Source of the DNA: Confluentibacter lentus
GTDB lineage: Bacteria > Bacteroidota > Bacteroidia > Flavobacteriales > Flavobacteriaceae
Length of the DNA stretch: 64,000 nt
Reading direction: 5' to 3'
Assembly (NCBI RefSeq): GCF_002806995.1
Contig: NZ_NIHE01000002.1
Coordinates: 124,001 to 188,000 of the forward strand
Part shown: in pieces, positions 1 to 64,000 of the stretch
Layout: each line of letters opens with the position of its first letter
Position numbering within the stretch: the stretch's first letter is position 1
Program-made: the position numbers and the translations under genes
The notes under the pieces: model-generated
Told to the model about the DNA's origin: nothing
Seen by the model: the letters and a program-made list of their open reading frames with translations, nothing else
Database searches by the model: none

Positions 1-9
1 TCATAATCT

Positions 10-882
10 TTATTTTGTTTTTATATTGAATTTAATCCCTGCGGAAAAAAATGGTTCTGGTTTTGTGTTGAAATTAAATATGGTATTATCCTCATAATCA
101 ACCAGCTTATAGGTATTTGAAAGCGCATACCCTCCTTTAAATACTATGTTCCAATAATTATCCATTTTGTATTCATATTCTAATGACAATAATGTTGATG
201 AAAATGATGCTCTATTTGCTTCATCTGTGACGTTAACAAAAATTGAATGACTTAAATTTGAATAAAAGCCATCTACAGATAGTGACGACTTTAGTGTACT
301 CAAATCGGTAACTTTATATTCTACAAATGTCTTTGGGAATCCAATTCCATACGAAAATTTTTCGCTAACCTGCTTTATGTAGTTAATTATAGGCAATATT
401 CTCGGCCTACCTGTTATTGTCGAATAATTCAACCCTACTGTTAATGCTTCAGGTGTATGCTTTTTAATAATTTTAGTAATGGATACCTCTGCACTTAAAA
501 GCAAATCATTATAACTTATATCAGCTGCTAAGTTTGAAACTATGGATATCCCTGTTTGTGAATTCAATCTCCAAGTATCTGAGAACGAATGCGTGTATTT
601 TAATGTATAGTTTATATCATTGACAATAGATAAATCGGTAGTTGAAAAACCATAATTATTAGTATAATTAAACTGATAAATATCTGTACTTAGCGCATGT
701 AACAATAAACCATTTTTAAGTTTAACAGGGATAGACATTTTAAAACCTGTCTTATTAAAATCAATGCCGTCATTTGTAATGGGTGCTATTGTATAATCAA
801 ACGAAAATGTTGTGCCGTTTGATTGTCCTATAGATTTATTAGCAACAGAAATGATAAAAGCTATCATTATAATTCCCCTCAT
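10..882 (-). CDS. Putative outer-membrane beta-barrel protein, function unknown
   Basis: I do not recognise a named family. The 290-residue product starts with an N-terminal hydrophobic stretch (about residues 4-20, ending SIGQ) that looks like a Sec signal peptide. The rest is an alternating polar/hydrophobic, aromatic-rich sequence ending in a short basic tail (KFNIKTK), as in Bacteroidota porin-like barrels. A second in-frame Met at residue 6 (position 867) is an equally good start. It is divergent from the lipoprotein gene at 1108 across a 225-bp spacer in which I see no clear structure. Cell-surface location is inference from composition only. Confidence 0.55.
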   Translation of the reverse strand: MRGIIMIAFIISVANKSIGQSNGTTFSFDYTIAPITNDGIDFNKTGFKMSIPVKLKNGLLLHALSTDIYQFNYTNNYGFSTTDLSIVNDINYTLKYTHSFSDTWRLNSQTGISIVSNLAADISYNDLLLSAEVSITKIIKKHTPEALTVGLNYSTITGRPRILPIINYIKQVSEKFSYGIGFPKTFVEYKVTDLSTLKSSLSVDGFYSNLSHSIFVNVTDEANRASFSSTLLSLEYEYKMDNYWNIVFKGGYALSNTYKLVDYEDNTIFNFNTKPEPFFSAGIKFNIKTK

Positions 883-1107
883 TATTAAGTTAAAAATTTA
901 AGCAAATGTATTGGCATGATCTGTTCTTAAAAAAAATAATGGCTGTTCCAGTAATTAGTCTATACTAACAAGGCATTTTTTAAGACAAACACCTTAACAT
1001 AGGTTTGGTAGAAAAAAATATCGGTTTGGGATGTTAAAACCCCTTTTCCGTATAACTCATTTTTAATACATCAAGCGTATAATTAAGTTCGCCAAAATTT
1101 ATTATTT

Positions 1108-2418
1108 ATGACTGTAAAGCAAGCGATTACCTTCCATCTATTTTCTTTTGTTGCTTTCATCCTGTGCTTGGTTTCTTGTGAAAAAGACACCACACAACCT
1201 GTTGGAGAAGACTGGATAGATGTAAATACCAAAGTATATTTTACTGATTCCATTACCGTAAAATCAACGACTTTTAAGTTTGATTCCATCATTTTATCTG
1301 ATGCTAGCCGCTTGTTAATTGGAGCCTATACCGATTCTGTGTTTGGCATTTCAAAAAGTAAAAGTTACGTGCAACTTTCTAATTCTGTATATACGATTGA
1401 TAGAGATGCTGTTTATGACTCCGTTGCCTTAATTTTAAAGTATGATAATTACTTTTATAGCGACACCATCCCCATCCAAAAATTCAATGTTTATAGGGTA
1501 ACTGAAAAAATAAAATACGATGGCGATAGTGACGCCTTTTACAACACAACTAATTTCAATTTCGACACCAATCCTTTAGCTAGCAAAAGTTTCAAGGCCT
1601 ATCCAAAAAAAGAAGATTCGTTACACCTCTCTTTAAACCATACTTTTGGGAAATCGATATTCGATGACATTAAAAACAATGATATAAACGACAGTGAGGC
1701 ATTTCTTTATAAATACAAGGGTCTTTTAATTGAAGCCGATCCTAATAATACGGCTATTCTAGGATTTACAAATAGTAGTTTTTTAAGAATCTATTATTCC
1801 ATTAAAGATGAAGTAGATAGCGATGGCTATGAATTTGATATCCCTTTCAATGCTACAAATAGTTTTAACAATATATCCAGTGATGTTCGAGGCACCTATT
1901 TTGAGGCATTAACTAATCAAGATACCTATTTACCTAGCTACAACTCAAACAACTCTAGTTACATTCAAGCCGGAACGGGAATAGCCACCAGAATTGAAAT
2001 ACCTTATCTGGAAAAAATTAATGACATACCAGGTACGGGAACCATTATCAATGCCAACCTTAAACTTTCCATAAAACAGAATTCCAGTACAAAGAATCTG
2101 TTTACCAAAGATTCTTTAAATCTATATATCTGCAATAAGAATGGGGATGTAATTAGTGGTCTTACAGATGCAGAGGGTGAAACTGTTTATGGGCGTATTG
2201 AAACCATAAACACTGAATACAATATCATAACATACTCTATCCCGTTAAAAGATTTTTTAGACTTAAAATTAAGCAGTGTAAATGATGACAATTTGTTTTT
2301 AGCTATTTACTCGCAAAATTATGATAAATCCTTAGAGAGATATATTCTTAACGGGGAAAAAGCCTCAGATGATTTAAAGCTTAAACTAGAATTAACCTAT
2401 GCCATTTATGATAAATAA
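1108..2418 (+). CDS. DUF4270-type surface lipoprotein
   Basis: The 436-residue protein has a lipoprotein signal peptide (hydrophobic segment followed by LCLVSCEKD, lipobox Cys about residue 24). The body has the features of the Bacteroidota DUF4270 family: a VNTKVYFTDSITVKSTTFKFDSI segment near residues 40-62, an ALILKYD strand and late beta-rich repeats. Function is not established; the family is exported and often lies beside outer-membrane genes. It overlaps the next gene by 20 bp (2399-2418), so the two are probably co-transcribed. Confidence 0.7.
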   Translation: MTVKQAITFHLFSFVAFILCLVSCEKDTTQPVGEDWIDVNTKVYFTDSITVKSTTFKFDSIILSDASRLLIGAYTDSVFGISKSKSYVQLSNSVYTIDRDAVYDSVALILKYDNYFYSDTIPIQKFNVYRVTEKIKYDGDSDAFYNTTNFNFDTNPLASKSFKAYPKKEDSLHLSLNHTFGKSIFDDIKNNDINDSEAFLYKYKGLLIEADPNNTAILGFTNSSFLRIYYSIKDEVDSDGYEFDIPFNATNSFNNISSDVRGTYFEALTNQDTYLPSYNSNNSSYIQAGTGIATRIEIPYLEKINDIPGTGTIINANLKLSIKQNSSTKNLFTKDSLNLYICNKNGDVISGLTDAEGETVYGRIETINTEYNIITYSIPLKDFLDLKLSSVNDDNLFLAIYSQNYDKSLERYILNGEKASDDLKLKLELTYAIYDK

Positions 2419-3667
2419 ACCTATTATACTGTATTTCTTTTTGGTGTTATTTTCAACCAAAATAATAGCTCAAAGTAATTCTTTATCAGGTTCCCCATAT
2501 TCATTATATGGACTAGGGCAAATAAATAAAACCACTACAGGGAAAATTAATGGATTAGGGAAATCTGGCATAGCCATGACATCCGATACTTTTATAAATA
2601 ATTCGAATCCAGCGTCTTTGGGAAACATGCCCTTAGAACATTTTTATTTTGATTTTGGTTTCAAAACAGAAACAAATTTTGTCACCAAAAATGGTCAGAA
2701 AGATTCTAATATCACAGGTAATTTTTCTAACATTGCGATTGCTTTTCCCCTATCTCAAAAATCTGGATTGGGAATCATATTAATCCCATTTAGTAGTGTT
2801 GGGTATACTTTCGACAATATTAAAACCAATATTGAAGGAAGCATTTATTCTTACTACACCAATATTGAAGGCAAAGGTGGCATTAACAATCTTAAAGTAG
2901 ATTATGGATATGCTTTAAATAATAGACTGAGATTAGGATTAACAGGCTCTGTACTATTTGGGCAAATAATCCAAACTGAAATCAACTCCATACCTGTCAT
3001 CGCCAATAATACCTTATCTACAAGTATTATTAGTTTATATGATGAAAATTATTATTCGGGTGTTCGTTTAGGTACTGGCATACAATATGACGTGTCAAAC
3101 AATATATCTGTTGGGGCTATCATGAATTTACCCGCCATATTAAACGGAGACAAAGATAGAAGAGCAAACTCATCGACCGAAAAATTACAAGTATCCAATA
3201 GCAGCAATATTGCAGATTTTCAAATGCCTTTGGAAATTGGTTTCGGATTTCAGTCCAAGCTTAAAGAACACTTTATAATTAATTTAGATTATAAAAAGAA
3301 TTTTTGGGACAGTACCAATCAATCAGATCAGCTTGGCACGTATGTCAATCAGGATTTTTTTGGATTGGGGTTTGAGTATGCACCTAAAAACAAAAACCCT
3401 AAGTTTTTTAATAATCTAGAGTATAGAGTAGGTTTTAATTATGATAATGGCAACTTAGAAGTAAACAAACAACGTGTTAAAAATCATGATATAAATTTTG
3501 GTATGGGAATACCTTTGAATAATTACTCTAATTCAATGATAAATATTGCCTATTCCTATGGAAATAAAGGTCAAGTTACTAATGGATTGATTAAAGAAAA
3601 CTATCATTTGTTTTCAATAAATTTAAGTTTGGAAGCTTTATGGTTTCAAAAAAGCAAGTTTGAGTAA
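2399..3667 (+). CDS. Outer-membrane beta-barrel protein (OmpP1/FadL/PorV-like)
   Basis: The 422-residue product has a signal peptide (FFLVLFSTKIIAQS). It then shows the pattern SPYSLYGLG, a GLGKSGIAM segment and a NNSNPASLG segment, typical of Bacteroidota FadL/PorV-like barrels. About a dozen amphipathic strands follow. The start overlaps the upstream DUF4270 lipoprotein gene, suggesting that lipoprotein and barrel are made together and may form a surface complex. A transport role is inference; substrate unknown. Confidence 0.6.
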   Translation: MPFMINKPIILYFFLVLFSTKIIAQSNSLSGSPYSLYGLGQINKTTTGKINGLGKSGIAMTSDTFINNSNPASLGNMPLEHFYFDFGFKTETNFVTKNGQKDSNITGNFSNIAIAFPLSQKSGLGIILIPFSSVGYTFDNIKTNIEGSIYSYYTNIEGKGGINNLKVDYGYALNNRLRLGLTGSVLFGQIIQTEINSIPVIANNTLSTSIISLYDENYYSGVRLGTGIQYDVSNNISVGAIMNLPAILNGDKDRRANSSTEKLQVSNSSNIADFQMPLEIGFGFQSKLKEHFIINLDYKKNFWDSTNQSDQLGTYVNQDFFGLGFEYAPKNKNPKFFNNLEYRVGFNYDNGNLEVNKQRVKNHDINFGMGIPLNNYSNSMINIAYSYGNKGQVTNGLIKENYHLFSINLSLEALWFQKSKFE

Positions 3668-3837
3668 CATCAATTTTAATGGTTTATCACACAGTAAATC
3701 GCAGTAAATTCGAAAAAAGATTACGGATATAAAAAATTTCTATTTAAAATTGAGCCAATAAACAACAACATATAAATCAAACCGTTTTCTAAAAGAAGCG
3801 CAATTAATTACTTATCTTATAGGTTTCATTTTCTTTT

Positions 3838-3957
3838 ATGAAATCATTCAAACATAAAATCACCTTTAAAGTTTTAATAGGCTATATCATTCTAGGGATT
3901 TTGGCAACTATTTCAGGAACTTTGGTGCTTTCTGAGATAAGAACTTTACAGAACTGA
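3838..3957 (+). pseudogene. Remnant of a membrane sensor kinase N-terminus
   Basis: A 39-codon open frame encodes a basic start (MKSFKHKITFKV), one strong hydrophobic helix (LIGYIILGILATISGTLVL) and SEIRTLQN before a TGA. This resembles the first transmembrane segment of flavobacterial hybrid histidine kinases (FKVLxGYxxL...ATISG...LSEI), but no periplasmic or kinase part follows. It lies in the 584-bp gap before uxaC (3668-4251), in which I see no other gene. It could instead be a true single-pass microprotein. Confidence 0.35.
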
Positions 3958-4251
3958 AACAACAAGATATTTAAGCTTTTTAATTTATTAATATTATAAT
4001 GTGTAAAATTGGGGAATTACGAAATCTGTTGGGTAAAAATTACACGGTTTTAGTTGATGCTTAACAAGACTGAAAAGAGAAAGTCATTTTTAAAAAATTG
4101 AGACTAATTTGAACCCTCAAGAATTTAGATAAACTATTCATTTATTCAATATCAATTAAATTTATAAGTGATTATTATTGTATTTACATTTATAAAAGTT
4201 AATTTTGAAAATCATCACACTTTCAAAATAATATATACATTATAATCATAA

Positions 4252-5652
4252 ATGAGCTCAAAATTTATCCATGACAACTTTTTGTTGGAAAATAAGTATG
4301 CTGAAGAATTATACCATAATTATTCGAAAAACCTACCAATTATAGATTACCACAATCACCTACCGCCACAACAAATAGCTCAGGATAAAACCTTTGAAAA
4401 TATTACGGATGTTTGGATAAACGGTGACCACTACAAATGGCGCGCCATGCGTACTTTAGGTATTAAGGAGAAATTTATTACCGGAGGGGCATCTGACAAA
4501 GATAAATTTTTGAGTTGGGCGAAAACAGTGCCTTACGCCATGCGTAACCCATTGTATCATTGGACGCATTTAGAATTAGCCCGATATTTTGATATTTATG
4601 ATTTGCTAAACGAGATTTCAGCAGAAAAAATTTATCAAATTACTTCTGAAAAACTTCATTCGGGAGATTATACATGCCGACAATTACTAAAAAAGGCAAA
4701 TGTTGAATTTGTTTGTACCACAGAAGATCCTACAGATAATTTACAATACCATCAACAACTAGTAAAAAGTGATTTTTCAATTAAAGTAGACACAGCTTTT
4801 AGGCCAGACAAAGCCATTTTAATTTCCAACCATGGCTATAATGATTACATAAATACCTTAGAAAATGTTGTTGGTACGGCTATTAATAATTATACCGATT
4901 TGTGTGATGCCTTAAAGAACAGAATCGACTTTTTCCATAAAAATGGCTGTAGAATTTGCGACCATGGATTAAGTCATTTGTATTATGAAAATTTCACCGA
5001 AAATGAAGTCAATGCCATATTCAAAAAGAAACGAGAAAATAAAGATATAAGCAACGAAGAAGCATCAAAATTCCAAAGTGCCCTATTATTGTTTTTATGC
5101 GAAACCTATCATGAATATGGATGGGTACAACAATTTCATTTAGGTGCATTAAGAAATAACAATGCACGTATGCACCGCATTTTAGGCCCAGATACCGGTT
5201 GGGATTCTATTGGCGATTATCCGCAAGCCCAAAAATTGTCTGCCTTTTTAAATGCCTTGGATAGTAAAGATAAATTGTGCAAAACCATTATTTACAACTT
5301 AAATCCAGCCGATAATGAAGTTATGGCAACCATGATAGGCAACTTTAATGACGGAAGCGTAAAAGGCAAAGTACAATGGGGTTCTGGTTGGTGGTTTTTA
5401 GATCAAAAAGACGGTATGACCAAACAAATAAATACGCTTTCCAGTATGGGATTAATAAGCTGTTTTATAGGTATGTTAACAGATTCCCGTAGTTTTTTAT
5501 CGTTCCCAAGACACGAATATTTTAGACGCATTCTTTGCAATCTGTTAGGTGATGAAATAAGGAAAGGTGAATTGCCAAATGATATGGAATGGATAGGCAA
5601 ATTGGTTTCAGATATCAGTTACCATAATGCTAAAGAATATTTTGATTTATAA
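4252..5652 (+). CDS. uxaC: Uronate isomerase (glucuronate/galacturonate isomerase)
   Basis: Catalyses D-galacturonate to D-tagaturonate and D-glucuronate to D-fructuronate in the cytoplasm, the first step of hexuronate breakdown. At 466 residues it is full length for the UxaC family of the amidohydrolase superfamily. Visible marks are the metal-binding DYHNHLPP motif (His34, His36), the GDHYKWRAMR segment, QFHLGALRNNN, GPDTGWDSIGD, and QWGSGWWFLDQKDGM with LTDSRSFLSFPRHEYFRRI near the C-terminus. It opens a plus-strand operon with the transporter (42-bp gap), uxaB and uxaA. Confidence 0.95.
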   Translation: MSSKFIHDNFLLENKYAEELYHNYSKNLPIIDYHNHLPPQQIAQDKTFENITDVWINGDHYKWRAMRTLGIKEKFITGGASDKDKFLSWAKTVPYAMRNPLYHWTHLELARYFDIYDLLNEISAEKIYQITSEKLHSGDYTCRQLLKKANVEFVCTTEDPTDNLQYHQQLVKSDFSIKVDTAFRPDKAILISNHGYNDYINTLENVVGTAINNYTDLCDALKNRIDFFHKNGCRICDHGLSHLYYENFTENEVNAIFKKKRENKDISNEEASKFQSALLLFLCETYHEYGWVQQFHLGALRNNNARMHRILGPDTGWDSIGDYPQAQKLSAFLNALDSKDKLCKTIIYNLNPADNEVMATMIGNFNDGSVKGKVQWGSGWWFLDQKDGMTKQINTLSSMGLISCFIGMLTDSRSFLSFPRHEYFRRILCNLLGDEIRKGELPNDMEWIGKLVSDISYHNAKEYFDL

Positions 5653-5694
5653 ATTTTAGACAGGCCAACAAACACCAAGATAAACTAAATAATT

Positions 5695-7023
5695 ATGAAT
5701 GACACCAAAAAGGTAGGAACCTACCGCTACCGAATTTTAGCATTATTATTTGCAGCAACCTCCATTAACTATTTTGACCGAAGTTTGATGGGAGTGATGT
5801 CGCCCGATTTAATCGAATGGTTTGGGTGGACAAAACAAGATTATTCATTAATAATAATGTCTTTTCAAACGGCATATGCCATTGGTTTGCTTAGTATGGG
5901 AGGTTTGATAGACCGTTTGGGGACAAAAAAGGGATATATTGTTTCCATTGGTATCTGGAGTATTTTCGGGATGTTACATGCTGCAGTAGGCAAAAGTTTT
6001 AGTTTTGTAGGGTTTGTACTGGCACGTTTCGGCTTAGGTTATGGAGAATCTGGAAATTTTCCTGCCGCCATAAAAACCACTGCAGAATGGTTTCCAAAAA
6101 AAGATCGTGCTTTTGCAACGGGTATTTTTAATGCAGCCACCAGTGTTGGTGCCATTGCAGCACCATTTGTTATTGCTGCTATTGTATATTGGTCTGGTGG
6201 TGAAAGAGGTGTGGGAGATTTGGTAAATTGGCAAATTCCATTTTTAATTACAGGGGTATTAAGTGCTATATGGGTATTTTTTTGGTGGAAAACCTACCAT
6301 AAGCCCGAAGGGCATCCAAAGGTTTCTGCAGAAGAAATGGCCTATATAAACAGTGATTCGGTCATTGAAAATCAAGAAAAGATTGCTTGGGCACGTGTGC
6401 TTCCCAAAAAAGAAACTTGGGCGTTTGCTTTAGCTAAAGTGACCGATGCCGTTTGGTGGTTTTATCTTTTCTGGGGCGCTATTTTCCTTGCTGATAAGTT
6501 TGAGGTTGATATTAAAAATATGGGATTACCATTTCTGGTCATTTATCTTTTAGCCGATGTGGGAAGTATTTTTGGCGGATGGCTTTCTGGAGCCTTTATC
6601 AGAAAAGGCTGGTCTATCAACAGGGCAAGAAAAACAACCTTGCTAATCTGTGCTTTAATTATTTTACCAGTTGCCTTTGTCGCCATTACGGATAATAAGT
6701 GGCTTGCCATTGTCTTGATTGGATTAGGCGCTGCTGGACATCAAGCTTGGTCTGCAAATATATTTACTTTAGTCTCTGATGTATTTCCCAAAAAAGCAAC
6801 GGCCTCAGTAGTAGGCATTGGTGGTATGGTAGGGGCAGTATCAGGAATTATAAGTAGTTTTATTTTAGGTTCTGTACTAGATAACGCCGGTAACACCGGT
6901 TTCTTTTGGGCTTTTTTAGTGGCAGGTTCCAGTTATTTAATCATCCTTGGATTAGTGCACTTGTTAATGCCGAAAATGACACCTTTAGATGAGAATTTAA
7001 AATCAGTTTATAGTTTAGATTAA
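5695..7023 (+). CDS. Hexuronate MFS transporter (ACS family, ExuT-like)
   Basis: Inner-membrane proton symporter of the major facilitator superfamily, anion:cation symporter branch, probably importing galacturonate or glucuronate. The 442 residues show about 12 hydrophobic segments. Early on there is INYFDRSLMGVM (first helix), then DRLGTKKGY (loop 2-3) and the family signature RFGLGYGESGNFPAAIKTTAEWFPKKDRA near residues 111-142. Position between uxaC and uxaB (16 bp to uxaB) gives the substrate assignment; sequence alone would only say ACS family. Confidence 0.88.
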   Translation: MNDTKKVGTYRYRILALLFAATSINYFDRSLMGVMSPDLIEWFGWTKQDYSLIIMSFQTAYAIGLLSMGGLIDRLGTKKGYIVSIGIWSIFGMLHAAVGKSFSFVGFVLARFGLGYGESGNFPAAIKTTAEWFPKKDRAFATGIFNAATSVGAIAAPFVIAAIVYWSGGERGVGDLVNWQIPFLITGVLSAIWVFFWWKTYHKPEGHPKVSAEEMAYINSDSVIENQEKIAWARVLPKKETWAFALAKVTDAVWWFYLFWGAIFLADKFEVDIKNMGLPFLVIYLLADVGSIFGGWLSGAFIRKGWSINRARKTTLLICALIILPVAFVAITDNKWLAIVLIGLGAAGHQAWSANIFTLVSDVFPKKATASVVGIGGMVGAVSGIISSFILGSVLDNAGNTGFFWAFLVAGSSYLIILGLVHLLMPKMTPLDENLKSVYSLD

Positions 7024-7039
7024 AGATTGTAGCATATAA

Positions 7040-8485
7040 ATGAAAAAATTAAATAGAAAAAATGTTGGATTGGAAACTAAGCTTCCAATAAAGATAGTAC
7101 AATTCGGTGAAGGTAATTTTTTAAGGGCATTTGTTGGATATGCGTTCCAAGAATTAAATAAAGTAACAGATTTTAATGCAGGCATTGCCGTGGTACAACC
7201 CATAGATAAAGGTTTGGTAACTATGCTAAACGATCAAGATGGTTTGTACACCTTATTTATGAAAGGCGTTAAAAAAGGCGAGGAAATTCAAAATATAGAG
7301 CTTATTTCCAACATTGTTAAAGCAGTTGACCCTTATGCTAATTTTAATGATTATCTAAGCCTAGCTAAAGAAGAGTCATTGGAATTCATTATATCAAATA
7401 CAACAGAAGCAGGTATTGCCTATGTAGATTCCGATACTCCAACTATGCAACCACCAAGTTCGTTTCCTGCTAAATTAACACTGCTTTTGCATGAAAGGTT
7501 CAAATATTTTAATGGTGATGCCAATAAAGGTTTAACAATCATTCCTTGCGAACTTATCAATCATAATGCTGAAACTTTAAAAGATATCATTTTAAAATAT
7601 GTATTGGATTGGAATTTAGGGAATGATTTTAAAACTTGGTTATTGGAAAGCAATGCGTTCCACAGCACATTAGTAGATAGAATTGTGCCTGGTTATCCAA
7701 AAGATGAGATTGAAAATTACAACAGTCAATTAAATTATCAAGATAATTTGATTGTTGCTGCTGAAGCATTCTTTCTTTGGGTTATTGAAGGTGGTTCCGA
7801 TTTAAAAGCAAAATTGCCGTTTAACAAAACCGATTTAGATGTGAAGATTGTTGATGACATGCAACCTTACCGCACCAGAAAAGTTAGGATTTTAAATGGT
7901 GCACATACCGCTATGGTGCCTTTTTCCATTCTTTACGGAAATAAAACCGTTAAACAATCTGTTGACAATGCATTTACTGGCGAGCTTATAAACAAAGCTG
8001 TTTTCAATGAAATTATAGACACTTTGGATATGGATAAAGCCGAACTTCATAGTTTTGCCGATGAAGTTTTTGATCGTTTTAGAAATCCATTCATCATCCA
8101 TAACTTATCAAGTATTGCTTTAAATTCTATTTCAAAATTCAGGGTAAGAGTATTGCCAAGTTTGTTGGAATATGTAAAAATCCATAAAAAATTACCGACT
8201 AACTTAACCTTTGCTTTAGCAGCTTTAATACGTTTTTATAAAGGCACTTGGAACGGAGAAATCTTACCTGTTCAAGATAGTGAAGATATTGTTGCTACAT
8301 TTGCCGAAATTTGGAAATCCAATGATTATTTAGAAATTGCTAAAAACACATTAAGCAATAAAGATTATTGGGGAGAAGATTTGACAAAAATTGACTCGTT
8401 TAAAGAAGCCGTTGCTTTAGCCTTGAAAGAGATTGACACCAATGGCATCGAAGCAGGATATAATAATTACAGTAAAAAGTTCTAG
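7040..8485 (+). CDS. uxaB: Tagaturonate reductase (altronate oxidoreductase)
   Basis: NADH-dependent reduction of D-tagaturonate to D-altronate. The 481-residue protein has the mannitol-dehydrogenase-family two-domain layout: an N-terminal Rossmann region with FGEGNFLRAFVGYAF (residues about 21-35), SNTTEAGI, CELINHN and DRIVPGYP, then the C-terminal helical domain with the catalytic segment RKVRILNGAHTAMVPFSILYG (about residues 278-298). The family also includes fructuronate reductase UxuB; adjacency to altronate dehydratase supports UxaB. It is followed 31 bp later by uxaA. Confidence 0.9.
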   Translation: MKKLNRKNVGLETKLPIKIVQFGEGNFLRAFVGYAFQELNKVTDFNAGIAVVQPIDKGLVTMLNDQDGLYTLFMKGVKKGEEIQNIELISNIVKAVDPYANFNDYLSLAKEESLEFIISNTTEAGIAYVDSDTPTMQPPSSFPAKLTLLLHERFKYFNGDANKGLTIIPCELINHNAETLKDIILKYVLDWNLGNDFKTWLLESNAFHSTLVDRIVPGYPKDEIENYNSQLNYQDNLIVAAEAFFLWVIEGGSDLKAKLPFNKTDLDVKIVDDMQPYRTRKVRILNGAHTAMVPFSILYGNKTVKQSVDNAFTGELINKAVFNEIIDTLDMDKAELHSFADEVFDRFRNPFIIHNLSSIALNSISKFRVRVLPSLLEYVKIHKKLPTNLTFALAALIRFYKGTWNGEILPVQDSEDIVATFAEIWKSNDYLEIAKNTLSNKDYWGEDLTKIDSFKEAVALALKEIDTNGIEAGYNNYSKKF

Positions 8486-8516
8486 ATTTTATTAAAGAAC
8501 TATAATACATTTAAAC

Positions 8517-10127
8517 ATGCAAAAAAAACTCATAAAAGTCCATCCTACAGATAATGTAGCCGTAGCACTGGTGAATTTAAAAGCGGGTGATGTAGTATCT
8601 TTTGAAGGAGAAGAAATAGACATATTATCCGATACCAAAGCCAAGCACAAAATTGCATTGGAAACATTTAAGGTTGGCGGCAGAATTATCATGTATGGCG
8701 TTTTGGTGGGGAGTGCTAATAATACCATTAAAAAAGGCGATGTATTAACCACCGAAAACGTAAAACATCAAAGTGAAAAAGTATATGGTAGAACCGAGAC
8801 TTTTAGTTGGACACCACCAAATGTTGATAAATGGAAAGACAAAACCTTTTTGGGCTACCATAGGGAAGATGGCCAAGTAGGCACTGAAAATGTATGGTTA
8901 TTTTTTCCATTGGTTTTTTGTGAAAACAGAAATATCGAAATTTTAAAAGACGTTTTTGAAAAAGAACTTTTAAAACAAAAAGCAAATCCTTATCAAATGT
9001 TGCTTCGTTCCTTGGTGAATAATGGAGGTGAAGAAGCTTTAGTTAGTAACGATTCAGTAAATGTATTTGATAATATTGATGTAAAATTCGTGACACATCC
9101 AGGTGGTTGTGGAGCTATAAGACAAGATTCCGAAAGCTTAGCAAAACTATTGGCAGGTTATGTAAACAACCCAAATGTAGCTGGTGCAACGGTTTTGAGT
9201 TTGGGATGCCAAAATCTTCAGATAAGTACTTTTAAAAATGCGATGAATGCCATCAATCCAAACCTAAACAAGCCAGTTCTTATTTTTGAACAGCAACAAA
9301 TGGGAACTATTGATAATATGTTAACCACCGTTGTAAAAGAGTCTTTTGAAGCCATTAGAAAAGCTAATGATGCAAAGCGAGAACCAGCACCTTTATCAAA
9401 ATTAAAAGTAGGTTTGGAGTGCGGTGGTTCAGATGGGTTTTCAGGAATTTCAGCAAACCCAACCTTGGGAGCCGTTTCAGATATGTTAGCTGCTTTAAAC
9501 GGAACCGCTATTTTATCAGAATTCCCAGAATTATGTGGTGTAGAGCAAGAATTGGTAAACAGATGTGTTGAAGATGAAAAAGGTGAAAAGTTTTTAAAAT
9601 TGATGAAAGCTTACGAAAAAACCGTTGTTGATGCTGGTTCCGGATTTGACATGAATCCGTCTCCCGGAAATATAAAAGATGGTTTAATTACCGATGCCAT
9701 GAAATCGGCCGGAGCTGCCAAAAAAGGAGGTACATCACCTGTACAAGATGTTTTGGATTATGGTGAATACATTACCAAGCCCGGACTTAATTTATTATGT
9801 ACACCCGGCAATGATGTGGAAAGCACAACTGCCATGGTGGGTGCTGGAGCCAATGTGGTGCTGTTCACTACTGGTTTGGGCACACCAACAGGAAATCCAA
9901 TTGCACCCATAATTAAGGTATCTTCTAATACGGAATTGGCAGAAAGGATGCCAGATATTATTGATATAGAAACAGGGGCTGTTATTCGTGGTGAAAAAAC
10001 CATTGAAGAAATGGCAGATGAAATGCTATCTTTTATTATTGATGTCGCCAGCGGAAAAATTCAAACCAAAGCCAAATTATTAAATCAGAATGATTTTATT
10101 CCTTGGCGTAGAGGGGTTTCTTTGTGA
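8517..10127 (+). CDS. uxaA: Altronate dehydratase
   Basis: Converts D-altronate to 2-keto-3-deoxygluconate (KDG). The 536-residue protein is full length, with an N-terminal SAF domain (about residues 1-95) fused to the large dehydratase domain. Family marks include the HPGGCGAIRQDSESLAKLLAGY segment, GCQNLQIS, EFPELCGVEQELVNRC and TPGNDVESTTAMVGAGA. Conserved Cys and His residues in these blocks fit the metal-dependent UxaA/GarD fold. It is the last gene of the uxa operon; the DUF4304 gene 34 bp downstream looks like a separate insertion. Confidence 0.93.
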   Translation: MQKKLIKVHPTDNVAVALVNLKAGDVVSFEGEEIDILSDTKAKHKIALETFKVGGRIIMYGVLVGSANNTIKKGDVLTTENVKHQSEKVYGRTETFSWTPPNVDKWKDKTFLGYHREDGQVGTENVWLFFPLVFCENRNIEILKDVFEKELLKQKANPYQMLLRSLVNNGGEEALVSNDSVNVFDNIDVKFVTHPGGCGAIRQDSESLAKLLAGYVNNPNVAGATVLSLGCQNLQISTFKNAMNAINPNLNKPVLIFEQQQMGTIDNMLTTVVKESFEAIRKANDAKREPAPLSKLKVGLECGGSDGFSGISANPTLGAVSDMLAALNGTAILSEFPELCGVEQELVNRCVEDEKGEKFLKLMKAYEKTVVDAGSGFDMNPSPGNIKDGLITDAMKSAGAAKKGGTSPVQDVLDYGEYITKPGLNLLCTPGNDVESTTAMVGAGANVVLFTTGLGTPTGNPIAPIIKVSSNTELAERMPDIIDIETGAVIRGEKTIEEMADEMLSFIIDVASGKIQTKAKLLNQNDFIPWRRGVSL

Positions 10128-10138
10128 TTCATATTAAT

Positions 10139-11036
10139 AGCAGTTGGCAACAAGCTAAAAAATGACCTGGAAGAACTTCAAACTTTTCGGAAAAACCAAA
10201 GAACAGAGCTTAAATTCTAAATCTGAAATATCGGAATTTGAGCAAATCAAGGTTTTTAAGAGCTTACCAAAAGAGCAATGGAAACCAGCTTACAACGAAC
10301 TGAATAATATAATTGGCGAAAACCTTAAAAAATACGGATTTAAAAAGAAAGGTAGAAAACATTATCGACTGACAAATGATTTGCTTGAAGTTATTGACAT
10401 TGATAATCGTGGAAGTTGGACTGGAGCGAAAGACGATATTGAAATCCGAATTGGATTAGTTCCTTACTGTTGGGAAGGACTTACAAATGAATACCATTTG
10501 ATTGGTTCAAAAAAAATCGAGGAAATCGATGAGACAATCAGAAAGCACTTTAGAATTTCAGAAGAGTATTTAATTTTAGCCGATTATCTTTCAGAAAAAT
10601 TAATTGCAAATGCTTTACCATTTTTTGAAAAATACAATTCGACAAAAAAAATAACGAGCCAACCATATGTTTTTCCATTTTATTCAAAATGTGGTGGAAA
10701 TGACATTTCCAAATCTCAATTCCTAATTTTATTCTCGGAACTTAAACAACATGAAGCAAGTAAAGCAATTGAAATTTTGGAAAATGAAATCGAACTTCAC
10801 AAGCGGTTAGAAAATGTGGAAATAGTAACCCAATGGGGAAAACTCAAAGAGTTGATTAACAAAAAAAAATGGACTGAAATTGATAAAATATTAGCCGAAA
10901 ATGAGCGAAAAGAATTGAACAAACTGAAAATAAAGCCAGTTGCCAACACCCTATAAAATTAATTGCCAGTGCAATCCTGATTACGAAAATACTTACGTAT
11001 TTTCTATTCGGTTTTTATTTGCTATATTCAGTGCTT
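10139..11036. mobile_element. Single-gene cassette-like segment around the DUF4304 gene
   Basis: A boundary sequence, CAGTTGGCAACAAGC, precedes the gene, and a near match, CCAGTTGCCAACACCC, closes it. The second copy supplies the gene's last codons (PVANTL, stop). It is followed by AATTGCCAGTGCAATCCTG and an 8-bp stem (GAAAATAC/GTATTTTC, 10985-11004). Similar GTTGGCAACA...AATTGC boundaries recur around isolated hypothetical genes in Flavobacteriaceae, as far as I recall. No recombinase is nearby, so mobility is inference; the outer limits are approximate. Confidence 0.4.
10162..10956 (+). CDS. DUF4304 domain protein
   Basis: 264 residues, no signal peptide or membrane segment. Residues about 35-165 match the layout of DUF4304: KKYGFKKKGRKHYRLTNDL followed by a strand with IDIDNRGSWTGAKDDIEIRIGL, then a helical part. 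The C-terminal third is charged, helical and Lys/Glu-rich. Function is unknown. It follows uxaA by 34 bp but has no link to uronates, and its last codons come from a flanking repeat, so it was probably inserted after the operon. Confidence 0.6.
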   Translation: MTWKNFKLFGKTKEQSLNSKSEISEFEQIKVFKSLPKEQWKPAYNELNNIIGENLKKYGFKKKGRKHYRLTNDLLEVIDIDNRGSWTGAKDDIEIRIGLVPYCWEGLTNEYHLIGSKKIEEIDETIRKHFRISEEYLILADYLSEKLIANALPFFEKYNSTKKITSQPYVFPFYSKCGGNDISKSQFLILFSELKQHEASKAIEILENEIELHKRLENVEIVTQWGKLKELINKKKWTEIDKILAENERKELNKLKIKPVANTL

Positions 11037-11077
11037 AACCACACAAATTTCCTTATACAAACACGTTTATACAAAAA

Positions 11078-11100
11078 AAGCTTAGATTAAATCTAAGCTT
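11078..11100. terminator. Bidirectional intrinsic terminator between uxa side and kdgA
   Basis: An 11-base inverted repeat (AAGCTTAGATT / AATCTAAGCTT) has an A run before it (11073-11079) and a T-rich run after it (11099-11109), so it can act from both sides. It lies between the plus-strand genes and the convergent minus-strand kdgA. Confidence 0.75.
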
Positions 11101-11128
11101 TTCTGTTTTATAACAATTACTGTTCTTT

Positions 11129-11797
11129 TTACTTTCTAACAGATTTTATAATATCCAAAGCATTTTTAACATCCTGCTCTAACTTAGCATAATCTTTATT
11201 CGCTATGATGTCTTTTGATATTAATTGAGAACCCATTCCCACACAAGTGACACCTGCATCAAACCATCCTTTTAGATTGTCTTCCGTTGGAGATACACCG
11301 CCTGTAGGCATAATGCTCGTCCATGGTTGTGGCCCTTTAACACCTTTCACAAAATTTGGCCCGTATAAATCCCCCGGAAATAATTTTACTATTTCGCAAC
11401 CCAATTCTTCTGCTTTGGCAATTTCGGTTACAGAGCCACAGCCTGGTGACCATAATACTTTTCTTCTGTTACAAACGATGGCGATATCTTCTCTCAATAC
11501 GGGTGTTACAACAAAATTTGCGCCTAATGCCATGTATAAAGAGGCCGCTGCTGCATCGGTAACAGAACCAACGCCCATAATCATTCCCGGAAGTTCTTTA
11601 ATGGCATATTTTGTTAATTCGCCAAAAACTTCATGAGCAAAATCACCACGAGCGGTAAACTCCATTAATCTCGCGCCGCCATCATAACACGCTTTTAATA
11701 CGTTTTTGCTTAATTCTATATCACTATGAAAAAACAAAGGAATCATCCCAGTATCTTTCATAGCTTGTGCTACTTCTAATCTTGAAAATTGTGCCAT
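11129..11797 (-). CDS. kdgA: KDPG aldolase (2-dehydro-3-deoxy-phosphogluconate aldolase)
   Basis: Cleaves KDPG to pyruvate and glyceraldehyde-3-phosphate, the last step of the uronate route. At 222 residues it is the usual length for this class I aldolase. Visible motifs are LMEFTARGDFAHEV, GVGSVTDAAAA, a SPGCGSVTEIAKAEELGCEIVKLFPG block carrying the Schiff-base Lys (KLFP), and IMPTGGVSP for the phosphate site. It lies 83 bp after kdgK on the same strand and is likely its operon partner. Confidence 0.93.
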   Translation of the reverse strand: MAQFSRLEVAQAMKDTGMIPLFFHSDIELSKNVLKACYDGGARLMEFTARGDFAHEVFGELTKYAIKELPGMIMGVGSVTDAAAASLYMALGANFVVTPVLREDIAIVCNRRKVLWSPGCGSVTEIAKAEELGCEIVKLFPGDLYGPNFVKGVKGPQPWTSIMPTGGVSPTEDNLKGWFDAGVTCVGMGSQLISKDIIANKDYAKLEQDVKNALDIIKSVRK

Positions 11798-11812
11798 AAT
11801 ATATGTTTATTC

Positions 11813-11871
11813 GTTTAATCGTTGATTTGTTGAACTGGATAACCGATTAAACAATTACACAATTCAACAAA
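11813..11871. repeat. Interleaved inverted repeats in the kdgK-kdgA spacer
   Basis: Two perfect 9-base inverted repeats are interlocked in the order A-B-A'-B': GTTTAATCG (11813), TTTGTTGAA (11826), CGATTAAAC (11844), TTCAACAAA (11863). Either stem can form, or both together as a pseudoknot-like fold, in the leader of kdgA. It could also be a drifted low-complexity repeat. Confidence 0.45.
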
Positions 11872-11880
11872 TAAACTAAT

Positions 11881-12921
11881 TTATCTTGCTACTCTACCAG
11901 AGGCATCGCCGCCCATTAATTTTGTAACTTCTTCTACAGTTACCAAATTGGCATCCCCTTTAATAGTGTGTTTTAAACATGATGCTGCCACTGCAAAATC
12001 CAAGGCATTTTGGTCGTTGTCTGGATACGTTAACAACCCATAAATTAATCCACCCATAAAACTGTCACCACCACCTACTCTATCAACGATATCGGTAATT
12101 TGATACTGACGGGTTTCATACATTTTTTTACCATCGTATAAAACACCTGCCCATGTGTTGTGAGATGCAGAAATAGAACCTCTTAATGTTGTAATGACTT
12201 TTTTAGCTCTTGGGAATTTTTTCATCATTTGTTGGCAAACAGACAAAAAAGCTTCTGCCTTTACATCATGCCCATGCGTTTGAACATCCAAACCTTCTGG
12301 TTTGATTCCGAAGTGCATTTCAGCATCTTCTTCATTTCCTAAAATAATATCGCAGTAGGATGTTAATTCAGTCATGATAGCTTCACGATCGCCACCATAT
12401 TTCCAAAGTTTTGCTCTATAATTTAAGTCTGTTGAAATGGTAATACCCAACTTACTGGCTACTTTAACCGCTTCCAAACAAGCATCAGCCGAACTTTGTG
12501 AAATAGCCGGTGTAATTCCTGTCCAATGAAACCATTCTACACCTTTAAAAACTTCATTCCAATTAACCATGCCTGGTTGGATTTCGGACATTGCGGAATG
12601 TGACCTATCGTAAACCACCTTACTACCTCTTGATACCGCTCCAGTTTCTAAAAAGTAAATGCCCAAACGGTCACCACCCCAAACAATTTTATCAACGCCA
12701 ACACCTCTTTTACGCAATTCCATCATAGCACATTGACCAATATCGTTTTTGGGCAATCGCGTTACAAAATCTACTGAAATGCCATAATTCGCCAATGAAA
12801 CCGCTACGTTAGATTCTCCTCCACCGTAAACAACCTCAAAATTGTCTGCTTGAGAAAATCTTAAAAATCCTTGAGGAGCTAATCTCAGCATGATTTCTCC
12901 AAATGTTACAACTCTACTCAT
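11881..12921 (-). CDS. kdgK: 2-keto-3-deoxygluconate kinase (PfkB family)
   Basis: Phosphorylates KDG to KDPG with ATP. 346 residues with the PfkB/ribokinase fold: the N-terminal GGGESNVAVSLANYG substrate block (about residues 33-47), DLNYRAKLW in the middle, and the C-terminal ATP/anion-hole signature DRVGGGDSFMGGLIYGLL with catalytic Asp near residue 284. It is first in the minus-strand kdgK-kdgA unit and divergent from the LacI regulator. Confidence 0.93.
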   Translation of the reverse strand: MSRVVTFGEIMLRLAPQGFLRFSQADNFEVVYGGGESNVAVSLANYGISVDFVTRLPKNDIGQCAMMELRKRGVGVDKIVWGGDRLGIYFLETGAVSRGSKVVYDRSHSAMSEIQPGMVNWNEVFKGVEWFHWTGITPAISQSSADACLEAVKVASKLGITISTDLNYRAKLWKYGGDREAIMTELTSYCDIILGNEEDAEMHFGIKPEGLDVQTHGHDVKAEAFLSVCQQMMKKFPRAKKVITTLRGSISASHNTWAGVLYDGKKMYETRQYQITDIVDRVGGGDSFMGGLIYGLLTYPDNDQNALDFAVAASCLKHTIKGDANLVTVEEVTKLMGGDASGRVAR

Positions 12922-12948
12922 TTAATAAATTTTTTATTAATTATTTTT

Positions 12949-12966
12949 TGGTTAATCGTTTGAACA
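12949..12966. promoter_or_regulatory. LacI-type operator-like palindrome, kdgK-proximal copy
   Basis: TGGTTAATCGTTTGAACA fits the pattern TGTTnnAACGTTnnAACA at 12 of 14 defined bases, matching the copy at 13081-13098. It lies 28 bp before the kdgK start, suitable for repression of kdgK-kdgA. Binding by the neighbouring LacI regulator is inference. Confidence 0.45.
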
Positions 12967-13074
12967 TACTTTAAAAATGACTCCTAAAACGTGTTGTTCA
13001 GAAGTTGAATATTTTAAATATATAGATTTTTAAAGGATAATCCTGAATTAAAACGGTATCTAAACAAAAAAGAT

Positions 13075-13104
13075 TATTTTTGTTCAAACGTTGAAACAAA
13101 TATA
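13075..13104. promoter_or_regulatory. LacI-type operator overlapping divergent -7 boxes
   Basis: The 18-bp near-palindrome TGTTCAAACGTTGAAACA (13081-13098; centre AACGTT, arms TGTT/AACA) directly overlaps a plus-strand -7 box TATTTTTG (13075-13082) pointing to the regulator. It also touches a minus-strand -7 box TATATTTG (complement of 13097-13104) pointing to kdgK. This geometry would let one bound repressor block both promoters. No good -33 partner is evident for the plus-strand box. Confidence 0.5.
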
Positions 13105-13112
13105 TACAAAAA

Positions 13113-14144
13113 TTGGCTAGCAAAAAAAAAACGACCATAAAAGATATTGCTAATGTATTGGGCATTACACCTTCGGCAGTTTCAAAAGCATTAAGCAACC
13201 ATCCCCGAATAAGCGATAAAACCAAAACGGCCGTTTTGCAAATAGCCCAAAACTTAAACTACCAACCTAACCATTTAGCCAGTGCTTTAAGAAAAGGAAA
13301 AAGCAATTTGGTGGGTGTTATCATACCAAAAGCCAACAGCCATTTTTTTTCTTCCATCATAGAAAAAATTGAAGATGTTTTAAATGAAAAAGGTTATAAT
13401 GTCATTATAGCCCAATCAAACGAATCTTATAAAAAAGAGTGCAAAAGTATTGACGCTTTATTATATACCCAAGTAGATGGCATCATTGCTTCCATGGCGA
13501 ATGAAACTGTTAAATTGGATTATTATGAGAAAATCAAGTCTAAAGGCATTCCTTTAATTTTATTTGACAGAGGTGAAAACGATTTAAATGTTGATTATGT
13601 TGGTATTGACGATTATTTAAGCAGTCACATGGTTATTGAACATCTTGTTGAACAAGGTTGTAAAAGAATAGCCCATATTGCCGGTTTCAGTCATACTAGA
13701 ATTTATAAAAACAGGATTAGAGGCTATAGAGATGCCTTAGAGAAATTTGGCTTACCCATAGAAGAATCTTTAATCATAGAAAGCAATTTAGGCATTGAAG
13801 ATGGCAGACGTATTATGAGACAACTTTTAGAACTAAAAAACAAACCTGATGCCGTTTATGCCGCTGGAGATTACGCGGCCTTGGGAGCACTTCAAGTATT
13901 GCAGGAAAACCATATAGATGCCCCTAAAGATATTGCTTTGGTTGGTTTTACCAATGAACCTTTTACATCTTTGGTGACACCATCCATTACTTCTGTTGAG
14001 CAGCATAGTGAACAAATTGGAAAAGTAGCAGCTGAAACACTTTTAAAACGATTGGGTTCCCCTAATGAAAAAGTATCATTAAATAAATTGATTCTCCCGG
14101 CGGAGCTTATTATTAGATCGTCGTCTAAAAAAGTTAATATATAG
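13113..14144 (+). CDS. LacI-family transcriptional regulator of uronate genes
   Basis: The 343-residue DNA-binding repressor has an N-terminal LacI HTH (TTIKDIANVLGITPSAVSKALSNHPRIS) and a hinge region YQPNHLASALRKGKSNLVGV. A periplasmic-binding-protein-like effector domain follows. The best start is TTG at 13113; there is no upstream ATG in frame, and the HTH begins six residues later. It is divergent from kdgK and next to the full uronate pathway, so an intermediate such as KDG is a likely effector (inference). Confidence 0.88.
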   Translation: MASKKKTTIKDIANVLGITPSAVSKALSNHPRISDKTKTAVLQIAQNLNYQPNHLASALRKGKSNLVGVIIPKANSHFFSSIIEKIEDVLNEKGYNVIIAQSNESYKKECKSIDALLYTQVDGIIASMANETVKLDYYEKIKSKGIPLILFDRGENDLNVDYVGIDDYLSSHMVIEHLVEQGCKRIAHIAGFSHTRIYKNRIRGYRDALEKFGLPIEESLIIESNLGIEDGRRIMRQLLELKNKPDAVYAAGDYAALGALQVLQENHIDAPKDIALVGFTNEPFTSLVTPSITSVEQHSEQIGKVAAETLLKRLGSPNEKVSLNKLILPAELIIRSSSKKVNI

Positions 14145-14287
14145 TATATTTTAATTCATATAAAATACATAAAAACAGCTCTTTACTAAAAGTGTTAATA
14201 TATATCTATCGAGTTAAAAAAATGCCTAATTTAGGCTAGTCCAAATTTTAAAAAAAATCAGTGTTGATTTTAACCAAAATGACATTT

Positions 14288-14968
14288 ATGAAAAAATTTA
14301 TACCGCTTTTTGTTCTATTTAGTTTTCTAGGATACTCTCAAAATGATGAAAGTAGAACTTACGCTTTCGATCCCATTGTTTCTTTAGACGTTCCTAATAC
14401 CTTTTTTGAATCAGATACCATTGTTGATGGCGTAAAAATCCATCAGATAAGATTCAAAACAAACACCTATCATTTTATTGCCCAAAAAGTACTTTTTGAA
14501 AACGAAGACCAAAAAGAAAGTCTTTCTAGGCTGCCATACGATTATACGAGTTTAATTGACGAATACAACCGTGTTATAGCCAGAATGAGATACAGAGTAC
14601 CTTATTATTTAAAGACTACAACACTTGTTAAAAAAGAAGGCTTTACTGGTTATAATTTAAAATTTGCTAACGATTTAAATACACCAACCTATGAGGCTGA
14701 GTTTTATTTATTAAATAAAAATTTATATACATTTTTCTATGCCAGTGATACACATTTTGACAAAGATGTTGTAGCTGAACTTTTTAATTCTGTTAAAATA
14801 AACACAAATCAAGAGATAAGTCAGTATTTAGGAAAGCCGCCAAAATATAGAATAGGCTATGTTGTTGCTACTTATTTTTTCTTGAGTTTAATGCTTGTTG
14901 GCATTGTAATTTATATGATAAAAATATACAGAAAGAAAAGGGGCAAGACTGATTTTTTACATGAATAA
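14288..14968 (+). CDS. Exported membrane-anchored protein of unknown function
   Basis: From ATG 14288 the product begins MKKFIPLFVLFSFLGYSQN, a signal peptide. The mature part is beta-rich with no motif I recognise. A C-terminal transmembrane helix (ATYFFLSLMLVGIVIYMI) and a basic stop-transfer tail RKKRGK follow. The extramembrane part is therefore probably periplasmic and tethered at the C-terminus. In-frame starts at 14261 (GTG) and 14279 (ATG) only add residues before the signal peptide. Confidence 0.65.
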   Translation: MKKFIPLFVLFSFLGYSQNDESRTYAFDPIVSLDVPNTFFESDTIVDGVKIHQIRFKTNTYHFIAQKVLFENEDQKESLSRLPYDYTSLIDEYNRVIARMRYRVPYYLKTTTLVKKEGFTGYNLKFANDLNTPTYEAEFYLLNKNLYTFFYASDTHFDKDVVAELFNSVKINTNQEISQYLGKPPKYRIGYVVATYFFLSLMLVGIVIYMIKIYRKKRGKTDFLHE

Positions 14969-14983
14969 AAATCTATTCTAATT

Positions 14984-15040
14984 ACACATAAAAAATAGCC
15001 CCTAGAGAATTAAATTTTCTAGGGGCTATTTTTTATGTGT
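14984..15040. terminator. Strong bidirectional terminator
   Basis: A 23-base inverted repeat (ACACAT...CCCCTAGA and its complement) flanks an AT-rich loop, with A and T runs inside the stem so that it can end transcription from both sides. It sits between convergent genes ending at 14968 and 15049. Confidence 0.85.
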
Positions 15041-15048
15041 ATTATGTT

Positions 15049-15375
15049 TTATCCTGCTTGTTGCTTTTTCATTTTATCAACTTTCATCTGGTTTAATTCT
15101 TCTTGAAAAAGGCCTGTTCCATTTTTCTTTATTTGCTCTAATCGTTGCAATTCCATTCTAATTTCTGCACTTCTTTTTAAAGACTTGTTCAACTTTTCAT
15201 CTCTAAGTTCTTGCTTTACCAAATTTTGTTTTTTCCTTGCTTCTTCAAGCTCTTCTTGTTCCATTTTTAATTGCTTTTCTTTTCTCTTTTCCAAAATTAC
15301 AGGTATATAAGAATACCCATACATGCTTATAAACAGTAAAGCCAATATTGCTAAAATCAAAAAACCGTGTTCCAT
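15049..15375 (-). CDS. Small membrane-anchored coiled-coil protein
   Basis: 108 residues: one N-terminal transmembrane helix (about residues 5-27, ILAILALLFISMYGYSYIP), then a highly charged Lys/Glu/Gln-rich helix predicted as coiled coil to the C-terminus. No enzymatic motif and no named family. Topology (cytoplasmic coiled coil) is inferred from the charged region after the helix. It ends at a shared terminator with the upstream convergent gene. Confidence 0.55.
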   Translation of the reverse strand: MEHGFLILAILALLFISMYGYSYIPVILEKRKEKQLKMEQEELEEARKKQNLVKQELRDEKLNKSLKRSAEIRMELQRLEQIKKNGTGLFQEELNQMKVDKMKKQQAG

Positions 15376-15602
15376 AAATGCTTAAAATTAAAAATATTAG
15401 TTTTTTTATTAATAAAAAAACAATTAGAAACTAAAAGTAAATAAAAAGGTTATATATAAAAAAATAACAAGCCAAACCGCTTAAAAAAAAGATAAAATAA
15501 AAAAAACGAATAATAAACCTCTAATAATCCAAAGAAAGAAAAAGATATCTAGTTAAATTTGAGACTAAGGTGTTTGTCACTTAATTATTATAAGAGGTGC
15601 AC

Positions 15603-15992
15603 TTAGTTTTTGATATCTAAACCTTCGTGTTTCCATTTTGAAAAACCACCTTCTAAATCATAAATTTTAATGAAACCTATTTCAATCATTTTTTCGGCAC
15701 ATTTGGCACTTCTTTTACCCGAATTACAATAAAGATACACTGGTTTATCTTTATCCAATTTACTAATATCATCAAAAAATGTAGGCGAAAAAAAATTGAT
15801 ATTTTGAGCACCCTCAATATGGCCTTTATTATATTCTTCTTGAGTTCTTACATCTATCAATTGAACATTATCCGCTTCCAAAAACGTTTGCATTTCTTCT
15901 GGAGTGACAACCGTAATTTTTGGATCTTCTACTTGTTTACAACTCGAAAAAGTTATAAGAAACAATAAACATAATAATGGTAATTTCTTCAT
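15603..15992 (-). CDS. Rhodanese-like lipoprotein
   Basis: The 129-residue protein has a lipoprotein signal (LLCLLFLITFSSCKQ) followed by one rhodanese domain. LIDVRTQEEYNKGHIEGAQNINF and the active-site loop CNSGKRS are complete, so sulfur transfer via Cys is plausible, in the periplasm. It lies 10 bp after a second, cytoplasmic rhodanese gene on the same strand; the pair may result from duplication. Confidence 0.85.
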   Translation of the reverse strand: MKKLPLLCLLFLITFSSCKQVEDPKITVVTPEEMQTFLEADNVQLIDVRTQEEYNKGHIEGAQNINFFSPTFFDDISKLDKDKPVYLYCNSGKRSAKCAEKMIEIGFIKIYDLEGGFSKWKHEGLDIKN

Positions 15993-16002
15993 TTTATTTG
16001 GG

Positions 16003-16323
16003 TTAGTCTATATCAACAATATCACCAGTCCATTGCAACATACCTCCTTCAAGGTTATAGGCATTTTTAAATCCTAATTCCTCCATAATTTGGCAAGTTT
16101 GTCCGCTTCTGTTACCAGACCTGCAATACACATAATAATTTTTGCTTTTATCTAAAGCCTCCACTTCATTTATAAAATCTTGTCCTTTATAAAAATCTAT
16201 ATGAATTGAATTAGGTATGATTCCTTCTGCAACTTCGGCATCAGTTCTAACATCAAGTACTACAGCATTGTCATCACTCGCCAATTGTTCAGCCCAATCC
16301 TCCTGGGATAAATCTTCTATCAT
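16003..16323 (-). CDS. Cytoplasmic single-domain rhodanese
   Basis: 106 residues with no signal peptide: VVLDVRTDAEVAEGIIPNSIHIDF and active-site CRSGNRSG (Cys about residue 71). Single-domain rhodaneses move sulfane sulfur; the physiological partner is unknown. It is co-directional with the rhodanese lipoprotein 10 bp downstream, and separated from the upstream thioredoxin genes by a terminator. Confidence 0.87.
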   Translation of the reverse strand: MIEDLSQEDWAEQLASDDNAVVLDVRTDAEVAEGIIPNSIHIDFYKGQDFINEVEALDKSKNYYVYCRSGNRSGQTCQIMEELGFKNAYNLEGGMLQWTGDIVDID

Positions 16324-16379
16324 AAACTAAAATTAAATAATTACAAACTTAATATTTCTAATTTGAATATGAACGAAAA

Positions 16380-16412
16380 AAAATCCGAAGTATTATAAAC
16401 TTCAGATTTTTT
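16380..16412 (-). terminator. Intrinsic terminator after the thioredoxin-fold pair
   Basis: Read on the minus strand, AAATCTGAAGT, a 7-base loop and ACTTCGGATT form a stem with one wobble pair, followed by a run of T. It ends the transcript of the two genes at 16431-17595. Confidence 0.75.
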
Positions 16413-16430
16413 CTATGCTTTTTTGACAAA

Positions 16431-17048
16431 CTAAACTTTAATGGTACATCCAATAGCCTTAGTTTCTTTCTCAGGAACTTCATTTCCTTTGAGTAAGGCA
16501 TTTACCGCATTCTCTACATATTTGGTTTTCACTGCTGAAGCATCTTGATAATTGTCATCAATGGCTCCAATATATTTTACAATATGTCCTTTAGCTGTTT
16601 TTTGTAAAATAAATACATGTGGCGTTTTGGTTGCTCCATATTTAGGGTAAATATTTTGGCCATCGTCCATTAAATAAGGGAAAGTAAACCCTTTTTCTTT
16701 TGCTCTTTTTTTCATGGCTTCCATACTATCACCGGGTTGCACATCTGGATTGTTAGGCATAATGGCAATGACTGGATAACCTAATGAAGCATATTTATTA
16801 TTAAGCGCAATGATTCTATCCTCATATCCTACAGCATACGGACAGGTGTTACAGGTAAAAGTAACTATAAAGCCTTTGGCATCTTTATAATTGGAAAGAG
16901 AAACCATTTTGCCATCAACATTCATTAATTTAAAGTCTTCGGCAACATCGCCCACTTTATAACCGTCAGCTACTGCTATTTTATTAACAGTAAAAGCACT
17001 CATAACTACCACGAGCGTTACTAATGATAAAATTTTGATTGTTTTCAT
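16431..17048 (-). CDS. Exported thioredoxin-fold redoxin (AhpC/TSA-like)
   Basis: 205 residues: an N-terminal signal segment (LVTLVVVMSAFTVNKIAVA), then a redoxin domain with VGDVAEDFKLMNVDGKMVSL and the redox motif FTCNTCPYAVGYEDRI (CxxC at about residues 70-73), and a cis-Pro region TKTPHVFIL. This subgroup, with CNTCP, occurs widely as thiol-disulfide or peroxiredoxin-like proteins. It is 7 bp downstream of the TlpA-like lipoprotein gene and probably works with it in extracytoplasmic thiol redox. Confidence 0.82.
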   Translation of the reverse strand: MKTIKILSLVTLVVVMSAFTVNKIAVADGYKVGDVAEDFKLMNVDGKMVSLSNYKDAKGFIVTFTCNTCPYAVGYEDRIIALNNKYASLGYPVIAIMPNNPDVQPGDSMEAMKKRAKEKGFTFPYLMDDGQNIYPKYGATKTPHVFILQKTAKGHIVKYIGAIDDNYQDASAVKTKYVENAVNALLKGNEVPEKETKAIGCTIKV

Positions 17049-17055
17049 AGATTGA

Positions 17056-17595
17056 TTATTTTAAAAATTGTTTTAATTCGCTTTCTAATGATTCGTAGGT
17101 AAACGATTGCTCATAAAATTTGCTTGTATCATTTTTGTAAATGATGGTCGCGGGAATGGAACCTGACCAATTTTCATCCACTTTCGGAATCCAAGTGTTC
17201 ATATCCACATCATTCAATGCAACTACTTTAGATTTTATATTCTTGTTTTTAATAAAAGGTTTTAATTTAGAATCGTATAAATGGGGAAAGTCCAAGCTTA
17301 CAAAAAGCACTTCAACATTGTTGCTTTTATATTCTTGATTCAATTTTTCAAAATAAGGCATTTCCTTAACACAAGGGGCACACCAAGTCGCCCAAAAATT
17401 AACAACATACACCTTGCCATCTTTTTTCTGTAAAAACTTTTGAAAGCCATTAAAATCGTACACTTCAAGATCTGTTCTCGCATCTTCGACTGTGTTTTTT
17501 TCTACTGTCTTAACAACATTTGAAGCATCCTTAGTTTTTTTGTCATTACAAGAAAAAATAATAAGCGCAAATACCAATAGCTTTATAATTTTCAT
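17056..17595 (-). CDS. TlpA-family thioredoxin lipoprotein
   Basis: 179 residues with a lipoprotein signal (LLVFALIIFSCND, Cys about residue 16), a Lys/Thr-rich linker, then a thioredoxin fold with VVNFWATWCAPCVKEMPYF (WCAPC active site about residues 72-76) and the cis-Pro region SGSIPATIIY. Likely a membrane-anchored periplasmic disulfide reductase. First gene of a two-gene unit with the redoxin at 16431. Confidence 0.87.
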   Translation of the reverse strand: MKIIKLLVFALIIFSCNDKKTKDASNVVKTVEKNTVEDARTDLEVYDFNGFQKFLQKKDGKVYVVNFWATWCAPCVKEMPYFEKLNQEYKSNNVEVLFVSLDFPHLYDSKLKPFIKNKNIKSKVVALNDVDMNTWIPKVDENWSGSIPATIIYKNDTSKFYEQSFTYESLESELKQFLK

Positions 17596-17705
17596 TAATT
17601 TATTTTTTTAATAAATACGTAGCTATAAATTTAGATAATACTAAACTTGTCTGTGATTGTTTAACAAAATTTTATAATTATATAAATTTTTTAAAACTAA
17701 TTACA

Positions 17706-17713
17706 TACATTTG
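17706..17713 (+). promoter_or_regulatory. -7 box of the marR promoter
   Basis: TACATTTG matches the Bacteroidota -7 consensus TAnnTTTG. Because its last TTG would be the first codon of a longer reading frame, it supports the downstream ATG at 17732 as the real start, leaving a short leader of roughly a dozen bases. Confidence 0.5.
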
Positions 17714-17731
17714 TATATACAACAGTCAAAG

Positions 17732-18193
17732 ATGTATATTGAATCCATCTTAAAAATAAGTTCAGATTTATCATTATCAAAAAAAGCCATAATAAATTTA
17801 TTATATACTTATGGCATTGTAAATAAAATATTAAACGACGTTCTTAAACCTTTTGATATATCCATTCAGCAATTCAATGTGCTTAGAATTTTACGTGGCC
17901 AGCATGAAAAACCGATTAGTTTAGAAACTATACAAGAACTCATGATTAACAAAATGAGTAATACCACAAGGTTGATTGATAAGCTTATCATAAAAAAATA
18001 TGTCAAAAAGAATGTTAACAAAACCAATCGAAGAAAAATAGATATTACTATTACCCAAGAAGGATTAAAACTCCTTGATGTAATAGACACATTGATTGAT
18101 AGCACAGAGAAAAAAATCATCAGTTCTCTAACCGATGAAGAAACACAAGAATTCATTCGATTATTAGGCAAGGTAAGATTAATAGCAAACTAA
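17732..18193 (+). CDS. MarR-family transcriptional regulator
   Basis: A winged-helix regulator of 153 residues from ATG 17732. It shows the MarR pattern: a first helix region with LKPFDISIQQFNVLRILRG, a recognition part ISLETIQELMINKMSNTTRLIDKLI, and the wing KKNVNKTNRRKIDITITQEG. It is divergent from the thioredoxin pair across about 136 bp, so redox or stress control of those genes is possible but not shown. Confidence 0.88.
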   Translation: MYIESILKISSDLSLSKKAIINLLYTYGIVNKILNDVLKPFDISIQQFNVLRILRGQHEKPISLETIQELMINKMSNTTRLIDKLIIKKYVKKNVNKTNRRKIDITITQEGLKLLDVIDTLIDSTEKKIISSLTDEETQEFIRLLGKVRLIAN

Positions 18194-18219
18194 CTCTCTC
18201 TATCCCTGATGATCAGCAT

Positions 18220-18249
18220 AAACTACCATATGACCTATGGTAGTTTTTT
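18220..18249 (+). terminator. Terminator after marR
   Basis: The 11-base arms AAACTACCATA and TATGGTAGTTT are separated by TGACC and followed by TTTG. It isolates marR from the trp leader region that follows. Confidence 0.8.
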
Positions 18250-18272
18250 GTTTAAAAAAACACGTGAAAGTA

Positions 18273-18303
18273 TTGTGTAATTATATTTTCATTTCTATAT
18301 TTG
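18273..18303 (+). promoter_or_regulatory. trp operon promoter
   Basis: A TTG (-33 element, 18273-18275) and TATATTTG (-7 element, 18296-18303) are separated by 20 bp, matching the Bacteroidota sigma-factor consensus. The predicted start near 18310 leaves about 14 bases before the leader-peptide ATG at 18324. Confidence 0.65.
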
Positions 18304-18323
18304 GCACAGTTAAAACAATATTA

Positions 18324-18386
18324 ATGAATACAATTTTAAATAATACTTGGTGGTGGAGCTTTAGAAACTTAAATTTCGTGAAGTAA
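18324..18386 (+). CDS. trpL: trp operon leader peptide (three tandem Trp codons)
   Basis: A 20-codon open frame between the trp promoter and a terminator encodes MNTILNNTWWWSFRNLNFVK. The three consecutive TGG codons are at 18348-18356, and its stop at 18384-18386 lies 29 bp before the terminator stem. This is the arrangement of a ribosome-mediated attenuator: scarcity of charged Trp-tRNA would stall translation at the WWW run and alter RNA folding. I could not find a convincing antiterminator pairing, so the exact switch is unresolved. No Shine-Dalgarno sequence is evident, as is normal here. Confidence 0.8.
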   Translation: MNTILNNTWWWSFRNLNFVK

Positions 18387-18415
18387 AACCTAGTATATTT
18401 AAAACTCAAAATATC

Positions 18416-18449
18416 AAAAAGGCTTGTCATTCACGACAGGCCTTTTTTT
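18416..18449 (+). terminator. trp attenuator terminator
   Basis: Stem AAAAAGGCTTGTC / GACAGGCCTTTTT with one G-T pair, a 6-base loop (18429-18434) and seven T (18443-18449) directly before the first ATG of the trpE frame. Placed after the Trp-codon leader peptide, it is the predicted attenuation site. Its right arm contains a GGCC site, the predicted target of the HaeIII-like system at 26.5 kb. Confidence 0.82.
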
Positions 18450-18464
18450 ATGAAACTATTTATG

Positions 18465-19865
18465 ATGACATTTAATTTACATACGTACCACAAAAAAATA
18501 TTAACCGATACCATTACGCCAGTTACCGTTTACTATAAAATAAGGGACAAATACCCTAATAGCATTCTATTGGAAAGTGGCGACTACCATGCGAGCCAAA
18601 AAAACTTCTCCTATATATGTTTTAATCCCATTGCATCTATAAAAGTTGAGAATAATGTTATTTCTGAAACATTTCCTGACCGAAGTATCACATCAAAACC
18701 AATAGATAAAACGATTAATTTGGCAAATGAAATCCATCTTTTCACCAAACGCTTCAAAACAAATAAAGAGGAAGATTTTAAGTTCATACATAATGGCATT
18801 TTTGGTTACACAGCTTATGATGCCGTAAGATATTTTGAGGATATAGAGATTGGCATAAAAGAAGGCTCCATAAACATTCCTGATATGTATTATGCTGTTT
18901 ATCAAAATATTATTGCCATCAATCACTTTAAAAACGAGGCTTATATTTTTGCACATTGCTTTAATACAGAAAATAATATTGATGCCATTGATTCCTTAAT
19001 AAATATTCAAAATTTTGCATCTTATAAGTTTACCGCATCAGGAGACATCAAATCAAACCTATCTGATGAAGACTATAAATCACACGTAGAACTAGCAAAA
19101 AAACATTGCGCGCGTGGCGATGTGTTTCAATTGGTATTATCAAAAAGTTTCACTCAGGAATTTAAAGGCGATGAATTTAACGTTTACAGGGCTTTAAGAA
19201 GTATCAATCCGTCTCCTTACCTATTTTATTTTGACTATGGTAATTTTAAAATCTTTGGAAGTTCGCCTGAAGCCCAACTGATTGTAAGTGATGGCAAAGC
19301 CGAAATCCACCCCATTGCAGGAACTTTTAAACGCACCGGTGATGATTTAAAAGATGCCGAATTGGCTGAAGCTCTAAAAATCGACAGTAAAGAAAATGCC
19401 GAGCATGTGATGCTGGTAGATTTGGCAAGAAATGATTTAAGCAGACATGGTAGCCAAGTAACCGTAAATACCTATCGTGAAGTTCAGTTTTTTTCACATG
19501 TCATCCATTTGGTGAGTAAAGTGACCGGACAAAAGCATAAAGAAACACCGACCATGCAAGTCGTTGCCGACACGTTTCCTGCTGGAACTCTCAGTGGTGC
19601 CCCAAAACACAGAGCCATGCAACTGATTGAACAATACGAAAAAACAAGTCGCGGTTTTTATGGTGGCGCTATTGGTTTTATGGATTTTGATGGCAATTTT
19701 AACCACGCTATTATGATTAGGACTTTTTTAAGTAAAGACCATAAATTGCATTGGCAAGCGGGTGCTGGTTTGGTTTCAAAATCAAATCCAGAACACGAAT
19801 TACAAGAAGTTTATAATAAATTAGGTGCATTAACAAAAGCCATTAAATTAGCGGAAGACATATAA
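18465..19865 (+). CDS. trpE: Anthranilate synthase component I
   Basis: Converts chorismate to anthranilate with ammonia supplied by TrpG. From ATG 18465 it has 466 residues. An LLES segment (Trp feedback site) lies near residue 32. The chorismate-binding core follows: PIAGTFKRTGDD, DLARNDLSRHG, a GTLSGAPKHRAM block, and GAGLVSKSNPEHELQE at the C-terminus. In-frame ATGs at 18450 and 18462 are alternatives; 18450 abuts the terminator T-run, and family members start near the FNLHTYHKKIL segment, so I favour 18465. Confidence 0.95.
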   Translation: MTFNLHTYHKKILTDTITPVTVYYKIRDKYPNSILLESGDYHASQKNFSYICFNPIASIKVENNVISETFPDRSITSKPIDKTINLANEIHLFTKRFKTNKEEDFKFIHNGIFGYTAYDAVRYFEDIEIGIKEGSINIPDMYYAVYQNIIAINHFKNEAYIFAHCFNTENNIDAIDSLINIQNFASYKFTASGDIKSNLSDEDYKSHVELAKKHCARGDVFQLVLSKSFTQEFKGDEFNVYRALRSINPSPYLFYFDYGNFKIFGSSPEAQLIVSDGKAEIHPIAGTFKRTGDDLKDAELAEALKIDSKENAEHVMLVDLARNDLSRHGSQVTVNTYREVQFFSHVIHLVSKVTGQKHKETPTMQVVADTFPAGTLSGAPKHRAMQLIEQYEKTSRGFYGGAIGFMDFDGNFNHAIMIRTFLSKDHKLHWQAGAGLVSKSNPEHELQEVYNKLGALTKAIKLAEDI

Positions 19866-19868
19866 AAA

Positions 19869-20432
19869 ATGAAGATACTAGTTATAGATAATTACGACAG
19901 TTTCACTTATAATCTCGTTCATTATTTAGAAGATTTAAACTGTGATGTAACCGTATTAAGAAATGATAAATTAACCTTAGAAGATGTGGAGCCGTTTGAT
20001 AAAATCGTATTATCACCGGGCCCAGGCATTCCAGATGAAGCTGGTTTATTAAAACCTATCATTAAAAAATATGCGCCAACTAAAAGTATTCTAGGAGTCT
20101 GTTTGGGTCAACAAGCTATTGGAGAGGTTTTTGGCGGTACGCTTATCAATTTAGACGAGGTGTATCATGGTGTTGCCACTAAAGTCACGATTACGGTAGA
20201 TGACGAATCGTTATTTAAAGGCCTTGAAAAAGAAATTGAAGTTGGTCGCTACCATTCTTGGGTGGTTGATGCCAATTTACCTGAAAGTTTGGAAGCTACA
20301 TCTTTTGATGCAAACGGTCAAGTGATGTCTTTACGCCATAAAGTCTATGATGTGAGAGGTGTGCAATACCATCCAGAATCTGTATTGACACCTTTTGGAA
20401 AACAAATATTGAAGAACTGGATTGATAGCTAG
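19869..20432 (+). CDS. trpG: Anthranilate synthase component II (glutamine amidotransferase)
   Basis: Hydrolyses glutamine to feed ammonia to TrpE. 187 residues, class I glutamine amidotransferase: LSPGPGIPDEAG, nucleophile loop GVCLGQQAIGEVFGG (Cys about residue 79) and the catalytic HPES near residues 167-170. It starts 3 bp after trpE. Chain length is typical for the stand-alone subunit. Confidence 0.95.
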   Translation: MKILVIDNYDSFTYNLVHYLEDLNCDVTVLRNDKLTLEDVEPFDKIVLSPGPGIPDEAGLLKPIIKKYAPTKSILGVCLGQQAIGEVFGGTLINLDEVYHGVATKVTITVDDESLFKGLEKEIEVGRYHSWVVDANLPESLEATSFDANGQVMSLRHKVYDVRGVQYHPESVLTPFGKQILKNWIDS

Positions 20433-20436
20433 AATA

Positions 20437-20491
20437 CAGATGATAGACGATAGACAAGAGATTTTAGATTACAGACTTAAGATAAGAGATT
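20437..20491. repeat. Low-complexity GATAGAC-type repeat before the four-helix-bundle gene
   Basis: The spacer after trpG reads as degenerate copies of ACAGA/GATAGAC (ATACAGATGATAGACGATAG, then ATTACAGAC). The same type of sequence, inverted, occurs at about 54955-55005. It includes the left 12-bp arm of the inverted repeat around the next gene. Confidence 0.5.
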
Positions 20492-20860
20492 ATGAACAAT
20501 TATAAGGATTTAAAGGTTTGGCAAAAATCAATGGACTTGGCTGAAAAAGTTTATATTTTATCAACTACGTATCCAAAAGAAGAAAAATATGGGTTGATTA
20601 GCCAAATTCAAAGAAGTGTCATTTCCATCCCATCAAACATTGCTGAAGGTGCTGGAAGGAATTCAAATAAAGAATTTAGAAACTTTCTGGGAATCGCCAA
20701 TGGCTCCATTAATGAATTAGCAACACAATTAACACTTTCAATTAGAATCGGTTATGTAAAAGAAAACGAATTAGAGGATATTTTTAATCTGATCACTGAA
20801 ATCCAAAAGATGAATTTCACCTTAATTAAAAAATTTTCTAATTTCTAATATCTTAAGTCT
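20473..20860. mobile_element. Four-helix-bundle gene framed by a perfect 12-bp inverted repeat
   Basis: AGACTTAAGATA (20473-20484) and its exact complement TATCTTAAGTCT (20849-20860) bracket the gene at 20492-20848, with the right arm starting at the base after the stop codon. The unit separates trpG from trpD, which are normally adjacent. The framing and the intrusion into an operon suggest an inserted element of about 388 bp; no recombinase is encoded. Confidence 0.5.
20492..20848 (+). CDS. Four-helix-bundle protein (23S rRNA IVS / Avd-like family)
   Basis: 118 residues of the four-helix-bundle family first seen in 23S rRNA intervening sequences and related to Avd of diversity-generating retroelements. 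Diagnostic features: YKDLKVWQKSMDLAEKVY at the N-terminus, the central YGLISQIQRSVISIPSNIAEGAGR and the C-terminal ITEIQKMNFTLIKKF. A basic, nucleic-acid-binding role is expected from family structure, but its function here is unknown. No reverse transcriptase is nearby. It lies inside the trp operon, in the same direction. Confidence 0.88.
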   Translation: MNNYKDLKVWQKSMDLAEKVYILSTTYPKEEKYGLISQIQRSVISIPSNIAEGAGRNSNKEFRNFLGIANGSINELATQLTLSIRIGYVKENELEDIFNLITEIQKMNFTLIKKFSNF

Positions 20861-20867
20861 ATAGTCT

Positions 20868-21860
20868 ATGAAAAACATATTAAACAGACTCATAAACCAC
20901 GAAACCTTGGCAAGCGAAGAGGCAAAACAGATTTTGGTAAACATTTCCAACCAAATGTACAACCAAAGTCAAATTGCTTCCTTTCTGACAATTTTTATGG
21001 TACGAAGCATTACACTTGAAGAACTTAAAGGGTTTAGAAATGCCCTGTTGGAACTTTGTGTCCCCATCCATTTAAACGATTTTAATGCCATTGATTTATG
21101 CGGTACTGGTGGTGATGGTAAAGACACCTTTAACATTTCAACATTGGCCTCATTTGTCACTGCTGGTGCGGGTGTCCATGTGGCTAAGCACGGTAATTAT
21201 GGTGTGTCTTCATCTTGTGGCTCATCAAATGTTATGGAGTTTTTAGGCATTAAATTCTCGAATGACGAGGATTTTTTAAAACGCTCCATAGACAAAGCAG
21301 GCATTTGCGTGTTGCACGCACCCTTATTTCATCCAGCCATGAAACATGTCGCTCCCATTCGTCGTGAATTGGGCGTAAAAACGTTTTTCAACATCTTGGG
21401 CCCCATGGTAAATCCATCATTTCCAAAAAATCAAATGGTTGGGGTGTTTAATTTAGAATTGCTTCGGCTTTACGGTTATTTATATCAGAACACCGATAAA
21501 AATTATAGCATTGTGCATGCCTTAGATGGCTATGATGAAATATCTTTGACAGGAAAAACAAAAGTGATTTCCAACGACAGTGAACTATTATTTTCACCCG
21601 AAGATTTGGGACTTTCGCAAATAAAACAAGAGGCCATTTATGGTGGAGATACTGTGGAGGCATCCGCTAAAATCTTTATGGAGGTCATTCAAGGAAAAGG
21701 CACCGAAGCACAAAACAATGTGGTTTGTGCCAACGCAGGTTTAGCGATTGCGACCGCAAAGCAAATCAGTCACAAACAAGGATTTGAACTGGCCAAAGAG
21801 TCTTTATTTTCTGGGAAAGCCAAAACAAGTTTAGAGACATTAATTGCATTGAGTAAATAA
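20868..21860 (+). CDS. trpD: Anthranilate phosphoribosyltransferase
   Basis: Transfers the phosphoribosyl group of PRPP to anthranilate. 330 residues with the PRPP-binding glycine motif CGTGGDGKDTFNIST (about residues 78-92), the KHGNYGVSSSCGSSNVMEFLG block and the HPAMKHVAPIRRELGVKTFFNILGPMVNP segment. Its ATG follows the right arm of the four-helix-bundle insertion after 7 bp, so its translation start sits at the insertion boundary. Confidence 0.95.
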   Translation: MKNILNRLINHETLASEEAKQILVNISNQMYNQSQIASFLTIFMVRSITLEELKGFRNALLELCVPIHLNDFNAIDLCGTGGDGKDTFNISTLASFVTAGAGVHVAKHGNYGVSSSCGSSNVMEFLGIKFSNDEDFLKRSIDKAGICVLHAPLFHPAMKHVAPIRRELGVKTFFNILGPMVNPSFPKNQMVGVFNLELLRLYGYLYQNTDKNYSIVHALDGYDEISLTGKTKVISNDSELLFSPEDLGLSQIKQEAIYGGDTVEASAKIFMEVIQGKGTEAQNNVVCANAGLAIATAKQISHKQGFELAKESLFSGKAKTSLETLIALSK

Positions 21861-21863
21861 AAA

Positions 21864-21951
21864 CGTCATTACGAGGAGAGAAAAGACGAAGTAATCTCTT
21901 CCTGATAAAAAGATTGCCACATCACACAAAAAAATGTGATTCGCAATGACG
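21864..21951. repeat. Palindromic repeat R1, trpD-trpC spacer
   Basis: About 88 bp, starting CGTCATTACGAGGAGAG and ending CGCAATGACG, which pair as a long imperfect hairpin with inner parts GAAGTAATCTC and AGATTGCCAC. It belongs to the same family as R2-R4. The element ends two bases before an upstream in-frame ATG of trpC. Confidence 0.85.
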
Positions 21952-21967
21952 AATGAAAAAAAGAAAA

Positions 21968-22753
21968 ATGAATATATTAGATAACATAGTCGCTGATAAA
22001 CGTAACGAAGTCGATTTAAAAAAATCGTTAATTCCAGTTTCCCAATTAGAACAATCTGTTTTATTTGAACGTAAAACAACGTCTTTAGCCCATAAATTAA
22101 AAAACAGTAGCTCAGGCATTATTGCCGAGCACAAAAGACGCTCGCCTTCAAAATCGACCATCAATCAGAATTTAAACGTACAAGATGTGGCAAGAGGATA
22201 TGAAGAGGCTGGTGTATGTGGGATGTCCGTTTTAACCGATTTAAAATATTTTGGTGGCGCTTTGGACGATTTATTATTAGCCAGAGCTAGTTGTAACCTA
22301 CCTTTGTTAAGAAAGGAATTTATTATTGACGAATACCAAATATTGGAAGCCAAAGCCTATGGTGCCGATGTTATTTTGTTGATAGCTGCGATTTTAACGA
22401 GAACGGAAATCAAACAATATTCAGAGTTTGCCAAGAGTTTACAACTGGATGTACTTTTAGAAGTCCATAACGAAGAAGAATTACATAAATCCATCATGCC
22501 AAGTTTGGATATGTTGGGCGTAAACAATAGAAACTTAAAAACTTTTGAAGTCAGCTTAAACATTAGTAAAACACTAAGCAATATGATTCCAAATGAGTTT
22601 GTAAAAGTCTCTGAAAGCGGTATTAGTACCATTGAAGCCATTAAAGAATTACAGCCTTTTGGGTTCCAAGGCTTTTTAATTGGGGAGAACTTTATGAAAA
22701 CGGATAATCCTGGGGAAAGTGCTAGGCAATTTATAAATGAATTAAACAAGTAA
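21968..22753 (+). CDS. trpC: Indole-3-glycerol-phosphate synthase
   Basis: Closes the indole ring from CdRP. A TIM-barrel protein of 261 residues from ATG 21968 (MNILDNIVADKRNEVDLKK). Active-site marks are IIAEHKRRSPSKS (Lys), LRKEFIIDEYQILEAKAYGADVILLIAAIL, LLEVHNEEEL, GVNNRNLKTFEV and VSESGI. The ATG at 21953 would add only KKRK-type residues encoded next to repeat R1 and is less likely. TrpF is separate here, not fused. Confidence 0.94.
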   Translation: MNILDNIVADKRNEVDLKKSLIPVSQLEQSVLFERKTTSLAHKLKNSSSGIIAEHKRRSPSKSTINQNLNVQDVARGYEEAGVCGMSVLTDLKYFGGALDDLLLARASCNLPLLRKEFIIDEYQILEAKAYGADVILLIAAILTRTEIKQYSEFAKSLQLDVLLEVHNEEELHKSIMPSLDMLGVNNRNLKTFEVSLNISKTLSNMIPNEFVKVSESGISTIEAIKELQPFGFQGFLIGENFMKTDNPGESARQFINELNK

Positions 22754-22829
22754 CGTCATTACGAGGAGAGCAACGACGAAGTAATCCTGTCAAAAAGAAA
22801 CAGATTGCTTCACGCTTTTCGCAATGACG
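22754..22829. repeat. Palindromic repeat R2, abutting the trpC stop codon
   Basis: Begins CGTCATTACGAGGAGAG immediately after the TAA of trpC and ends CGCAATGACG; 76 bp. The arms pair end to end. It is a member of the R1-R4 family. A different small hairpin (TTCCTGC/GCAGGAA, 22845-22862) follows. Confidence 0.85.
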
Positions 22830-22844
22830 GTAAAAACAAAAAGA

Positions 22845-22862
22845 TTCCTGCCTCAGCAGGAA
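22845..22862. repeat. Short TTCCTGC/GCAGGAA palindrome
   Basis: TTCCTGCCTCAGCAGGAA forms a 7-bp stem with a 4-base loop. The same stem sequence recurs in the element at 54373-54439 (ATTCCTGCCTTCGCAGGAAT), so this is a second family of dispersed palindromes located between trpC and trpF. Confidence 0.7.
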
Positions 22863-22893
22863 ATCGAAGATTCAACAAAGTCAATGACAAAAT

Positions 22894-23535
22894 ATGAAGC
22901 TTAAAATTTGCGGTATGAAATACCAAGATAATATAGAACACGTTGCAACATTGCAACCAGATTATCTTGGCTTTATTTTTCACGAAAAATCCATTCGGAA
23001 TTTCGGTAAAAACGACATGCCCCAGATACCACATTCCATAAAAAAGACAGGGGTTTTTGTGGATGCTGAACTTCATGACGTTATTGATAAAATTAACTTT
23101 TATCATTTGCATGCAGCTCAATTGCATGGGCATGAATCACCTGAATATTGCAAACAATTAAAAACATATAATATTGAAATCATCAAAGCATTTTCAATAG
23201 ACAAGCATTTCAATTTTGATGATTTAAAACCATACGAACCTGTTTGTGATTACTTTTTATTTGACACAAAAGGCAAATTACCAGGAGGTAACGGATACAC
23301 GTTTGACTGGACTATTTTAAATAAGTATCCTTCAACAAAACCGTTCTTTTTAAGTGGTGGTATTGGTTTAAATGAGGTTGAAAGTTTGTTGTCATTCCTA
23401 GAAAAGCCAGAATCAAAATATTGTTATGCCATCGATGTGAATAGTAAATTTGAAATAGAAGCAGGATTAAAAGATATTGAGAAATTAAAAGAGTTTAAAC
23501 ATAACGTCATTACGAGGAGAGAAACGACGAAGTAA
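22894..23535 (+). CDS. trpF: Phosphoribosylanthranilate isomerase
   Basis: Amadori rearrangement of PRA to CdRP. 213 residues, TIM barrel: KLKICGMKY (catalytic Cys), LGFIFHEKSIR, KTGVFVDA, AAQLHGHESPEYC, the FDTKGKLPGGNGYTFDW block with catalytic Asp, and FLSGGIGL. The native C-terminus should be about ...LKEFK; the last nine residues (VITRRETTK) and the stop are encoded by repeat R3, which has replaced the original gene end. Confidence 0.93.
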   Translation: MKLKICGMKYQDNIEHVATLQPDYLGFIFHEKSIRNFGKNDMPQIPHSIKKTGVFVDAELHDVIDKINFYHLHAAQLHGHESPEYCKQLKTYNIEIIKAFSIDKHFNFDDLKPYEPVCDYFLFDTKGKLPGGNGYTFDWTILNKYPSTKPFFLSGGIGLNEVESLLSFLEKPESKYCYAIDVNSKFEIEAGLKDIEKLKEFKHNVITRRETTK

Positions 23536-23588
23536 TCCCATCAAAAGAAACAGATTGCCACAACTTTTTCAAAAGTTTCGCAATGACG
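23505..23588. repeat. Palindromic repeat R3, overlapping the 3' end of trpF
   Basis: 84 bp, CGTCATTACGAGGAGAG... to ...CGCAATGACG. Its first 31 bases are translated as the end of TrpF and its GAAGTAATC segment supplies the TAA. The remainder fills the spacer before trpB. Confidence 0.85.
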
Positions 23589-23602
23589 GTAATTAAAATA
23601 AT

Positions 23603-24784
23603 ATGAATTACAACGTAAACCAAAAAGGCTATTATGGAACATTTGGAGGGGCATTTATCCCAGAAATGCTCTACCCCAATGTAGAAGAATTACGCCAAAA
23701 ATATTTGGAAGTGATGGCAGAACCTGACTTTAAAAAGGAATTCAACCAATTGCTGAAAGATTATGTGGGTCGTCCGTCTCCACTCTATTTTGCCAAACGA
23801 CTTTCAAAAAAATACAATACCAAAATCTATTTAAAGCGTGAAGATTTAAACCATACGGGCGCACATAAAATCAACAACACCATTGGTCAGATTCTCATGG
23901 CAAAACGTCTTGGAAAAACCAGAATTATTGCCGAAACAGGTGCGGGACAACACGGTGTGGCCACAGCGACGGTTTGTGCTTTAATGGGATTGGAATGTAT
24001 TGTGTATATGGGCGAAATTGATATTGCCCGTCAAGCTCCAAACGTGGCCCGTATGAAAATGTTAGGTGCTAAAGTAGTGCCTGCCTTATCAGGTAGCAGA
24101 ACGCTTAAAGATGCGACCAACGAGGCCATTCGCGATTGGATTAACAATCCCGTAAATACGCATTATATCATTGGATCGGCTATTGGACCACATCCGTATC
24201 CAGATATGGTTACACGGTTTCAATCGGTTATTTCCGAAGAAATCAAATGGCAATTAAAAGAACAGGAAGGTAGGGAAAACCCCAATTACGTGGTCGCTTG
24301 TATTGGCGGTGGCAGTAATGCTGCTGGTACGTATTACCATTTTTTACACGAACCAGATGTGAAGATTATCGCTGTGGAGGCTGCTGGATTGGGGGTGAAT
24401 TCCGGTGAAAGTGCCGCCACGTCTGTTTTAGGAAAAGAAGGCATCATTCATGGTTGTAAAACACTGTTGATGCAAACTGTCGACGGACAAATTACAGAAC
24501 CTTATTCTATTTCCGCTGGGTTGGACTATCCCGGTGTTGGCCCGATGCATGCGCATTTAGCAAAAACGGGACGTGCCGAATTTATGGCCATCACCGATGA
24601 TGAAGCCATGACCGCTGGATTAGAGCTATGCCAATTGGAGGGCATCATTCCTGCCATTGAAACTTCTCATGCACTTGCTATTTTTGAGCAAAAAACCTTT
24701 AAAGCAGATGATGTTATTGTCGTGAGTTTATCGGGGCGTGGGGATAAGGATTTAGATACTTATATAAAATATTTTAAACTGTAA
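23603..24784 (+). CDS. trpB: Tryptophan synthase beta chain
   Basis: PLP enzyme joining indole and serine. 393 residues with the PLP Lys in the [21 protein letters not shown] block (about residues 86-106), the [17 protein letters not shown] block, phosphate-binding GGGSNAAGT and the C-terminal [14 protein letters not shown]. It pairs with TrpA, encoded next, to form the alpha2-beta2 complex with an indole tunnel. Confidence 0.96.
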
Positions 24785-24853
24785 CGTCATTCCGAACGTA
24801 GTGAAGGAATCTCATAAAAAGATTGCCACGTCACTTCGTTCCCCGCAATGACG
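24785..24853. repeat. Palindromic repeat R4, abutting the trpB stop codon
   Basis: 69 bp starting CGTCATTCCGAACGTAGTG directly after the trpB TAA and ending CGCAATGACG. It is a divergent member of the R1-R4 family: the outer arms are conserved, the inner part is replaced. A TTG-initiated frame through it could extend TrpA but is an artefact of the repeat. Confidence 0.8.
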
Positions 24854-24867
24854 AAAACCTCATAATT

Positions 24868-25632
24868 ATGAATCGAATTCAAAATAAACTACAAGAAGAC
24901 AAAAAACTTCTATCCATATATTTTACGGCGGGGTATCCTAGTTTGAACGATACCGTAACCATCATTCAGGATTTAGAAAAAAGTGGCGTTGATATGATTG
25001 AAATCGGCTTGCCTTTTAGCGACCCATTGGCCGATGGCCCAACCATTCAAGCGAGCTCCACCCAAGCTTTAAAAAACGGCATGACTTCCGAAGTACTTTT
25101 CAATCAATTGAAAGACATCCGTAAAACGGTGAACATTCCGTTAATCATCATGGGCTATTTTAATCCCATACTTCAATACGGTGTGGAAGCCTTTTGTAAA
25201 AAATGTCAAGAAGTTGGTATTGACGGACTCATTATCCCCGATTTACCTGTAGATGTGTATCATGATGATTATAAAACCACGTTTGAAACATACGGCTTAA
25301 TCAATGTGTTTTTAATCACGCCACAAACCTCCGATGACCGCATTCATTTTATTGATTCCGTCTCTAACGGCTTTATTTACATGGTAAGCAGTGCCAGTGT
25401 TACGGGCAGTCAGTCTGGTTTTGGAGACGAAAACACAGCGTATTTTAAACGCATTGCAAATATGAATCTAAAAAATCCGCAGATTATTGGTTTTGGCATT
25501 TCGGATAATAAAACATTTACACAAGCTACAGAATATGCCAAAGGGGCGATAATTGGTAGTGCGTTTATAAAGTTTTTAAGTGATACCTCCGTAAACGCCA
25601 TTCATGAATTTGTAAAAGCCATTAAAAACTAA
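24868..25632 (+). CDS. trpA: Tryptophan synthase alpha chain
   Basis: Cleaves indole-3-glycerol phosphate to indole and G3P. 254 residues from ATG 24868 (MNRIQNKLQEDKKLLSIYFTAGYP). Catalytic Glu in IEIGLPFSDPLADGPTIQ and Asp in IIPDLPVD are present; GFIYMVSSASVTG and GFGISD complete the phosphate site. Its stop overlaps the trmL start by one base (TAATG). Confidence 0.95.
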   Translation: MNRIQNKLQEDKKLLSIYFTAGYPSLNDTVTIIQDLEKSGVDMIEIGLPFSDPLADGPTIQASSTQALKNGMTSEVLFNQLKDIRKTVNIPLIIMGYFNPILQYGVEAFCKKCQEVGIDGLIIPDLPVDVYHDDYKTTFETYGLINVFLITPQTSDDRIHFIDSVSNGFIYMVSSASVTGSQSGFGDENTAYFKRIANMNLKNPQIIGFGISDNKTFTQATEYAKGAIIGSAFIKFLSDTSVNAIHEFVKAIKN

Positions 25633-26084
25633 TGCCTTTAAACATTGTTTTAATCGAACCGGAAATCCCCAACAACACCGGCAATATTGGCAGGTTGGCC
25701 TTGGCTTCTGGTTCTCATTTACACCTTGTAAAACCGTTCGGATTTCAAATAGACGATACCAAGTTAAAACGTGCTGGGTTGGATTATTGGCAACACGTCG
25801 CCATCACTTATTACGAAAGCGTGGACAACTTTTTCAACATCCACAAAGACAAAAACATGGTGTTTTTGTCGAGTCACGGCCATAAAACCCATTGGGACAT
25901 CCCTTTTGAAGACAATCTATTCTTAGTTTTCGGAAAAGAGTCTGTAGGATTGCCAAAAACCATCACCGAAAAACATGCTGAAAGCCTTTATAAAATTCCG
26001 TTATATAGCCATCACGTAAGAAGCTTGAATTTAGCCAATGCCGTTGGCATCGTCGTGTATGAAGGGTTGAGGCAATTGAGGTAA
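25632..26084 (+). CDS. trmL: tRNA (cytidine/uridine-34 2'-O)-methyltransferase
   Basis: SPOUT-fold methyltransferase that methylates the wobble-base ribose of certain tRNA-Leu species using SAM. 150 residues, full length: IVLIEPEIPNNTGNIGRLALA at the N-terminus, LVFGKESVGLP in the middle and the knot segment YSHHVRSLNLANAVGIVVYEGLRQ at the C-terminus. Start overlaps the trpA stop, so it is translated as the last gene of the trp transcript. Confidence 0.9.
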   Translation: MPLNIVLIEPEIPNNTGNIGRLALASGSHLHLVKPFGFQIDDTKLKRAGLDYWQHVAITYYESVDNFFNIHKDKNMVFLSSHGHKTHWDIPFEDNLFLVFGKESVGLPKTITEKHAESLYKIPLYSHHVRSLNLANAVGIVVYEGLRQLR

Positions 26085-26103
26085 AATTTTCCTGTCAAAC
26101 AAT

Positions 26104-26147
26104 TTTGAAATTGATCAAAATATTATAAATTTGTCAAAAAATGACAA
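26104..26147 (+). promoter_or_regulatory. Promoter/operator of the restriction-modification genes
   Basis: TTTG (26104-26107) and TAAATTTG (26126-26133), 18 bp apart, fit the Bacteroidota promoter. A perfect inverted repeat TTGTCA-AAAAA-TGACAA (26131-26147) starts inside the -7 box and runs over the ATG at 26141. A dimeric HTH protein bound there would block its own promoter, as in controller (C) protein loops. The predicted transcript begins at or very near the ATG, so translation may be leaderless. Confidence 0.6.
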
Positions 26148-26482
26148 GTCTTATGAAAACAACATTTGGCGAATATATCCGACATTTACGAACAGAAAAG
26201 GATTTAACCCTCACCCAACTTGCGGCCAAACTGAATTTAGATTCTGCAAATTTGAGCAAAATAGAGAACGGAATTCGAGATTTTGATGAAAAAAGACTTC
26301 CAAAATTGGCAAGAATATTTGGTCTGAATATCAAAGATTTGAGAGAAGAATATATAACCGACCTGCTTGGTAAAAAAATTTACGAAACGAATTGTTCTAA
26401 ACAACTTTTAAAAGTAGCTGAAGAAAAAGCTGAATATCGCAGAATACGAAATAAAAACCTTCAAACAGAAAAAACAGTATGA
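26141..26482 (+). CDS. Small XRE-family HTH controller of the RM system
   Basis: 113 residues. The N-terminal half is a Cro/C1-type [58 protein letters not shown] basic helical tail of about 35 residues follows, longer than in minimal C proteins. Its stop overlaps the methyltransferase start by 4 bp (ATGA), so it heads the RM operon. ATG 26153 is an alternative start. Control of RM expression is inference from position and the overlapping palindrome. Confidence 0.8.
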
Positions 26483-27528
26483 AAATAGTATCATTTTTTG
26501 CAGGAGCAGGGGGATTAGATTTAGGATTCCAGAAAGCAGGTTTTGATGTGATTTGGGCAAACGAATATGACAAGGAAATTTGGGAAACTTATGAAAGAAA
26601 TCATTCTAAAACAACTTTGGACAAAAGGAGTATTATAGATATTAAATCTAACGAAGTTCCTGAATGTGATGGAATCATAGGCGGTCCACCTTGTCAAAGT
26701 TGGAGTGAAGCAGGTTCTTTGCGTGGGATAAACGACAAACGAGGACAGTTATTTTTTGATTTTATTAGAATCTTAGAAGCCAAACAACCAAAGTTTTTTC
26801 TTGCGGAAAACGTAAGTGGTATGCTTTTAAACAGACATAGCGAAGCATTAACAAATATCAAGGAATTATTTAAAAACGCAGGTGTTGGATATGAATTATC
26901 CTTTCAGTTATTAAATGCTTCGGATTTTGATGTACCACAAGATAGAAAGAGAATTTTTTTCGTTGGAATTCGTAAAGATTTGAATTTTAAATTCCAATTC
27001 CCTAAACCAGTAAAAGATAAAATCACACTTGAAGATGCTATTTTTGACTTAAAAGATAGTGTTGTACCAGCAAAAGAAGGAAATAAAACCAACGTAGAAA
27101 ATTGCAAAATTTCAAATCATGAATACATGATTGGAGGATTTTCTTCAATGTTTATGTCCAGAAATCGTGTGAGAGCTTGGGACGAACAATCGTTTACAAT
27201 ACAAGCAGGCGGTCGTCATGCACCCATTCATCCACAAGCTCCAAAAATGAAGTTTATAGAACAAAACGTTCGTGAATTTGTAAAAGGCAAAGAAGATTTA
27301 TACAGAAGATTGAGTGTAAGAGAATGTGCAAGAATCCAAACGTTTCCAGATAATTTTACATTTCACTATAAACATATAGCAGCAGGTTACAAAATGATTG
27401 GGAACGCAGTTCCTGTTAATCTTGCAAAACACATGGCTTTGAGTATCAAATCTCAAATTGAAAACGCCGAAAATAAATTCATAAAAAATAATAAGAAAAA
27501 ATTGGAATTAGAAAACACTTTATTATAA
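26479..27528 (+). CDS. DNA (cytosine-5) methyltransferase, M.HaeIII-like
   Basis: Methylates the RM target. 349 residues with all C5-MTase motifs in order: [36 protein letters not shown] (catalytic Cys), [24 protein letters not shown], a target-recognition region with [16 protein letters not shown] and [54 protein letters not shown]. These blocks, including the recognition region, closely follow what I recall of M.HaeIII, so GGCC is the predicted target. Confidence 0.9.
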
Positions 27529-27531
27529 AGC

Positions 27532-28491
27532 ATGGCAACTCAAACAATAAACGGAAAAGCATTTGAATATGCTTTGCTTTTAGAATTTTATGAGCGTTTA
27601 AAAATTGTTACGAGCGTTTCAATTACCATAAATGAACCTTATCAAAATGCAAAAGGGTGTTTTGACAGTTTTGTAGAGGATGAACAAGACACCTTTAGAA
27701 TTACAGCAAGCGCAGCCATTAATTTTTTGATTGATATTGAGCCAAAATTGTCTAATGGCATCAACCAAAGTGATATTTTGGTTCTTGAAATTGTTAGTGA
27801 CCAAGCAGGTCAGTCAGGAGATGTCCGTGATGTTTTAATCATTCGTTCACTTCAAAAATGGGAAATTGGTATTTCTGCTAAGAATAATCATAGAGCTGTT
27901 AAACATTCTCGGTTATCCTTTAATATTGATTTCGGCGAAAAGTGGTTAGGAGTTCCCTGCTCACAAAATTATTTTGCTGAAATTAAGCCTATATTTGATA
28001 TGTTAGCAAATCTCAAAGCAAATGACAAATCCACTAAATGGACTTCAATAGAGAATATGCACGAAGTAGTTTACATCCCAATTTTAAACGCTTTCCGTAA
28101 AGAATTGTTGAGCCTTGACAAAGAAAACCCTAACATCGTTGCCGAAAACCTTGTACAATATTTAATTGGAAATCAAGATTTTTATAAGGTAATAAAAGGC
28201 AACAAAAAAGTAGAAATTCAAGCTTATAATTTAAATGGAAGTTTGAATTTACCTTTTGAAAATATTAAGCCTAAAGCAAAAATACCGAAACTAAAATTAC
28301 CATCAAGATTAATTGAAATCGTTTATCAAAACAATTCATCTACAACCCTATTGGTTTCATTAAATGAAGGTTGGCAAATATCTTTCAGAATTCATAATGC
28401 GAGTTCTAGGGTTGAACCATCATTGAAATTCGACATCAATCTTGTAAGTGCCCCTCATACTTTATTTACCAATCACATTTTAATTGGATAA
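27532..28491 (+). CDS. Type II restriction endonuclease, HaeIII family
   Basis: 319 residues. It shares the HaeIII layout: GKAFEYALLLEFYERLK at the start, SASAAINFL-like segment, SDQAGQSGDVRDVLIIRS followed by WEIGISAKNNHRAVKHSRLSFNIDFGEKWLGVPCSQ, and the late block FRIHNASSRVEPSLKFDI. The D...ISxKxN arrangement fits the catalytic core. It starts 3 bp after the methyltransferase gene. Predicted to cut GGCC; specificity is inference from both proteins together. Confidence 0.9.
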   Translation: MATQTINGKAFEYALLLEFYERLKIVTSVSITINEPYQNAKGCFDSFVEDEQDTFRITASAAINFLIDIEPKLSNGINQSDILVLEIVSDQAGQSGDVRDVLIIRSLQKWEIGISAKNNHRAVKHSRLSFNIDFGEKWLGVPCSQNYFAEIKPIFDMLANLKANDKSTKWTSIENMHEVVYIPILNAFRKELLSLDKENPNIVAENLVQYLIGNQDFYKVIKGNKKVEIQAYNLNGSLNLPFENIKPKAKIPKLKLPSRLIEIVYQNNSSTTLLVSLNEGWQISFRIHNASSRVEPSLKFDINLVSAPHTLFTNHILIG

Positions 28492-28597
28492 AACGAACGC
28501 AATAACCATAGGCTGAATGTCAAACGCAGCGAAACTTACTAAGCAGAAACTCATAATAACATCTTCTATTTCCATGCTTTAAGATACTTTTAGGAGA

Positions 28598-28619
28598 ATT
28601 TTAAGACCATTTTAAGACC
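28598..28619. repeat. Two tandem 11-bp units behind the RM system
   Basis: ATTTTAAGACC occurs twice in direct tandem, in the spacer 28492-28669 that follows the endonuclease gene. No gene is visible in that spacer. Possible scar at the edge of the RM insertion. Confidence 0.6.
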
Positions 28620-28669
28620 ATTCCGCTATTAATTCCTTAACTTAGAGAATAACCTTAAAAACAGAAATC

Positions 28670-28813
28670 ATGGGAATTATAGAAGATAAAAAGAAATTTA
28701 AAACAACAAAAGAACAGACTTATCCCACAAATCCGAATGGGAATACAAATCAGAACACAAATAAGTTTGATATTGATGAGAAAACCATCAAAAAGCAACA
28801 GAACAAAAAATAG
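28670..28813 (+). CDS. Small hydrophilic protein, unknown
   Basis: 47 codons beginning MGIIEDKKKFKTTKEQTYPT, with an Asn/Thr-rich middle (NPNGNTNQNTNK) and a basic end (KKQQNKK). It has no hydrophobic segment and looks disordered. The composition is unlike random AT-rich sequence, and an A-rich run precedes the ATG, but I recognise no family, so coding status is moderate. A 7-bp palindrome AACGTTA-AAG-TAACGTT lies further down at 28871-28887. Confidence 0.45.
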   Translation: MGIIEDKKKFKTTKEQTYPTNPNGNTNQNTNKFDIDEKTIKKQQNKK

Positions 28814-28979
28814 TTGCTTAAATTATTTGTTTTAGCATTACAAAACGGTTAAAGTATAAGTAACAGTAACAACGTTAAAGTAACGTTACAGCTTTAGTTT
28901 TATTGGAAAATTTAACTACATTCGTTAAACATGGTTAGTTACTAATTTTCAATGCATTACTTTATTTATACCGGTCAAA

Positions 28980-29993
28980 ATGAAAAAAATTGCACTTTTA
29001 TTGTCATCTCTTTTGGTGTTCATCTTATTGGCTTTTCAGCCATTTATAAAAACACCGGCAGTCGAATTTTTAAACTCCCTAAACCAAGAGCAGCGAGCAA
29101 AAGTGCAATTTTTATTTGACGATACTTCAAAAACATTTTGGCATTATTTCCCTGCTTCCATGACACCAAGAGCGGGTATTCAATTAATGGAATTAAACAC
29201 CACTCAAAAACAGTTATTCAACAACCTATTACAATCTTTTCTTTCGGAAACCGGCTATATTAAAACCCAAAAAATCATAGATTTAGAAAACATTTTGCTG
29301 GAAGCTACTGGAGATAGCATTATGAGACATCCCGAAAAATACGCCATTGCTTTTTATGGCAATCCTGAAACCGATAGCTTATGGGCTTGGTCGTTTGAAG
29401 GGCATCACATATCATTAAACTTTACCGTTCTTAATGGAACGATTTCTGCCAGTCCAAGATTTTTAGGAGCCAATCCAGCCACTATTTTGTCTGGAAAACG
29501 ACAAGGAGAACGAACGCTTGACAAAGAAGAAGATTTAGGTTTTCAACTGATTCATTCCTTAACGGATGAAGAAAAAAAAGTGGCCATATTTCAAGACAGA
29601 TCTCCTTATGACATTGCTACGGGAAATGCACCAGAAGTGAAGCCTTTAAGTCCAGTTGGTATCTCTTTTGGAGATTTGAATGATGACCAACAAAACATTT
29701 TCTTAAAACTTATTAATGAATATCTCGCTACTTTACCTTTGGAACAAGCCAACAAAAGACTAGAACGTATTCAGAAAGAAGATTTGGATATGCTACGATT
29801 TGGGTGGGCAGGAGCTACAGAATTAGGCAAAGGACACTACTATAGAATTCAAGGAAAATCGTTTTTAATTGAATTTGACAATACGCAAGACAATGCCAAC
29901 CACATCCATTCAGTATGGCGGGATTTCGACGGTGACTTTGGAAAGGATTTAATTAAGGAACATTACAAAAATGCAGACCACCACAAACATTAA
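28980..29993 (+). CDS. Exported DUF3500 protein
   Basis: 337 residues with an N-terminal hydrophobic signal or anchor ([19 protein letters not shown]). The body matches DUF3500: [24 protein letters not shown]-type [51 protein letters not shown], and the C-terminal [37 protein letters not shown]. The conserved His and Asp residues suggest an enzyme, but none is established to my knowledge. Convergent with the VF530 gene, overlapping by 4 bp. Confidence 0.85.
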
Positions 29994-30217
29994 GACTTGC
30001 GTTTCTTAAGCATCTGCAAATACATCACTTCCACTTTGGTTCTCGCCCAAGGTGTTTTGCGTAAAAACGTTAAACTGGATTTTACTGAAGGATTATCCGT
30101 AAAGCATTTTATTTTTATATTATAGCCCATATATTCCCAACCATAATGTGCCACCAAATCGTTGATGATTTGTTCTAAGGTGATACCATGTAGCGGATTG
30201 TTGGGTTGTATACTCAT
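29990..30217 (-). CDS. VF530-family DNA-binding protein
   Basis: 75 residues of the small VF530 family: [58 protein letters not shown]. The family is named after a Vibrio protein with a reported DNA-binding fold; biological role unclear. It overlaps the DUF6500-like gene upstream by 4 bp and appears to be the end of an rhlE transcript. Confidence 0.85.
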
Positions 30218-30429
30218 AACAATTCAACCATTTTTTTAATTTTTGGAGCCTTTTCAAAATGGTCTAAGGTATGTTCTTGAATCCACCACGTGGCCACTTC
30301 CATTAATAACTCGGGTTGCGTATTTTTATTTTCAAAAAAAGCATAAAAGGAGACACCAACGGCTTCCCCTTTTTCCTTTATTTTCTTATCACAAACTTCT
30401 AAAATCTTAGCTTTTAAAATGGGTGACAT
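30214..30429 (-). CDS. DUF6500-like small protein
   Basis: 71 residues, mixed helical: [32 protein letters not shown] followed by [30 protein letters not shown] believe this is the DUF6500 family, of unknown function. It lies between rhlE (5 bp) and the VF530 gene (4-bp overlap) on the minus strand, suggesting one transcription unit. Confidence 0.65.
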
Positions 30430-30434
30430 AATAC

Positions 30435-31739
30435 TTAATTTCTTCTATCGTTTCTGGAACGTTCATTGTTACGTTCGTTACTACGTTTTGGCCGCCTGGA
30501 ATTATTGGTTTTTTGAGTGTTTGCAGGTTTCGGACTTGCATTATTATTTCTAGAACGGTTTCCTCCTTGGCGTTGCTCTCTTTTCTCAGGTTCGGTGGAC
30601 GCATTCGGGTCGGGTTCAAAACCAGCTATCAGTTCAGAGGGGATTTTCATGCCGACCAGTTTTTCAATATCTCGTAAAAACGTGGTTTCATCTGGACTCA
30701 CCAACGATATGGCTTCTCCCACAGCACCTGCCCTGCCCGTTCTACCAATTCTATGGACGTAATCTTCTGGAATGTTCGGTATTTCAAAATTAATAACATG
30801 TGGCAACAACGGAATATCCAAACCACGTGCCGCAATATCGGTCGCAACCAACACACGCACGCTTCCTTTTTTAAATCCTTCCAAAGCTTTGGTTCGTGCA
30901 CCCTGACTTTTATTACCATGTATGGCAGCCGTTGTAATGCCCGCTTTTGCTAATTTTTCAGCCAATTTGTTGGCACCATGTTTGGTACGTCCGAAAACCA
31001 AAACCTGTTTCCAATTCCCTTCAGAGATTAATTTAATAATCAAATCCGATTTTAAGTTTTTGGAAACCCTATATACTTTTTGGCTAATGGCATCTACCGT
31101 CGTATTTTCTGGAGTCGCCTCCACCTGCACGGGATTATTTAAAATACCATGTGCTAATTTCTTAATATCTGCCGAGAACGTTGCCGAAAACATTAAGTTT
31201 TGGCGTTTTTCAGGCATCATTTTTATAATGCGTTCTATATCCCGTAAAAAACCCATATCGAGCATGCGGTCGGCTTCATCCAATACCAAAATCTCCACAC
31301 GTTTTAAGGAAATGTGATTCTGATTGATTAAATCCAACAAACGCCCTGGAGTGGCTACCAACACATCAATCCCTTGGCGCATGGTGGCTATTTGAGGTTT
31401 TTGGTTTACGCCGCCAAAAATAACGGCACTGCGTATGTTTACAAACTCGCTGTACTCCTTTACGTTGGCATATACTTGGGCTGCCAACTCGCGGGTGGGC
31501 GTGAGTATCAAGGCACGAATGGGACTGAATTTCTCTTTCGGGTTTTCAGATAACAAATGCAAAAGCGGCAAGGTAAACCCCGCTGTTTTTCCGGTACCTG
31601 TTTGGGCAGATGCCAAGATATCTTTGCCTTGTAATATATGCGGAATGGCTTTTTGTTGAATAGGACTTGGAGTTGAATATCCCTTTTTGCTAATAGCTTT
31701 TAGCAAGGCTTGAGATAAGCCTAAATTGGTAAATGACAT
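30435..31739 (-). CDS. rhlE: DEAD-box RNA helicase, RhlE-like
   Basis: 434 residues. RecA core motifs in order: Q motif [42 protein letters not shown], Ia PTRELA, Ib [47 protein letters not shown]. The C-terminal tail (about 60 residues) is Arg/Asn-rich and disordered, typical of RhlE-type helicases acting in ribosome assembly and RNA decay. It is the first gene of a minus-strand unit with the two small proteins. Confidence 0.92.
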
Positions 31740-31902
31740 AGTTTGTTTTTATGAAGCAAACACTATTTCATTTAGGTTACTCCTTTAATTTCGTGCAAAT
31801 ATACGGCTAATTTTAGGATAATTGATGGTTTGTTGGTTTTGTGAAGCATCACCGCGCTTTGTTCTTATCAAATACATATAAAATCCATAGTAAATATATA
31901 AC

Positions 31903-31960
31903 AAGTCCATAGTTGTTATGGACTTGCTATGGACTTATTATGGACTTACTATGGACTTAC
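31903..31960. repeat. 11-bp tandem array with inverted copy
   Basis: Four contiguous 11-bp units TATGGACTTRY at 31917-31960, with an inverted copy AAGTCCATA at 31903-31911 six bases upstream, so that the array can fold onto it. A partial inverted copy AATCCATAG lies at about 31882-31890. It lies in the 454-bp gap 31740-32193 between rhlE and dtcA, in which I see no gene. Confidence 0.8.
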
Positions 31961-32193
31961 TCACTACATGATGCGTAAAAAAGCATGAAAATATCAGTAA
32001 ACGTTTACCAGCTTTTTAACCCAATACCAAGGGCGATTTTAAGGGTGATTGCAAAAAATAATGAATTACTTGGTTTATTTGTAAGAAAAGGCTAATATTG
32101 GTTTGTTTTCACAAAAAATGCACACTTCGCAAAACCAAAAGACCATTTTATGCCAACTGTAAATAGATTAAAAACTTTTTCAATAAATAGTAA

Positions 32194-35100
32194 ATGAAGA
32201 ACACCCCAAAAGAAGATATAGATTTCGGAAAAAGGTATGCTAGAACACAGTTTTCATTTCTAAATGGAAAGATTAAAGAAAGGCGTAGTTCATACTTCAG
32301 AATAAAAAACTTACTGAACTATCCTGATTTATGTCAAGCGGCAGATTTCATTGATAAAAATGTTTACTCAAAATATAAGGATTTGCTTTTTGGCAATCCT
32401 TTGCCAAAAAATTATGAAGAATTGGGTGTTTGCGAGTTTTCAAGCACTGCTAAACATTTTATAAATGAAATTAATTGGACTTTAATTTCAATAAGAAAAT
32501 ATTCATACCAAATTAATCTATTTATTCTGTACAAAGAGGACTTTGAAAGAAACCTACTGACTGGCAATTACAAAGATGCTGAGAAATTTTTAGAAAAAAT
32601 AGAAAGCGAAATATGTTTTTCATTGTGGACGTTAGAAAATAGGTTTTTATTAAAGGAACTAGAAAACAAAAGTTCCGAAAACAAAGATTTCCTCAATCAT
32701 TTTAATTTAATAAACAAGTCAGAGAATTACACAAAATCTATAGCAAATTACTTGAGTATTAGGGCAGAAAGAACTTTATCTGTTAATAGATTTCATTCTG
32801 ACTTAGAATTTGCGTTAAGTAAGATGACTGGAACTAAAAGAAAAGAACATTCAAACTATTATCTTTTTAAACTCTCCTTCCTTAATCACTTAAATTTTAC
32901 AAATTTCAGTGAAATAATATCATATGATTTTGAACATTCTATTATCGATAGGTATCTAAATTTACGAAAAGTCTTATCGGTACTTTTAACAACTGTCAAT
33001 TCAAAACTTGATAGCTTCGAAGAAGGTAAATCAATACGTGAATACATTTTAAATAGAATTAATTATTTGCTAAAAAAACTAAATGATCCCATTTTAAGTA
33101 AACTAAAATTATTCGCAAGTGATAAATTATTTCCAGCATTTAATGAAACTGAAAGCAAATATGAAATACTAATCATAGACAAATACACCACAGGACTATA
33201 CCAAGAAGTGGAAAATGAATTAAAAGAATATTTAATTACAAAGCCTGGTCAATTCGATCTTTACATCCTTTATGTTAAATCACTAATATATCAAAAAAAG
33301 AATTTTGCTCCAATTGGTAATTCAAAAAGCATTCAAAATCAGATTTTAGGTGAAATTCACAAAATAATCTCCGCCACAGGAAATCCAAATGACTCAGCAT
33401 TAAATTTATTAAGAATAGCAAACAACCTAACAAACGTTGTAATTAGCTATGGCATAATAGATTTTGTTAATCATAGAACAAAAGGAAAAGATGAAAGACG
33501 CTTATTCGCAAAACTAAGTTACAATGCTTCTAATCCTATAATTTATGAAGTATTAAATGAACAAGAATCGAAAATAAATTACTTGAAATTCTTAAAAAAT
33601 AAATTTCCAAATTCTATCTCAATTGAATTTTTACTTAGTAAACTCCTTGATGTAAACAGCATCTCCAAATTCGAAAATCTTTTACCTACCGCAAAATATA
33701 AAACTGAATTAGCAAAGGGACTTCAAGCAAATAAAAGATATGACGAAGCCTCAAAGGTTTGGGAGTTTATAATCAAGAATTATAATGATACAATTCCTTT
33801 TTTAGAAACTGCAATAAAAAATCTATATTATTGCTATGAGGAATTAAAAAGATATGACGACTGTATTGAATTATATGTTAATAGTTATTTAGCCAATACT
33901 TTTCTGGTAACAAAAATTGAAGTAGAATCTCTTTTAAAAAGAATAAAGGAAAACAGATTTAGAGTTGTTCAACCTAAAATTGAACTTCCTATATTTTACA
34001 CAATTGCAAATGCTGATGAAAATGAACTTCATACAACCTTTGAAAAATTCAATTTAACTAATAAAATATGCAAGCCAAGTGAATTTATTCCTTGCTTCGA
34101 AAGTTTTGATTTTACAAAAATGGTGTTTTATTTGAAGCATACTTGTGGATTAGATATTTTAAGGCACTCAACAAATATTAACGGCTCTCGTGAGAGATTA
34201 GAGGAAAGATTATCTATAATTCAGTTTTTAAAGGAAAAGGATTCAACTGACAAGGAACTTTATGATTCAGAAATAAAATATATATCTAATATTCTCGTAA
34301 TTCAAAAAGGGCTTATAGATTTAGATGATGGGAAAATATATGTGAATGAACAGGGAATATTAAATAATGAATTGAAAGAATATGAGGCTTATTTTAATAG
34401 ATTTCAAGTTATAGCTGGTCTTACAGAAAAAAACAAGTCATTACTGTTTATGAAAAACGGCAAGTTGACTCAATTAAACTATAGTGAAGAAAGTGTTGAG
34501 TCTGAAAAAATTGAATATTCTAACAATCCTGTTTATGATATATACATAGAAATGTTTGAAGCAATTAAAGAGAAATTTCTATTTAGTAAAGATGGTATTG
34601 TGGCTTATTTGAGTACAAGAATTAGACATGGAGTTCTCTTAGGTGAAATTAGACCCGTATTTGAAAAATTTAAATTAATTACCCAAAAAGAAGGGGATTC
34701 TTCCATTTATAGAAGAAATTATTATTGGGATAACATTTATAAAAATGAAAGTGCATATACGCAAGCGATAATTCAAGATTTACTAAAAGATTTTTCTTAT
34801 AGCATTGATGGGTTAATCTTTGACTTAATAAAAACACACCTTCAGGTCTATGATTCAGAAAAAAACAAGGAAGGTTGGTTCAATTATGATTTTGATGAGG
34901 ATATACTATTTTGGCATTCAATTAAATCTTTAAAGTCTATTGATTATTCTCATTTTGTCCAACAGGTTTTTGAAATATTATGGGACAGAACTGACGATAA
35001 CCTAACTCAGATTCGCAGTAAAATTCAAACAAGTGTACTACAACAATTCAATGAGTTATTTGATAAATTGGAAAGTGATTTAATACATAAAATTGGTTCT

Positions 35101-35682
35101 GAACAAAGCCAACCAATTATTTCTGCAATAAAAACATGTTCTACTGAAACACAAACAGTAATAACGAGAATAAGTAGTTGGTTTAAAAGAAGCGGTACGT
35201 CCGCTTCTGACTTCCAACTTGAAAGTGTCATAGATATTGTAATGGGCTATGCTGACAAAAACCATCGGATAATTTTAACAAAATCAATTGAATGTAATTG
35301 TACTATAAAGGGAATCTACCTCAAGCACTTTGCAGATATGCTTTGGATTTTCACGGAGAACATTTTAAAACATGCTGATGAAAAGGCGATAAAAATCAAT
35401 GCAAAAATATCTACAAATAGAATTGATGATGTTCTTGAAATAAATATTGAAAACGAGATAACGAATAAATCTAGTTTAGACGCTTTAAAGAATATTTGGG
35501 TCAATAAGAAAATTGATATAACCAAATTAATAAGTGAAGGTAAATCCGGATATCATAAAGCCTTTAAAATACTTAAATATGATTTGCTTAATGAAGATAA
35601 TTACCTTGTTACTTCACTTAATGAAAGTGAAGATGTGTTCTCAGTTCTATTAATTATTAATCTTAACGAATTATTATCATGA
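32194..35682 (+). CDS. dtcA: Detocs sensor kinase DtcA (repeat-rich, histidine-kinase-like)
   Basis: 1162 residues, no signal peptide or transmembrane helix. Residues 1 to about 650 are all-helical and repeat-like (TPR-type segments such as ELAKGLQANKRYDEASKVWEFIIKNYND near 508-535). Then comes a conserved YLSTRIRHGVLLGEIRPVFE block (His812, likely phospho-acceptor). A C-terminal HATPase follows, with N-box E1055-N-I-L-K-H-A1061 and G-box GKSGYHKA (1116-1123). In Detocs, this protein senses infection and phosphorylates the receivers encoded next. Overlaps dtcB by 4 bp. Sensor trigger unknown. Confidence 0.78.
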   Translation: MKNTPKEDIDFGKRYARTQFSFLNGKIKERRSSYFRIKNLLNYPDLCQAADFIDKNVYSKYKDLLFGNPLPKNYEELGVCEFSSTAKHFINEINWTLISIRKYSYQINLFILYKEDFERNLLTGNYKDAEKFLEKIESEICFSLWTLENRFLLKELENKSSENKDFLNHFNLINKSENYTKSIANYLSIRAERTLSVNRFHSDLEFALSKMTGTKRKEHSNYYLFKLSFLNHLNFTNFSEIISYDFEHSIIDRYLNLRKVLSVLLTTVNSKLDSFEEGKSIREYILNRINYLLKKLNDPILSKLKLFASDKLFPAFNETESKYEILIIDKYTTGLYQEVENELKEYLITKPGQFDLYILYVKSLIYQKKNFAPIGNSKSIQNQILGEIHKIISATGNPNDSALNLLRIANNLTNVVISYGIIDFVNHRTKGKDERRLFAKLSYNASNPIIYEVLNEQESKINYLKFLKNKFPNSISIEFLLSKLLDVNSISKFENLLPTAKYKTELAKGLQANKRYDEASKVWEFIIKNYNDTIPFLETAIKNLYYCYEELKRYDDCIELYVNSYLANTFLVTKIEVESLLKRIKENRFRVVQPKIELPIFYTIANADENELHTTFEKFNLTNKICKPSEFIPCFESFDFTKMVFYLKHTCGLDILRHSTNINGSRERLEERLSIIQFLKEKDSTDKELYDSEIKYISNILVIQKGLIDLDDGKIYVNEQGILNNELKEYEAYFNRFQVIAGLTEKNKSLLFMKNGKLTQLNYSEESVESEKIEYSNNPVYDIYIEMFEAIKEKFLFSKDGIVAYLSTRIRHGVLLGEIRPVFEKFKLITQKEGDSSIYRRNYYWDNIYKNESAYTQAIIQDLLKDFSYSIDGLIFDLIKTHLQVYDSEKNKEGWFNYDFDEDILFWHSIKSLKSIDYSHFVQQVFEILWDRTDDNLTQIRSKIQTSVLQQFNELFDKLESDLIHKIGSEQSQPIISAIKTCSTETQTVITRISSWFKRSGTSASDFQLESVIDIVMGYADKNHRIILTKSIECNCTIKGIYLKHFADMLWIFTENILKHADEKAIKINAKISTNRIDDVLEINIENEITNKSSLDALKNIWVNKKIDITKLISEGKSGYHKAFKILKYDLLNEDNYLVTSLNESEDVFSVLLIINLNELLS

Positions 35683-36128
35683 GAATCTTATTTATAGAAG
35701 ACCACCCATATAAACAAGGTCAAGTGTTAGGCTTTTTAAACGAAAAATATCCTTCCACTATAATTACTACAAAAAACTCTTATAATAGTGGGCTAAAAGA
35801 GTTAAAAGAAAATAGTGACTCGTATGATTTGGTATTGTTAGATATAAGTATGCCTAATTACGACATATCGGCAGAAGAAAGTGGTGGAGATTTTTTACCA
35901 CTAGCTGGCAAGTTGATTTTAAAAGAAATGTATTTAAGAGAGATACCAACCAAAGCAATTGTTGTTACTATGCATGGCAGCTTTGAAGACGGAACAAAAA
36001 TGATTGATCTTGATAATATTCTGAAAACTGAATTTTCAGAGAATTATATTGGATATGTATACTTCTCAGCTGTTAGCACTGAATGGAAAAATCAATTAGA
36101 AAACCTTATAAATAAAATCAAGAAATGA
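35679..36128 (+). CDS. dtcB: Detocs stand-alone receiver DtcB
   Basis: 149 residues: a single CheY-like receiver with acidic pair E7/D8 and phospho-acceptor D55 in LVLLDISMP. The receiver's usual Lys-Pro near the C-terminal end is not evident (YVYFSAVS instead). No output domain. In characterised Detocs, DtcB acts as a phosphate buffer that prevents accidental triggering of DtcC (established for the family; inferred here). It overlaps both neighbours by 4 bp, consistent with tight stoichiometry. Confidence 0.8.
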   Translation: MRILFIEDHPYKQGQVLGFLNEKYPSTIITTKNSYNSGLKELKENSDSYDLVLLDISMPNYDISAEESGGDFLPLAGKLILKEMYLREIPTKAIVVTMHGSFEDGTKMIDLDNILKTEFSENYIGYVYFSAVSTEWKNQLENLINKIKK

Positions 36129-37378
36129 TTCAAATATTAGTTGTTGAAGACAACGAACACAAGCAAAGTAATATCAAGCAAATTATTTTAGACAACAGCA
36201 ATATTAAAGAAAATGATTTGCAAATTGTTTCATGTATAAAGGAAGCAAAAAAACTCTTATATGAACATTATTATGACTTACTTATTTTGGATTTAGTTCT
36301 TCCAATTGAAACTGGACTTGAAGCAAGTGCAAAAAATGGTGTCCAATTTTTAGAAGATATTCATTCTAGTCCTATGATTAAACCTCCAATTCATATTGTA
36401 GGTCTTTCAGGATTTAGTGATATGGTTGCAGAATATCATGAACAGTTTAGTAAAAAACTATGGAATTTAATAGATTACAGAGCGGACTCAACTGCTTGGC
36501 ATGATCAATTGAAGACAATAATATTTCATCTTGTAAAAACTAGACAGAGATTTATTCAATCTTCGGTAAAAAAACACAGTTATGATGTAGCAATAATAAC
36601 AGCACTTCCGCATCCAGAATTTGAGGCAATACTCAGATTAAATAATGGTAAATGGGAGCCGGTAGAGGTTGAAAATGATTTTATAAAGTACTACAAATCT
36701 ACATTTGTAGAAGGAGGCACAATTAAAACAATCATTGCTGCAACTGCTGACCAAATGGGGATGACTGCTGCAAGTCATTTATCAACAAAAATGATTTTAT
36801 ATTTCAAACCAAAATATTTAATTATGAGTGGCATTGCGGCAGGTATAAAAGATAGAGGATTAGGATATGGAGACATACTTGTTGCAGAGCAATCATGGGA
36901 TTATGGAAGTGGTAAAATTATTGAAATGGATAAAAAAAACGAATCTGAGCTCTCGGATATTAAGTTTCTACCTGACACTAGAGACATTCAATTAAGTGCT
37001 GACTTGAAAGCTAAAATTTCAAATTTCAAACTTTCTAGAGGTATGATTCTAGACAAAATACAAAATGAATGGCAAGGTGATTCTCCTTCAACTAAATTGC
37101 AACTTCATTTAGGACCAATTGGAAGTGGGTCTTATGTTATTTCAAGCGAATTAACACTGAAAGATATTAAAGAACATCAAAGAAAACTACTAGGTATAGA
37201 GATGGAAACTTTTGGAGTTTATTATGCTGCTGAACATAGTCCAGAGCCAAAAACAAAAGCAATTTCTATAAAATCAGTTTCTGACTATGGTGATGGCACA
37301 AAAAATGACAAATTCCAAAAGTATGCAGCATACACCAGTGCAAATTTTATTTATCAATTTATTATGACAGAATTATAA
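36125..37378 (+). CDS. dtcC: Detocs effector DtcC: receiver fused to ATP nucleosidase-type PNP domain
   Basis: 417 residues. Residues 1 to about 130: receiver with E8/D9 and phospho-acceptor D56 (LLILDLVLP). After a linker, residues about 150-415 form a nucleoside-phosphorylase-superfamily domain: SYDVAIITALPHPEFEAIL, MSGIAAGIKDRGLGYGDILVAEQ, the nucleoside-binding GIEMETFGVYYAA (E359, E361) and the catalytic-type VSDYGDG (D387). In Detocs the PNP effector, once phosphorylated, splits ATP into adenine and ribose-5'-triphosphate and aborts infection. All key acidic residues are present, so it should be active. Confidence 0.83.
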   Translation: MIQILVVEDNEHKQSNIKQIILDNSNIKENDLQIVSCIKEAKKLLYEHYYDLLILDLVLPIETGLEASAKNGVQFLEDIHSSPMIKPPIHIVGLSGFSDMVAEYHEQFSKKLWNLIDYRADSTAWHDQLKTIIFHLVKTRQRFIQSSVKKHSYDVAIITALPHPEFEAILRLNNGKWEPVEVENDFIKYYKSTFVEGGTIKTIIAATADQMGMTAASHLSTKMILYFKPKYLIMSGIAAGIKDRGLGYGDILVAEQSWDYGSGKIIEMDKKNESELSDIKFLPDTRDIQLSADLKAKISNFKLSRGMILDKIQNEWQGDSPSTKLQLHLGPIGSGSYVISSELTLKDIKEHQRKLLGIEMETFGVYYAAEHSPEPKTKAISIKSVSDYGDGTKNDKFQKYAAYTSANFIYQFIMTEL

Positions 37379-37393
37379 ACTATCACCCCTGCT

Positions 37394-37416
37394 GTGCGAA
37401 GTTTGTAACTTCGCAC
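37394..37416. repeat. 10-bp hairpin GTGCGAAGTT/AACTTCGCAC
   Basis: A perfect 10-bp stem with loop TGT directly after dtcC, preceded by CTGCT. It may serve as a weak terminator, though no T-run follows. The next 110 bases read open to a stop at 37531 but have no start and no family I recognise. A -7-like TATTTTTG at 37543-37550 could serve the GH2 gene. Confidence 0.6.
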
Positions 37417-37587
37417 CTAACAAATTCTCCTGAATTTCTGCTGCAAAAGCATGTTCCTAATCATGTTTTACGAGCGCAAACCTTAGTGCAAACGATTGTG
37501 CAGATTTCTGAATCAAAACAGATAAAGCAATAGCTTTTTGTCTATTTTTGAAAATAGTCTTCCATCAAGATAAAAACGCAATCAAGC

Positions 37588-40500
37588 ATGAAAAAAATAG
37601 TTGGTTTAATTATCACTCTGGCAAGTTTTACAATGTCAGCACAGCAACCTAAATTTGAGAACATTTATCCTTTCATCGAAAATACAGCAGTATTTGAAAT
37701 GAACCAGACGGAAGGTCACACGGTTTGTATTCCTTTTAAATCGGTTGGCGACGCATTAAATCTTCAGAAATCGAAGTCAGATAACGTGCTTTCTTTGAAT
37801 GGAACCTGGAAATTCCATTTTGCCAATACGCCAGAAGGTACACCCAACAACTTTTTTACATCAAATTTTAATGATCAGAAATGGTCTGACATCACCGTTC
37901 CCTCCAACTGGGAAATGCAGGGTTTTGGCGATCCTTTGTTCCGAAATGTGGCACACCCATTTAAATCCAATCCGCCTTTTGTTCCCCGCGAATACAACCC
38001 GACTGGCTCGTATCGCAAAACATTTACCCTACCCGCAAATTGGAAAAGCAAACGCATTTTTTTGCGCATGGAAAAAACCGCTTCGGCATCCTTTGTCTGG
38101 ATCAACGGACAGGAAGTGGGCTACAACGAAGGTGCACAAGAACCCGCTGAGTATGATATTACCAGTTTCCTAAAACCAGGGAAAAATACCATTGCCGTGA
38201 ACGTCATTAAATATTCAGATGGTGTGTATCTCGAAAGTCAGGACTATTGGCGACTGGCTGGTATTTTCGATGATGTTTGGTTGTATGCAAAAGAGGATGT
38301 GCATCTCTTCGACTGGTATGCCACTACCGACTTGGACGAAAACTATAAGAACGCAAAACTGAATTTGCAGATTACGGTAAATAACCAATCTAAAACCAAT
38401 AAACAGAATTACAAAGTTCGCACGTCGCTGTTTGATGCAAACAATGCATTGGTTCAGAATTTTACTTCTGATGCTGTTCAAATAACTGCTGATAATAAGC
38501 ACATTATTACTATGTCATCAGACGTATTAAATCCTAAAAAGTGGACCGCAGAAACGCCCAATCTTTATCGGCTAACCATGGAATTAATTAATGCCGAAGG
38601 AAGAACCGAAGAAGTCATTACGGGTCGTATTGGTTTTAAAGAGACTGAAATCCGCAATCAGGTTTTCTACCTCAATGGCAAGGCCATAAAATTGAACGGC
38701 ATCAATACACACATGCAACACCCTACTTTGGGGCATACTATGGACGAAGCCACCATCAGAAAAGATTTTGAACTGTTTAAACAATTCAACATCAATTGTG
38801 TACGCATATCACACTATCCACCTGTAAAACATTATCTGGAACTGGCAGACGAATATGGATTCTATATTATTGACGAAGCAGGCGTTGAAGCACATGCCAC
38901 TGAATACCTTAGCGATAATCTGGACTGGGAACCCATGTACCGCGAGCGGGTTCGCAAAATGGTGTTGCACGATCGCAATCATCCATCCATTCTTTTCTGG
39001 AGCGCCGGCAACGAAAGTGGCGAAGGGAAAAATATTTGTAACGTGATTGATGAAGGACGGAAATACGATACTACAAGATATTGGATGTATGGCGGAAATG
39101 CTTTTGCGCATGACTGCGAAGAGATTATTGGGCCACGTTACCCAACACCTTTTGAACTCAAAAATCAGGTGGGGATGGTTCCTGAAAGTGTTGATTCGCG
39201 ACCATCGTTTATGGACGAATACCTGTCGGTGGCCGGAAATGCTGGTGGCGGACTGGATGAGTATTGGGATGTGATTTACCAGTATCCACGCATCATGGGC
39301 GGAGCCATTTGGGATTTCGTGAGTCCAGGTTTGCTTGAGCCGGTTCGCAAATTAACGGATGCTTCACCAAACAAAATCCAAACCCACATCATGGGACGCG
39401 CCAAACTAGTTGCCGGACACGATGGAAAAGGCATTGATTTGAATGGTCACGACCAATGGGTGGAAGTTTATCAGGATAAAAATATTGAAATCTCAGGAGA
39501 TAAATTAACGGTTTCGCTTTGGGTTTTTCCACGCGATTTAATGAAAATGGGCGGCACACTGCTCACCAAAGGAAATTATCAATTTGGGTTACAGCAAAAC
39601 GGTGACAAGTCGATCGAGTTCTACATCAACACTGCGAGAATTTACAATTCGAGAAAAACAGTCGTCAGTGCTGCATTACCAAGCGATTGGACACAAAAAT
39701 GGCATCATGTGGCAGGTATTTATGATGGGAAAACCATCTCACTATATATAGACAATAAAAAGGTGGCTGAAGAACCTGTCACTGGGAACATTACCAATTT
39801 TCCTTTTCCTCTTAATGTGGGCAAGAATGCCGAGACACATGGTCAGCATACCACCAATTATTTGTGCGATGCCATTATCGATCAGGTGGGTATTTTCCCA
39901 GAAGCCATAGAAATCAATGATTTATATGCATCAAAACTAGACTTGAAAAATCGGGCAGCTTTGTGGCTCGATTTTGAACAAGAGCAAAACGAAGGCGAAT
40001 TTTTCAGCTATGGCATTGGCGCGCGTACCTATGGAAGTATTTTTCCCGATCGGGTTCCGCAGCCTGAAATGTGGCAAATAAAAAAGTCGGCTCAACCCAT
40101 TTCCGTAACATGGAGCCATGCCGAAAAAATGGAAATTGAAGTGCACAACCGACACTTTTTTACCAATACGAATGCTTTTGAAGCACGTTGGAATCTGGAG
40201 GAAAACGGCATATCAATAGCTTCCGGAACATTGGAGGTGGATGTGGAACCAGAATCAAAAAAAACCTATGTGCTTCCTATCCCAAAGCTTCAGCTAAAAG
40301 CCAGCGCCACCTATTTGGTAACCGTTAGTTTTCATTCAAAAGAAGCTACACAATGGGCGCCGAAAGGTTTTGAGCTGTATTGGGATCAATTGGAGATGCC
40401 ATGGATTATTCCTGCCGAGGAAAAATTGGCACAGCACGAGACCATTTCGTTGAAAGTGATTGATAATGAGCAACATTTGATGGTATCCGGAGTAAATTTT

Positions 40501-41355
40501 GATTATACCTTTAATAAAGCCGATGGACAATTGTACTCCATGAAATACATGGGTACAGAATTGTTGAAACAGGGAGCGCAACTCAATGTTTGGCGTGCGC
40601 CTGTGGCAAACGAATTGGACGACTGGACCGCTGGTTCAGCCAGAACGCAGGGCTACGGAACGATGGTTGCTGCTTCATGGTATGCTATCGGTCTAGATAA
40701 TATGAATTCAAAATTGGAATCATTTCGGGTTGAAAATAAAGATGGCAATGTCATTGTAAGTGTTCGCGACATTGCTCTTTTTGGAAATTCAGGCAGGGCA
40801 GGCTTCGACAATGAGATGATTTACACCATTTCGCCCGACGGCGACATTAGTTTACAGCACACGATTAATCCGCATGGAAGAATGCCCATGATGTTGCCGC
40901 GCATCGGAACAACATGGGTATTCAATAACCAAATGCAACATGTAGAATGGTTTGGACGTGGGCCGCAGGAGAATTATCCCGATCGCAAAACTGGGTATCG
41001 TATTGGGCTTTATCAGTCAACGGTTGATGCGATGTTTGTACCGTACTTGATTCCTCAGGATACTGGCTTGCGCACTGACAACCACTATGTGCGACTGACA
41101 AATGCTGAAGGCATCGGAATTGAGTTTTCGGCAGATAAACCATTCAATTTTAATGCCTATAATTACAGTACCGAAAATTTGTCAAAGGCAAAATATAATT
41201 ATCAATTGATTAAATCGGATGGTGTCACATTCAATTTTGACTACCAGACCACCGGTGTAGGAGGCACGGCCATTGGGGTGCTCAATAACTATCAAACCAT
41301 TCCTCAAGCCATAAAGTTCACAAGTTCTATAAAACCATTTAAAATCAATGAGTAG
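37588..41355 (+). CDS. Exported GH2 beta-galactosidase-like enzyme with LamG insertion
   Basis: 1255 residues with signal peptide (IVGLIITLASFTMSAQQ). GH2 sugar-binding domain (about 50-240), immunoglobulin-like domain, TIM barrel with acid/base E476 in FWSAGNESG and nucleophile E544 in FMDEYLSVAGN, then a concanavalin/LamG domain (about 605-780: DLNGHDQWVEVYQD, LTVSLWVFP, KWHHVAGIYDGKTISLYIDNKK). A C-terminal LacZ small-chain-like domain follows (FNYTFN, WRAPVANELD, WFGRGPQENYPDRKTG). A periplasmic polysaccharide-degrading role is likely. The G+C is visibly higher than in the flanking dtc genes. Confidence 0.9.
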   Translation: MKKIVGLIITLASFTMSAQQPKFENIYPFIENTAVFEMNQTEGHTVCIPFKSVGDALNLQKSKSDNVLSLNGTWKFHFANTPEGTPNNFFTSNFNDQKWSDITVPSNWEMQGFGDPLFRNVAHPFKSNPPFVPREYNPTGSYRKTFTLPANWKSKRIFLRMEKTASASFVWINGQEVGYNEGAQEPAEYDITSFLKPGKNTIAVNVIKYSDGVYLESQDYWRLAGIFDDVWLYAKEDVHLFDWYATTDLDENYKNAKLNLQITVNNQSKTNKQNYKVRTSLFDANNALVQNFTSDAVQITADNKHIITMSSDVLNPKKWTAETPNLYRLTMELINAEGRTEEVITGRIGFKETEIRNQVFYLNGKAIKLNGINTHMQHPTLGHTMDEATIRKDFELFKQFNINCVRISHYPPVKHYLELADEYGFYIIDEAGVEAHATEYLSDNLDWEPMYRERVRKMVLHDRNHPSILFWSAGNESGEGKNICNVIDEGRKYDTTRYWMYGGNAFAHDCEEIIGPRYPTPFELKNQVGMVPESVDSRPSFMDEYLSVAGNAGGGLDEYWDVIYQYPRIMGGAIWDFVSPGLLEPVRKLTDASPNKIQTHIMGRAKLVAGHDGKGIDLNGHDQWVEVYQDKNIEISGDKLTVSLWVFPRDLMKMGGTLLTKGNYQFGLQQNGDKSIEFYINTARIYNSRKTVVSAALPSDWTQKWHHVAGIYDGKTISLYIDNKKVAEEPVTGNITNFPFPLNVGKNAETHGQHTTNYLCDAIIDQVGIFPEAIEINDLYASKLDLKNRAALWLDFEQEQNEGEFFSYGIGARTYGSIFPDRVPQPEMWQIKKSAQPISVTWSHAEKMEIEVHNRHFFTNTNAFEARWNLEENGISIASGTLEVDVEPESKKTYVLPIPKLQLKASATYLVTVSFHSKEATQWAPKGFELYWDQLEMPWIIPAEEKLAQHETISLKVIDNEQHLMVSGVNFDYTFNKADGQLYSMKYMGTELLKQGAQLNVWRAPVANELDDWTAGSARTQGYGTMVAASWYAIGLDNMNSKLESFRVENKDGNVIVSVRDIALFGNSGRAGFDNEMIYTISPDGDISLQHTINPHGRMPMMLPRIGTTWVFNNQMQHVEWFGRGPQENYPDRKTGYRIGLYQSTVDAMFVPYLIPQDTGLRTDNHYVRLTNAEGIGIEFSADKPFNFNAYNYSTENLSKAKYNYQLIKSDGVTFNFDYQTTGVGGTAIGVLNNYQTIPQAIKFTSSIKPFKINE

Positions 41356-41390
41356 GCTGATAAATAACCGGTAACAACAGTATAAAAAAT

Positions 41391-41408
41391 TGCTAGTTTT
41401 AGCTAGCA
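41391..41408. repeat. Short palindrome after the GH2 gene
   Basis: TGCTAG-TTTTAG-CTAGCA, a 6-bp perfect stem 36 bp after the GH2 stop. There is no T-run, so it is at best a weak terminator. Confidence 0.35.
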
Positions 41409-41490
41409 CAAAGTTGGTTGCTTGTTTGCCTGCTCCCATAAATAAATAACCAATCCATAGTTCGCAAACGATATTTTTATCACTTTTGTA

Positions 41491-42273
41491 ATGATGCAAA
41501 AACTAGACATTAGAACAGTAGATGTTATTCAATATTTGCAACCTTTACGAGAAGGTGGCTCGTTGCCTGCTATTGTGAAAGCAGATGATGGGTTTTTGTA
41601 TGTGCTAAAATTTAGAGGTGCCGGGCAAGGTAAAATGGCATTGATTGCAGAATTTATGGGTGGCGAACTGGCAAGAGCCATAGGCTTAAAAGTGCCTGAA
41701 TTGGTATTTATGAATCTGGATGAATCCTTTAGCAAAACCCAACCCGATGAAGAAATACAAGACTTGCTTAAATTTAGTGTCGGCTTGAATCTGGGCTTGC
41801 ATTTTTTATCGAGCGCCATCACCTTCGATCCTTTAGTGACCACGGTTGATGGTTTGACAGCATCAAAAATAGTGCTGTTGGATAGCCTTATCAGCAACAT
41901 TGACCGTACCGATAAAAATACCAATTTATTGTATTGGAACAAGGAATTATGGGTGATAGACAATGGGGCTAGTTTTTATTTTCATCATAATTGGCCACAA
42001 TGGAGAGACCACCTTACTAGAACCTTTCCGCTTATTAAAGACCATGTGCTTTTAAAAAAAGCGGACCAGCTACCCGAGGCAGCAAAAGAGATTAAACGCT
42101 TGCTGACAGAGGATATTATTAGGGATATTGTGTCGTCCATTCCAGAAGATTGGTTGCAAAACGAATCTGAAATTACGAGTCCAAACGACATGAGAGCCGC
42201 CTATATGGAATATATGATGACCAAACTTTCCAACATCGATTTACTAGTTAAAGAAGCCGCCGATGCTAGATAA
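41491..42273 (+). CDS. HipA-like kinase family protein (HipA_2 type)
   Basis: 260 residues, about half the length of classical HipA. A kinase-like core is visible: VKADDGFLYVLKFRG (nucleotide strand with Lys), GELARAIGLKVPELVF, the catalytic-loop-like SNIDRTDKNTNLL (about residues 133-145) and the metal-binding WVIDNGASFYFHH. This short family is regularly encoded with DUF3037 proteins. No HipB-like antitoxin is present, so classical toxin function should not be assumed. Overlaps the next gene by 11 bp. Confidence 0.8.
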   Translation: MMQKLDIRTVDVIQYLQPLREGGSLPAIVKADDGFLYVLKFRGAGQGKMALIAEFMGGELARAIGLKVPELVFMNLDESFSKTQPDEEIQDLLKFSVGLNLGLHFLSSAITFDPLVTTVDGLTASKIVLLDSLISNIDRTDKNTNLLYWNKELWVIDNGASFYFHHNWPQWRDHLTRTFPLIKDHVLLKKADQLPEAAKEIKRLLTEDIIRDIVSSIPEDWLQNESEITSPNDMRAAYMEYMMTKLSNIDLLVKEAADAR

Positions 42274-42646
42274 ATTCACATTTAAATATGCCATTATTAG
42301 ATTGGTCCCTAAAGTGGAGCGCGAGGAGTTCTTTAATGTGGGTGTCATCCTGTTTTGCAAACGCAAAAAGTTTTTAGACCTCAAGTACCACATCAGCGAA
42401 GCTAAACTAAAAGCGTTTTCCTCTGAAATAGAATTGGACGTCTTAAATGACTATTTGAATGCATGGAAGCTCATTTGCCAAGGCGATGCTTCTGGCGGAA
42501 AAATAGGTGCTTTAGAATTATCAGAACGGTTTGGATGGCTCACAGCTTGTAGAAGTACCATCATTCAAAGTTCTAAAACCTATTCTGGTTTGGATAGCGA
42601 CCCACAAAAAGCCTTAGAGGATATATTTAATAGGCATGTTTTGTAA
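42263..42646 (+). CDS. DUF3037 protein, partner of the HipA-like kinase
   Basis: 127 residues matching DUF3037: the opening FKYAIIRLVPKVEREEFFNVGVILFCKRKKFLDLKY is diagnostic. Function unknown; family members are found next to HipA-like kinases, as here with an 11-bp overlap, so the two proteins likely act together. No HTH is seen. Confidence 0.85.
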   Translation: MLDKFTFKYAIIRLVPKVEREEFFNVGVILFCKRKKFLDLKYHISEAKLKAFSSEIELDVLNDYLNAWKLICQGDASGGKIGALELSERFGWLTACRSTIIQSSKTYSGLDSDPQKALEDIFNRHVL

Positions 42647-42793
42647 AGTTTGATTCATGCACAACTATTTAATTTACTATTTTTAGCATCTAACTAAAAT
42701 AAAAAAATGAAACACCTATGAGAATAACATTCATACGCGAGGATGATTATTCTGGGTGTTGCATCTGACAGAAATTTAAAATAATATAAACAG

Positions 42794-43777
42794 ATGAAAG
42801 TATTATTTATTGGTGGTACCGGCAACATCAGTTCGGCATGTTCTGAATTAGCCATTTCCAGAGGTATTGATTTATATCACTTAAACAGAGGTAAAACTTC
42901 TGAAATAAGACCGATTGAAGGTGTAAAAACAATTATTGCGGACATTAGAAATATTGAAGAAACCAAAAAAGCCATTGAAAACCACCATTTTGATGCCGTA
43001 GTAGATTGGATTGCTTTTGAGCCAGAACACTTACAAAATGATATTGAGCTATTTTCTGGCAAAACAAAACAATTTGTTTTTATCAGTTCGGCGTCTATTT
43101 ACCAAACACCTCCAGAAAAACTTCCCGTAACCGAAGACACGATTTTAGACAATCCGTTTTGGGAATATTCCAGAAATAAAATTACTTGCGAAAACCTGTT
43201 GCGGGACGCCTACAAAAAAACAGGATTTCCTTATACCATTGTTCGTCCATCACACACCTACGATAAAACCAGCATCCCCATTACAGGTGGTTACACCACT
43301 TTACATAGAATGAAACAAGGCTTGCCCGTGATTGTTCATGGCGATGGTACGTCTATTTGGACGTTGACGCACCATAAGGATTTTGCGGTTGGATTTGTGG
43401 GCCTTTTAGGAAACCCAAAAGCCATCAATGAAGCGTACCACATTACAAATGATGAAAAGCTTACTTGGAACCAAATTTATACTTTGTTTGCCAAAGAACT
43501 GGGTGTGGAACCTAAATTAGTTCATGTGCCATCAAAAATAATAGCTACATACAATAAAGAGATTGGTGATGGTTTATTAGGTGACAAAACCCATAGCATG
43601 CTATTTGACAATGCTAAAATTAGAAGTATCGTGCCAGATTTTAATCCGAAAATCCCTTTTAGCGACGGCGTTAAAGAGATTGTTGCGTGGTATGAAGCCG
43701 ATGTCTCCCGTCAAAAATTTGATAAAGATTTTAATGATTTAACGGAGCGGATTTTAGGAGATTGTAAGTGGTTATAA
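42794..43777 (+). CDS. NAD(P)-dependent epimerase/dehydratase (extended SDR)
   Basis: 327 residues. Rossmann start KVLFIGGTGNISSACSELAISRG, VVDWIAFEPEH, ISSASIYQTPPEKLPVTED, an atypical catalytic region (WEYSRNKITCENLL, giving YxxxK) and IVRPSHTYD. It resembles nucleotide-sugar epimerase-like SDRs in plant and bacterial clades (CSP41-like). Substrate cannot be told from sequence. Stands alone between the DUF3037 gene and a repeat cluster. Confidence 0.8.
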   Translation: MKVLFIGGTGNISSACSELAISRGIDLYHLNRGKTSEIRPIEGVKTIIADIRNIEETKKAIENHHFDAVVDWIAFEPEHLQNDIELFSGKTKQFVFISSASIYQTPPEKLPVTEDTILDNPFWEYSRNKITCENLLRDAYKKTGFPYTIVRPSHTYDKTSIPITGGYTTLHRMKQGLPVIVHGDGTSIWTLTHHKDFAVGFVGLLGNPKAINEAYHITNDEKLTWNQIYTLFAKELGVEPKLVHVPSKIIATYNKEIGDGLLGDKTHSMLFDNAKIRSIVPDFNPKIPFSDGVKEIVAWYEADVSRQKFDKDFNDLTERILGDCKWL

Positions 43778-43794
43778 CTATTAATTGATTTGTT

Positions 43795-43982
43795 CTCGAT
43801 ACAAAATACCCCGTTCCTCGGCATTTCACTCGAACTGACAGGCTAACTATAAGCATATTCAATGACCTTAAATGTCACTTCGAGTGATTTTCGAAGCATG
43901 AGAAAATTGTATCGAGAAGCTTATTTAACTGAGGTTCACGATACAAAATACCTCGTTCCTCGGCATTTCACTCGAACTGACA
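43795..43982. repeat. Cluster of three dispersed repeat copies
   Basis: Two direct 46-bp copies (43795-43840 and 43937-43982) are nearly identical (CGATACAAAATACC... ...TCACTCGAACTGACA). Between them lies an inverted, more diverged copy (about 43873-43916; TGTCACTTCGAGTG...TGTATCGAG). The first and middle copies can fold into a long hairpin. This fills the spacer between the SDR gene and the UDG-like gene. Confidence 0.8.
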
Positions 43983-43993
43983 TTTAATGATGT

Positions 43994-44677
43994 TTAAAAA
44001 AACTCACGATACTGCATCACTCTAAAATCGAAAGCCGTAAATTTTGGATTGTTCTGCTTAAGTTGCTTAAACAAGGGCATACTTCCAATGGCCCTATTTG
44101 CGGAACCTGATGCCGACGTTAAAGACACGGTTTTTATGGTTCTGAAAATAGATTGCTTCGCTTTGCTCGCAATTGTGGGTAGATTGAATTGGTGGATTCT
44201 TGGAATTTCATCAGATACTAATTCCAATGTAATGCTATAATCTTTAATATGTTTTCTGAAGAAATATTCGGGACCGTTTTTGCTATTTCCGCCAGTAAAT
44301 AGCAAAGTGTCTATATTGGGAAATTGGTTTAAATAACCAATTAAGTTACGAAGCTGAATGTTTTTCATTCCCAAATCCGATGCATCTATTTTTTCGCGTT
44401 CGCAGCTTTCTACGATATCGCAAACACCGATGTTGTGATTTATTAAAAACTGTTTTCGTTGTTCTATGGCTTCTTCAGAATTGTCATATCTTAAACTGAG
44501 GTTATAGATATTGTCGATAAACAACCAAAGGGAATTGTAATAACTGCCGTAACAAAAATCGACATCCTTTTCCAATAAATTTCCTGTTGAAAAGCGTGGT
44601 GGCGGTAAGGTGCCCACTATTAATTTTGTAGTGGTTTCGTGTATGAATGGTTTATATGGATGCTTGTGTTTAAACAC
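43994..44677 (-). CDS. Uracil-DNA-glycosylase-fold protein with in-frame repeat insert
   Basis: 227 residues resembling the UDG superfamily: KLIVGTLPPPRFS near the start, VDFCYGSYYNSLW, and LTSASGSANRAIG (equivalent to the LPSPSG-type loop of UDGs). DNA repair activity is plausible but unproven. Between LPT and TIKTVSLTS the chain contains IASKAKQSIFR, encoded by a palindromic-repeat fragment (44150-44173), so the native protein was about ten residues shorter. The fold may tolerate it, as the frame is kept. Confidence 0.65.
   Translation of the reverse strand: MFKHKHPYKPFIHETTTKLIVGTLPPPRFSTGNLLEKDVDFCYGSYYNSLWLFIDNIYNLSLRYDNSEEAIEQRKQFLINHNIGVCDIVESCEREKIDASDLGMKNIQLRNLIGYLNQFPNIDTLLFTGGNSKNGPEYFFRKHIKDYSITLELVSDEIPRIHQFNLPTIASKAKQSIFRTIKTVSLTSASGSANRAIGSMPLFKQLKQNNPKFTAFDFRVMQYREFF
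44150..44173. repeat. Palindromic-repeat fragment inside a coding region
   Basis: AGATTGCTTCGCTTTGCTCG followed by CAAT matches one arm of the dispersed element family seen in the trp spacers (minus-strand reading ATTGCGAGC...GAAGCAATCT). It keeps the reading frame of the UDG-like gene. Confidence 0.65.
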
Positions 44678-44738
44678 AATTTACTAGGATTTTTAAGTTA
44701 ATTTTCGTATTATTAAGATTATAAAATACATCAAAACT

Positions 44739-44873
44739 ATGGGAAAAGGTGATAAAAAAACGAAACGCGGGAAAATACACCATGGCACTTTTGGTACAAG
44801 GAGACCCCGAATTAAGAAAAAACGCTCTGCAGAAAGTAAGATTGATATCGGCAACAAAGCAACCATTAAATAA
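44739..44873 (+). CDS. Ribosomal protein bTHX (30S THX)
   Basis: 44 codons: MGKGDKKTKRGKIHHGTFGT followed by RRPRIKKKR and an acidic-basic tail. The GKGDxKTxRGKIxxGTxGxxRPR pattern is the signature of the 30S-bound THX peptide that stabilises the small subunit in Thermus and is widespread in Bacteroidota. It ends exactly one base before the stop of the convergent gene at 44874. Confidence 0.9.
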   Translation: MGKGDKKTKRGKIHHGTFGTRRPRIKKKRSAESKIDIGNKATIK

Positions 44874-45596
44874 TTAAAGGCTGCTTTTCAGCTTTTCAAC
44901 TTCAGCAATGGTGTTTCTATAAATACGTTGGTTTTGTTTGGTCATATTTTGGGATTCCAAATAAATTTCATCTAATATGGCTTTGGCTTCTTCCTTTTTG
45001 TCTCTATTTAATAAAAACTTTGCCAGAATAAAACGCTCTTCGTAAAACGAATATCGGATGTCTATTTGTTTTAAATTCGTTTCAGCTTCCTCAAGTCTGC
45101 CTAATTTTTCCAATGCCAATCCGTAAAAGAATTGCGATTTGGATTTTAGGAATTCTGAACTATCCTTAATCTTTTCCGCATACAAAATAATGTTGTTGTA
45201 ATCTTCAACGTTAAAATAACACTCTATGAGTTGCTTAGTGGCATAGAAATCGTTTTGTAAATTATCATCTAATGCGTCCAAATAATGCGGAATGGCATTC
45301 GTAAAATCTTTGTTTTCTAGATAAGCGTCTGCCAAATTAACACGGTTTTGGTAGGTTTCAGAAAACTGAAGCTTCTTTTCCAAATCCTTTATCCTTTTAG
45401 TTGGATTTATAATAGACACTATATTCTCTTGAATTTTATTGGCATCACGTTTATTATAAACTTGGGTAATTAAATAAATGACAGAACCAATGAGCGGTAG
45501 GAATAAAATAGCAAACACCCAATAATACGGATTTCTATTCTTGAAGAGATGGTAAATACAATACGCTTGTAAGGCAATAATAAAGTAATAATACAT
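44874..45596 (-). CDS. Membrane-anchored TPR protein
   Basis: 240 residues. Two N-terminal hydrophobic segments (YYFIIALQAYCIYHLF and YYWVFAILFLPLIGSVIYLITQVY), which resemble the PLDc_N membrane motif, are followed by a short linker and about four TPR-like helical repeats (residues about 85-225; ADAYLENKDFTNAIPHYLDAL, FFYGLALEKLGRLEEAETNLKQ). Likely a cytoplasmic scaffold at the membrane. Partner unknown. Confidence 0.75.
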   Translation of the reverse strand: MYYYFIIALQAYCIYHLFKNRNPYYWVFAILFLPLIGSVIYLITQVYNKRDANKIQENIVSIINPTKRIKDLEKKLQFSETYQNRVNLADAYLENKDFTNAIPHYLDALDDNLQNDFYATKQLIECYFNVEDYNNIILYAEKIKDSSEFLKSKSQFFYGLALEKLGRLEEAETNLKQIDIRYSFYEERFILAKFLLNRDKKEEAKAILDEIYLESQNMTKQNQRIYRNTIAEVEKLKSSL

Positions 45597-45630
45597 TAAA
45601 AACCGTTTTTACAATGATACAAAATAAGTA

Positions 45631-46389
45631 TCACCTAATGAATACTAATTCGGTTTCGGTTGACATAGGTTCGCTAAACTGATAACCTTCATAATTAAAT
45701 CCTCTAACATCATCTAAGGTTTTGGCATTGCTATCAATAATATAGCGCGTCATATACCCTCTGGCTAATTTGGCAAAGGTCATAATCATTTTATACTCCC
45801 CATTTTTAAAGTCTTTGAAACTACAAGTCACCACAGGCACTTTTAATAATTTGGTGTTTATGGCCTTAAAATATTCGTTACTGGCAAGATTTAAAAACAA
45901 TTCACCGTTTTCCAATTCATCATTAAGGGCTTTTGTAATGGTTTTGCTCCAAAATTCATAAAGGTTTTTGTTTTTACCAACTGGAAAACTGGTCCCCATT
46001 TCCAAACGGTAGGGTTGTATTAAATCCGTTGGTTTCAATAAGCCGTACAAACCAGAAATAATACGAACGGTGTTGTTAAGTTTTTCAAATTTATCTTCTG
46101 GAATGGTATAGGCATCAAGTCCGCGATACACATCACCACTAAACGCATAAATAGCTTGTCGGGCATTATCCGTTGTAAAAGGTAATTCCCATTGTTGATT
46201 ACGCTCATAATTTAGCTGCCCCAACGCATCAGAAATACTCATAAGTTTCGATAAACTTTTAGCGGATTTCTTTTTAAGAAGTTTATTGATGCGCTCTGAA
46301 TCCTTTAAAAACCGAGCTTCCGTAACACTATTATTTGGCAATTTACTTTCAAAATCCAAAGACTTTGCTGGCGATAATACTAATTTCAT
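45631..46389 (-). CDS. yaaA: Peroxide stress protein YaaA
   Basis: 252 residues of the YaaA/DUF328 family: MKLVLSPAKSLDFES at the N-terminus, YRGLDAYTIPEDKFEKLN, ISGLYGLLKPTDLIQPYRLEMGT and the C-terminal GYMTRYIID...FNYEGYQF. In E. coli YaaA lowers intracellular iron and protects DNA during hydrogen peroxide stress, and DNA-binding activity has been reported. The first of two near-identical direct repeats covers its start codon. Confidence 0.9.
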   Translation of the reverse strand: MKLVLSPAKSLDFESKLPNNSVTEARFLKDSERINKLLKKKSAKSLSKLMSISDALGQLNYERNQQWELPFTTDNARQAIYAFSGDVYRGLDAYTIPEDKFEKLNNTVRIISGLYGLLKPTDLIQPYRLEMGTSFPVGKNKNLYEFWSKTITKALNDELENGELFLNLASNEYFKAINTKLLKVPVVTCSFKDFKNGEYKMIMTFAKLARGYMTRYIIDSNAKTLDDVRGFNYEGYQFSEPMSTETELVFIR

Positions 46390-46500
46390 CAGATAATTTT
46401 ATTGTTTTAGGGGTCTGATGCCATGCCTTTTTATTAAAATCCATTTGTTTGAAATCTTAAACTGAACACGCATTTCATCAGATAATTTTTATTGTTTTAG
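46384..46500. repeat. Direct repeat at the yaaA start
   Basis: TTTCATCAGATAATTTTATT followed by GTTTTAG (46384-46410) recurs with one extra T at 46473-46500, 89 bp apart. The first copy includes the yaaA initiation codon. The rest of the 273-bp spacer (46390-46662) shows no gene. Confidence 0.7.
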
Positions 46501-46662
46501 CTGTTTAAATTAAATCATTTCAAATCTACAACTACTATCCCACTTTTAAAATCCAAACCAACAGTTATTTGTAATGGACTTATAATTCTAATTGATGATT
46601 TAAATAAATGTAATCATAAAAATAATTAACTTCGTTTACAACTAAAACTAAACATTAATAAA

Positions 46663-47151
46663 ATGAGAACATTACGCACTTTATTAGCACTTACCATGGT
46701 ATCCATATTCACCCTTAACACCAACGCACAAACTATGACAAAAGACCAGAAAAAATCAGAAAAAACATTCATTAAATATGCCGATGAAGCCTTAAAACTC
46801 ATGACACAAGAAGCTCTAAAGATGGACATAAAAGGCGTGGGCATCGTTTGTTACATTCCTGGTAATGAAACAAAATCTTGGATATCTAAAATGATTGTAG
46901 TAAAAACCACGGGCACCCCAAAGCAAAACTTTATAGCCGTAGCACACTCTAAAGCTGCTGAAATGGCCGAAACCCTAATCAATAGCGGTAGTAACATCAG
47001 AGAAATAAAAACAGGCGAATTTGGATATATTGGTGGTGTTATCAAAAAAATAGATTCCGGTTATTTATTAGCAACGTTTTCTGGGGCTACTGGTGAGCAA
47101 GATGTAGAGGTTGCTACCAAAGTATTGGATTGGTTGGTTGCTAAATTTTAA
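46663..47151 (+). CDS. Exported GlcG/HbpS-like domain protein (tentative)
   Basis: 162 residues with a signal peptide (TLLALTMVSIFTLNTNAQ). The remainder, EALKLMTQEALKMDIKGVGIVCYIPG, then SKAAEMAETLINSG and GEFGYIGGVIKKI, suggests the alpha/beta fold of GlcG/HbpS (heme-degrading-like) proteins. The match is by general pattern, not by a decisive motif. It precedes the exported enolase-superfamily gene by about 200 bp on the same strand. Confidence 0.5.
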   Translation: MRTLRTLLALTMVSIFTLNTNAQTMTKDQKKSEKTFIKYADEALKLMTQEALKMDIKGVGIVCYIPGNETKSWISKMIVVKTTGTPKQNFIAVAHSKAAEMAETLINSGSNIREIKTGEFGYIGGVIKKIDSGYLLATFSGATGEQDVEVATKVLDWLVAKF

Positions 47152-47354
47152 GAATCTATTAAAAGCACCTTTGCTGAATCAAAATAAACTAAAATTATCT
47201 CGCATTAAAAGTTTAAAAATTCACGCAATCGGTTGTTTCATTTGAAAAAAAATCTATTTTTGATAAAATAAAACATATTTCAGTTAAAATAGAATATATT
47301 TTTATTTTTTGAATTAATGTTTTTATCTAAAATCCACTAACTAAAAACCACTCT

Positions 47355-48854
47355 ATGAAAACCGTACTAAAGGAACTCATCGCAAAAAACAAAGAGGAAG
47401 AAAAAATCTATACAACCTCCAGACAGGCAGAAATTGATAGCCCGAAAACGGGTGATGACAGAAGAACATTCCTAAAAAAAACAGCTTTAGGTGGCATGGC
47501 ATTAACAAGTCTTGTAGGTTTATCTATGGAAGACACCCTAGCGCAAACCACCTCTAAAGTCAATCGTTTTTCTGCGCCTTCCGACTTAAAAATAACCGAC
47601 ATGCGCTATGCACTAACCAATGTTATGGGTGGTACAGCCATTATTAGAATAGACACCAATCAAGGTATTTATGGTTTGGGAGAAGTGAGGGATGCTGCCG
47701 ATGTACGTTATGCTCTATTTTTAAAAAGCCGTATTCTTGGAGAAAACCCCTGTAACGTTGAAAAAATATTTAAAACCATCAAACAATTCGGAGGTCCTGC
47801 AAGACAAGCAGGTGGTGTTTGCGCTGTTGAAATGGCCTTGTGGGATTTATGCGGAAAAGCCTATAATGTGCCAGCTTGGCAATTATTAGGTGGACGATAC
47901 AGAGATAAAATAAGAATGTATGCTGATACGCCCGAAGCTAGTTCTCCTGAAGAACAAAAAAAATTAATAGAATTCCGTATGAAAGACCAAGGTTATACTT
48001 GGTTGAAAATGGATGTATCCATTACTGAATTAAAAGGAAAACCAGGAACCGTTGTGAATGGCAAATTCTGGGAAGATGCTAGAGGTAATTTAGCACAATG
48101 GGGAGACCAAGCAAATTCCATGTCCTATGCCAACACCATGCACCCCTTTACACAAATACAGATTACCGAAAAAGGCTTGGAAGAATTAGCTAGCATTGTA
48201 GAAAATGTTCGTAGTATGGTGGGTTATGAAGTGCCTATATCTACTGACCACTATGGGCATTTTGACTTAAATAATGGAATTCGTTTGGCAAAAGCATTGG
48301 ATAAATACCGATTAGCTTGGTTTGAAGATATGGTGCCCTGGCAATATACTGAACAATGGAAAACCATTACCACAGCTATTGAAACACCTACCACCACTGG
48401 CGAGGATATTTATTTATTAAAAGATTTTAAACCATTAATCCATGAACGTGCCGTTGATATCATCCATCCAGACTTAGCCTCTTCGGGAGGTTTATTGGAA
48501 ACCAAACGCATAGGAGATTATGCAGAGGAATTTGGTGTAGCCATGGCCATGCATCAAGCAGGTACGCCAGTATCTTTCATGGCGAGTGTACATTGCGCTG
48601 CTGCAACACAAAATTTCTTAGCACTAGAGCATCATTCGGTAGATTTACCATGGTGGGAAAGTTTAGTTAAAACCGTTGGTGGGTTTAAAATGATAGATAA
48701 AGGGTTTGCTACCGTACCATTAACAGCTCCTGGTTTGGGTATCGAGTTAAACGAAGATGTATTGAAAGAACATTTACACCCAAGGGATAAAAGTTATTTC
48801 AAATCTACCGACGAATGGAACGAAAGACGCTCACACGATAGAACTTACAGTTAA
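47355..48854 (+). CDS. Tat-exported enolase-superfamily sugar-acid dehydratase-like enzyme
   Basis: 499 residues. A long N-region leads to a twin-arginine signal (DDRRTFLKKTALGGMALTSL, residues about 33-52). The mandelate-racemase/muconate-lactonising core follows: capping-domain AVEMALWDLCGKAYNVPAWQLLGG, KMDVS, metal ligands in STDHYGHFD, WFEDMVPW and GEDIY, and HPDLASSGG...AMHQAG. Abstraction of a proton alpha to a carboxylate in a sugar acid, in the periplasm, is the likely reaction; the exact substrate is unknown. It is 31 bp before the RraA-like gene. Confidence 0.85.
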   Translation: MKTVLKELIAKNKEEEKIYTTSRQAEIDSPKTGDDRRTFLKKTALGGMALTSLVGLSMEDTLAQTTSKVNRFSAPSDLKITDMRYALTNVMGGTAIIRIDTNQGIYGLGEVRDAADVRYALFLKSRILGENPCNVEKIFKTIKQFGGPARQAGGVCAVEMALWDLCGKAYNVPAWQLLGGRYRDKIRMYADTPEASSPEEQKKLIEFRMKDQGYTWLKMDVSITELKGKPGTVVNGKFWEDARGNLAQWGDQANSMSYANTMHPFTQIQITEKGLEELASIVENVRSMVGYEVPISTDHYGHFDLNNGIRLAKALDKYRLAWFEDMVPWQYTEQWKTITTAIETPTTTGEDIYLLKDFKPLIHERAVDIIHPDLASSGGLLETKRIGDYAEEFGVAMAMHQAGTPVSFMASVHCAAATQNFLALEHHSVDLPWWESLVKTVGGFKMIDKGFATVPLTAPGLGIELNEDVLKEHLHPRDKSYFKSTDEWNERRSHDRTYS

Positions 48855-48885
48855 TCAACCTCAACTAAATTAAACAAATCATAAC

Positions 48886-49818
48886 ATGAAAAAAATAATT
48901 TTAGCAACCTTGAGCTTGTTTACGTTTTATACGATTCAGGCGCAAGAAGTTGCTGCAACTCCAGAATATATTAAAATGCTTACTTCTAAATGGAATGGTG
49001 AGCGTTTAGAAGATGGCAGACCCAAAGTCTCAGATGCCGTTTTACAACGATTAAAGAAAATCCGCATTGAAGAAGCGTGGGGGTTTTTACGGAATAAAGG
49101 ATTCAATAACCAACATGAAGGCAATTGGCAAATCATCCATCCAGAAGATGTCATGACAGGTCGCGTACTTACTGCCCAATACATGCCGTTACGTCCCGAC
49201 TTTCAGCAGGTGATTAAAAAACAAGGTGGTTTGGAAAAACGTGACACTATTGGTGGCAGTAATTCTTGGCCTATTGAAATACTAAAACCAGGCGATATAT
49301 ATGTTGCCGATGGTTACGGACGCATTGTGGATGGTACCCTAATAGGCTCTAACCTAGGGAATGCCATTTATGCCAATTCCAAAAACGGCGTTGTTTTTGA
49401 TGGTGGCATTCGCGATTTGGGTGGATTATTAGAAATTGAAGGCTTTAATGGTTGGTACCGTGGCGAAGACCCATCGTACCTTCAACAAGAAATGCTAACC
49501 ACTATTAATATGCCCATCCGTATTGGAAGAACCACGGTATTACCTGGCGATGTGGTATTGGCAAACCGTCACGGCACTATTTTCATTCCTGCGCATTTGG
49601 TGGACGAATTGGTTATTTCTTCGGAATTTGTGGCATTACAGGATGAATTTGGTTTTCAACGATTGCGTGAAAAAAAATACTTGGCAGGACAAATTGATAG
49701 CCAATGGACTCAAGAAATCAAGAATGATTTTAAAGATTGGTTGCAAAAATACCCAGACAGCAAATTACCTATGACACGCCAAGAATTGAATGATTATATG
49801 AAAGCCAGAAAATTTTAG
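48886..49818 (+). CDS. Exported RraA-like / HMG-aldolase-family protein
   Basis: 310 residues with a signal peptide (IILATLSLFTFYTIQAQ). The RraA/HMG-CHA-aldolase fold is seen in IEILKPGDIYVADGYGRIVDGTLIGSNLGNAIYANSKNGVVFDGGIRDLGGLLEI, with the R and D of DGGIRD matching the metal/pyruvate site of aldolases. The extended C-terminus (REKKYLAGQID...) is not part of classical RraA. Pairing with the exported dehydratase suggests a two-step periplasmic sugar-acid route. Confidence 0.8.
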   Translation: MKKIILATLSLFTFYTIQAQEVAATPEYIKMLTSKWNGERLEDGRPKVSDAVLQRLKKIRIEEAWGFLRNKGFNNQHEGNWQIIHPEDVMTGRVLTAQYMPLRPDFQQVIKKQGGLEKRDTIGGSNSWPIEILKPGDIYVADGYGRIVDGTLIGSNLGNAIYANSKNGVVFDGGIRDLGGLLEIEGFNGWYRGEDPSYLQQEMLTTINMPIRIGRTTVLPGDVVLANRHGTIFIPAHLVDELVISSEFVALQDEFGFQRLREKKYLAGQIDSQWTQEIKNDFKDWLQKYPDSKLPMTRQELNDYMKARKF

Positions 49819-49831
49819 TTGATAATAAAAT

Positions 49832-49913
49832 AATCCCATCATTGTGAAATTTTAAAAAAAGTAGCGGTAATTTCAAATAAAGAGACTGCTTTGTTCCTCA
49901 CAGTGACGGGATT
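49832..49913. repeat. Palindromic element after the RraA-like gene
   Basis: Ends AATCCCATCATTGTGA (49832-49847) and TCACAGTGACGGGATT (49898-49913) are complementary at 14 of 16 positions; a T-rich run follows. It is related to the trp-operon repeats by its GACTGCTTTGTTCCTCAC part. It may also terminate the operon. The remaining spacer to 50043 shows nothing. Confidence 0.65.
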
Positions 49914-50043
49914 GTTTTTTGTGAAAAATCAATTAAAACATACTTATTCTAATCCCTGATAGTTAGAATTGGTTAGCCATTTTTCAATGAATTGTTGTTT
50001 ACTTTCTGGTGTAAACCTAAAAGTACAATACTATATAAACAAA

Positions 50044-50400
50044 CTACCTTCCCACAACAACCTTTCGGTGTTCAAGTCCCCAATCTGTGAGATTGTTGAT
50101 GATAGTTCTTAATGTTAAACCATGTTGCGTGAGTTCATATTGAACAGTTATGGGTTGTGTGTCCAGAACCGTTCGTTTTACTATTTTATTTATTTCCAAC
50201 TCTTTCAATTCCTTGCTCAACATTTTATTGGAAATGCCAACCACATCATTTAAAATATCAGAAAACCGTCTTTTGTTATAATAGCAAATAGAGGAAATAA
50301 TGGCTATTTTCCATTTTCCACTGAGCACATCCATGGAATCTTGAACAGCCATCATTTTCTTTTTATGTTCGTCTGTTTGGAATTCGGCACAATTCTTCAT
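50044..50400 (-). CDS. HxlR-family transcriptional regulator
   Basis: 118-residue winged-helix regulator. The HxlR pattern VLSGKWKIAIISSICYYNKRRFSDILNDVVGISNKMLSKELKELEINKIVKRTV is complete, and a Cys near the N-terminus (NCAEF) is typical of family members that sense electrophiles or redox changes. It is divergent from the SDR gene with a GTTACT array between them. Confidence 0.9.
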   Translation of the reverse strand: MKNCAEFQTDEHKKKMMAVQDSMDVLSGKWKIAIISSICYYNKRRFSDILNDVVGISNKMLSKELKELEINKIVKRTVLDTQPITVQYELTQHGLTLRTIINNLTDWGLEHRKVVVGR

Positions 50401-50407
50401 GTTTCTT

Positions 50408-50467
50408 GTTACTTAAAGGTTACTTCGTTACTCGTATGTTATAGTTACTTTTAGTAACAAAGTTACT
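50408..50467. promoter_or_regulatory. GTTACT operator array for HxlR
   Basis: GTTACT occurs at 50408, 50419, 50427, 50444 and 50462, and the inverted AGTAAC at 50453. The copies at 50444-50458 form a palindrome GTTACT-TTT-AGTAAC. The spacing of about 8-18 bp suits a dimeric regulator. The SDR -7 box TAATTTTG (50487-50494) lies just downstream. Confidence 0.6.
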
Positions 50468-50486
50468 AAAATAAATTTAAGTGTTA

Positions 50487-50494
50487 TAATTTTG
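50487..50494 (+). promoter_or_regulatory. -7 box of the SDR gene
   Basis: TAATTTTG fits TAnnTTTG and lies 25 bp before the ATG at 50520. Confidence 0.5.
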
Positions 50495-50519
50495 ACACTT
50501 AAACTTAAAGAAATTTAAA

Positions 50520-51275
50520 ATGAATAGATTAGAAAACAAAGTAGCCATCGTAACAGGGGCATCCAAAGGAATAGGCGCCTCTATCGCTAAACATTATGCT
50601 ACTGAAGGCGCCAAAGTAATTGTGAATTATGCATCAAGTAAAGAAGATGCGGATAAGGTGGTGAAAGCCATAACAGAACATGGTGGAACAGCTATTTCAG
50701 TGCAGGGCGATGTATCAAAAACATCGGATGTTATTAGACTTTTTGAAGAAACAAAAAAAGTGTTTGGTACTCTGGATATTTTAGTAAACAATGCGGGTAT
50801 TTATCCATCAGCTTCAATTGAAGAGGTTACAGAAGACTCTTTTCACAGATTATTTAATATTAACGTATTAGGCCCGCTATTAACCATTAAGGAAGCTGTT
50901 AAATTGTTTGAAAATAAAGGCGGGGTCATCATTAATATTAGCTCTGGGGTTAGCACAACACCAATGGCTATGATAGCTGAATATTCCGCTACAAAAGCGG
51001 CTTTAGATGCCATTACTGTTTCTTTATCAAAAGAATTTAGCGGTAGAAACATCCGAATCAACTCGCTTTTGCCTGGCGGCGTGGAGACAGAAGGCACTAG
51101 AATGGCGGGAATTACAGGTAGTGAATTAGAAAAAACCATCATTGCCAATACGCCATTGGGTCGCATTGGACATCCAGATGATATTGCAAAAGCAGCTGTT
51201 TTTCTAGCTTCAGACGATTCCGCTTGGATTCATGGAGAGAAAATTACCGCTTCTGGAGGGGTGTATGGTTTGTAA
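50520..51275 (+). CDS. Short-chain dehydrogenase/reductase (SDR), classical type
   Basis: 251 residues: cofactor motif VTGASKGIGASIA, NNAGIYPSASIEE, catalytic Ser in IINISSGVS, YSATKAALDAITV (YxxxK), and INSLLPGGVETEG. Resembles 3-oxoacyl-ACP reductase / glucose 1-dehydrogenase-like SDRs. Probably repressed or activated by the divergent HxlR regulator in response to a reactive carbonyl or electrophile (inference). Confidence 0.88.
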   Translation: MNRLENKVAIVTGASKGIGASIAKHYATEGAKVIVNYASSKEDADKVVKAITEHGGTAISVQGDVSKTSDVIRLFEETKKVFGTLDILVNNAGIYPSASIEEVTEDSFHRLFNINVLGPLLTIKEAVKLFENKGGVIINISSGVSTTPMAMIAEYSATKAALDAITVSLSKEFSGRNIRINSLLPGGVETEGTRMAGITGSELEKTIIANTPLGRIGHPDDIAKAAVFLASDDSAWIHGEKITASGGVYGL

Positions 51276-51307
51276 AAAACACGGACTTTAATAGCATATT
51301 TTAAATG

Positions 51308-51344
51308 GGACTGAAGCACTTTGATAAACTTCAGTCCTTTTTTA
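51308..51344 (+). terminator. Terminator after the SDR gene
   Basis: Stem GGACTGAAG / CTTCAGTCC with a 12-base loop and six T. Confidence 0.8.
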
Positions 51345-51386
51345 TTTATATAAATTCAAGATCCGTATAAATGACAAAACAGGACT

Positions 51387-52433
51387 TTACTCCTCCAACT
51401 CCTGATATTTAGAATATGTGCGCCATTTTTCGATGCATTGTTGCATATCTTCTGGAATCTCAGAATTAAAGCGCATAAACTCCCCTGTTCTGGGATGCAT
51501 AAATCCTAAGGTTTTGGCGTGCAATGCTTGGCGTGGCAAGATTTTAAAACAGTTATCTACAAACTGTTTGTATTTGGTAAATGTCGTACCTTTTAAAATG
51601 AGATCGCCACCATAACGTTCGTCGTTAAACAAGGTGTGCCCAATGTGTTTCATGTGCACCCGTATTTGGTGCGTACGTCCCGTTTCCAACTTGCACGATA
51701 CTAAAGTGACATAACCCAAACGTTCCAATACTTTATAATGGGTGACGGCAGGTTTACCTTTATCATCTGCATCATCACCTAAATAAACGGTATTTTGCAA
51801 TCTGTTTTTTGGATGTCTGCCAATATGACCTTCAACGGTGCCTTCCTCCTCTTCCATATTTCCCCAAACCAAAGCAACATATTCGCGTTCACTGGTTTTT
51901 TCGGCAAATTGTAAAGCTAGGTGCGCCATGGCTTGTTCGGTTTTGGCAATAACCAAAAGTCCGCTAGTGTCTTTATCTATTCTATGAACCAATCCGGGAC
52001 GGTCGCTGGAGTTATTTGGCAGATTATCAAATCTGTAAATCAAGGCATTTATTAAGGTTCCAGAATAATTACCATGACCGGGATGCACCACCATACCTGC
52101 AGGTTTATTGACTACTAAAAGTTCATCATCTTCATAAACAACATCTAAAGGTATATTTTCACCTACCAATAAATTTTCATGTGGTGGATGGGTAAACAAA
52201 ACCCTGATAGAATCATAAGGTTTTACTTTGTAATTGGATTTTACAGGAACATCATTAACGAAAATACTACCGTTTTTAGCACCTGCCTGAATTTTATTCC
52301 GAGTCGCATTTTCAATACGGTTCATTAAATATTTATCGATTCGAAGTGGCCCTTGACCCTTATCAACAGTAAAGGCATAATGTTCGTAAAGATCACTTTC
52401 TTCATCAATGAATTCTGGTATATAGTCTTCCAT
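51387..52433 (-). CDS. RluD-like 23S rRNA pseudouridine synthase
   Basis: 348 residues of the RluA/RluD family. N-terminal S4 domain (about 20-90: RIDKYLMNRIENATRNKIQAGAKNGSIFVNDV), then catalytic domain with VVNKPAGMVVHPGHGNYSGTLINAL and the signature GLVHRIDKDTSGLLVIAKT (catalytic Asp near 155), and the late KLETGRTHQIRVHMKHIGHTLFNDERYGGD. Likely modifies helix 69 of 23S rRNA. It lies 48 bp downstream of the PASTA gene on the same strand. Confidence 0.9.
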   Translation of the reverse strand: MEDYIPEFIDEESDLYEHYAFTVDKGQGPLRIDKYLMNRIENATRNKIQAGAKNGSIFVNDVPVKSNYKVKPYDSIRVLFTHPPHENLLVGENIPLDVVYEDDELLVVNKPAGMVVHPGHGNYSGTLINALIYRFDNLPNNSSDRPGLVHRIDKDTSGLLVIAKTEQAMAHLALQFAEKTSEREYVALVWGNMEEEEGTVEGHIGRHPKNRLQNTVYLGDDADDKGKPAVTHYKVLERLGYVTLVSCKLETGRTHQIRVHMKHIGHTLFNDERYGGDLILKGTTFTKYKQFVDNCFKILPRQALHAKTLGFMHPRTGEFMRFNSEIPEDMQQCIEKWRTYSKYQELEE

Positions 52434-52481
52434 GTAGTATAGTAACTGGGATTAACCAGAGGCATTTATTACTTTAAAAAA

Positions 52482-53108
52482 TTAGTTTAAGTCTGAAGGA
52501 AGATCAATGTCTTCGGAACTGATTGGAGCTAAACTGTCTTGTTCAGCAGACATGCCCGGACGATTACCATTACCAAGTACCAAATCTATTTTAGACATCT
52601 TTGGCAGTCTGGTGTCGGCATGGATTTCCTTTCCATTATGAAGCATTTTTAGCACAACATCTTTACCAATATTGTCAACATAAGTGCGGTTCCCCAATTG
52701 AAACCCCACTGCTTCTAGTGTTGGCAGGGCTTGTCTTAGGGTTTTCTCGGTTAAATTTGGCACCTGCATTTTTCTGTAACCCGATGGGTTAAGTGTGATG
52801 TATATTTTTCGATCTTCCTTCACTTTGGTTCCTGCAACTGGTTCCTGTTCAATCACCGAAAACTTGGGATAATCAGGATTGTAATTTGCAGAATCTTGAA
52901 TTTGCATCACCAAATTATTGTTTTTCAGTTCCATTTCAACAACACTTATGGATTTACCGGTAAGATTGGGCACGGTTTCAAATTCACCATGGTTGGTAGA
53001 AATATTTAACCATTTCATTAAAATAATAGTAAGTACAATAATAGCACCAACGGCTATTCCTATTTGCTTTAAAAACGTTTTACTGGACAGAAATTTAATA
53101 ATGCTCAT
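52482..53108 (-). CDS. Membrane-anchored PASTA-domain protein
   Basis: From ATG 53108, 208 residues. One transmembrane helix (about 18-36: GIAVGAIIVLTIILMKWL), then PASTA-type repeats in the periplasm (FETVPNLTGKSISVVEMELKNNNLVMQI; KMQVPNLTEKTLRQALPTLEAVGFQLGN), the form known from penicillin-binding proteins and Ser/Thr kinases. No kinase domain here. The in-frame ATG at 53138 gives a 10-residue extension. It is divergent from ddl, which fits a cell-wall role. Confidence 0.82.
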   Translation of the reverse strand: MSIIKFLSSKTFLKQIGIAVGAIIVLTIILMKWLNISTNHGEFETVPNLTGKSISVVEMELKNNNLVMQIQDSANYNPDYPKFSVIEQEPVAGTKVKEDRKIYITLNPSGYRKMQVPNLTEKTLRQALPTLEAVGFQLGNRTYVDNIGKDVVLKMLHNGKEIHADTRLPKMSKIDLVLGNGNRPGMSAEQDSLAPISSEDIDLPSDLN

Positions 53109-53367
53109 GGATTGAAAATATTTAACAAAACTAAACAAATTATATGATTCAAAAATCCCATTCGTTCAATTTTCGGTTTTGTATATACGTTTATCGAAAA
53201 TAAAAAGGTTTGTATTTGTTGCAATTATTTCATCTTTCTTAATTCCTTTTAGAAAAAATAAATGATATTTTTACAAAACGGTTGAGCCCTATTATTTATT
53301 TAAAAGCAACTATCAATAAAAATACGAGAATTGCATAAGACCAATAAAAAACAGTAAACATCTACAC

Positions 53368-54342
53368 ATGAAAAAGAATATTGCCATCATTATGGGGGGC
53401 TACTCCAGCGAATATAAAATCTCTTTGATAAGTGGAACCGTAGTTTATGAAACACTGGATTCATCAAAATACAATGCCTATCGCATTCATATTTTTAAAG
53501 ATAAATGGGTGTATGTTGATGGCAATGATGCTGAATTCCCTATTGATAAAAATGATTTTTCGGTTACCGTAAACGGGCAAAAAATTACGTTTGATTGCGT
53601 GTTTAACGCCATACACGGCTCACCTGGAGAAGATGGCCATATGCAAGCGTATTTTAAACTGCTAAACATTCCACAAACAGCTTGCGACATGCATCAAGCA
53701 ACAATTACTTTTAACAAACGTGATTGCTTAAGCGTTCTAAAACCTTATGGCATAAAAACAGCGGAGTCATATTATATAAATCTTGGTGATGTTATTGATG
53801 AAGACGCCATTATAAACAAAGTGGGGTTGCCTTGTTTTGTGAAAGCTAACAAAGCAGGCAGCAGTTTTGGCGTGAGTAAAGTGTATAAAAAAGAGGAGCT
53901 GCAACAAGCTATTGCAGTATCATTTAAGGAAGATGATGAAATTATTATAGAATCTTTTTTGGATGGTAAAGAAGTTTCTGTGGGTGTGATAACTTATAAA
54001 GGAGAAACAAAAGTGTTGCCTATTACCGAAATTGTTAGCGAGAATGATTTTTTTGATTACGAAGCTAAATACCAAGGAAAATCACAAGAAATAACGCCAG
54101 CCAGATTAACCAAAGAGGAAGAAGACAAAGTCAATAAAGTCGCCAAACAAGTTTATGAAGCCTTGAAAATGAAAGGATTTTCTAGAAGTGAATATATTTT
54201 TAAAAATGGTGAACCCCATTTGTTGGAAGTCAATACCATTCCTGGTCTGACCAAAGAAAGTATTTTGCCCCAACAAGCCAAAGCAGCTGGTATTAGTTTA
54301 GCTGAATTGTTTGATAATGCGATTGAGGAGGCTTTGAAATAA
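53368..54342 (+). CDS. ddl: D-alanine--D-alanine ligase
   Basis: ATP-grasp enzyme making the D-Ala-D-Ala dipeptide for peptidoglycan. 324 residues: KNIAIIMGGYSSEYKISLISG, the core FNAIHGSPGEDGHMQAYF, KANKAGSSFGVSKV, IIESFLDGKEVSVGVI, and FSRSEYIFKNGEPHLLEVNTIPGLTKESILPQQAKAAG. It is followed by a repeat and coaD on the same strand. Confidence 0.93.
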   Translation: MKKNIAIIMGGYSSEYKISLISGTVVYETLDSSKYNAYRIHIFKDKWVYVDGNDAEFPIDKNDFSVTVNGQKITFDCVFNAIHGSPGEDGHMQAYFKLLNIPQTACDMHQATITFNKRDCLSVLKPYGIKTAESYYINLGDVIDEDAIINKVGLPCFVKANKAGSSFGVSKVYKKEELQQAIAVSFKEDDEIIIESFLDGKEVSVGVITYKGETKVLPITEIVSENDFFDYEAKYQGKSQEITPARLTKEEEDKVNKVAKQVYEALKMKGFSRSEYIFKNGEPHLLEVNTIPGLTKESILPQQAKAAGISLAELFDNAIEEALK

Positions 54343-54372
54343 TTGGTTATATTTGAGTATCTTTAAATGAAC

Positions 54373-54439
54373 TGTCATTCCGCACTTGATGCGGAATCCA
54401 TTAAAAATTAAAAAGATTCCTGCCTTCGCAGGAATGACA
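54373..54439. repeat. Composite palindromic element between ddl and coaD
   Basis: TGTCATTCC...GGAATGACA outer arms enclose two hairpins: TTCCGCACTTGATGCGGAA and ATTCCTGCCTTCGCAGGAAT. The second stem matches the hairpin at 22845-22862. It ends four bases before the coaD start. Confidence 0.85.
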
Positions 54440-54443
54440 AAAA

Positions 54444-54899
54444 ATGAAACGAGCCATATTTCCAGGGTCTTTTGACCCCATTACGCTAGGGCACTACGAT
54501 ATTATTAAACGTGGTATAGAATTGTTCGATGAAGTTATTGTCTCCATCGGAATTAATTCTGAAAAGAAATACATGTTCTCTTTAGAGGATCGGAAAAAAT
54601 TCATTGAAGATGCTTTTAAAAATGAGCCAAAAGTAAAAGTGATGACTTACGAAGGTTTAACAGTCCAGTTTTGTAAAGAAATCAAAGTACCTTTTATTTT
54701 ACGTGGCCTTAGAAATCCTGCCGATTTTGAATTTGAAAAAGCCATAGCGCATACCAACAGAAAACTTTCTAAGATTGAAACCGTATTTTTATTAACTGCC
54801 GCCAGCACATCATACATTAGCTCTAGTATTGTGAGAGATGTTATTAAAAATAATGGCGATTATACAGTGCTTGTTCCTGAGAGTGTCCGGGTGAAGTAG
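54444..54899 (+). CDS. coaD: Phosphopantetheine adenylyltransferase
   Basis: Fourth step of coenzyme A synthesis. 151 residues: FPGSFDPITLGHYDIIKRG (TxGH nucleotidyltransferase motif), RGLRNPADFEFEKAIAHTNRKLS and the C-terminal ISSSIVRDV. Full length. Start lies directly at the edge of the palindromic element, so its leader is repeat-derived. Confidence 0.93.
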   Translation: MKRAIFPGSFDPITLGHYDIIKRGIELFDEVIVSIGINSEKKYMFSLEDRKKFIEDAFKNEPKVKVMTYEGLTVQFCKEIKVPFILRGLRNPADFEFEKAIAHTNRKLSKIETVFLLTAASTSYISSSIVRDVIKNNGDYTVLVPESVRVK

Positions 54900-55011
54900 T
54901 TTTGGTTGTTAGTTGTTGGTTGATGGTTATTGGCCCTTTACTATTATTCTTTATCTTCTTTCTATCGTCTTATGCCTATTGTCTTTTATCTATAGTCTTT
55001 CGCCTTAGAAC
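54900..55011. repeat. Low-complexity TTGTTGG/TATCGTC repeat after coaD
   Basis: Degenerate tandem sequence: TTGTTAGTTGTTGGTTGATGG, then runs of TATCGTCTTATG, TATTGTCTTTTATCTATAG and TCTTTC. In the opposite orientation this resembles the GATAGAC-type sequence at 20437-20491. No gene is visible. Confidence 0.5.
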
Positions 55012-55398
55012 CTAAACAATACGTGAATAACTATTAAAACTATATATCCATTCCAGTGCCAAATCTCTTTCTTGAAACAATTCAATGTTCCAATTGCTAT
55101 TTTCATTTAGTTTTATCAATGTTTGGGTGGATAATAAACCGCCATTTGTAGTAACGACCACAGCTATAAGATGAATTTCCTTTAAATTACAAATTGTTTT
55201 TTGAGCTTCAAATGTATAGGAGTAGCAGTTCTTTTTATTGATTAATAAAGAAAAGGGCGCCGATAAATTACTCAGTAAAAAATCATGATAGGCATCTACC
55301 ATAATTTCATCCATTATAACGCCTTCATCAATGATAACTTCAGCTAAGTTTTTTTCAAGTATTGAAATGGTAGCAAACGACAGTCTATAACTCTTCAT
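55012..55398 (-). CDS. Unknown soluble protein
   Basis: 128 residues without signal or membrane segment: SYRLSFATISILEKNLAEVIIDEGVIMDEIMVDAYHDFL, then a beta-strand-rich middle (IHLIAVVVTTNGGLLST) and RDLALEWIYSF near the C-terminus. The alternation of strands and helices and the helix-final aromatic motif resemble STAS-like regulators common in Flavobacteriaceae, but I do not recognise a named family. Confidence 0.5.
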   Translation of the reverse strand: MKSYRLSFATISILEKNLAEVIIDEGVIMDEIMVDAYHDFLLSNLSAPFSLLINKKNCYSYTFEAQKTICNLKEIHLIAVVVTTNGGLLSTQTLIKLNENSNWNIELFQERDLALEWIYSFNSYSRIV

Positions 55399-55587
55399 AT
55401 ATAATTTTATGTTTGAGAGATTTATAAAAAAATCGCAAAACAGTTTTAATTATATAAAACTATAGAGCATTTCGTTCAATAAATAGACAATTTACTGGTT
55501 ACAAATTAGTTGTTTTTTTTAATTTAAATGTGAAATTAGCTTGCATTTTTTGAATAATTTTTAACGTTTAAGTTAAAACATTAAGAA

Positions 55588-56169
55588 TCATATCAATAAC
55601 TTAATATTAGCGTAGGAATTTTTTAGCGCTTCTTTTATTTGTTCTTGGTTTAACCAAGCTACTTTAGTGATACCTTCAAATTCTTGGGCATATAAATCAC
55701 CTGAAAAACTCGTTTTCATCTCAAACCAGTAGGTTATTTTTAGCTTGTAGCGTCCGTTTCGCTTAAAAATGTGATAGGTGGTTTCCAATGGCTTTATAAT
55801 TTCCAGTCCGGCAACACCAGTTTCTTCCATCACTTCACGTATGGCGGTTTCTTCAATACTTTCAACGCCTTCAATTTTACCTTTTGGCAAATCCCATTTA
55901 TCATTTCTGTAAATAAACAAAACATCTCCTTTATCATTATAAACCTTCCCACCACCAGCTATAACATTTGGCAATTTTTTCAAGAATTTTTTCAGCAATT
56001 TATCCTCATTTTTATGAATAAACCGTGCTTCTTGCAAGTTAGTTGTATTAAGCTCCCTTATAACCTTGTTCAACTTAACAAGTTTGAGGTTGAAGTTTTT
56101 GAAGTACGTTTCGGGTTCTTCAATAGTGGTTAAAATAATGGGCTTATCATTAACAAAAACTTTGTACAT
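55588..56169 (-). CDS. NUDIX hydrolase
   Basis: 193 residues. A 70-residue N-terminal segment is followed by the Nudix domain (about 70-185). The Nudix box GKIEGVESIEETAIREVMEETGV fits GxxxxxExxxxxxxREUxEExGU. An N-terminal extension with FVNDKPIILTT is common in flavobacterial Nudix proteins. Substrate unknown. Divergent from pyrE. Confidence 0.88.
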   Translation of the reverse strand: MYKVFVNDKPIILTTIEEPETYFKNFNLKLVKLNKVIRELNTTNLQEARFIHKNEDKLLKKFLKKLPNVIAGGGKVYNDKGDVLFIYRNDKWDLPKGKIEGVESIEETAIREVMEETGVAGLEIIKPLETTYHIFKRNGRYKLKITYWFEMKTSFSGDLYAQEFEGITKVAWLNQEQIKEALKNSYANIKLLI

Positions 56170-56298
56170 GCTTTGTATTTAACAAATTCAACTTTTGTAA
56201 AAATATCATTTTTCATTTCAAATCAACAAAACTTAAAAAAATATTTTGTTCATAACTTACATATATGTGAAATTAAATTTATGTGTATTTTTACGCCT

Positions 56299-56943
56299 AT
56301 GATTTTTAACAAAGAAACAGCCAGAAAAACAGCTGAGGTATTATTGCAAATTAATGCCATAAAACTTAGCCCTAAAAAGCCTTTCACATGGGCTTCAGGA
56401 TGGAAATCCCCCATATATTGCGATAATCGAATCATATTATCGTTTCCTCCCATTCGAAATTATATTCGCGAAACCATGAGCCACCAAATTGAAAAACAAT
56501 TTGGCAAACCAGATGTAATTGCTGGCGTTGCTACAGGAGCTATTGGTATTGGCATATTGGTTGCAGAATATATGGGATTACCTTTTATTTATGTAAGGCC
56601 AGAAGCCAAAGGTCATGGAAGACAAAACCAAATTGAAGGGTTTATTGAAAAAGGGCAAAATGTGGTGGTAGTTGAAGATTTAATCAGTACTGGAAAAAGT
56701 AGTTTAAATGCCGTTATGGCTTTAAAAGAAGCAAAAATTAATGTAAAAGGCATGATTGCTATTTTTACTTACGGATTTGACGTGGCTACTGAAAATTTTA
56801 AAAAAGAAAACGTCAATCTTTATACATTAAGCAATTACGAAAGCTTGCTTGATCAAGCCCTGGCAACGAAATATATTTCTGAAAAAGAATTAAAAACCCT
56901 ATCGGAATGGAATGCCAACCCGAGTGAATGGGATGTAAAATAA
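56299..56943 (+). CDS. pyrE: Orotate phosphoribosyltransferase
   Basis: De novo pyrimidine step: orotate plus PRPP to OMP. From ATG 56299 (MIFNKETARKTAEVLLQINAIKLSP), 214 residues. Flexible loop Lys residues, IAGVATGAIGIGILVAEYMGLPF, and the PRPP motif VVVVEDLISTGKSSLNAV. The reading frame extends 42 codons further upstream, but that segment is not conserved in type and includes no family residues, so the later Met is preferred. First of two plus-strand genes. Confidence 0.92.
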   Translation: MIFNKETARKTAEVLLQINAIKLSPKKPFTWASGWKSPIYCDNRIILSFPPIRNYIRETMSHQIEKQFGKPDVIAGVATGAIGIGILVAEYMGLPFIYVRPEAKGHGRQNQIEGFIEKGQNVVVVEDLISTGKSSLNAVMALKEAKINVKGMIAIFTYGFDVATENFKKENVNLYTLSNYESLLDQALATKYISEKELKTLSEWNANPSEWDVK

Positions 56944-56964
56944 TAAAGTGTTTGTTGTTGAGTT

Positions 56965-57010
56965 GTTAAGTCGTTTAGCCGACTATCAGCTTAACAACAA
57001 ACGACTTAAC
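56965..57010. repeat. Inverted repeat GTTAAGTCGTTT/AAACGACTTAAC
   Basis: A perfect 12-bp inverted repeat spans the pyrE-SRPBCC spacer with a 22-base loop that contains further related words (TTAACAAC). It resembles the interleaved repeat at 11813 in style. Confidence 0.7.
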
Positions 57011-57031
57011 GACAAACAGCTTACCGACATC

Positions 57032-57427
57032 ATGAATTTAGAATCGCCTAAAGTAACTATTGGAAAATCATCAGAAGATGTTTTTAATTTTTTATCAAAC
57101 ATTAAGAATTTTGAATCTTTAATGCCCGAAAGCATCAGTAAATTTGAGGTTTTAAGCGATGATACTTTTTTGTTTGCCTTAAAAGGTATGCCAGAAATCA
57201 TCCTACAAAAGAAAGAAGTGATTGCTCCAAATAAAATTGTTCTAGGTGCCGCTGGTGGCAAATTGGATTTCTCCCTAACAGCGAATATTGATACGATTTC
57301 TGAAACCTCAAGTGATGTTCAATTGCATTTTAATGGTGATTTCAACCCCATGATGGCCATGATGATAAAAGGCCCTATTGGTAAATTTATTGAAACACTT
57401 GCTACAAGCATTCCTAAAGCCATTTAA
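57032..57427 (+). CDS. SRPBCC-family (START-like) protein
   Basis: 131 residues from ATG 57032 (MNLESPKVTIGKSSEDVFNFL). SRPBCC hydrophobic-pocket fold: KSSEDVFNFLSNIKNFESLMPE at the first helix, and FNGDFNPMMAMMIKGPIGKFIETLATSIP as the long C-terminal helix. Ligand unknown. The frame could extend upstream through the inverted repeat, but those residues are low-complexity. Overlaps the convergent birA by 4 bp. Confidence 0.8.
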   Translation: MNLESPKVTIGKSSEDVFNFLSNIKNFESLMPESISKFEVLSDDTFLFALKGMPEIILQKKEVIAPNKIVLGAAGGKLDFSLTANIDTISETSSDVQLHFNGDFNPMMAMMIKGPIGKFIETLATSIPKAI

Positions 57428-58155
57428 TACATTAGGGTAATATCTTTTAAGTCGAATTCCCTTACTATATCATCTTCAAGAAGCACTTGAAGGTTTCCAA
57501 ATAAAGTCACGTTTTTGATATATCCAGAAAACACCAACCCTTCGCTATCTTTAAACGTAGAGGGTTTATCTTTTCTAAAAAGATAGGTTTCATAACCCGC
57601 CTTTAAGGTGTCGTAATCTGTTCTCTTTAAAATCTTAAAATAATGCTTTAAATTTTTTATGGTTTCGAACAGAACTTCTTCCAAATCAAACACGTTTCCG
57701 GTTATCAATTTTAATGAGGATGCTTTGGGCAAATTATTGAATTCGGTTTGATTGACATTTAATCCAATGCCAATGATTGTATTGCTTAGACTGTTCTGTT
57801 TTATGACATTCTCAATCAAAATACCGCAAATTTTTTTATCTTCTGACAAAATGTCGTTAGGCCATTTAATGGATAATTTAGTTATTGAAAAACTTTGAAG
57901 CGTTCTTAATATCGCCAAAGATGTGACCATGCTTATTAAAAAAGGATATTCCAAATTGAACTTAGAAGTATCTTTAAACACACTAAACATGAGGTTTTTT
58001 GAATTTTCAGAACTCCAAACCGTACCCATTTGCCCCCTACCCTGTGTTTGATGTTTAGCCATAACAATGGTATAATCTTCCAGATTTTCTTCGCTACTTA
58101 ACCTACGCATGAAGCTGTTTGTAGAATCGATGGCATTAAGTTTGATTATACGCAT
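57424..58155 (-). CDS. birA: Biotin--[acetyl-CoA-carboxylase] ligase
   Basis: 243 residues; attaches biotin to carboxylase carriers. LDSTNSFMRRL-like start (IDSTNSFM), GRGQMGTVWSSENSKNLMFSV (biotinyl-AMP loop), IKWPNDILSEDKKICGILIE. No N-terminal HTH, so it is the non-regulatory group. Convergent with the SRPBCC gene. Confidence 0.9.
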   Translation of the reverse strand: MRIIKLNAIDSTNSFMRRLSSEENLEDYTIVMAKHQTQGRGQMGTVWSSENSKNLMFSVFKDTSKFNLEYPFLISMVTSLAILRTLQSFSITKLSIKWPNDILSEDKKICGILIENVIKQNSLSNTIIGIGLNVNQTEFNNLPKASSLKLITGNVFDLEEVLFETIKNLKHYFKILKRTDYDTLKAGYETYLFRKDKPSTFKDSEGLVFSGYIKNVTLFGNLQVLLEDDIVREFDLKDITLMY

Positions 58156-58248
58156 TCAGAAGTTATTTTATTGAGATAAAATCTTATGATTATTTTAAAG
58201 CATAAAGAACTAAAAAAATAATAACTTTGCACAAATTAAATATAATTA

Positions 58249-58620
58249 ATGGCGAAAAAAAATGTAAGCGCAGACCAATTAATATCTACAATAGTAAGTG
58301 GTATTGAAGACGTTAAGGGCAAGGAAATAAATATTTTAGACTTAAGAGATATTGAAAACACGGTTTGTGACTATTTTATAATTTGCGAAGGCACTTCAAA
58401 TACGCAAGTTAACGCTATAGTAAATTCCATTCAAAAAAAAGTAAGCAAAGAACTCAAAGACCACCCATGGCATGTTGAAGGCGCAGATAATGCCGAATGG
58501 GTTTTAATAGATTACGTAAACATCGCTGTACATGTTTTTCAAAAACACATCAGGGAATATTACGATATTGAAGGGCTTTGGGGTGATGCAAAATCAACAG
58601 TAATAAAAACTAGTTACTAA
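58249..58620 (+). CDS. rsfS: Ribosome silencing factor
   Basis: 123 residues of the RsfS/Iojap family, which binds uL14 and blocks subunit joining during starvation. KEINILDLRDIENTVCDYFIICEGTSNTQVNAIVNSI and PWHVEGADNAEWVLIDYVNIAVHVFQKHIREYYDIEGLWGDA are characteristic. It is 7 bp before ftsH. Confidence 0.93.
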   Translation: MAKKNVSADQLISTIVSGIEDVKGKEINILDLRDIENTVCDYFIICEGTSNTQVNAIVNSIQKKVSKELKDHPWHVEGADNAEWVLIDYVNIAVHVFQKHIREYYDIEGLWGDAKSTVIKTSY

Positions 58621-58627
58621 AAAATAC

Positions 58628-60568
58628 ATGGCAAGCGAAAAGAAAAACATAAAAGAAAACAAACCTAAATTCAATCCGTATTGGATTTATGGCATTGCAC
58701 TAGCCATTTTTATTGGCTTTCAAATATTTAATAGCAGTGGTTATGAAGATGGCAGCAAAACCAACCCAACAGAATTTTTCAAGTTTGTTGAAAACGGCGA
58801 TGTCGATAAAGTAGAGATTGTAAACCAAAAAATAGCAAAAGTTTATCTTACCAAAACGGCTGAAGAAAAAGAAATCCATAAAAAATCCAAGCCAAACACA
58901 CTGTTACCTACGGCAACAAAATTGCCTAATTACAAGTTTGAGTTTGGTGAGCTTGAGATTTTCCAGAATAAATTAAACAAGGTTATTGAGGATAACAATC
59001 TTAACCTAGAACCTGTATATATTACTGAAGAAAATCATTTAACTGATTTCCTTTTAGGCTTATTACCATTTATACTGCTGATTGGAGTTTGGATATTCAT
59101 TATGCGACGTATGTCTGGCGGTGCCGGAGGAGGTGCTGGTGGACAGATTTTTAATATTGGCAAATCTAAAGCAAAACTTTTTGACCAAAACACCGAAGTA
59201 AAAACCACTTTTAAGGATGTTGCAGGTCTTGAAGGCGCCAAAGAAGAAGTACAGGAAATTGTAGATTTTCTTAAATTCCCTGAAAAATATACCACGCTTG
59301 GCGGAAAAATTCCGAAAGGCGCTTTACTTGTTGGCCCTCCAGGAACCGGAAAAACCTTGTTGGCAAGAGCCGTAGCTGGTGAAGCAAAAGTACCTTTCTT
59401 CTCATTATCTGGCTCCGATTTCGTAGAAATGTTTGTAGGCGTAGGCGCTTCAAGGGTACGAGATTTATTTAAACAGGCCAAAGAAAAATCGCCTTCCATT
59501 ATTTTTATTGATGAAATAGATGCCATTGGTCGTGCCCGAGGAAAAAACGCCATGTCTGGCAGTAATGATGAACGTGAAAATACACTGAATCAGCTATTGA
59601 CTGAAATGGACGGTTTTGGGACCAATACCAACGTGATTGTTATCGCAGCTACCAATAGAGCTGATATTTTAGATAAAGCCTTGATGCGGGCTGGTCGTTT
59701 TGATAGACAAATTTTTGTTGATTTACCAGATATTAGGGAACGTAAAGAAATTTTTGAGGTTCATTTAAGACCTCTTAAAAAAGAAAAAGATTTAGACCTA
59801 GATTTCCTATCAAGACAAACGCCAGGATTCTCTGGAGCTGATATTGCCAATGTTTGTAACGAAGCGGCTTTAATTGCTGCCAGAAATGGTAAAAAAGTAG
59901 TTGATAAGCAAGATTTTCTGGATGCTGTTGATAGAATTATAGGCGGATTAGAAAAGAAAAATAAGATCATTACCCCAAGTGAAAAAAGAGCTGTAGCTTA
60001 TCATGAAGCTGGTCATGCTACCGTTAGTTGGATGCTAGAACATGCTGCACCATTGGTAAAAGTAACGATCGTGCCTCGTGGACGGTCTTTAGGAGCGGCC
60101 TGGTATTTGCCTGAAGAGCGCTTAATTGTTCATCCAGAACAAATGTTGGACGAAATGTGTGCCGCACTTGGCGGACGAGCTGCCGAAAAGGTCATGTTCA
60201 ATAAAATATCAACTGGAGCTTTGAGTGATTTGGAAAAAGTGACCAAACAAGCTAGAGCCATGGTTACCATTTATGGCTTAAGTGATAAAGTTGGAAATTT
60301 AACCTATTACGATTCTTCTGGACAAAACGAATATGGTTTTACCAAACCTTATAGCGAAAAGACTGCCGAATTAATCGATAAAGAGATTTCAGATATTATT
60401 GAAAATCAATACCAAAGAGCTATAAAATTGCTTAAAGACAACAAAGATAAATTGATTGAATTAGCCGAAGTGCTTCTTGAAAAAGAAGTTATTTTTAAGG
60501 ACAATCTTGAAAAGATATTTGGAAGTCGACCTTTTATTGTTGAAGACAGAGAGGGTTCCTCTAAATAA
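58628..60568 (+). CDS. ftsH: ATP-dependent zinc metalloprotease FtsH
   Basis: 646 residues, membrane-bound AAA+ protease for quality control of membrane proteins. Two transmembrane helices (about 16-35 and 138-157), Walker A GPPGTGKT, Walker [10 protein letters not shown], second region of homology, and the zinc site HEAGH (about residues 460-464) with downstream Asp. Full length. A Gly-rich linker (GGAGGGAGG) follows TM2. Ends at a clear terminator. Confidence 0.96.
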
Positions 60569-60595
60569 TTTTAAATATTTGTTAACGTTTTTATT

Positions 60596-60636
60596 AAAAA
60601 TCTTAAATTAATCGTATGGTTAATTTAAGATTTTTT
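60596..60636 (+). terminator. Terminator after ftsH
   Basis: AAAAATCTTAAATTAA and TTAATTTAAGATTTTT form a 16-bp stem with T-run. A TATATTTG (-7-like box, 60636-60643) follows and could drive the next gene. Confidence 0.82.
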
Positions 60637-60682
60637 ATATTTGATGAAGCCCAATATAATTGAGTTAATAGCAATAATCTGA

Positions 60683-61294
60683 ATGAGTCTTTTTAAAAAA
60701 TTTTTTGGTTCAAAATCTGATCAAACAGAAAGCGAGTTAAAAGCCAATCAAAGGGGCAAGTATATGCCCGAAATTAAGCTACCCATTGATGAAAAGTTTA
60801 CCATAAACTTTAAAGCAAATGGTGGCAAGTTTTTGTATTGTGATAGTTTAGATGAAATTTTTGAAAACTTATATAATATTATCGAAGAAAATAAATGGGA
60901 AGAAAAAAAAGTACTTGTTCTTGATAAAAATTTAAAAGATAAATTTAAAGAGGCAAATTTAGAATCTACAAACTCCCCAAGCGAAGCCTTCATTTTCCTA
61001 ACAACTTGCGAAAGTTTAATTGCGAACGATGGCTCTTTATTAATTAGTTCGAATCAAATATTTGAAAAAAAACTTCCTGAACTTCCTGTAAATTTTATTG
61101 TGTTTGCTACAACCAGCCAAATTACCGAGAATATAGGTGAAGGCTTAAGAGGTATAAAATCTAAAAATAAACAACGTATTCCTACCAACATAACAACCAT
61201 AAAGCATTTCAAATCCAGTATAGATGAGAAAGATTTTTTAAGCTATGGTAGTAGTTCTAAAAACCTATATTTATTGCTTTTAGAAGACCTATAA
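60683..61294 (+). CDS. LUD-domain protein (LutC/YkgG-like)
   Basis: 203 residues. The LUD domain (about 60-203) is visible in ATTCESLIANDGSLLIS-like TTCESLIANDGSLLISS, FATTSQITENIGEGL and the Lys/Asp C-terminal helix. LutC acts in lactate utilisation in Bacillus; here no lutA/lutB is present, so the role differs. It is an orphan LUD protein at the start of a lipid-synthesis gene run (21 bp to cdsA). Confidence 0.82.
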   Translation: MSLFKKFFGSKSDQTESELKANQRGKYMPEIKLPIDEKFTINFKANGGKFLYCDSLDEIFENLYNIIEENKWEEKKVLVLDKNLKDKFKEANLESTNSPSEAFIFLTTCESLIANDGSLLISSNQIFEKKLPELPVNFIVFATTSQITENIGEGLRGIKSKNKQRIPTNITTIKHFKSSIDEKDFLSYGSSSKNLYLLLLEDL

Positions 61295-61314
61295 TAAGCA
61301 AACATAATCTCTAA

Positions 61315-62133
61315 ATGAAAGAAATAATAGTACGTTCCTTTTCTGGTTTGCTTTACGTTTTACTCTTATTGATATCCTTTAAGTTTCAAATTGCATTAAT
61401 TATTGCGTTATTCATTTTTGGCATGATATGCTTGGTTGAATTTAATAAGCTTATTCAACTCAAAAGCCGAGTTCCTTATATCATTTTTATTGTGCTTTAT
61501 ACCATTTTTGGTTATTGGCAATTGGCTTCTAATTCTAGAGGATTAGATGAATCTACCCAAATTTTAATGGTTTTAAGCATTTTTGTGAATCTGTTTTTAA
61601 TAAAAGATTTATTTTCAGAAAAAACCATTCCGCTTTTCAGTTCCAAACGATTTATATTAACCACTTTCTACATATCTAGTGCTTTTGTTTTTTTAATTTT
61701 AATAGCCCATTTCCATAAAGAATATAATCCTTATATATTGCTGGGCTCGTTTGTTTTAGTTTGGACCAATGATACTTTTGCTTTTTTAATTGGAAAGAAA
61801 TTTGGAAAGCAAAAGCTTTTTGAAAAAATTTCACCAAAAAAAACAGTCGAAGGATTTTTAGGCGGCTTATTTTTTTCATGCATTGCAAGTTATTTTATTG
61901 CTACCTTTACGCAAACTTTAAGCTTTACAAGTTGGCTTATTTTAAGTATCATTGTTAGTGTTTTTGGAACCTTGGGCGATTTAATAGAATCTAAATTTAA
62001 ACGACAGGCAAACGTTAAAGATAGTGGCGCCATTATGCCGGGGCATGGCGGATTGCTAGACCGTTTAGATAGCATCATTTTTGCTGCGCCAATTATATAT
62101 TTATTTTTAAGAATTTTACTGTATGTTTCATAA
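61315..62133 (+). CDS. cdsA: Phosphatidate cytidylyltransferase
   Basis: Makes CDP-diacylglycerol from phosphatidate and CTP in the inner membrane. 272 residues with about 8 hydrophobic helices; the signature NDTFAFLIGKKFGKQKLFEKISPKKTVEGFLGG and the C-terminal GDLIESKFKRQANVKDSGAIMPGHGGLLDRLDS are both complete. Overlaps psd by 11 bp. Confidence 0.93.
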   Translation: MKEIIVRSFSGLLYVLLLLISFKFQIALIIALFIFGMICLVEFNKLIQLKSRVPYIIFIVLYTIFGYWQLASNSRGLDESTQILMVLSIFVNLFLIKDLFSEKTIPLFSSKRFILTTFYISSAFVFLILIAHFHKEYNPYILLGSFVLVWTNDTFAFLIGKKFGKQKLFEKISPKKTVEGFLGGLFFSCIASYFIATFTQTLSFTSWLILSIIVSVFGTLGDLIESKFKRQANVKDSGAIMPGHGGLLDRLDSIIFAAPIIYLFLRILLYVS

Positions 62134-62773
62134 AGAAGGATATAAAATTATATTAGCTACTTTCGCTTTTGTTATTATATCAATTTTACTCATAGATAAA
62201 TTAATTACAATCCATTGGCTTAAAACCGTCCTTACGATTGTTTTATTATGTTTTTTAGTACTAATACTTCAATTCTTTAGAAACCCAAAACGGCACACAA
62301 CTTTAAATGATAAACAAGTGGTTTCTCCAGTAGATGGCAAAGTAGTTGTTATTGAAGAAGTATTTGAAAATGAATTTTTTAAAGATAAACGCCTACAAGT
62401 TAGTGTTTTCATGTCTCCTATAAATGTACATGTAACTAGGCATCCTATAAGTGGAACTGTTATTTTTAGTAAATACCATCCCGGAAAATATCTAGTAGCA
62501 TGGCATCCTAAAGCCAGCGAAGAAAATGAACGTACCACAGTTGTTGTCGAAAACAATACCTATGGTAAAGTATTATATAGGCAAATAGCGGGAGCTTTGG
62601 CCAAGCGCATCGTTAACTATTGCAAAATAGATGATATGGTGATACAAGGTTCGGACTCAGGTTTTATTAAATTTGGATCTAGAGTTGATTTGTTCCTACC
62701 TATAGACACTAAAGTAAAAGTAACATTAAATCAAAAAGTTCGCGGAGGCGAAAGCATTATTGCTGAATTATGA
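62123..62773 (+). CDS. psd: Phosphatidylserine decarboxylase, short type
   Basis: 216 residues with two N-terminal hydrophobic segments (IILATFAFVIISILLI; VLTIVLLCFLVLI). VSPVDGKVVVIEE, FMSPINVHVTRHPISG and the proenzyme site FGSRVDLFLP, in which the Gly-Ser bond would be cut to give the pyruvoyl group. Yields phosphatidylethanolamine. Phosphatidylserine synthase is not in view. Overlaps the next gene by 4 bp. Confidence 0.9.
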   Translation: MFHKEGYKIILATFAFVIISILLIDKLITIHWLKTVLTIVLLCFLVLILQFFRNPKRHTTLNDKQVVSPVDGKVVVIEEVFENEFFKDKRLQVSVFMSPINVHVTRHPISGTVIFSKYHPGKYLVAWHPKASEENERTTVVVENNTYGKVLYRQIAGALAKRIVNYCKIDDMVIQGSDSGFIKFGSRVDLFLPIDTKVKVTLNQKVRGGESIIAEL

Positions 62774-63036
62774 GTAATAAAGATTTAGACATATTATTTC
62801 AAGAAGCTGTTGAAAGGGTAAATGCACACACAGAGCCATTCCCTGCTGATACTTTGCTTAAGCTTTATGCTTATTATAAAAAAGCGACTAATAATTTTAG
62901 CCAGCCCAAAAGCAAAAAGCCAATTATAAATGCATTTAAAATCAATGCTTTGTTTCAAGCTAAAGACATCAGTGAAGATGAAGCTAAACAAAGCTATATT
63001 GACTTGGTTAATAATTACTTTCTGTACAGAAAGTAA
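62770..63036 (+). CDS. Acyl-CoA-binding protein
   Basis: 88 residues of the ACBP family: LDILFQEAVERVNAH, LLKLYAYYKKATNN, INAFKINALFQ and EDEAKQSYIDLVNNY, matching the four-helix layout of eukaryotic ACBP. The usual Trp residues of the KWDAW motif are replaced by Phe/Asn (NAFKINALF). Binds long-chain acyl-CoA in the cytoplasm (family knowledge). Start overlaps psd. Confidence 0.88.
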   Translation: MSNKDLDILFQEAVERVNAHTEPFPADTLLKLYAYYKKATNNFSQPKSKKPIINAFKINALFQAKDISEDEAKQSYIDLVNNYFLYRK

Positions 63037-63056
63037 TTATTAGAAAGCAACTTTAC

Positions 63057-63746
63057 ATGACCAAAATAGCAGTTATCATTCCAGCTTATAACGAGGCAGG
63101 CTCCATAGCAAACGTTATTAATGACATTCCTACTACGGTTAAAAACATTATTGTTGTAAATAATAACTCGACAGATGATACTGAAAATAATGCAAAAAAA
63201 GCAGGTGCCATAGTTTTAACCGAAAGTAAAAAAGGCTATGGATACGCTTGTTTAAAAGGAATTGATTATCTTGTAAATCAACAAGAAAAACCTGATGTTG
63301 TTGTGTTTCTTGATGGTGATTACAGTGATTATCCCGAAGAACTAACCAAAATTATAGAGCCTATTTTAAATAATAACATAGATTTTGTTATCGGGGCTAG
63401 AGTTAAGGAATTAAGAGAACAAGGTTCCATGGAACCTCAACAAATTTTCGGAAATTGGTTGGCGACTTTTTTAATGAAGTATATGTTTGGGTCCAAATTC
63501 ACAGATCTTGGTCCGTTTAGAGCTATTAAATATGATGTTTTACTAGGGCTTGATATGCAAGACAAAACATATGGATGGACTGTAGAGATGCAATTAAAGG
63601 TCTTAAAACAAAAATTGAGTTATGCAGAGGTTCCTATAAAATATAGACGCAGAATTGGTGTGTCAAAAGTTTCAGGAACCATAAAAGGTAGTATATTTGC
63701 AGGCATAAAAATACTAAGTTGGATTTTTAAATACAGTTTTAAATAA
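63057..63746 (+). CDS. Family 2 glycosyltransferase (polyprenyl-phosphate type)
   Basis: 229 residues: VIIPAYNEAGSIANVINDIP, VVNNNSTDDTENNA, the metal-binding VVFLDGDYSDYP and the acceptor region TYGWTVEMQLKVLKQ; the end RRRIGVSKVSGTIKGSIFAGIKILSWIFKY is amphipathic. Resembles dolichol/undecaprenyl-phosphate glucosyl- or mannosyltransferases. Its stop overlaps the start of the next glycosyltransferase (TAATG). Confidence 0.87.
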   Translation: MTKIAVIIPAYNEAGSIANVINDIPTTVKNIIVVNNNSTDDTENNAKKAGAIVLTESKKGYGYACLKGIDYLVNQQEKPDVVVFLDGDYSDYPEELTKIIEPILNNNIDFVIGARVKELREQGSMEPQQIFGNWLATFLMKYMFGSKFTDLGPFRAIKYDVLLGLDMQDKTYGWTVEMQLKVLKQKLSYAEVPIKYRRRIGVSKVSGTIKGSIFAGIKILSWIFKYSFK

Positions 63747-64000
63747 TGATTGTCGAAACCATAATTATTGTTGTTTACACCATATCGCTTTTGCTTATTT
63801 TCATGTATGCGGTAGCACAATTAAATTTATTATTCAACTACTTAAGATCAAAAAGGAAAAAGACGGATTGTGAGTCTTTTGATTTTTCAAATCCAGATGA
63901 AATCCCATTCATAACCATACAACTTCCTGTTTATAATGAAATGTATGTTATGGAAAGATTGTTGGATAACATTGCTAAAATTGATTATCCCCACGATAAA
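63746..64000 (+). CDS. Membrane glycosyltransferase family 2, N-terminal part (cut by window)
   Basis: 85 codons without a stop before the window end. One N-terminal transmembrane helix (MIVETIIIVVYTISLLLIFM and on), a cytoplasmic basic stretch (RSKRKKTD), then the glycosyltransferase start IPFITIQLPVYNEMYVMERLLDNI. Similar to membrane-bound cellulose-synthase-like GT2 enzymes. Overlaps the previous GT gene by 1 bp. Confidence 0.8.
   Translation, partial: MIVETIIIVVYTISLLLIFMYAVAQLNLLFNYLRSKRKKTDCESFDFSNPDEIPFITIQLPVYNEMYVMERLLDNIAKIDYPHDK

Follow-up and report, generated by a model that had tools for sequence, protein, structure and literature searches.

Introduction

Does the short reading frame with tandem tryptophan codons in front of trpE in Confluentibacter lentus belong to a ribosome-mediated transcription attenuator, and if so, which RNA pairing keeps the following terminator from forming? 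In E. coli trpL, tandem Trp codons are combined with an antiterminator that engages the left arm of the terminator (2:3 pairing). Bacteroidota usually initiate translation in the absence of a Shine-Dalgarno sequence, and an attenuator in this phylum would let the coupling of transcription to translation be tested cleanly where ribosomes start without one.

We analysed a stretch of 64,000 nucleotides (hereafter the window; NZ_NIHE01000002.1, positions 124,001 to 188,000). A preliminary description of it had implied that Trp-leader attenuation in Bacteroidota was new. That does not hold, as the class has been described since 2010 and is represented in Rfam as RF01692: Bacteroid-trp was tabulated as a Bacteroidetes cis-regulatory RNA motif (Weinberg 2010, PMC2864571), an attenuator-like leader of the Flavobacterium psychrophilum trp operon was named in 2019, with the analogy to E. 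coli drawn (PMC6414381), and leader-peptide attenuation of flavobacterial amino-acid operons was reported in 2021 together with a map of transcription start sites (PMC9723704). The F. psychrophilum leader shares with the one studied here the Rfam element, the operon and a flavobacterial host, but the text of these two papers gives no antiterminator (PMC6414381, PMC9723704). The present analysis contributes the antiterminator, shows that it is conserved independently of the reading frame and finds the attenuator to be nearly universal in the family. A search of openly accessible papers returned no description of this antiterminator, and others may have drawn it before.

Results

A tryptophan leader, two hairpins and a terminator precede trpE

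The region between the upstream gene and trpE contains the following features, given with the evidence for each where it is not self-evident.

18296-18303, + strand: promoter box TATATTTG (TAnnTTTG), the Bacteroidota sigma-A -7 box (sequence, conserved in relatives)
about 18307, + strand: predicted transcription start
ATG 18324 to TAA 18384-18386, + strand: leader peptide reading frame of 20 codons, MNTILNNTWWWSFRNLNFVK followed by TAA
18348-18356, + strand: three tandem Trp codons, TGG TGG TGG (sequence and conservation)
18334-18404, + strand: outer hairpin, 18334-18351 with 18388-18404 (MFE fold, covariation)
18358-18384, + strand: inner hairpin, 18358-18367 with 18374-18384 (MFE fold, covariation)
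18376-18382, + strand: predicted antiterminator 5' strand, UCGUGAA (complementarity, conservation)
18430-18436, + strand: predicted antiterminator 3' strand, UUCACGA, spanning the terminator loop and the upper end of its right arm (conservation)
18416-18449, + strand: intrinsic terminator, AAAAAGGCUUGUC-AUUCAC-GACAGGCCUUUUU and a U run (fold, compensatory changes)
18465-19865, + strand: trpE, anthranilate synthase component I (Pfam PF00425, PF04715; a start at 18450 is possible)
19869-25632, + strand: trpG, a four-helix IVP-like gene, trpD, trpC, trpF, trpB and trpA (Pfam matches)

The leader thus carries a run of codons for the amino acid in question (WWW), and an intrinsic terminator lies between it and the first gene; the promoter, leader, three TGG codons, stop codon and terminator are all present where the preliminary description had placed them. 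The terminator arms occupy 18416-18428 and 18435-18447, followed by the T run to 18449. It had been said to end at trpE, and it does abut an ATG at 18450, the first in frame; the ATG at 18465 is nevertheless better supported as the start, since the conserved TrpE N-terminus of relatives aligns from residue 1-3 of the latter. The attenuator sits upstream of a complete trp operon and has the same placement in relatives.

In the absence of a ribosome, the leader RNA folds with -33.9 kcal/mol (z = -4.8 against shuffles). In this MFE fold the Trp-codon region and the sequence that follows the stop codon together form the outer hairpin, and the inner hairpin sequesters UCGUGAA.

Rfam RF01692 matches 18304-18428 with 61.8 bits (cutoff 49) over the whole model, 1-131, and is not truncated; it is the single copy in the C. 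lentus genome. A search of that genome with the spaced pattern TCGTGA-N25..55-TCACGA, which is its own reverse complement and therefore scores a single site on both strands, detected no second copy, whereas the reversed control pattern occurred six times. In the window all other Rfam leader families stayed below their cutoffs, and T-box riboswitch families gave no match at cutoff or at E<=1.

The tandem-Trp leader is conserved throughout the family

To place the C. lentus leader among its relatives, a TrpE search of 150 genomes of the family, with roughly one genome to each genus, supplied 110 trpE upstream regions (30 + 80 loci), which were picked by TrpE score and not by leader presence. A tandem-Trp leader precedes trpE in all 110. 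In 105 it is a short ORF that starts with ATG and contains the Trp run (102 WWW, 3 WW), and four further loci have the Trp run in an ORF initiated by TTG or GTG, all of them with both run and elements. In L018 (G041:C7) the leader lies further upstream, still with Trp run and elements; here an intact trp leader and terminator are parted from trpE by an inserted ORF which, judged by eye, resembles a GIY-YIG-type endonuclease. The promoter is similarly stable. Of 109 relatives, 106 have an exact TAnnTTTG no more than 60 nt from the leader start; in an upstream stretch taken as control the number is 2.

The hairpins also show covariation across the alignment. The inner hairpin scores 0.197 against 0.139 (0 of 500 shuffles; 60 double-change cells against 38.0) and the outer hairpin 0.146 against 0.111 (0 of 500; 54 against 27.8), so that both exceed all 500 shuffles as well as slid versions of themselves, with shuffles that ignore relatedness. 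Three pairs of the terminator are changed on both sides, giving 6 double-change cells against 1.0 in shuffles (0 of 500). The preliminary description had looked to an alignment of trpE upstream regions for a conserved Trp run and for covariation; the run is there in 110 of 110 loci, and covariation is found in the hairpins and the terminator but not in the antiterminator core (see below).

These data bear on two other explanations of the leader. One is that the terminator is constitutive, the small ORF is non-functional and the trp genes are controlled otherwise. Regulation in C. lentus is predicted from sequence, which leaves room for such a reading, but the promoter box, the Trp run, the spacing and both alternative pairings are all conserved across the family, and in F. 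psychrophilum five Rfam-predicted cis-RNAs, not individually named in the text, are reported as expressed, with profiles consistent with the signal sensed (PMC9723704). We therefore regard a constitutive terminator as scarcely credible.

The other explanation is that the leader acts through its product, either by TnaC-like arrest of the nascent peptide or as a peptide in trans, and that the conservation of NNTWWW reflects peptide function. The N-terminal half, MNTILNNTWWW, is indeed alike in many genera, and a trans function is on record for peTrpL of Sinorhizobium (PMC7298713). However, AAUACUUGG is joined to the CCUAGUAU segment within the outer hairpin, and this pairing, in which compensatory changes are seen, accounts for the conservation of the NTW codons at the RNA level: the codons ahead of the Trp run (AAU ACU) are likely kept because of this pairing. 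Moreover, the C-terminal half of the leader differs in sequence, frame and length among loci while the RNA element persists. A peptide-based mechanism is thus very improbable in our view.

A conserved predicted antiterminator joins the leader stop codon to the terminator

What, then, would open the terminator? At the stop codon of the leader lies UCGUGAA (18376-18382), a perfect complement to UUCACGA (18430-18436), and in the aligned leaders UCGUGA near the stop is the most conspicuous element apart from the Trp codons and the terminator. Among the 108 loci with a called terminator, CGUGA is found upstream in 105 and CACGA within the terminator in 107. The complementarity extends over 7-8 bp in 91 of the 108, over 6 in 15 and over 5 in 2, compared to a mean of 4.1 in shuffled regions, about 1.5% of which reach 7 or more. 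Between two groups of loci the helix slides by one pair, with an extra pair at one end in 49 loci, at the other end in 28, at both in 5 and at neither in 14, and its length consequently stays near 7.

The position of the element relative to the reading frame is telling. It falls into two frames of the leader in 52 and 25 loci, respectively, and into the third in 1, and it lies after the leader stop codon in 23; being kept across reading frames and past the stop codon, it is under selection as RNA and not as peptide. The core CGUGA:UCACG hardly varies and so has no covariation signal of its own, its score being not above shuffles. Support for the antiterminator is therefore its complementarity, its frame-independence and its spacing.

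A different pairing had been suggested in the preliminary description, in which AGCUUU directly after the Trp codons (18357-18362) pairs with AAGGCU in the left arm of the terminator. This would be the E. coli form, and the pairing can be formed, with six pairs including one G-U. Yet across the family the segment after the Trp codons varies freely (TGCTTT, AACAAC, AACTCT and others), it would sit beneath the stalled ribosome, and what is conserved in its place is UCGUGA:UCACGA. In single folds the post-stop segment also forms a helix with the terminator left arm, but across the family this second helix is no better than shuffles (mean 3.6 against 3.9). That the same leader attenuates with another pairing of this kind mainly opening the terminator is, in our estimate, unlikely to a high degree, although somewhat less so than the peptide-based mechanism considered above.

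Spacing and folding of the nascent RNA fit a kinetic switch

Alternation between UCGUGAA:UUCACGA and the terminator would depend on where the ribosome stands. The element begins 16-22 nt past the last Trp codon, 17-19 nt in 99 of 108 loci, and the position of the stop codon varies between 9 nt downstream and 11 nt upstream of the element start. The leading edge of the E. coli ribosome is found 12 nt past the A-site codon, and we set the edge to this E. coli value. With it, a ribosome at the stop codon covers at least five of the six nucleotides of the element in 101 of 103 loci, while a ribosome on the Trp codons leaves the element free.

Folding gave a consistent picture. With the 5' side masked to mimic a ribosome halted at the second Trp codon and the transcript truncated after the GAC of the right arm, the antiterminator formed with at least 5 pairs in 107 of 107 sequences, and at least 6 cross pairs were seen in 99% compared to 29% of shuffled controls. 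In the C. lentus leader the antiterminator remains the lowest-energy fold up to the 8th base of the terminator right arm, after which the terminator is more stable. Since the complete terminator (-18.4 kcal/mol) is more stable than the antiterminator (-11.3 kcal/mol), the switch must be kinetic, and in these folds the antiterminator can form first, ahead of the terminator. Computationally, then, the antiterminator excludes the terminator, is exposed by a stall on the Trp codons and is masked by a ribosome at the stop.

Discussion

A predicted attenuator and its relation to known systems

Conservation, geometry and mutually exclusive pairings make ribosome-mediated trp attenuation, as already proposed in the preliminary description, the best reading of the locus, and we hold it to be very likely that the leader, a member of RF01692, controls transcription of the trp operon as a ribosome-mediated attenuator. 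As far as sequence can establish them, the parts, their conservation, their spacing and the mutually exclusive pairings are in place; from the conservation of the codon run and the start codon we infer that the leader ORF is translated. That Trp supply alters readthrough into trpE is a prediction.

We propose that RNA polymerase starts near 18307 and that a ribosome enters the leader ORF at 18324. With ample Trp-tRNA, the ribosome would reach the stop codon (18384) and mask UCGUGAA (18376-18382), upon which the terminator at 18416-18449 would fold and transcription would end before trpE. With scarce Trp-tRNA, it would stall at 18348-18356 and prevent the 5' arm of the inner hairpin from pairing, so that the freed UCGUGAA could pair with UUCACGA (18430-18436) as this emerges from the polymerase. 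By occupying the loop of the terminator and the upper end of its right arm, the antiterminator would block the terminator and allow trpEGDCFBA to be transcribed. If the leader were not translated, the outer and inner hairpins would hide UCGUGAA, and the default would be termination.

Like E. coli trpL, this system has a short tandem-Trp leader, a stop codon near the antiterminator strand, and a mutually exclusive terminator and antiterminator. In contrast to the 2:3 pairing of E. coli, the C. lentus antiterminator is predicted to engage the loop of the terminator together with the upper end of its right arm, and the leader differs further in lacking a Shine-Dalgarno sequence and in its TAnnTTTG promoter. 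With RF01692 it shares the site before trpE, the Trp-run leader and the central hairpin, but the Rfam model draws the leader hairpin only and stops inside the terminator left arm, so that it includes neither the right arm of the terminator nor the antiterminator UCGUGA:UCACGA. RF01692 was above cutoff in 28 of 296 phylum genomes, under stricter filters than in the family survey, which suggests that the model catches only part of the true distribution. The conserved antiterminator, in turn, names the exact bases to mutate.

Near-leaderless leaders and leaders outside the family

No Shine-Dalgarno sequence was found before the C. lentus leader, and a Shine-Dalgarno-like 4-mer precedes the leader start in 2 of 105 loci and is absent from 103. 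In C. lentus the distance between the first T of TAnnTTTG and the start codon is 28 nt, with a predicted 5' UTR of about 17 nt. In 26 of 109 family loci, however, this distance is only 12-15 nt, which puts the start codon (ATG, GTG in one) 4-7 nt past the box, as in TATATTTGACCTAATG. From the usual position of the transcription start relative to the -7 box in Bacteroidota, the RNA of these 26 is predicted to begin at or a few nt from the start codon and would be leaderless or nearly so. They include L074, L083, L085, L091 and about 22 others, one example being TATATTTGaccta ATG. Such versions could show whether a leaderless start keeps pace with the polymerase.

Beyond the family, a WW or WWW leader precedes trpE in 15 of 17 full-length loci sampled in further families of its order and class; the exceptions are L133, with no leader directly before trpE and an Rfam match about 1.3 kb further upstream, and L124, with a WLW-like frame only. 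The leaders and terminators of these loci differ in sequence from those of the family, but the sequence that lies between the Trp codons and the terminator again shows complementarity to the latter in excess of shuffles, in many cases close to the stop codon or at it. In L127, CGCUGUGA pairs with UCACAGCG (p = 0.001), and in L132, GGGGUUCU pairs with AGAACCCC (p = 0.006). Individually, 8 of the 15 loci have p < 0.1 and 7 are not below p = 0.11; the combined p of about 2e-8 is overstated, as several loci are related and the terminators were delimited by eye. Five loci of a sister family (L129, L130, L131, L137 and L138) have a distinct, strongly conserved trp leader ending LSNSSSGLK.LSCC, with a terminator of its own, GGCUUUGACGG...CCGUUAAAGCC.

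With a confidence that falls a little short of even, we suggest that Trp leader-peptide attenuation may be the ancestral or default form of trp control across Bacteroidota, that a stop-codon antiterminator pairs with the terminator loop and arm, and that about a quarter of the sampled genera of the family have leaderless or near-leaderless versions.

The surroundings of the trp operon

Three further observations concern the neighbourhood of the attenuator. Upstream, a terminator-like inverted repeat, AAACTACCATATGACCTATGGTAGTTTTTTG, lies 3' of a MarR-like gene (18217-18250, + strand), and would shield the trp promoter from upstream transcription. Within the operon, the gap between trpG and trpD holds a four-helix-bundle gene for a '23S rRNA-intervening sequence protein' (IVP, PF05635; 20492-20848, + strand). 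Just past the operon (26141-27528, + strand), a DNA cytosine methyltransferase-like gene is preceded by a small helix-turn-helix (controller-like) gene, a pair that, to judge from the translations alone, is suggestive of a restriction-modification locus.
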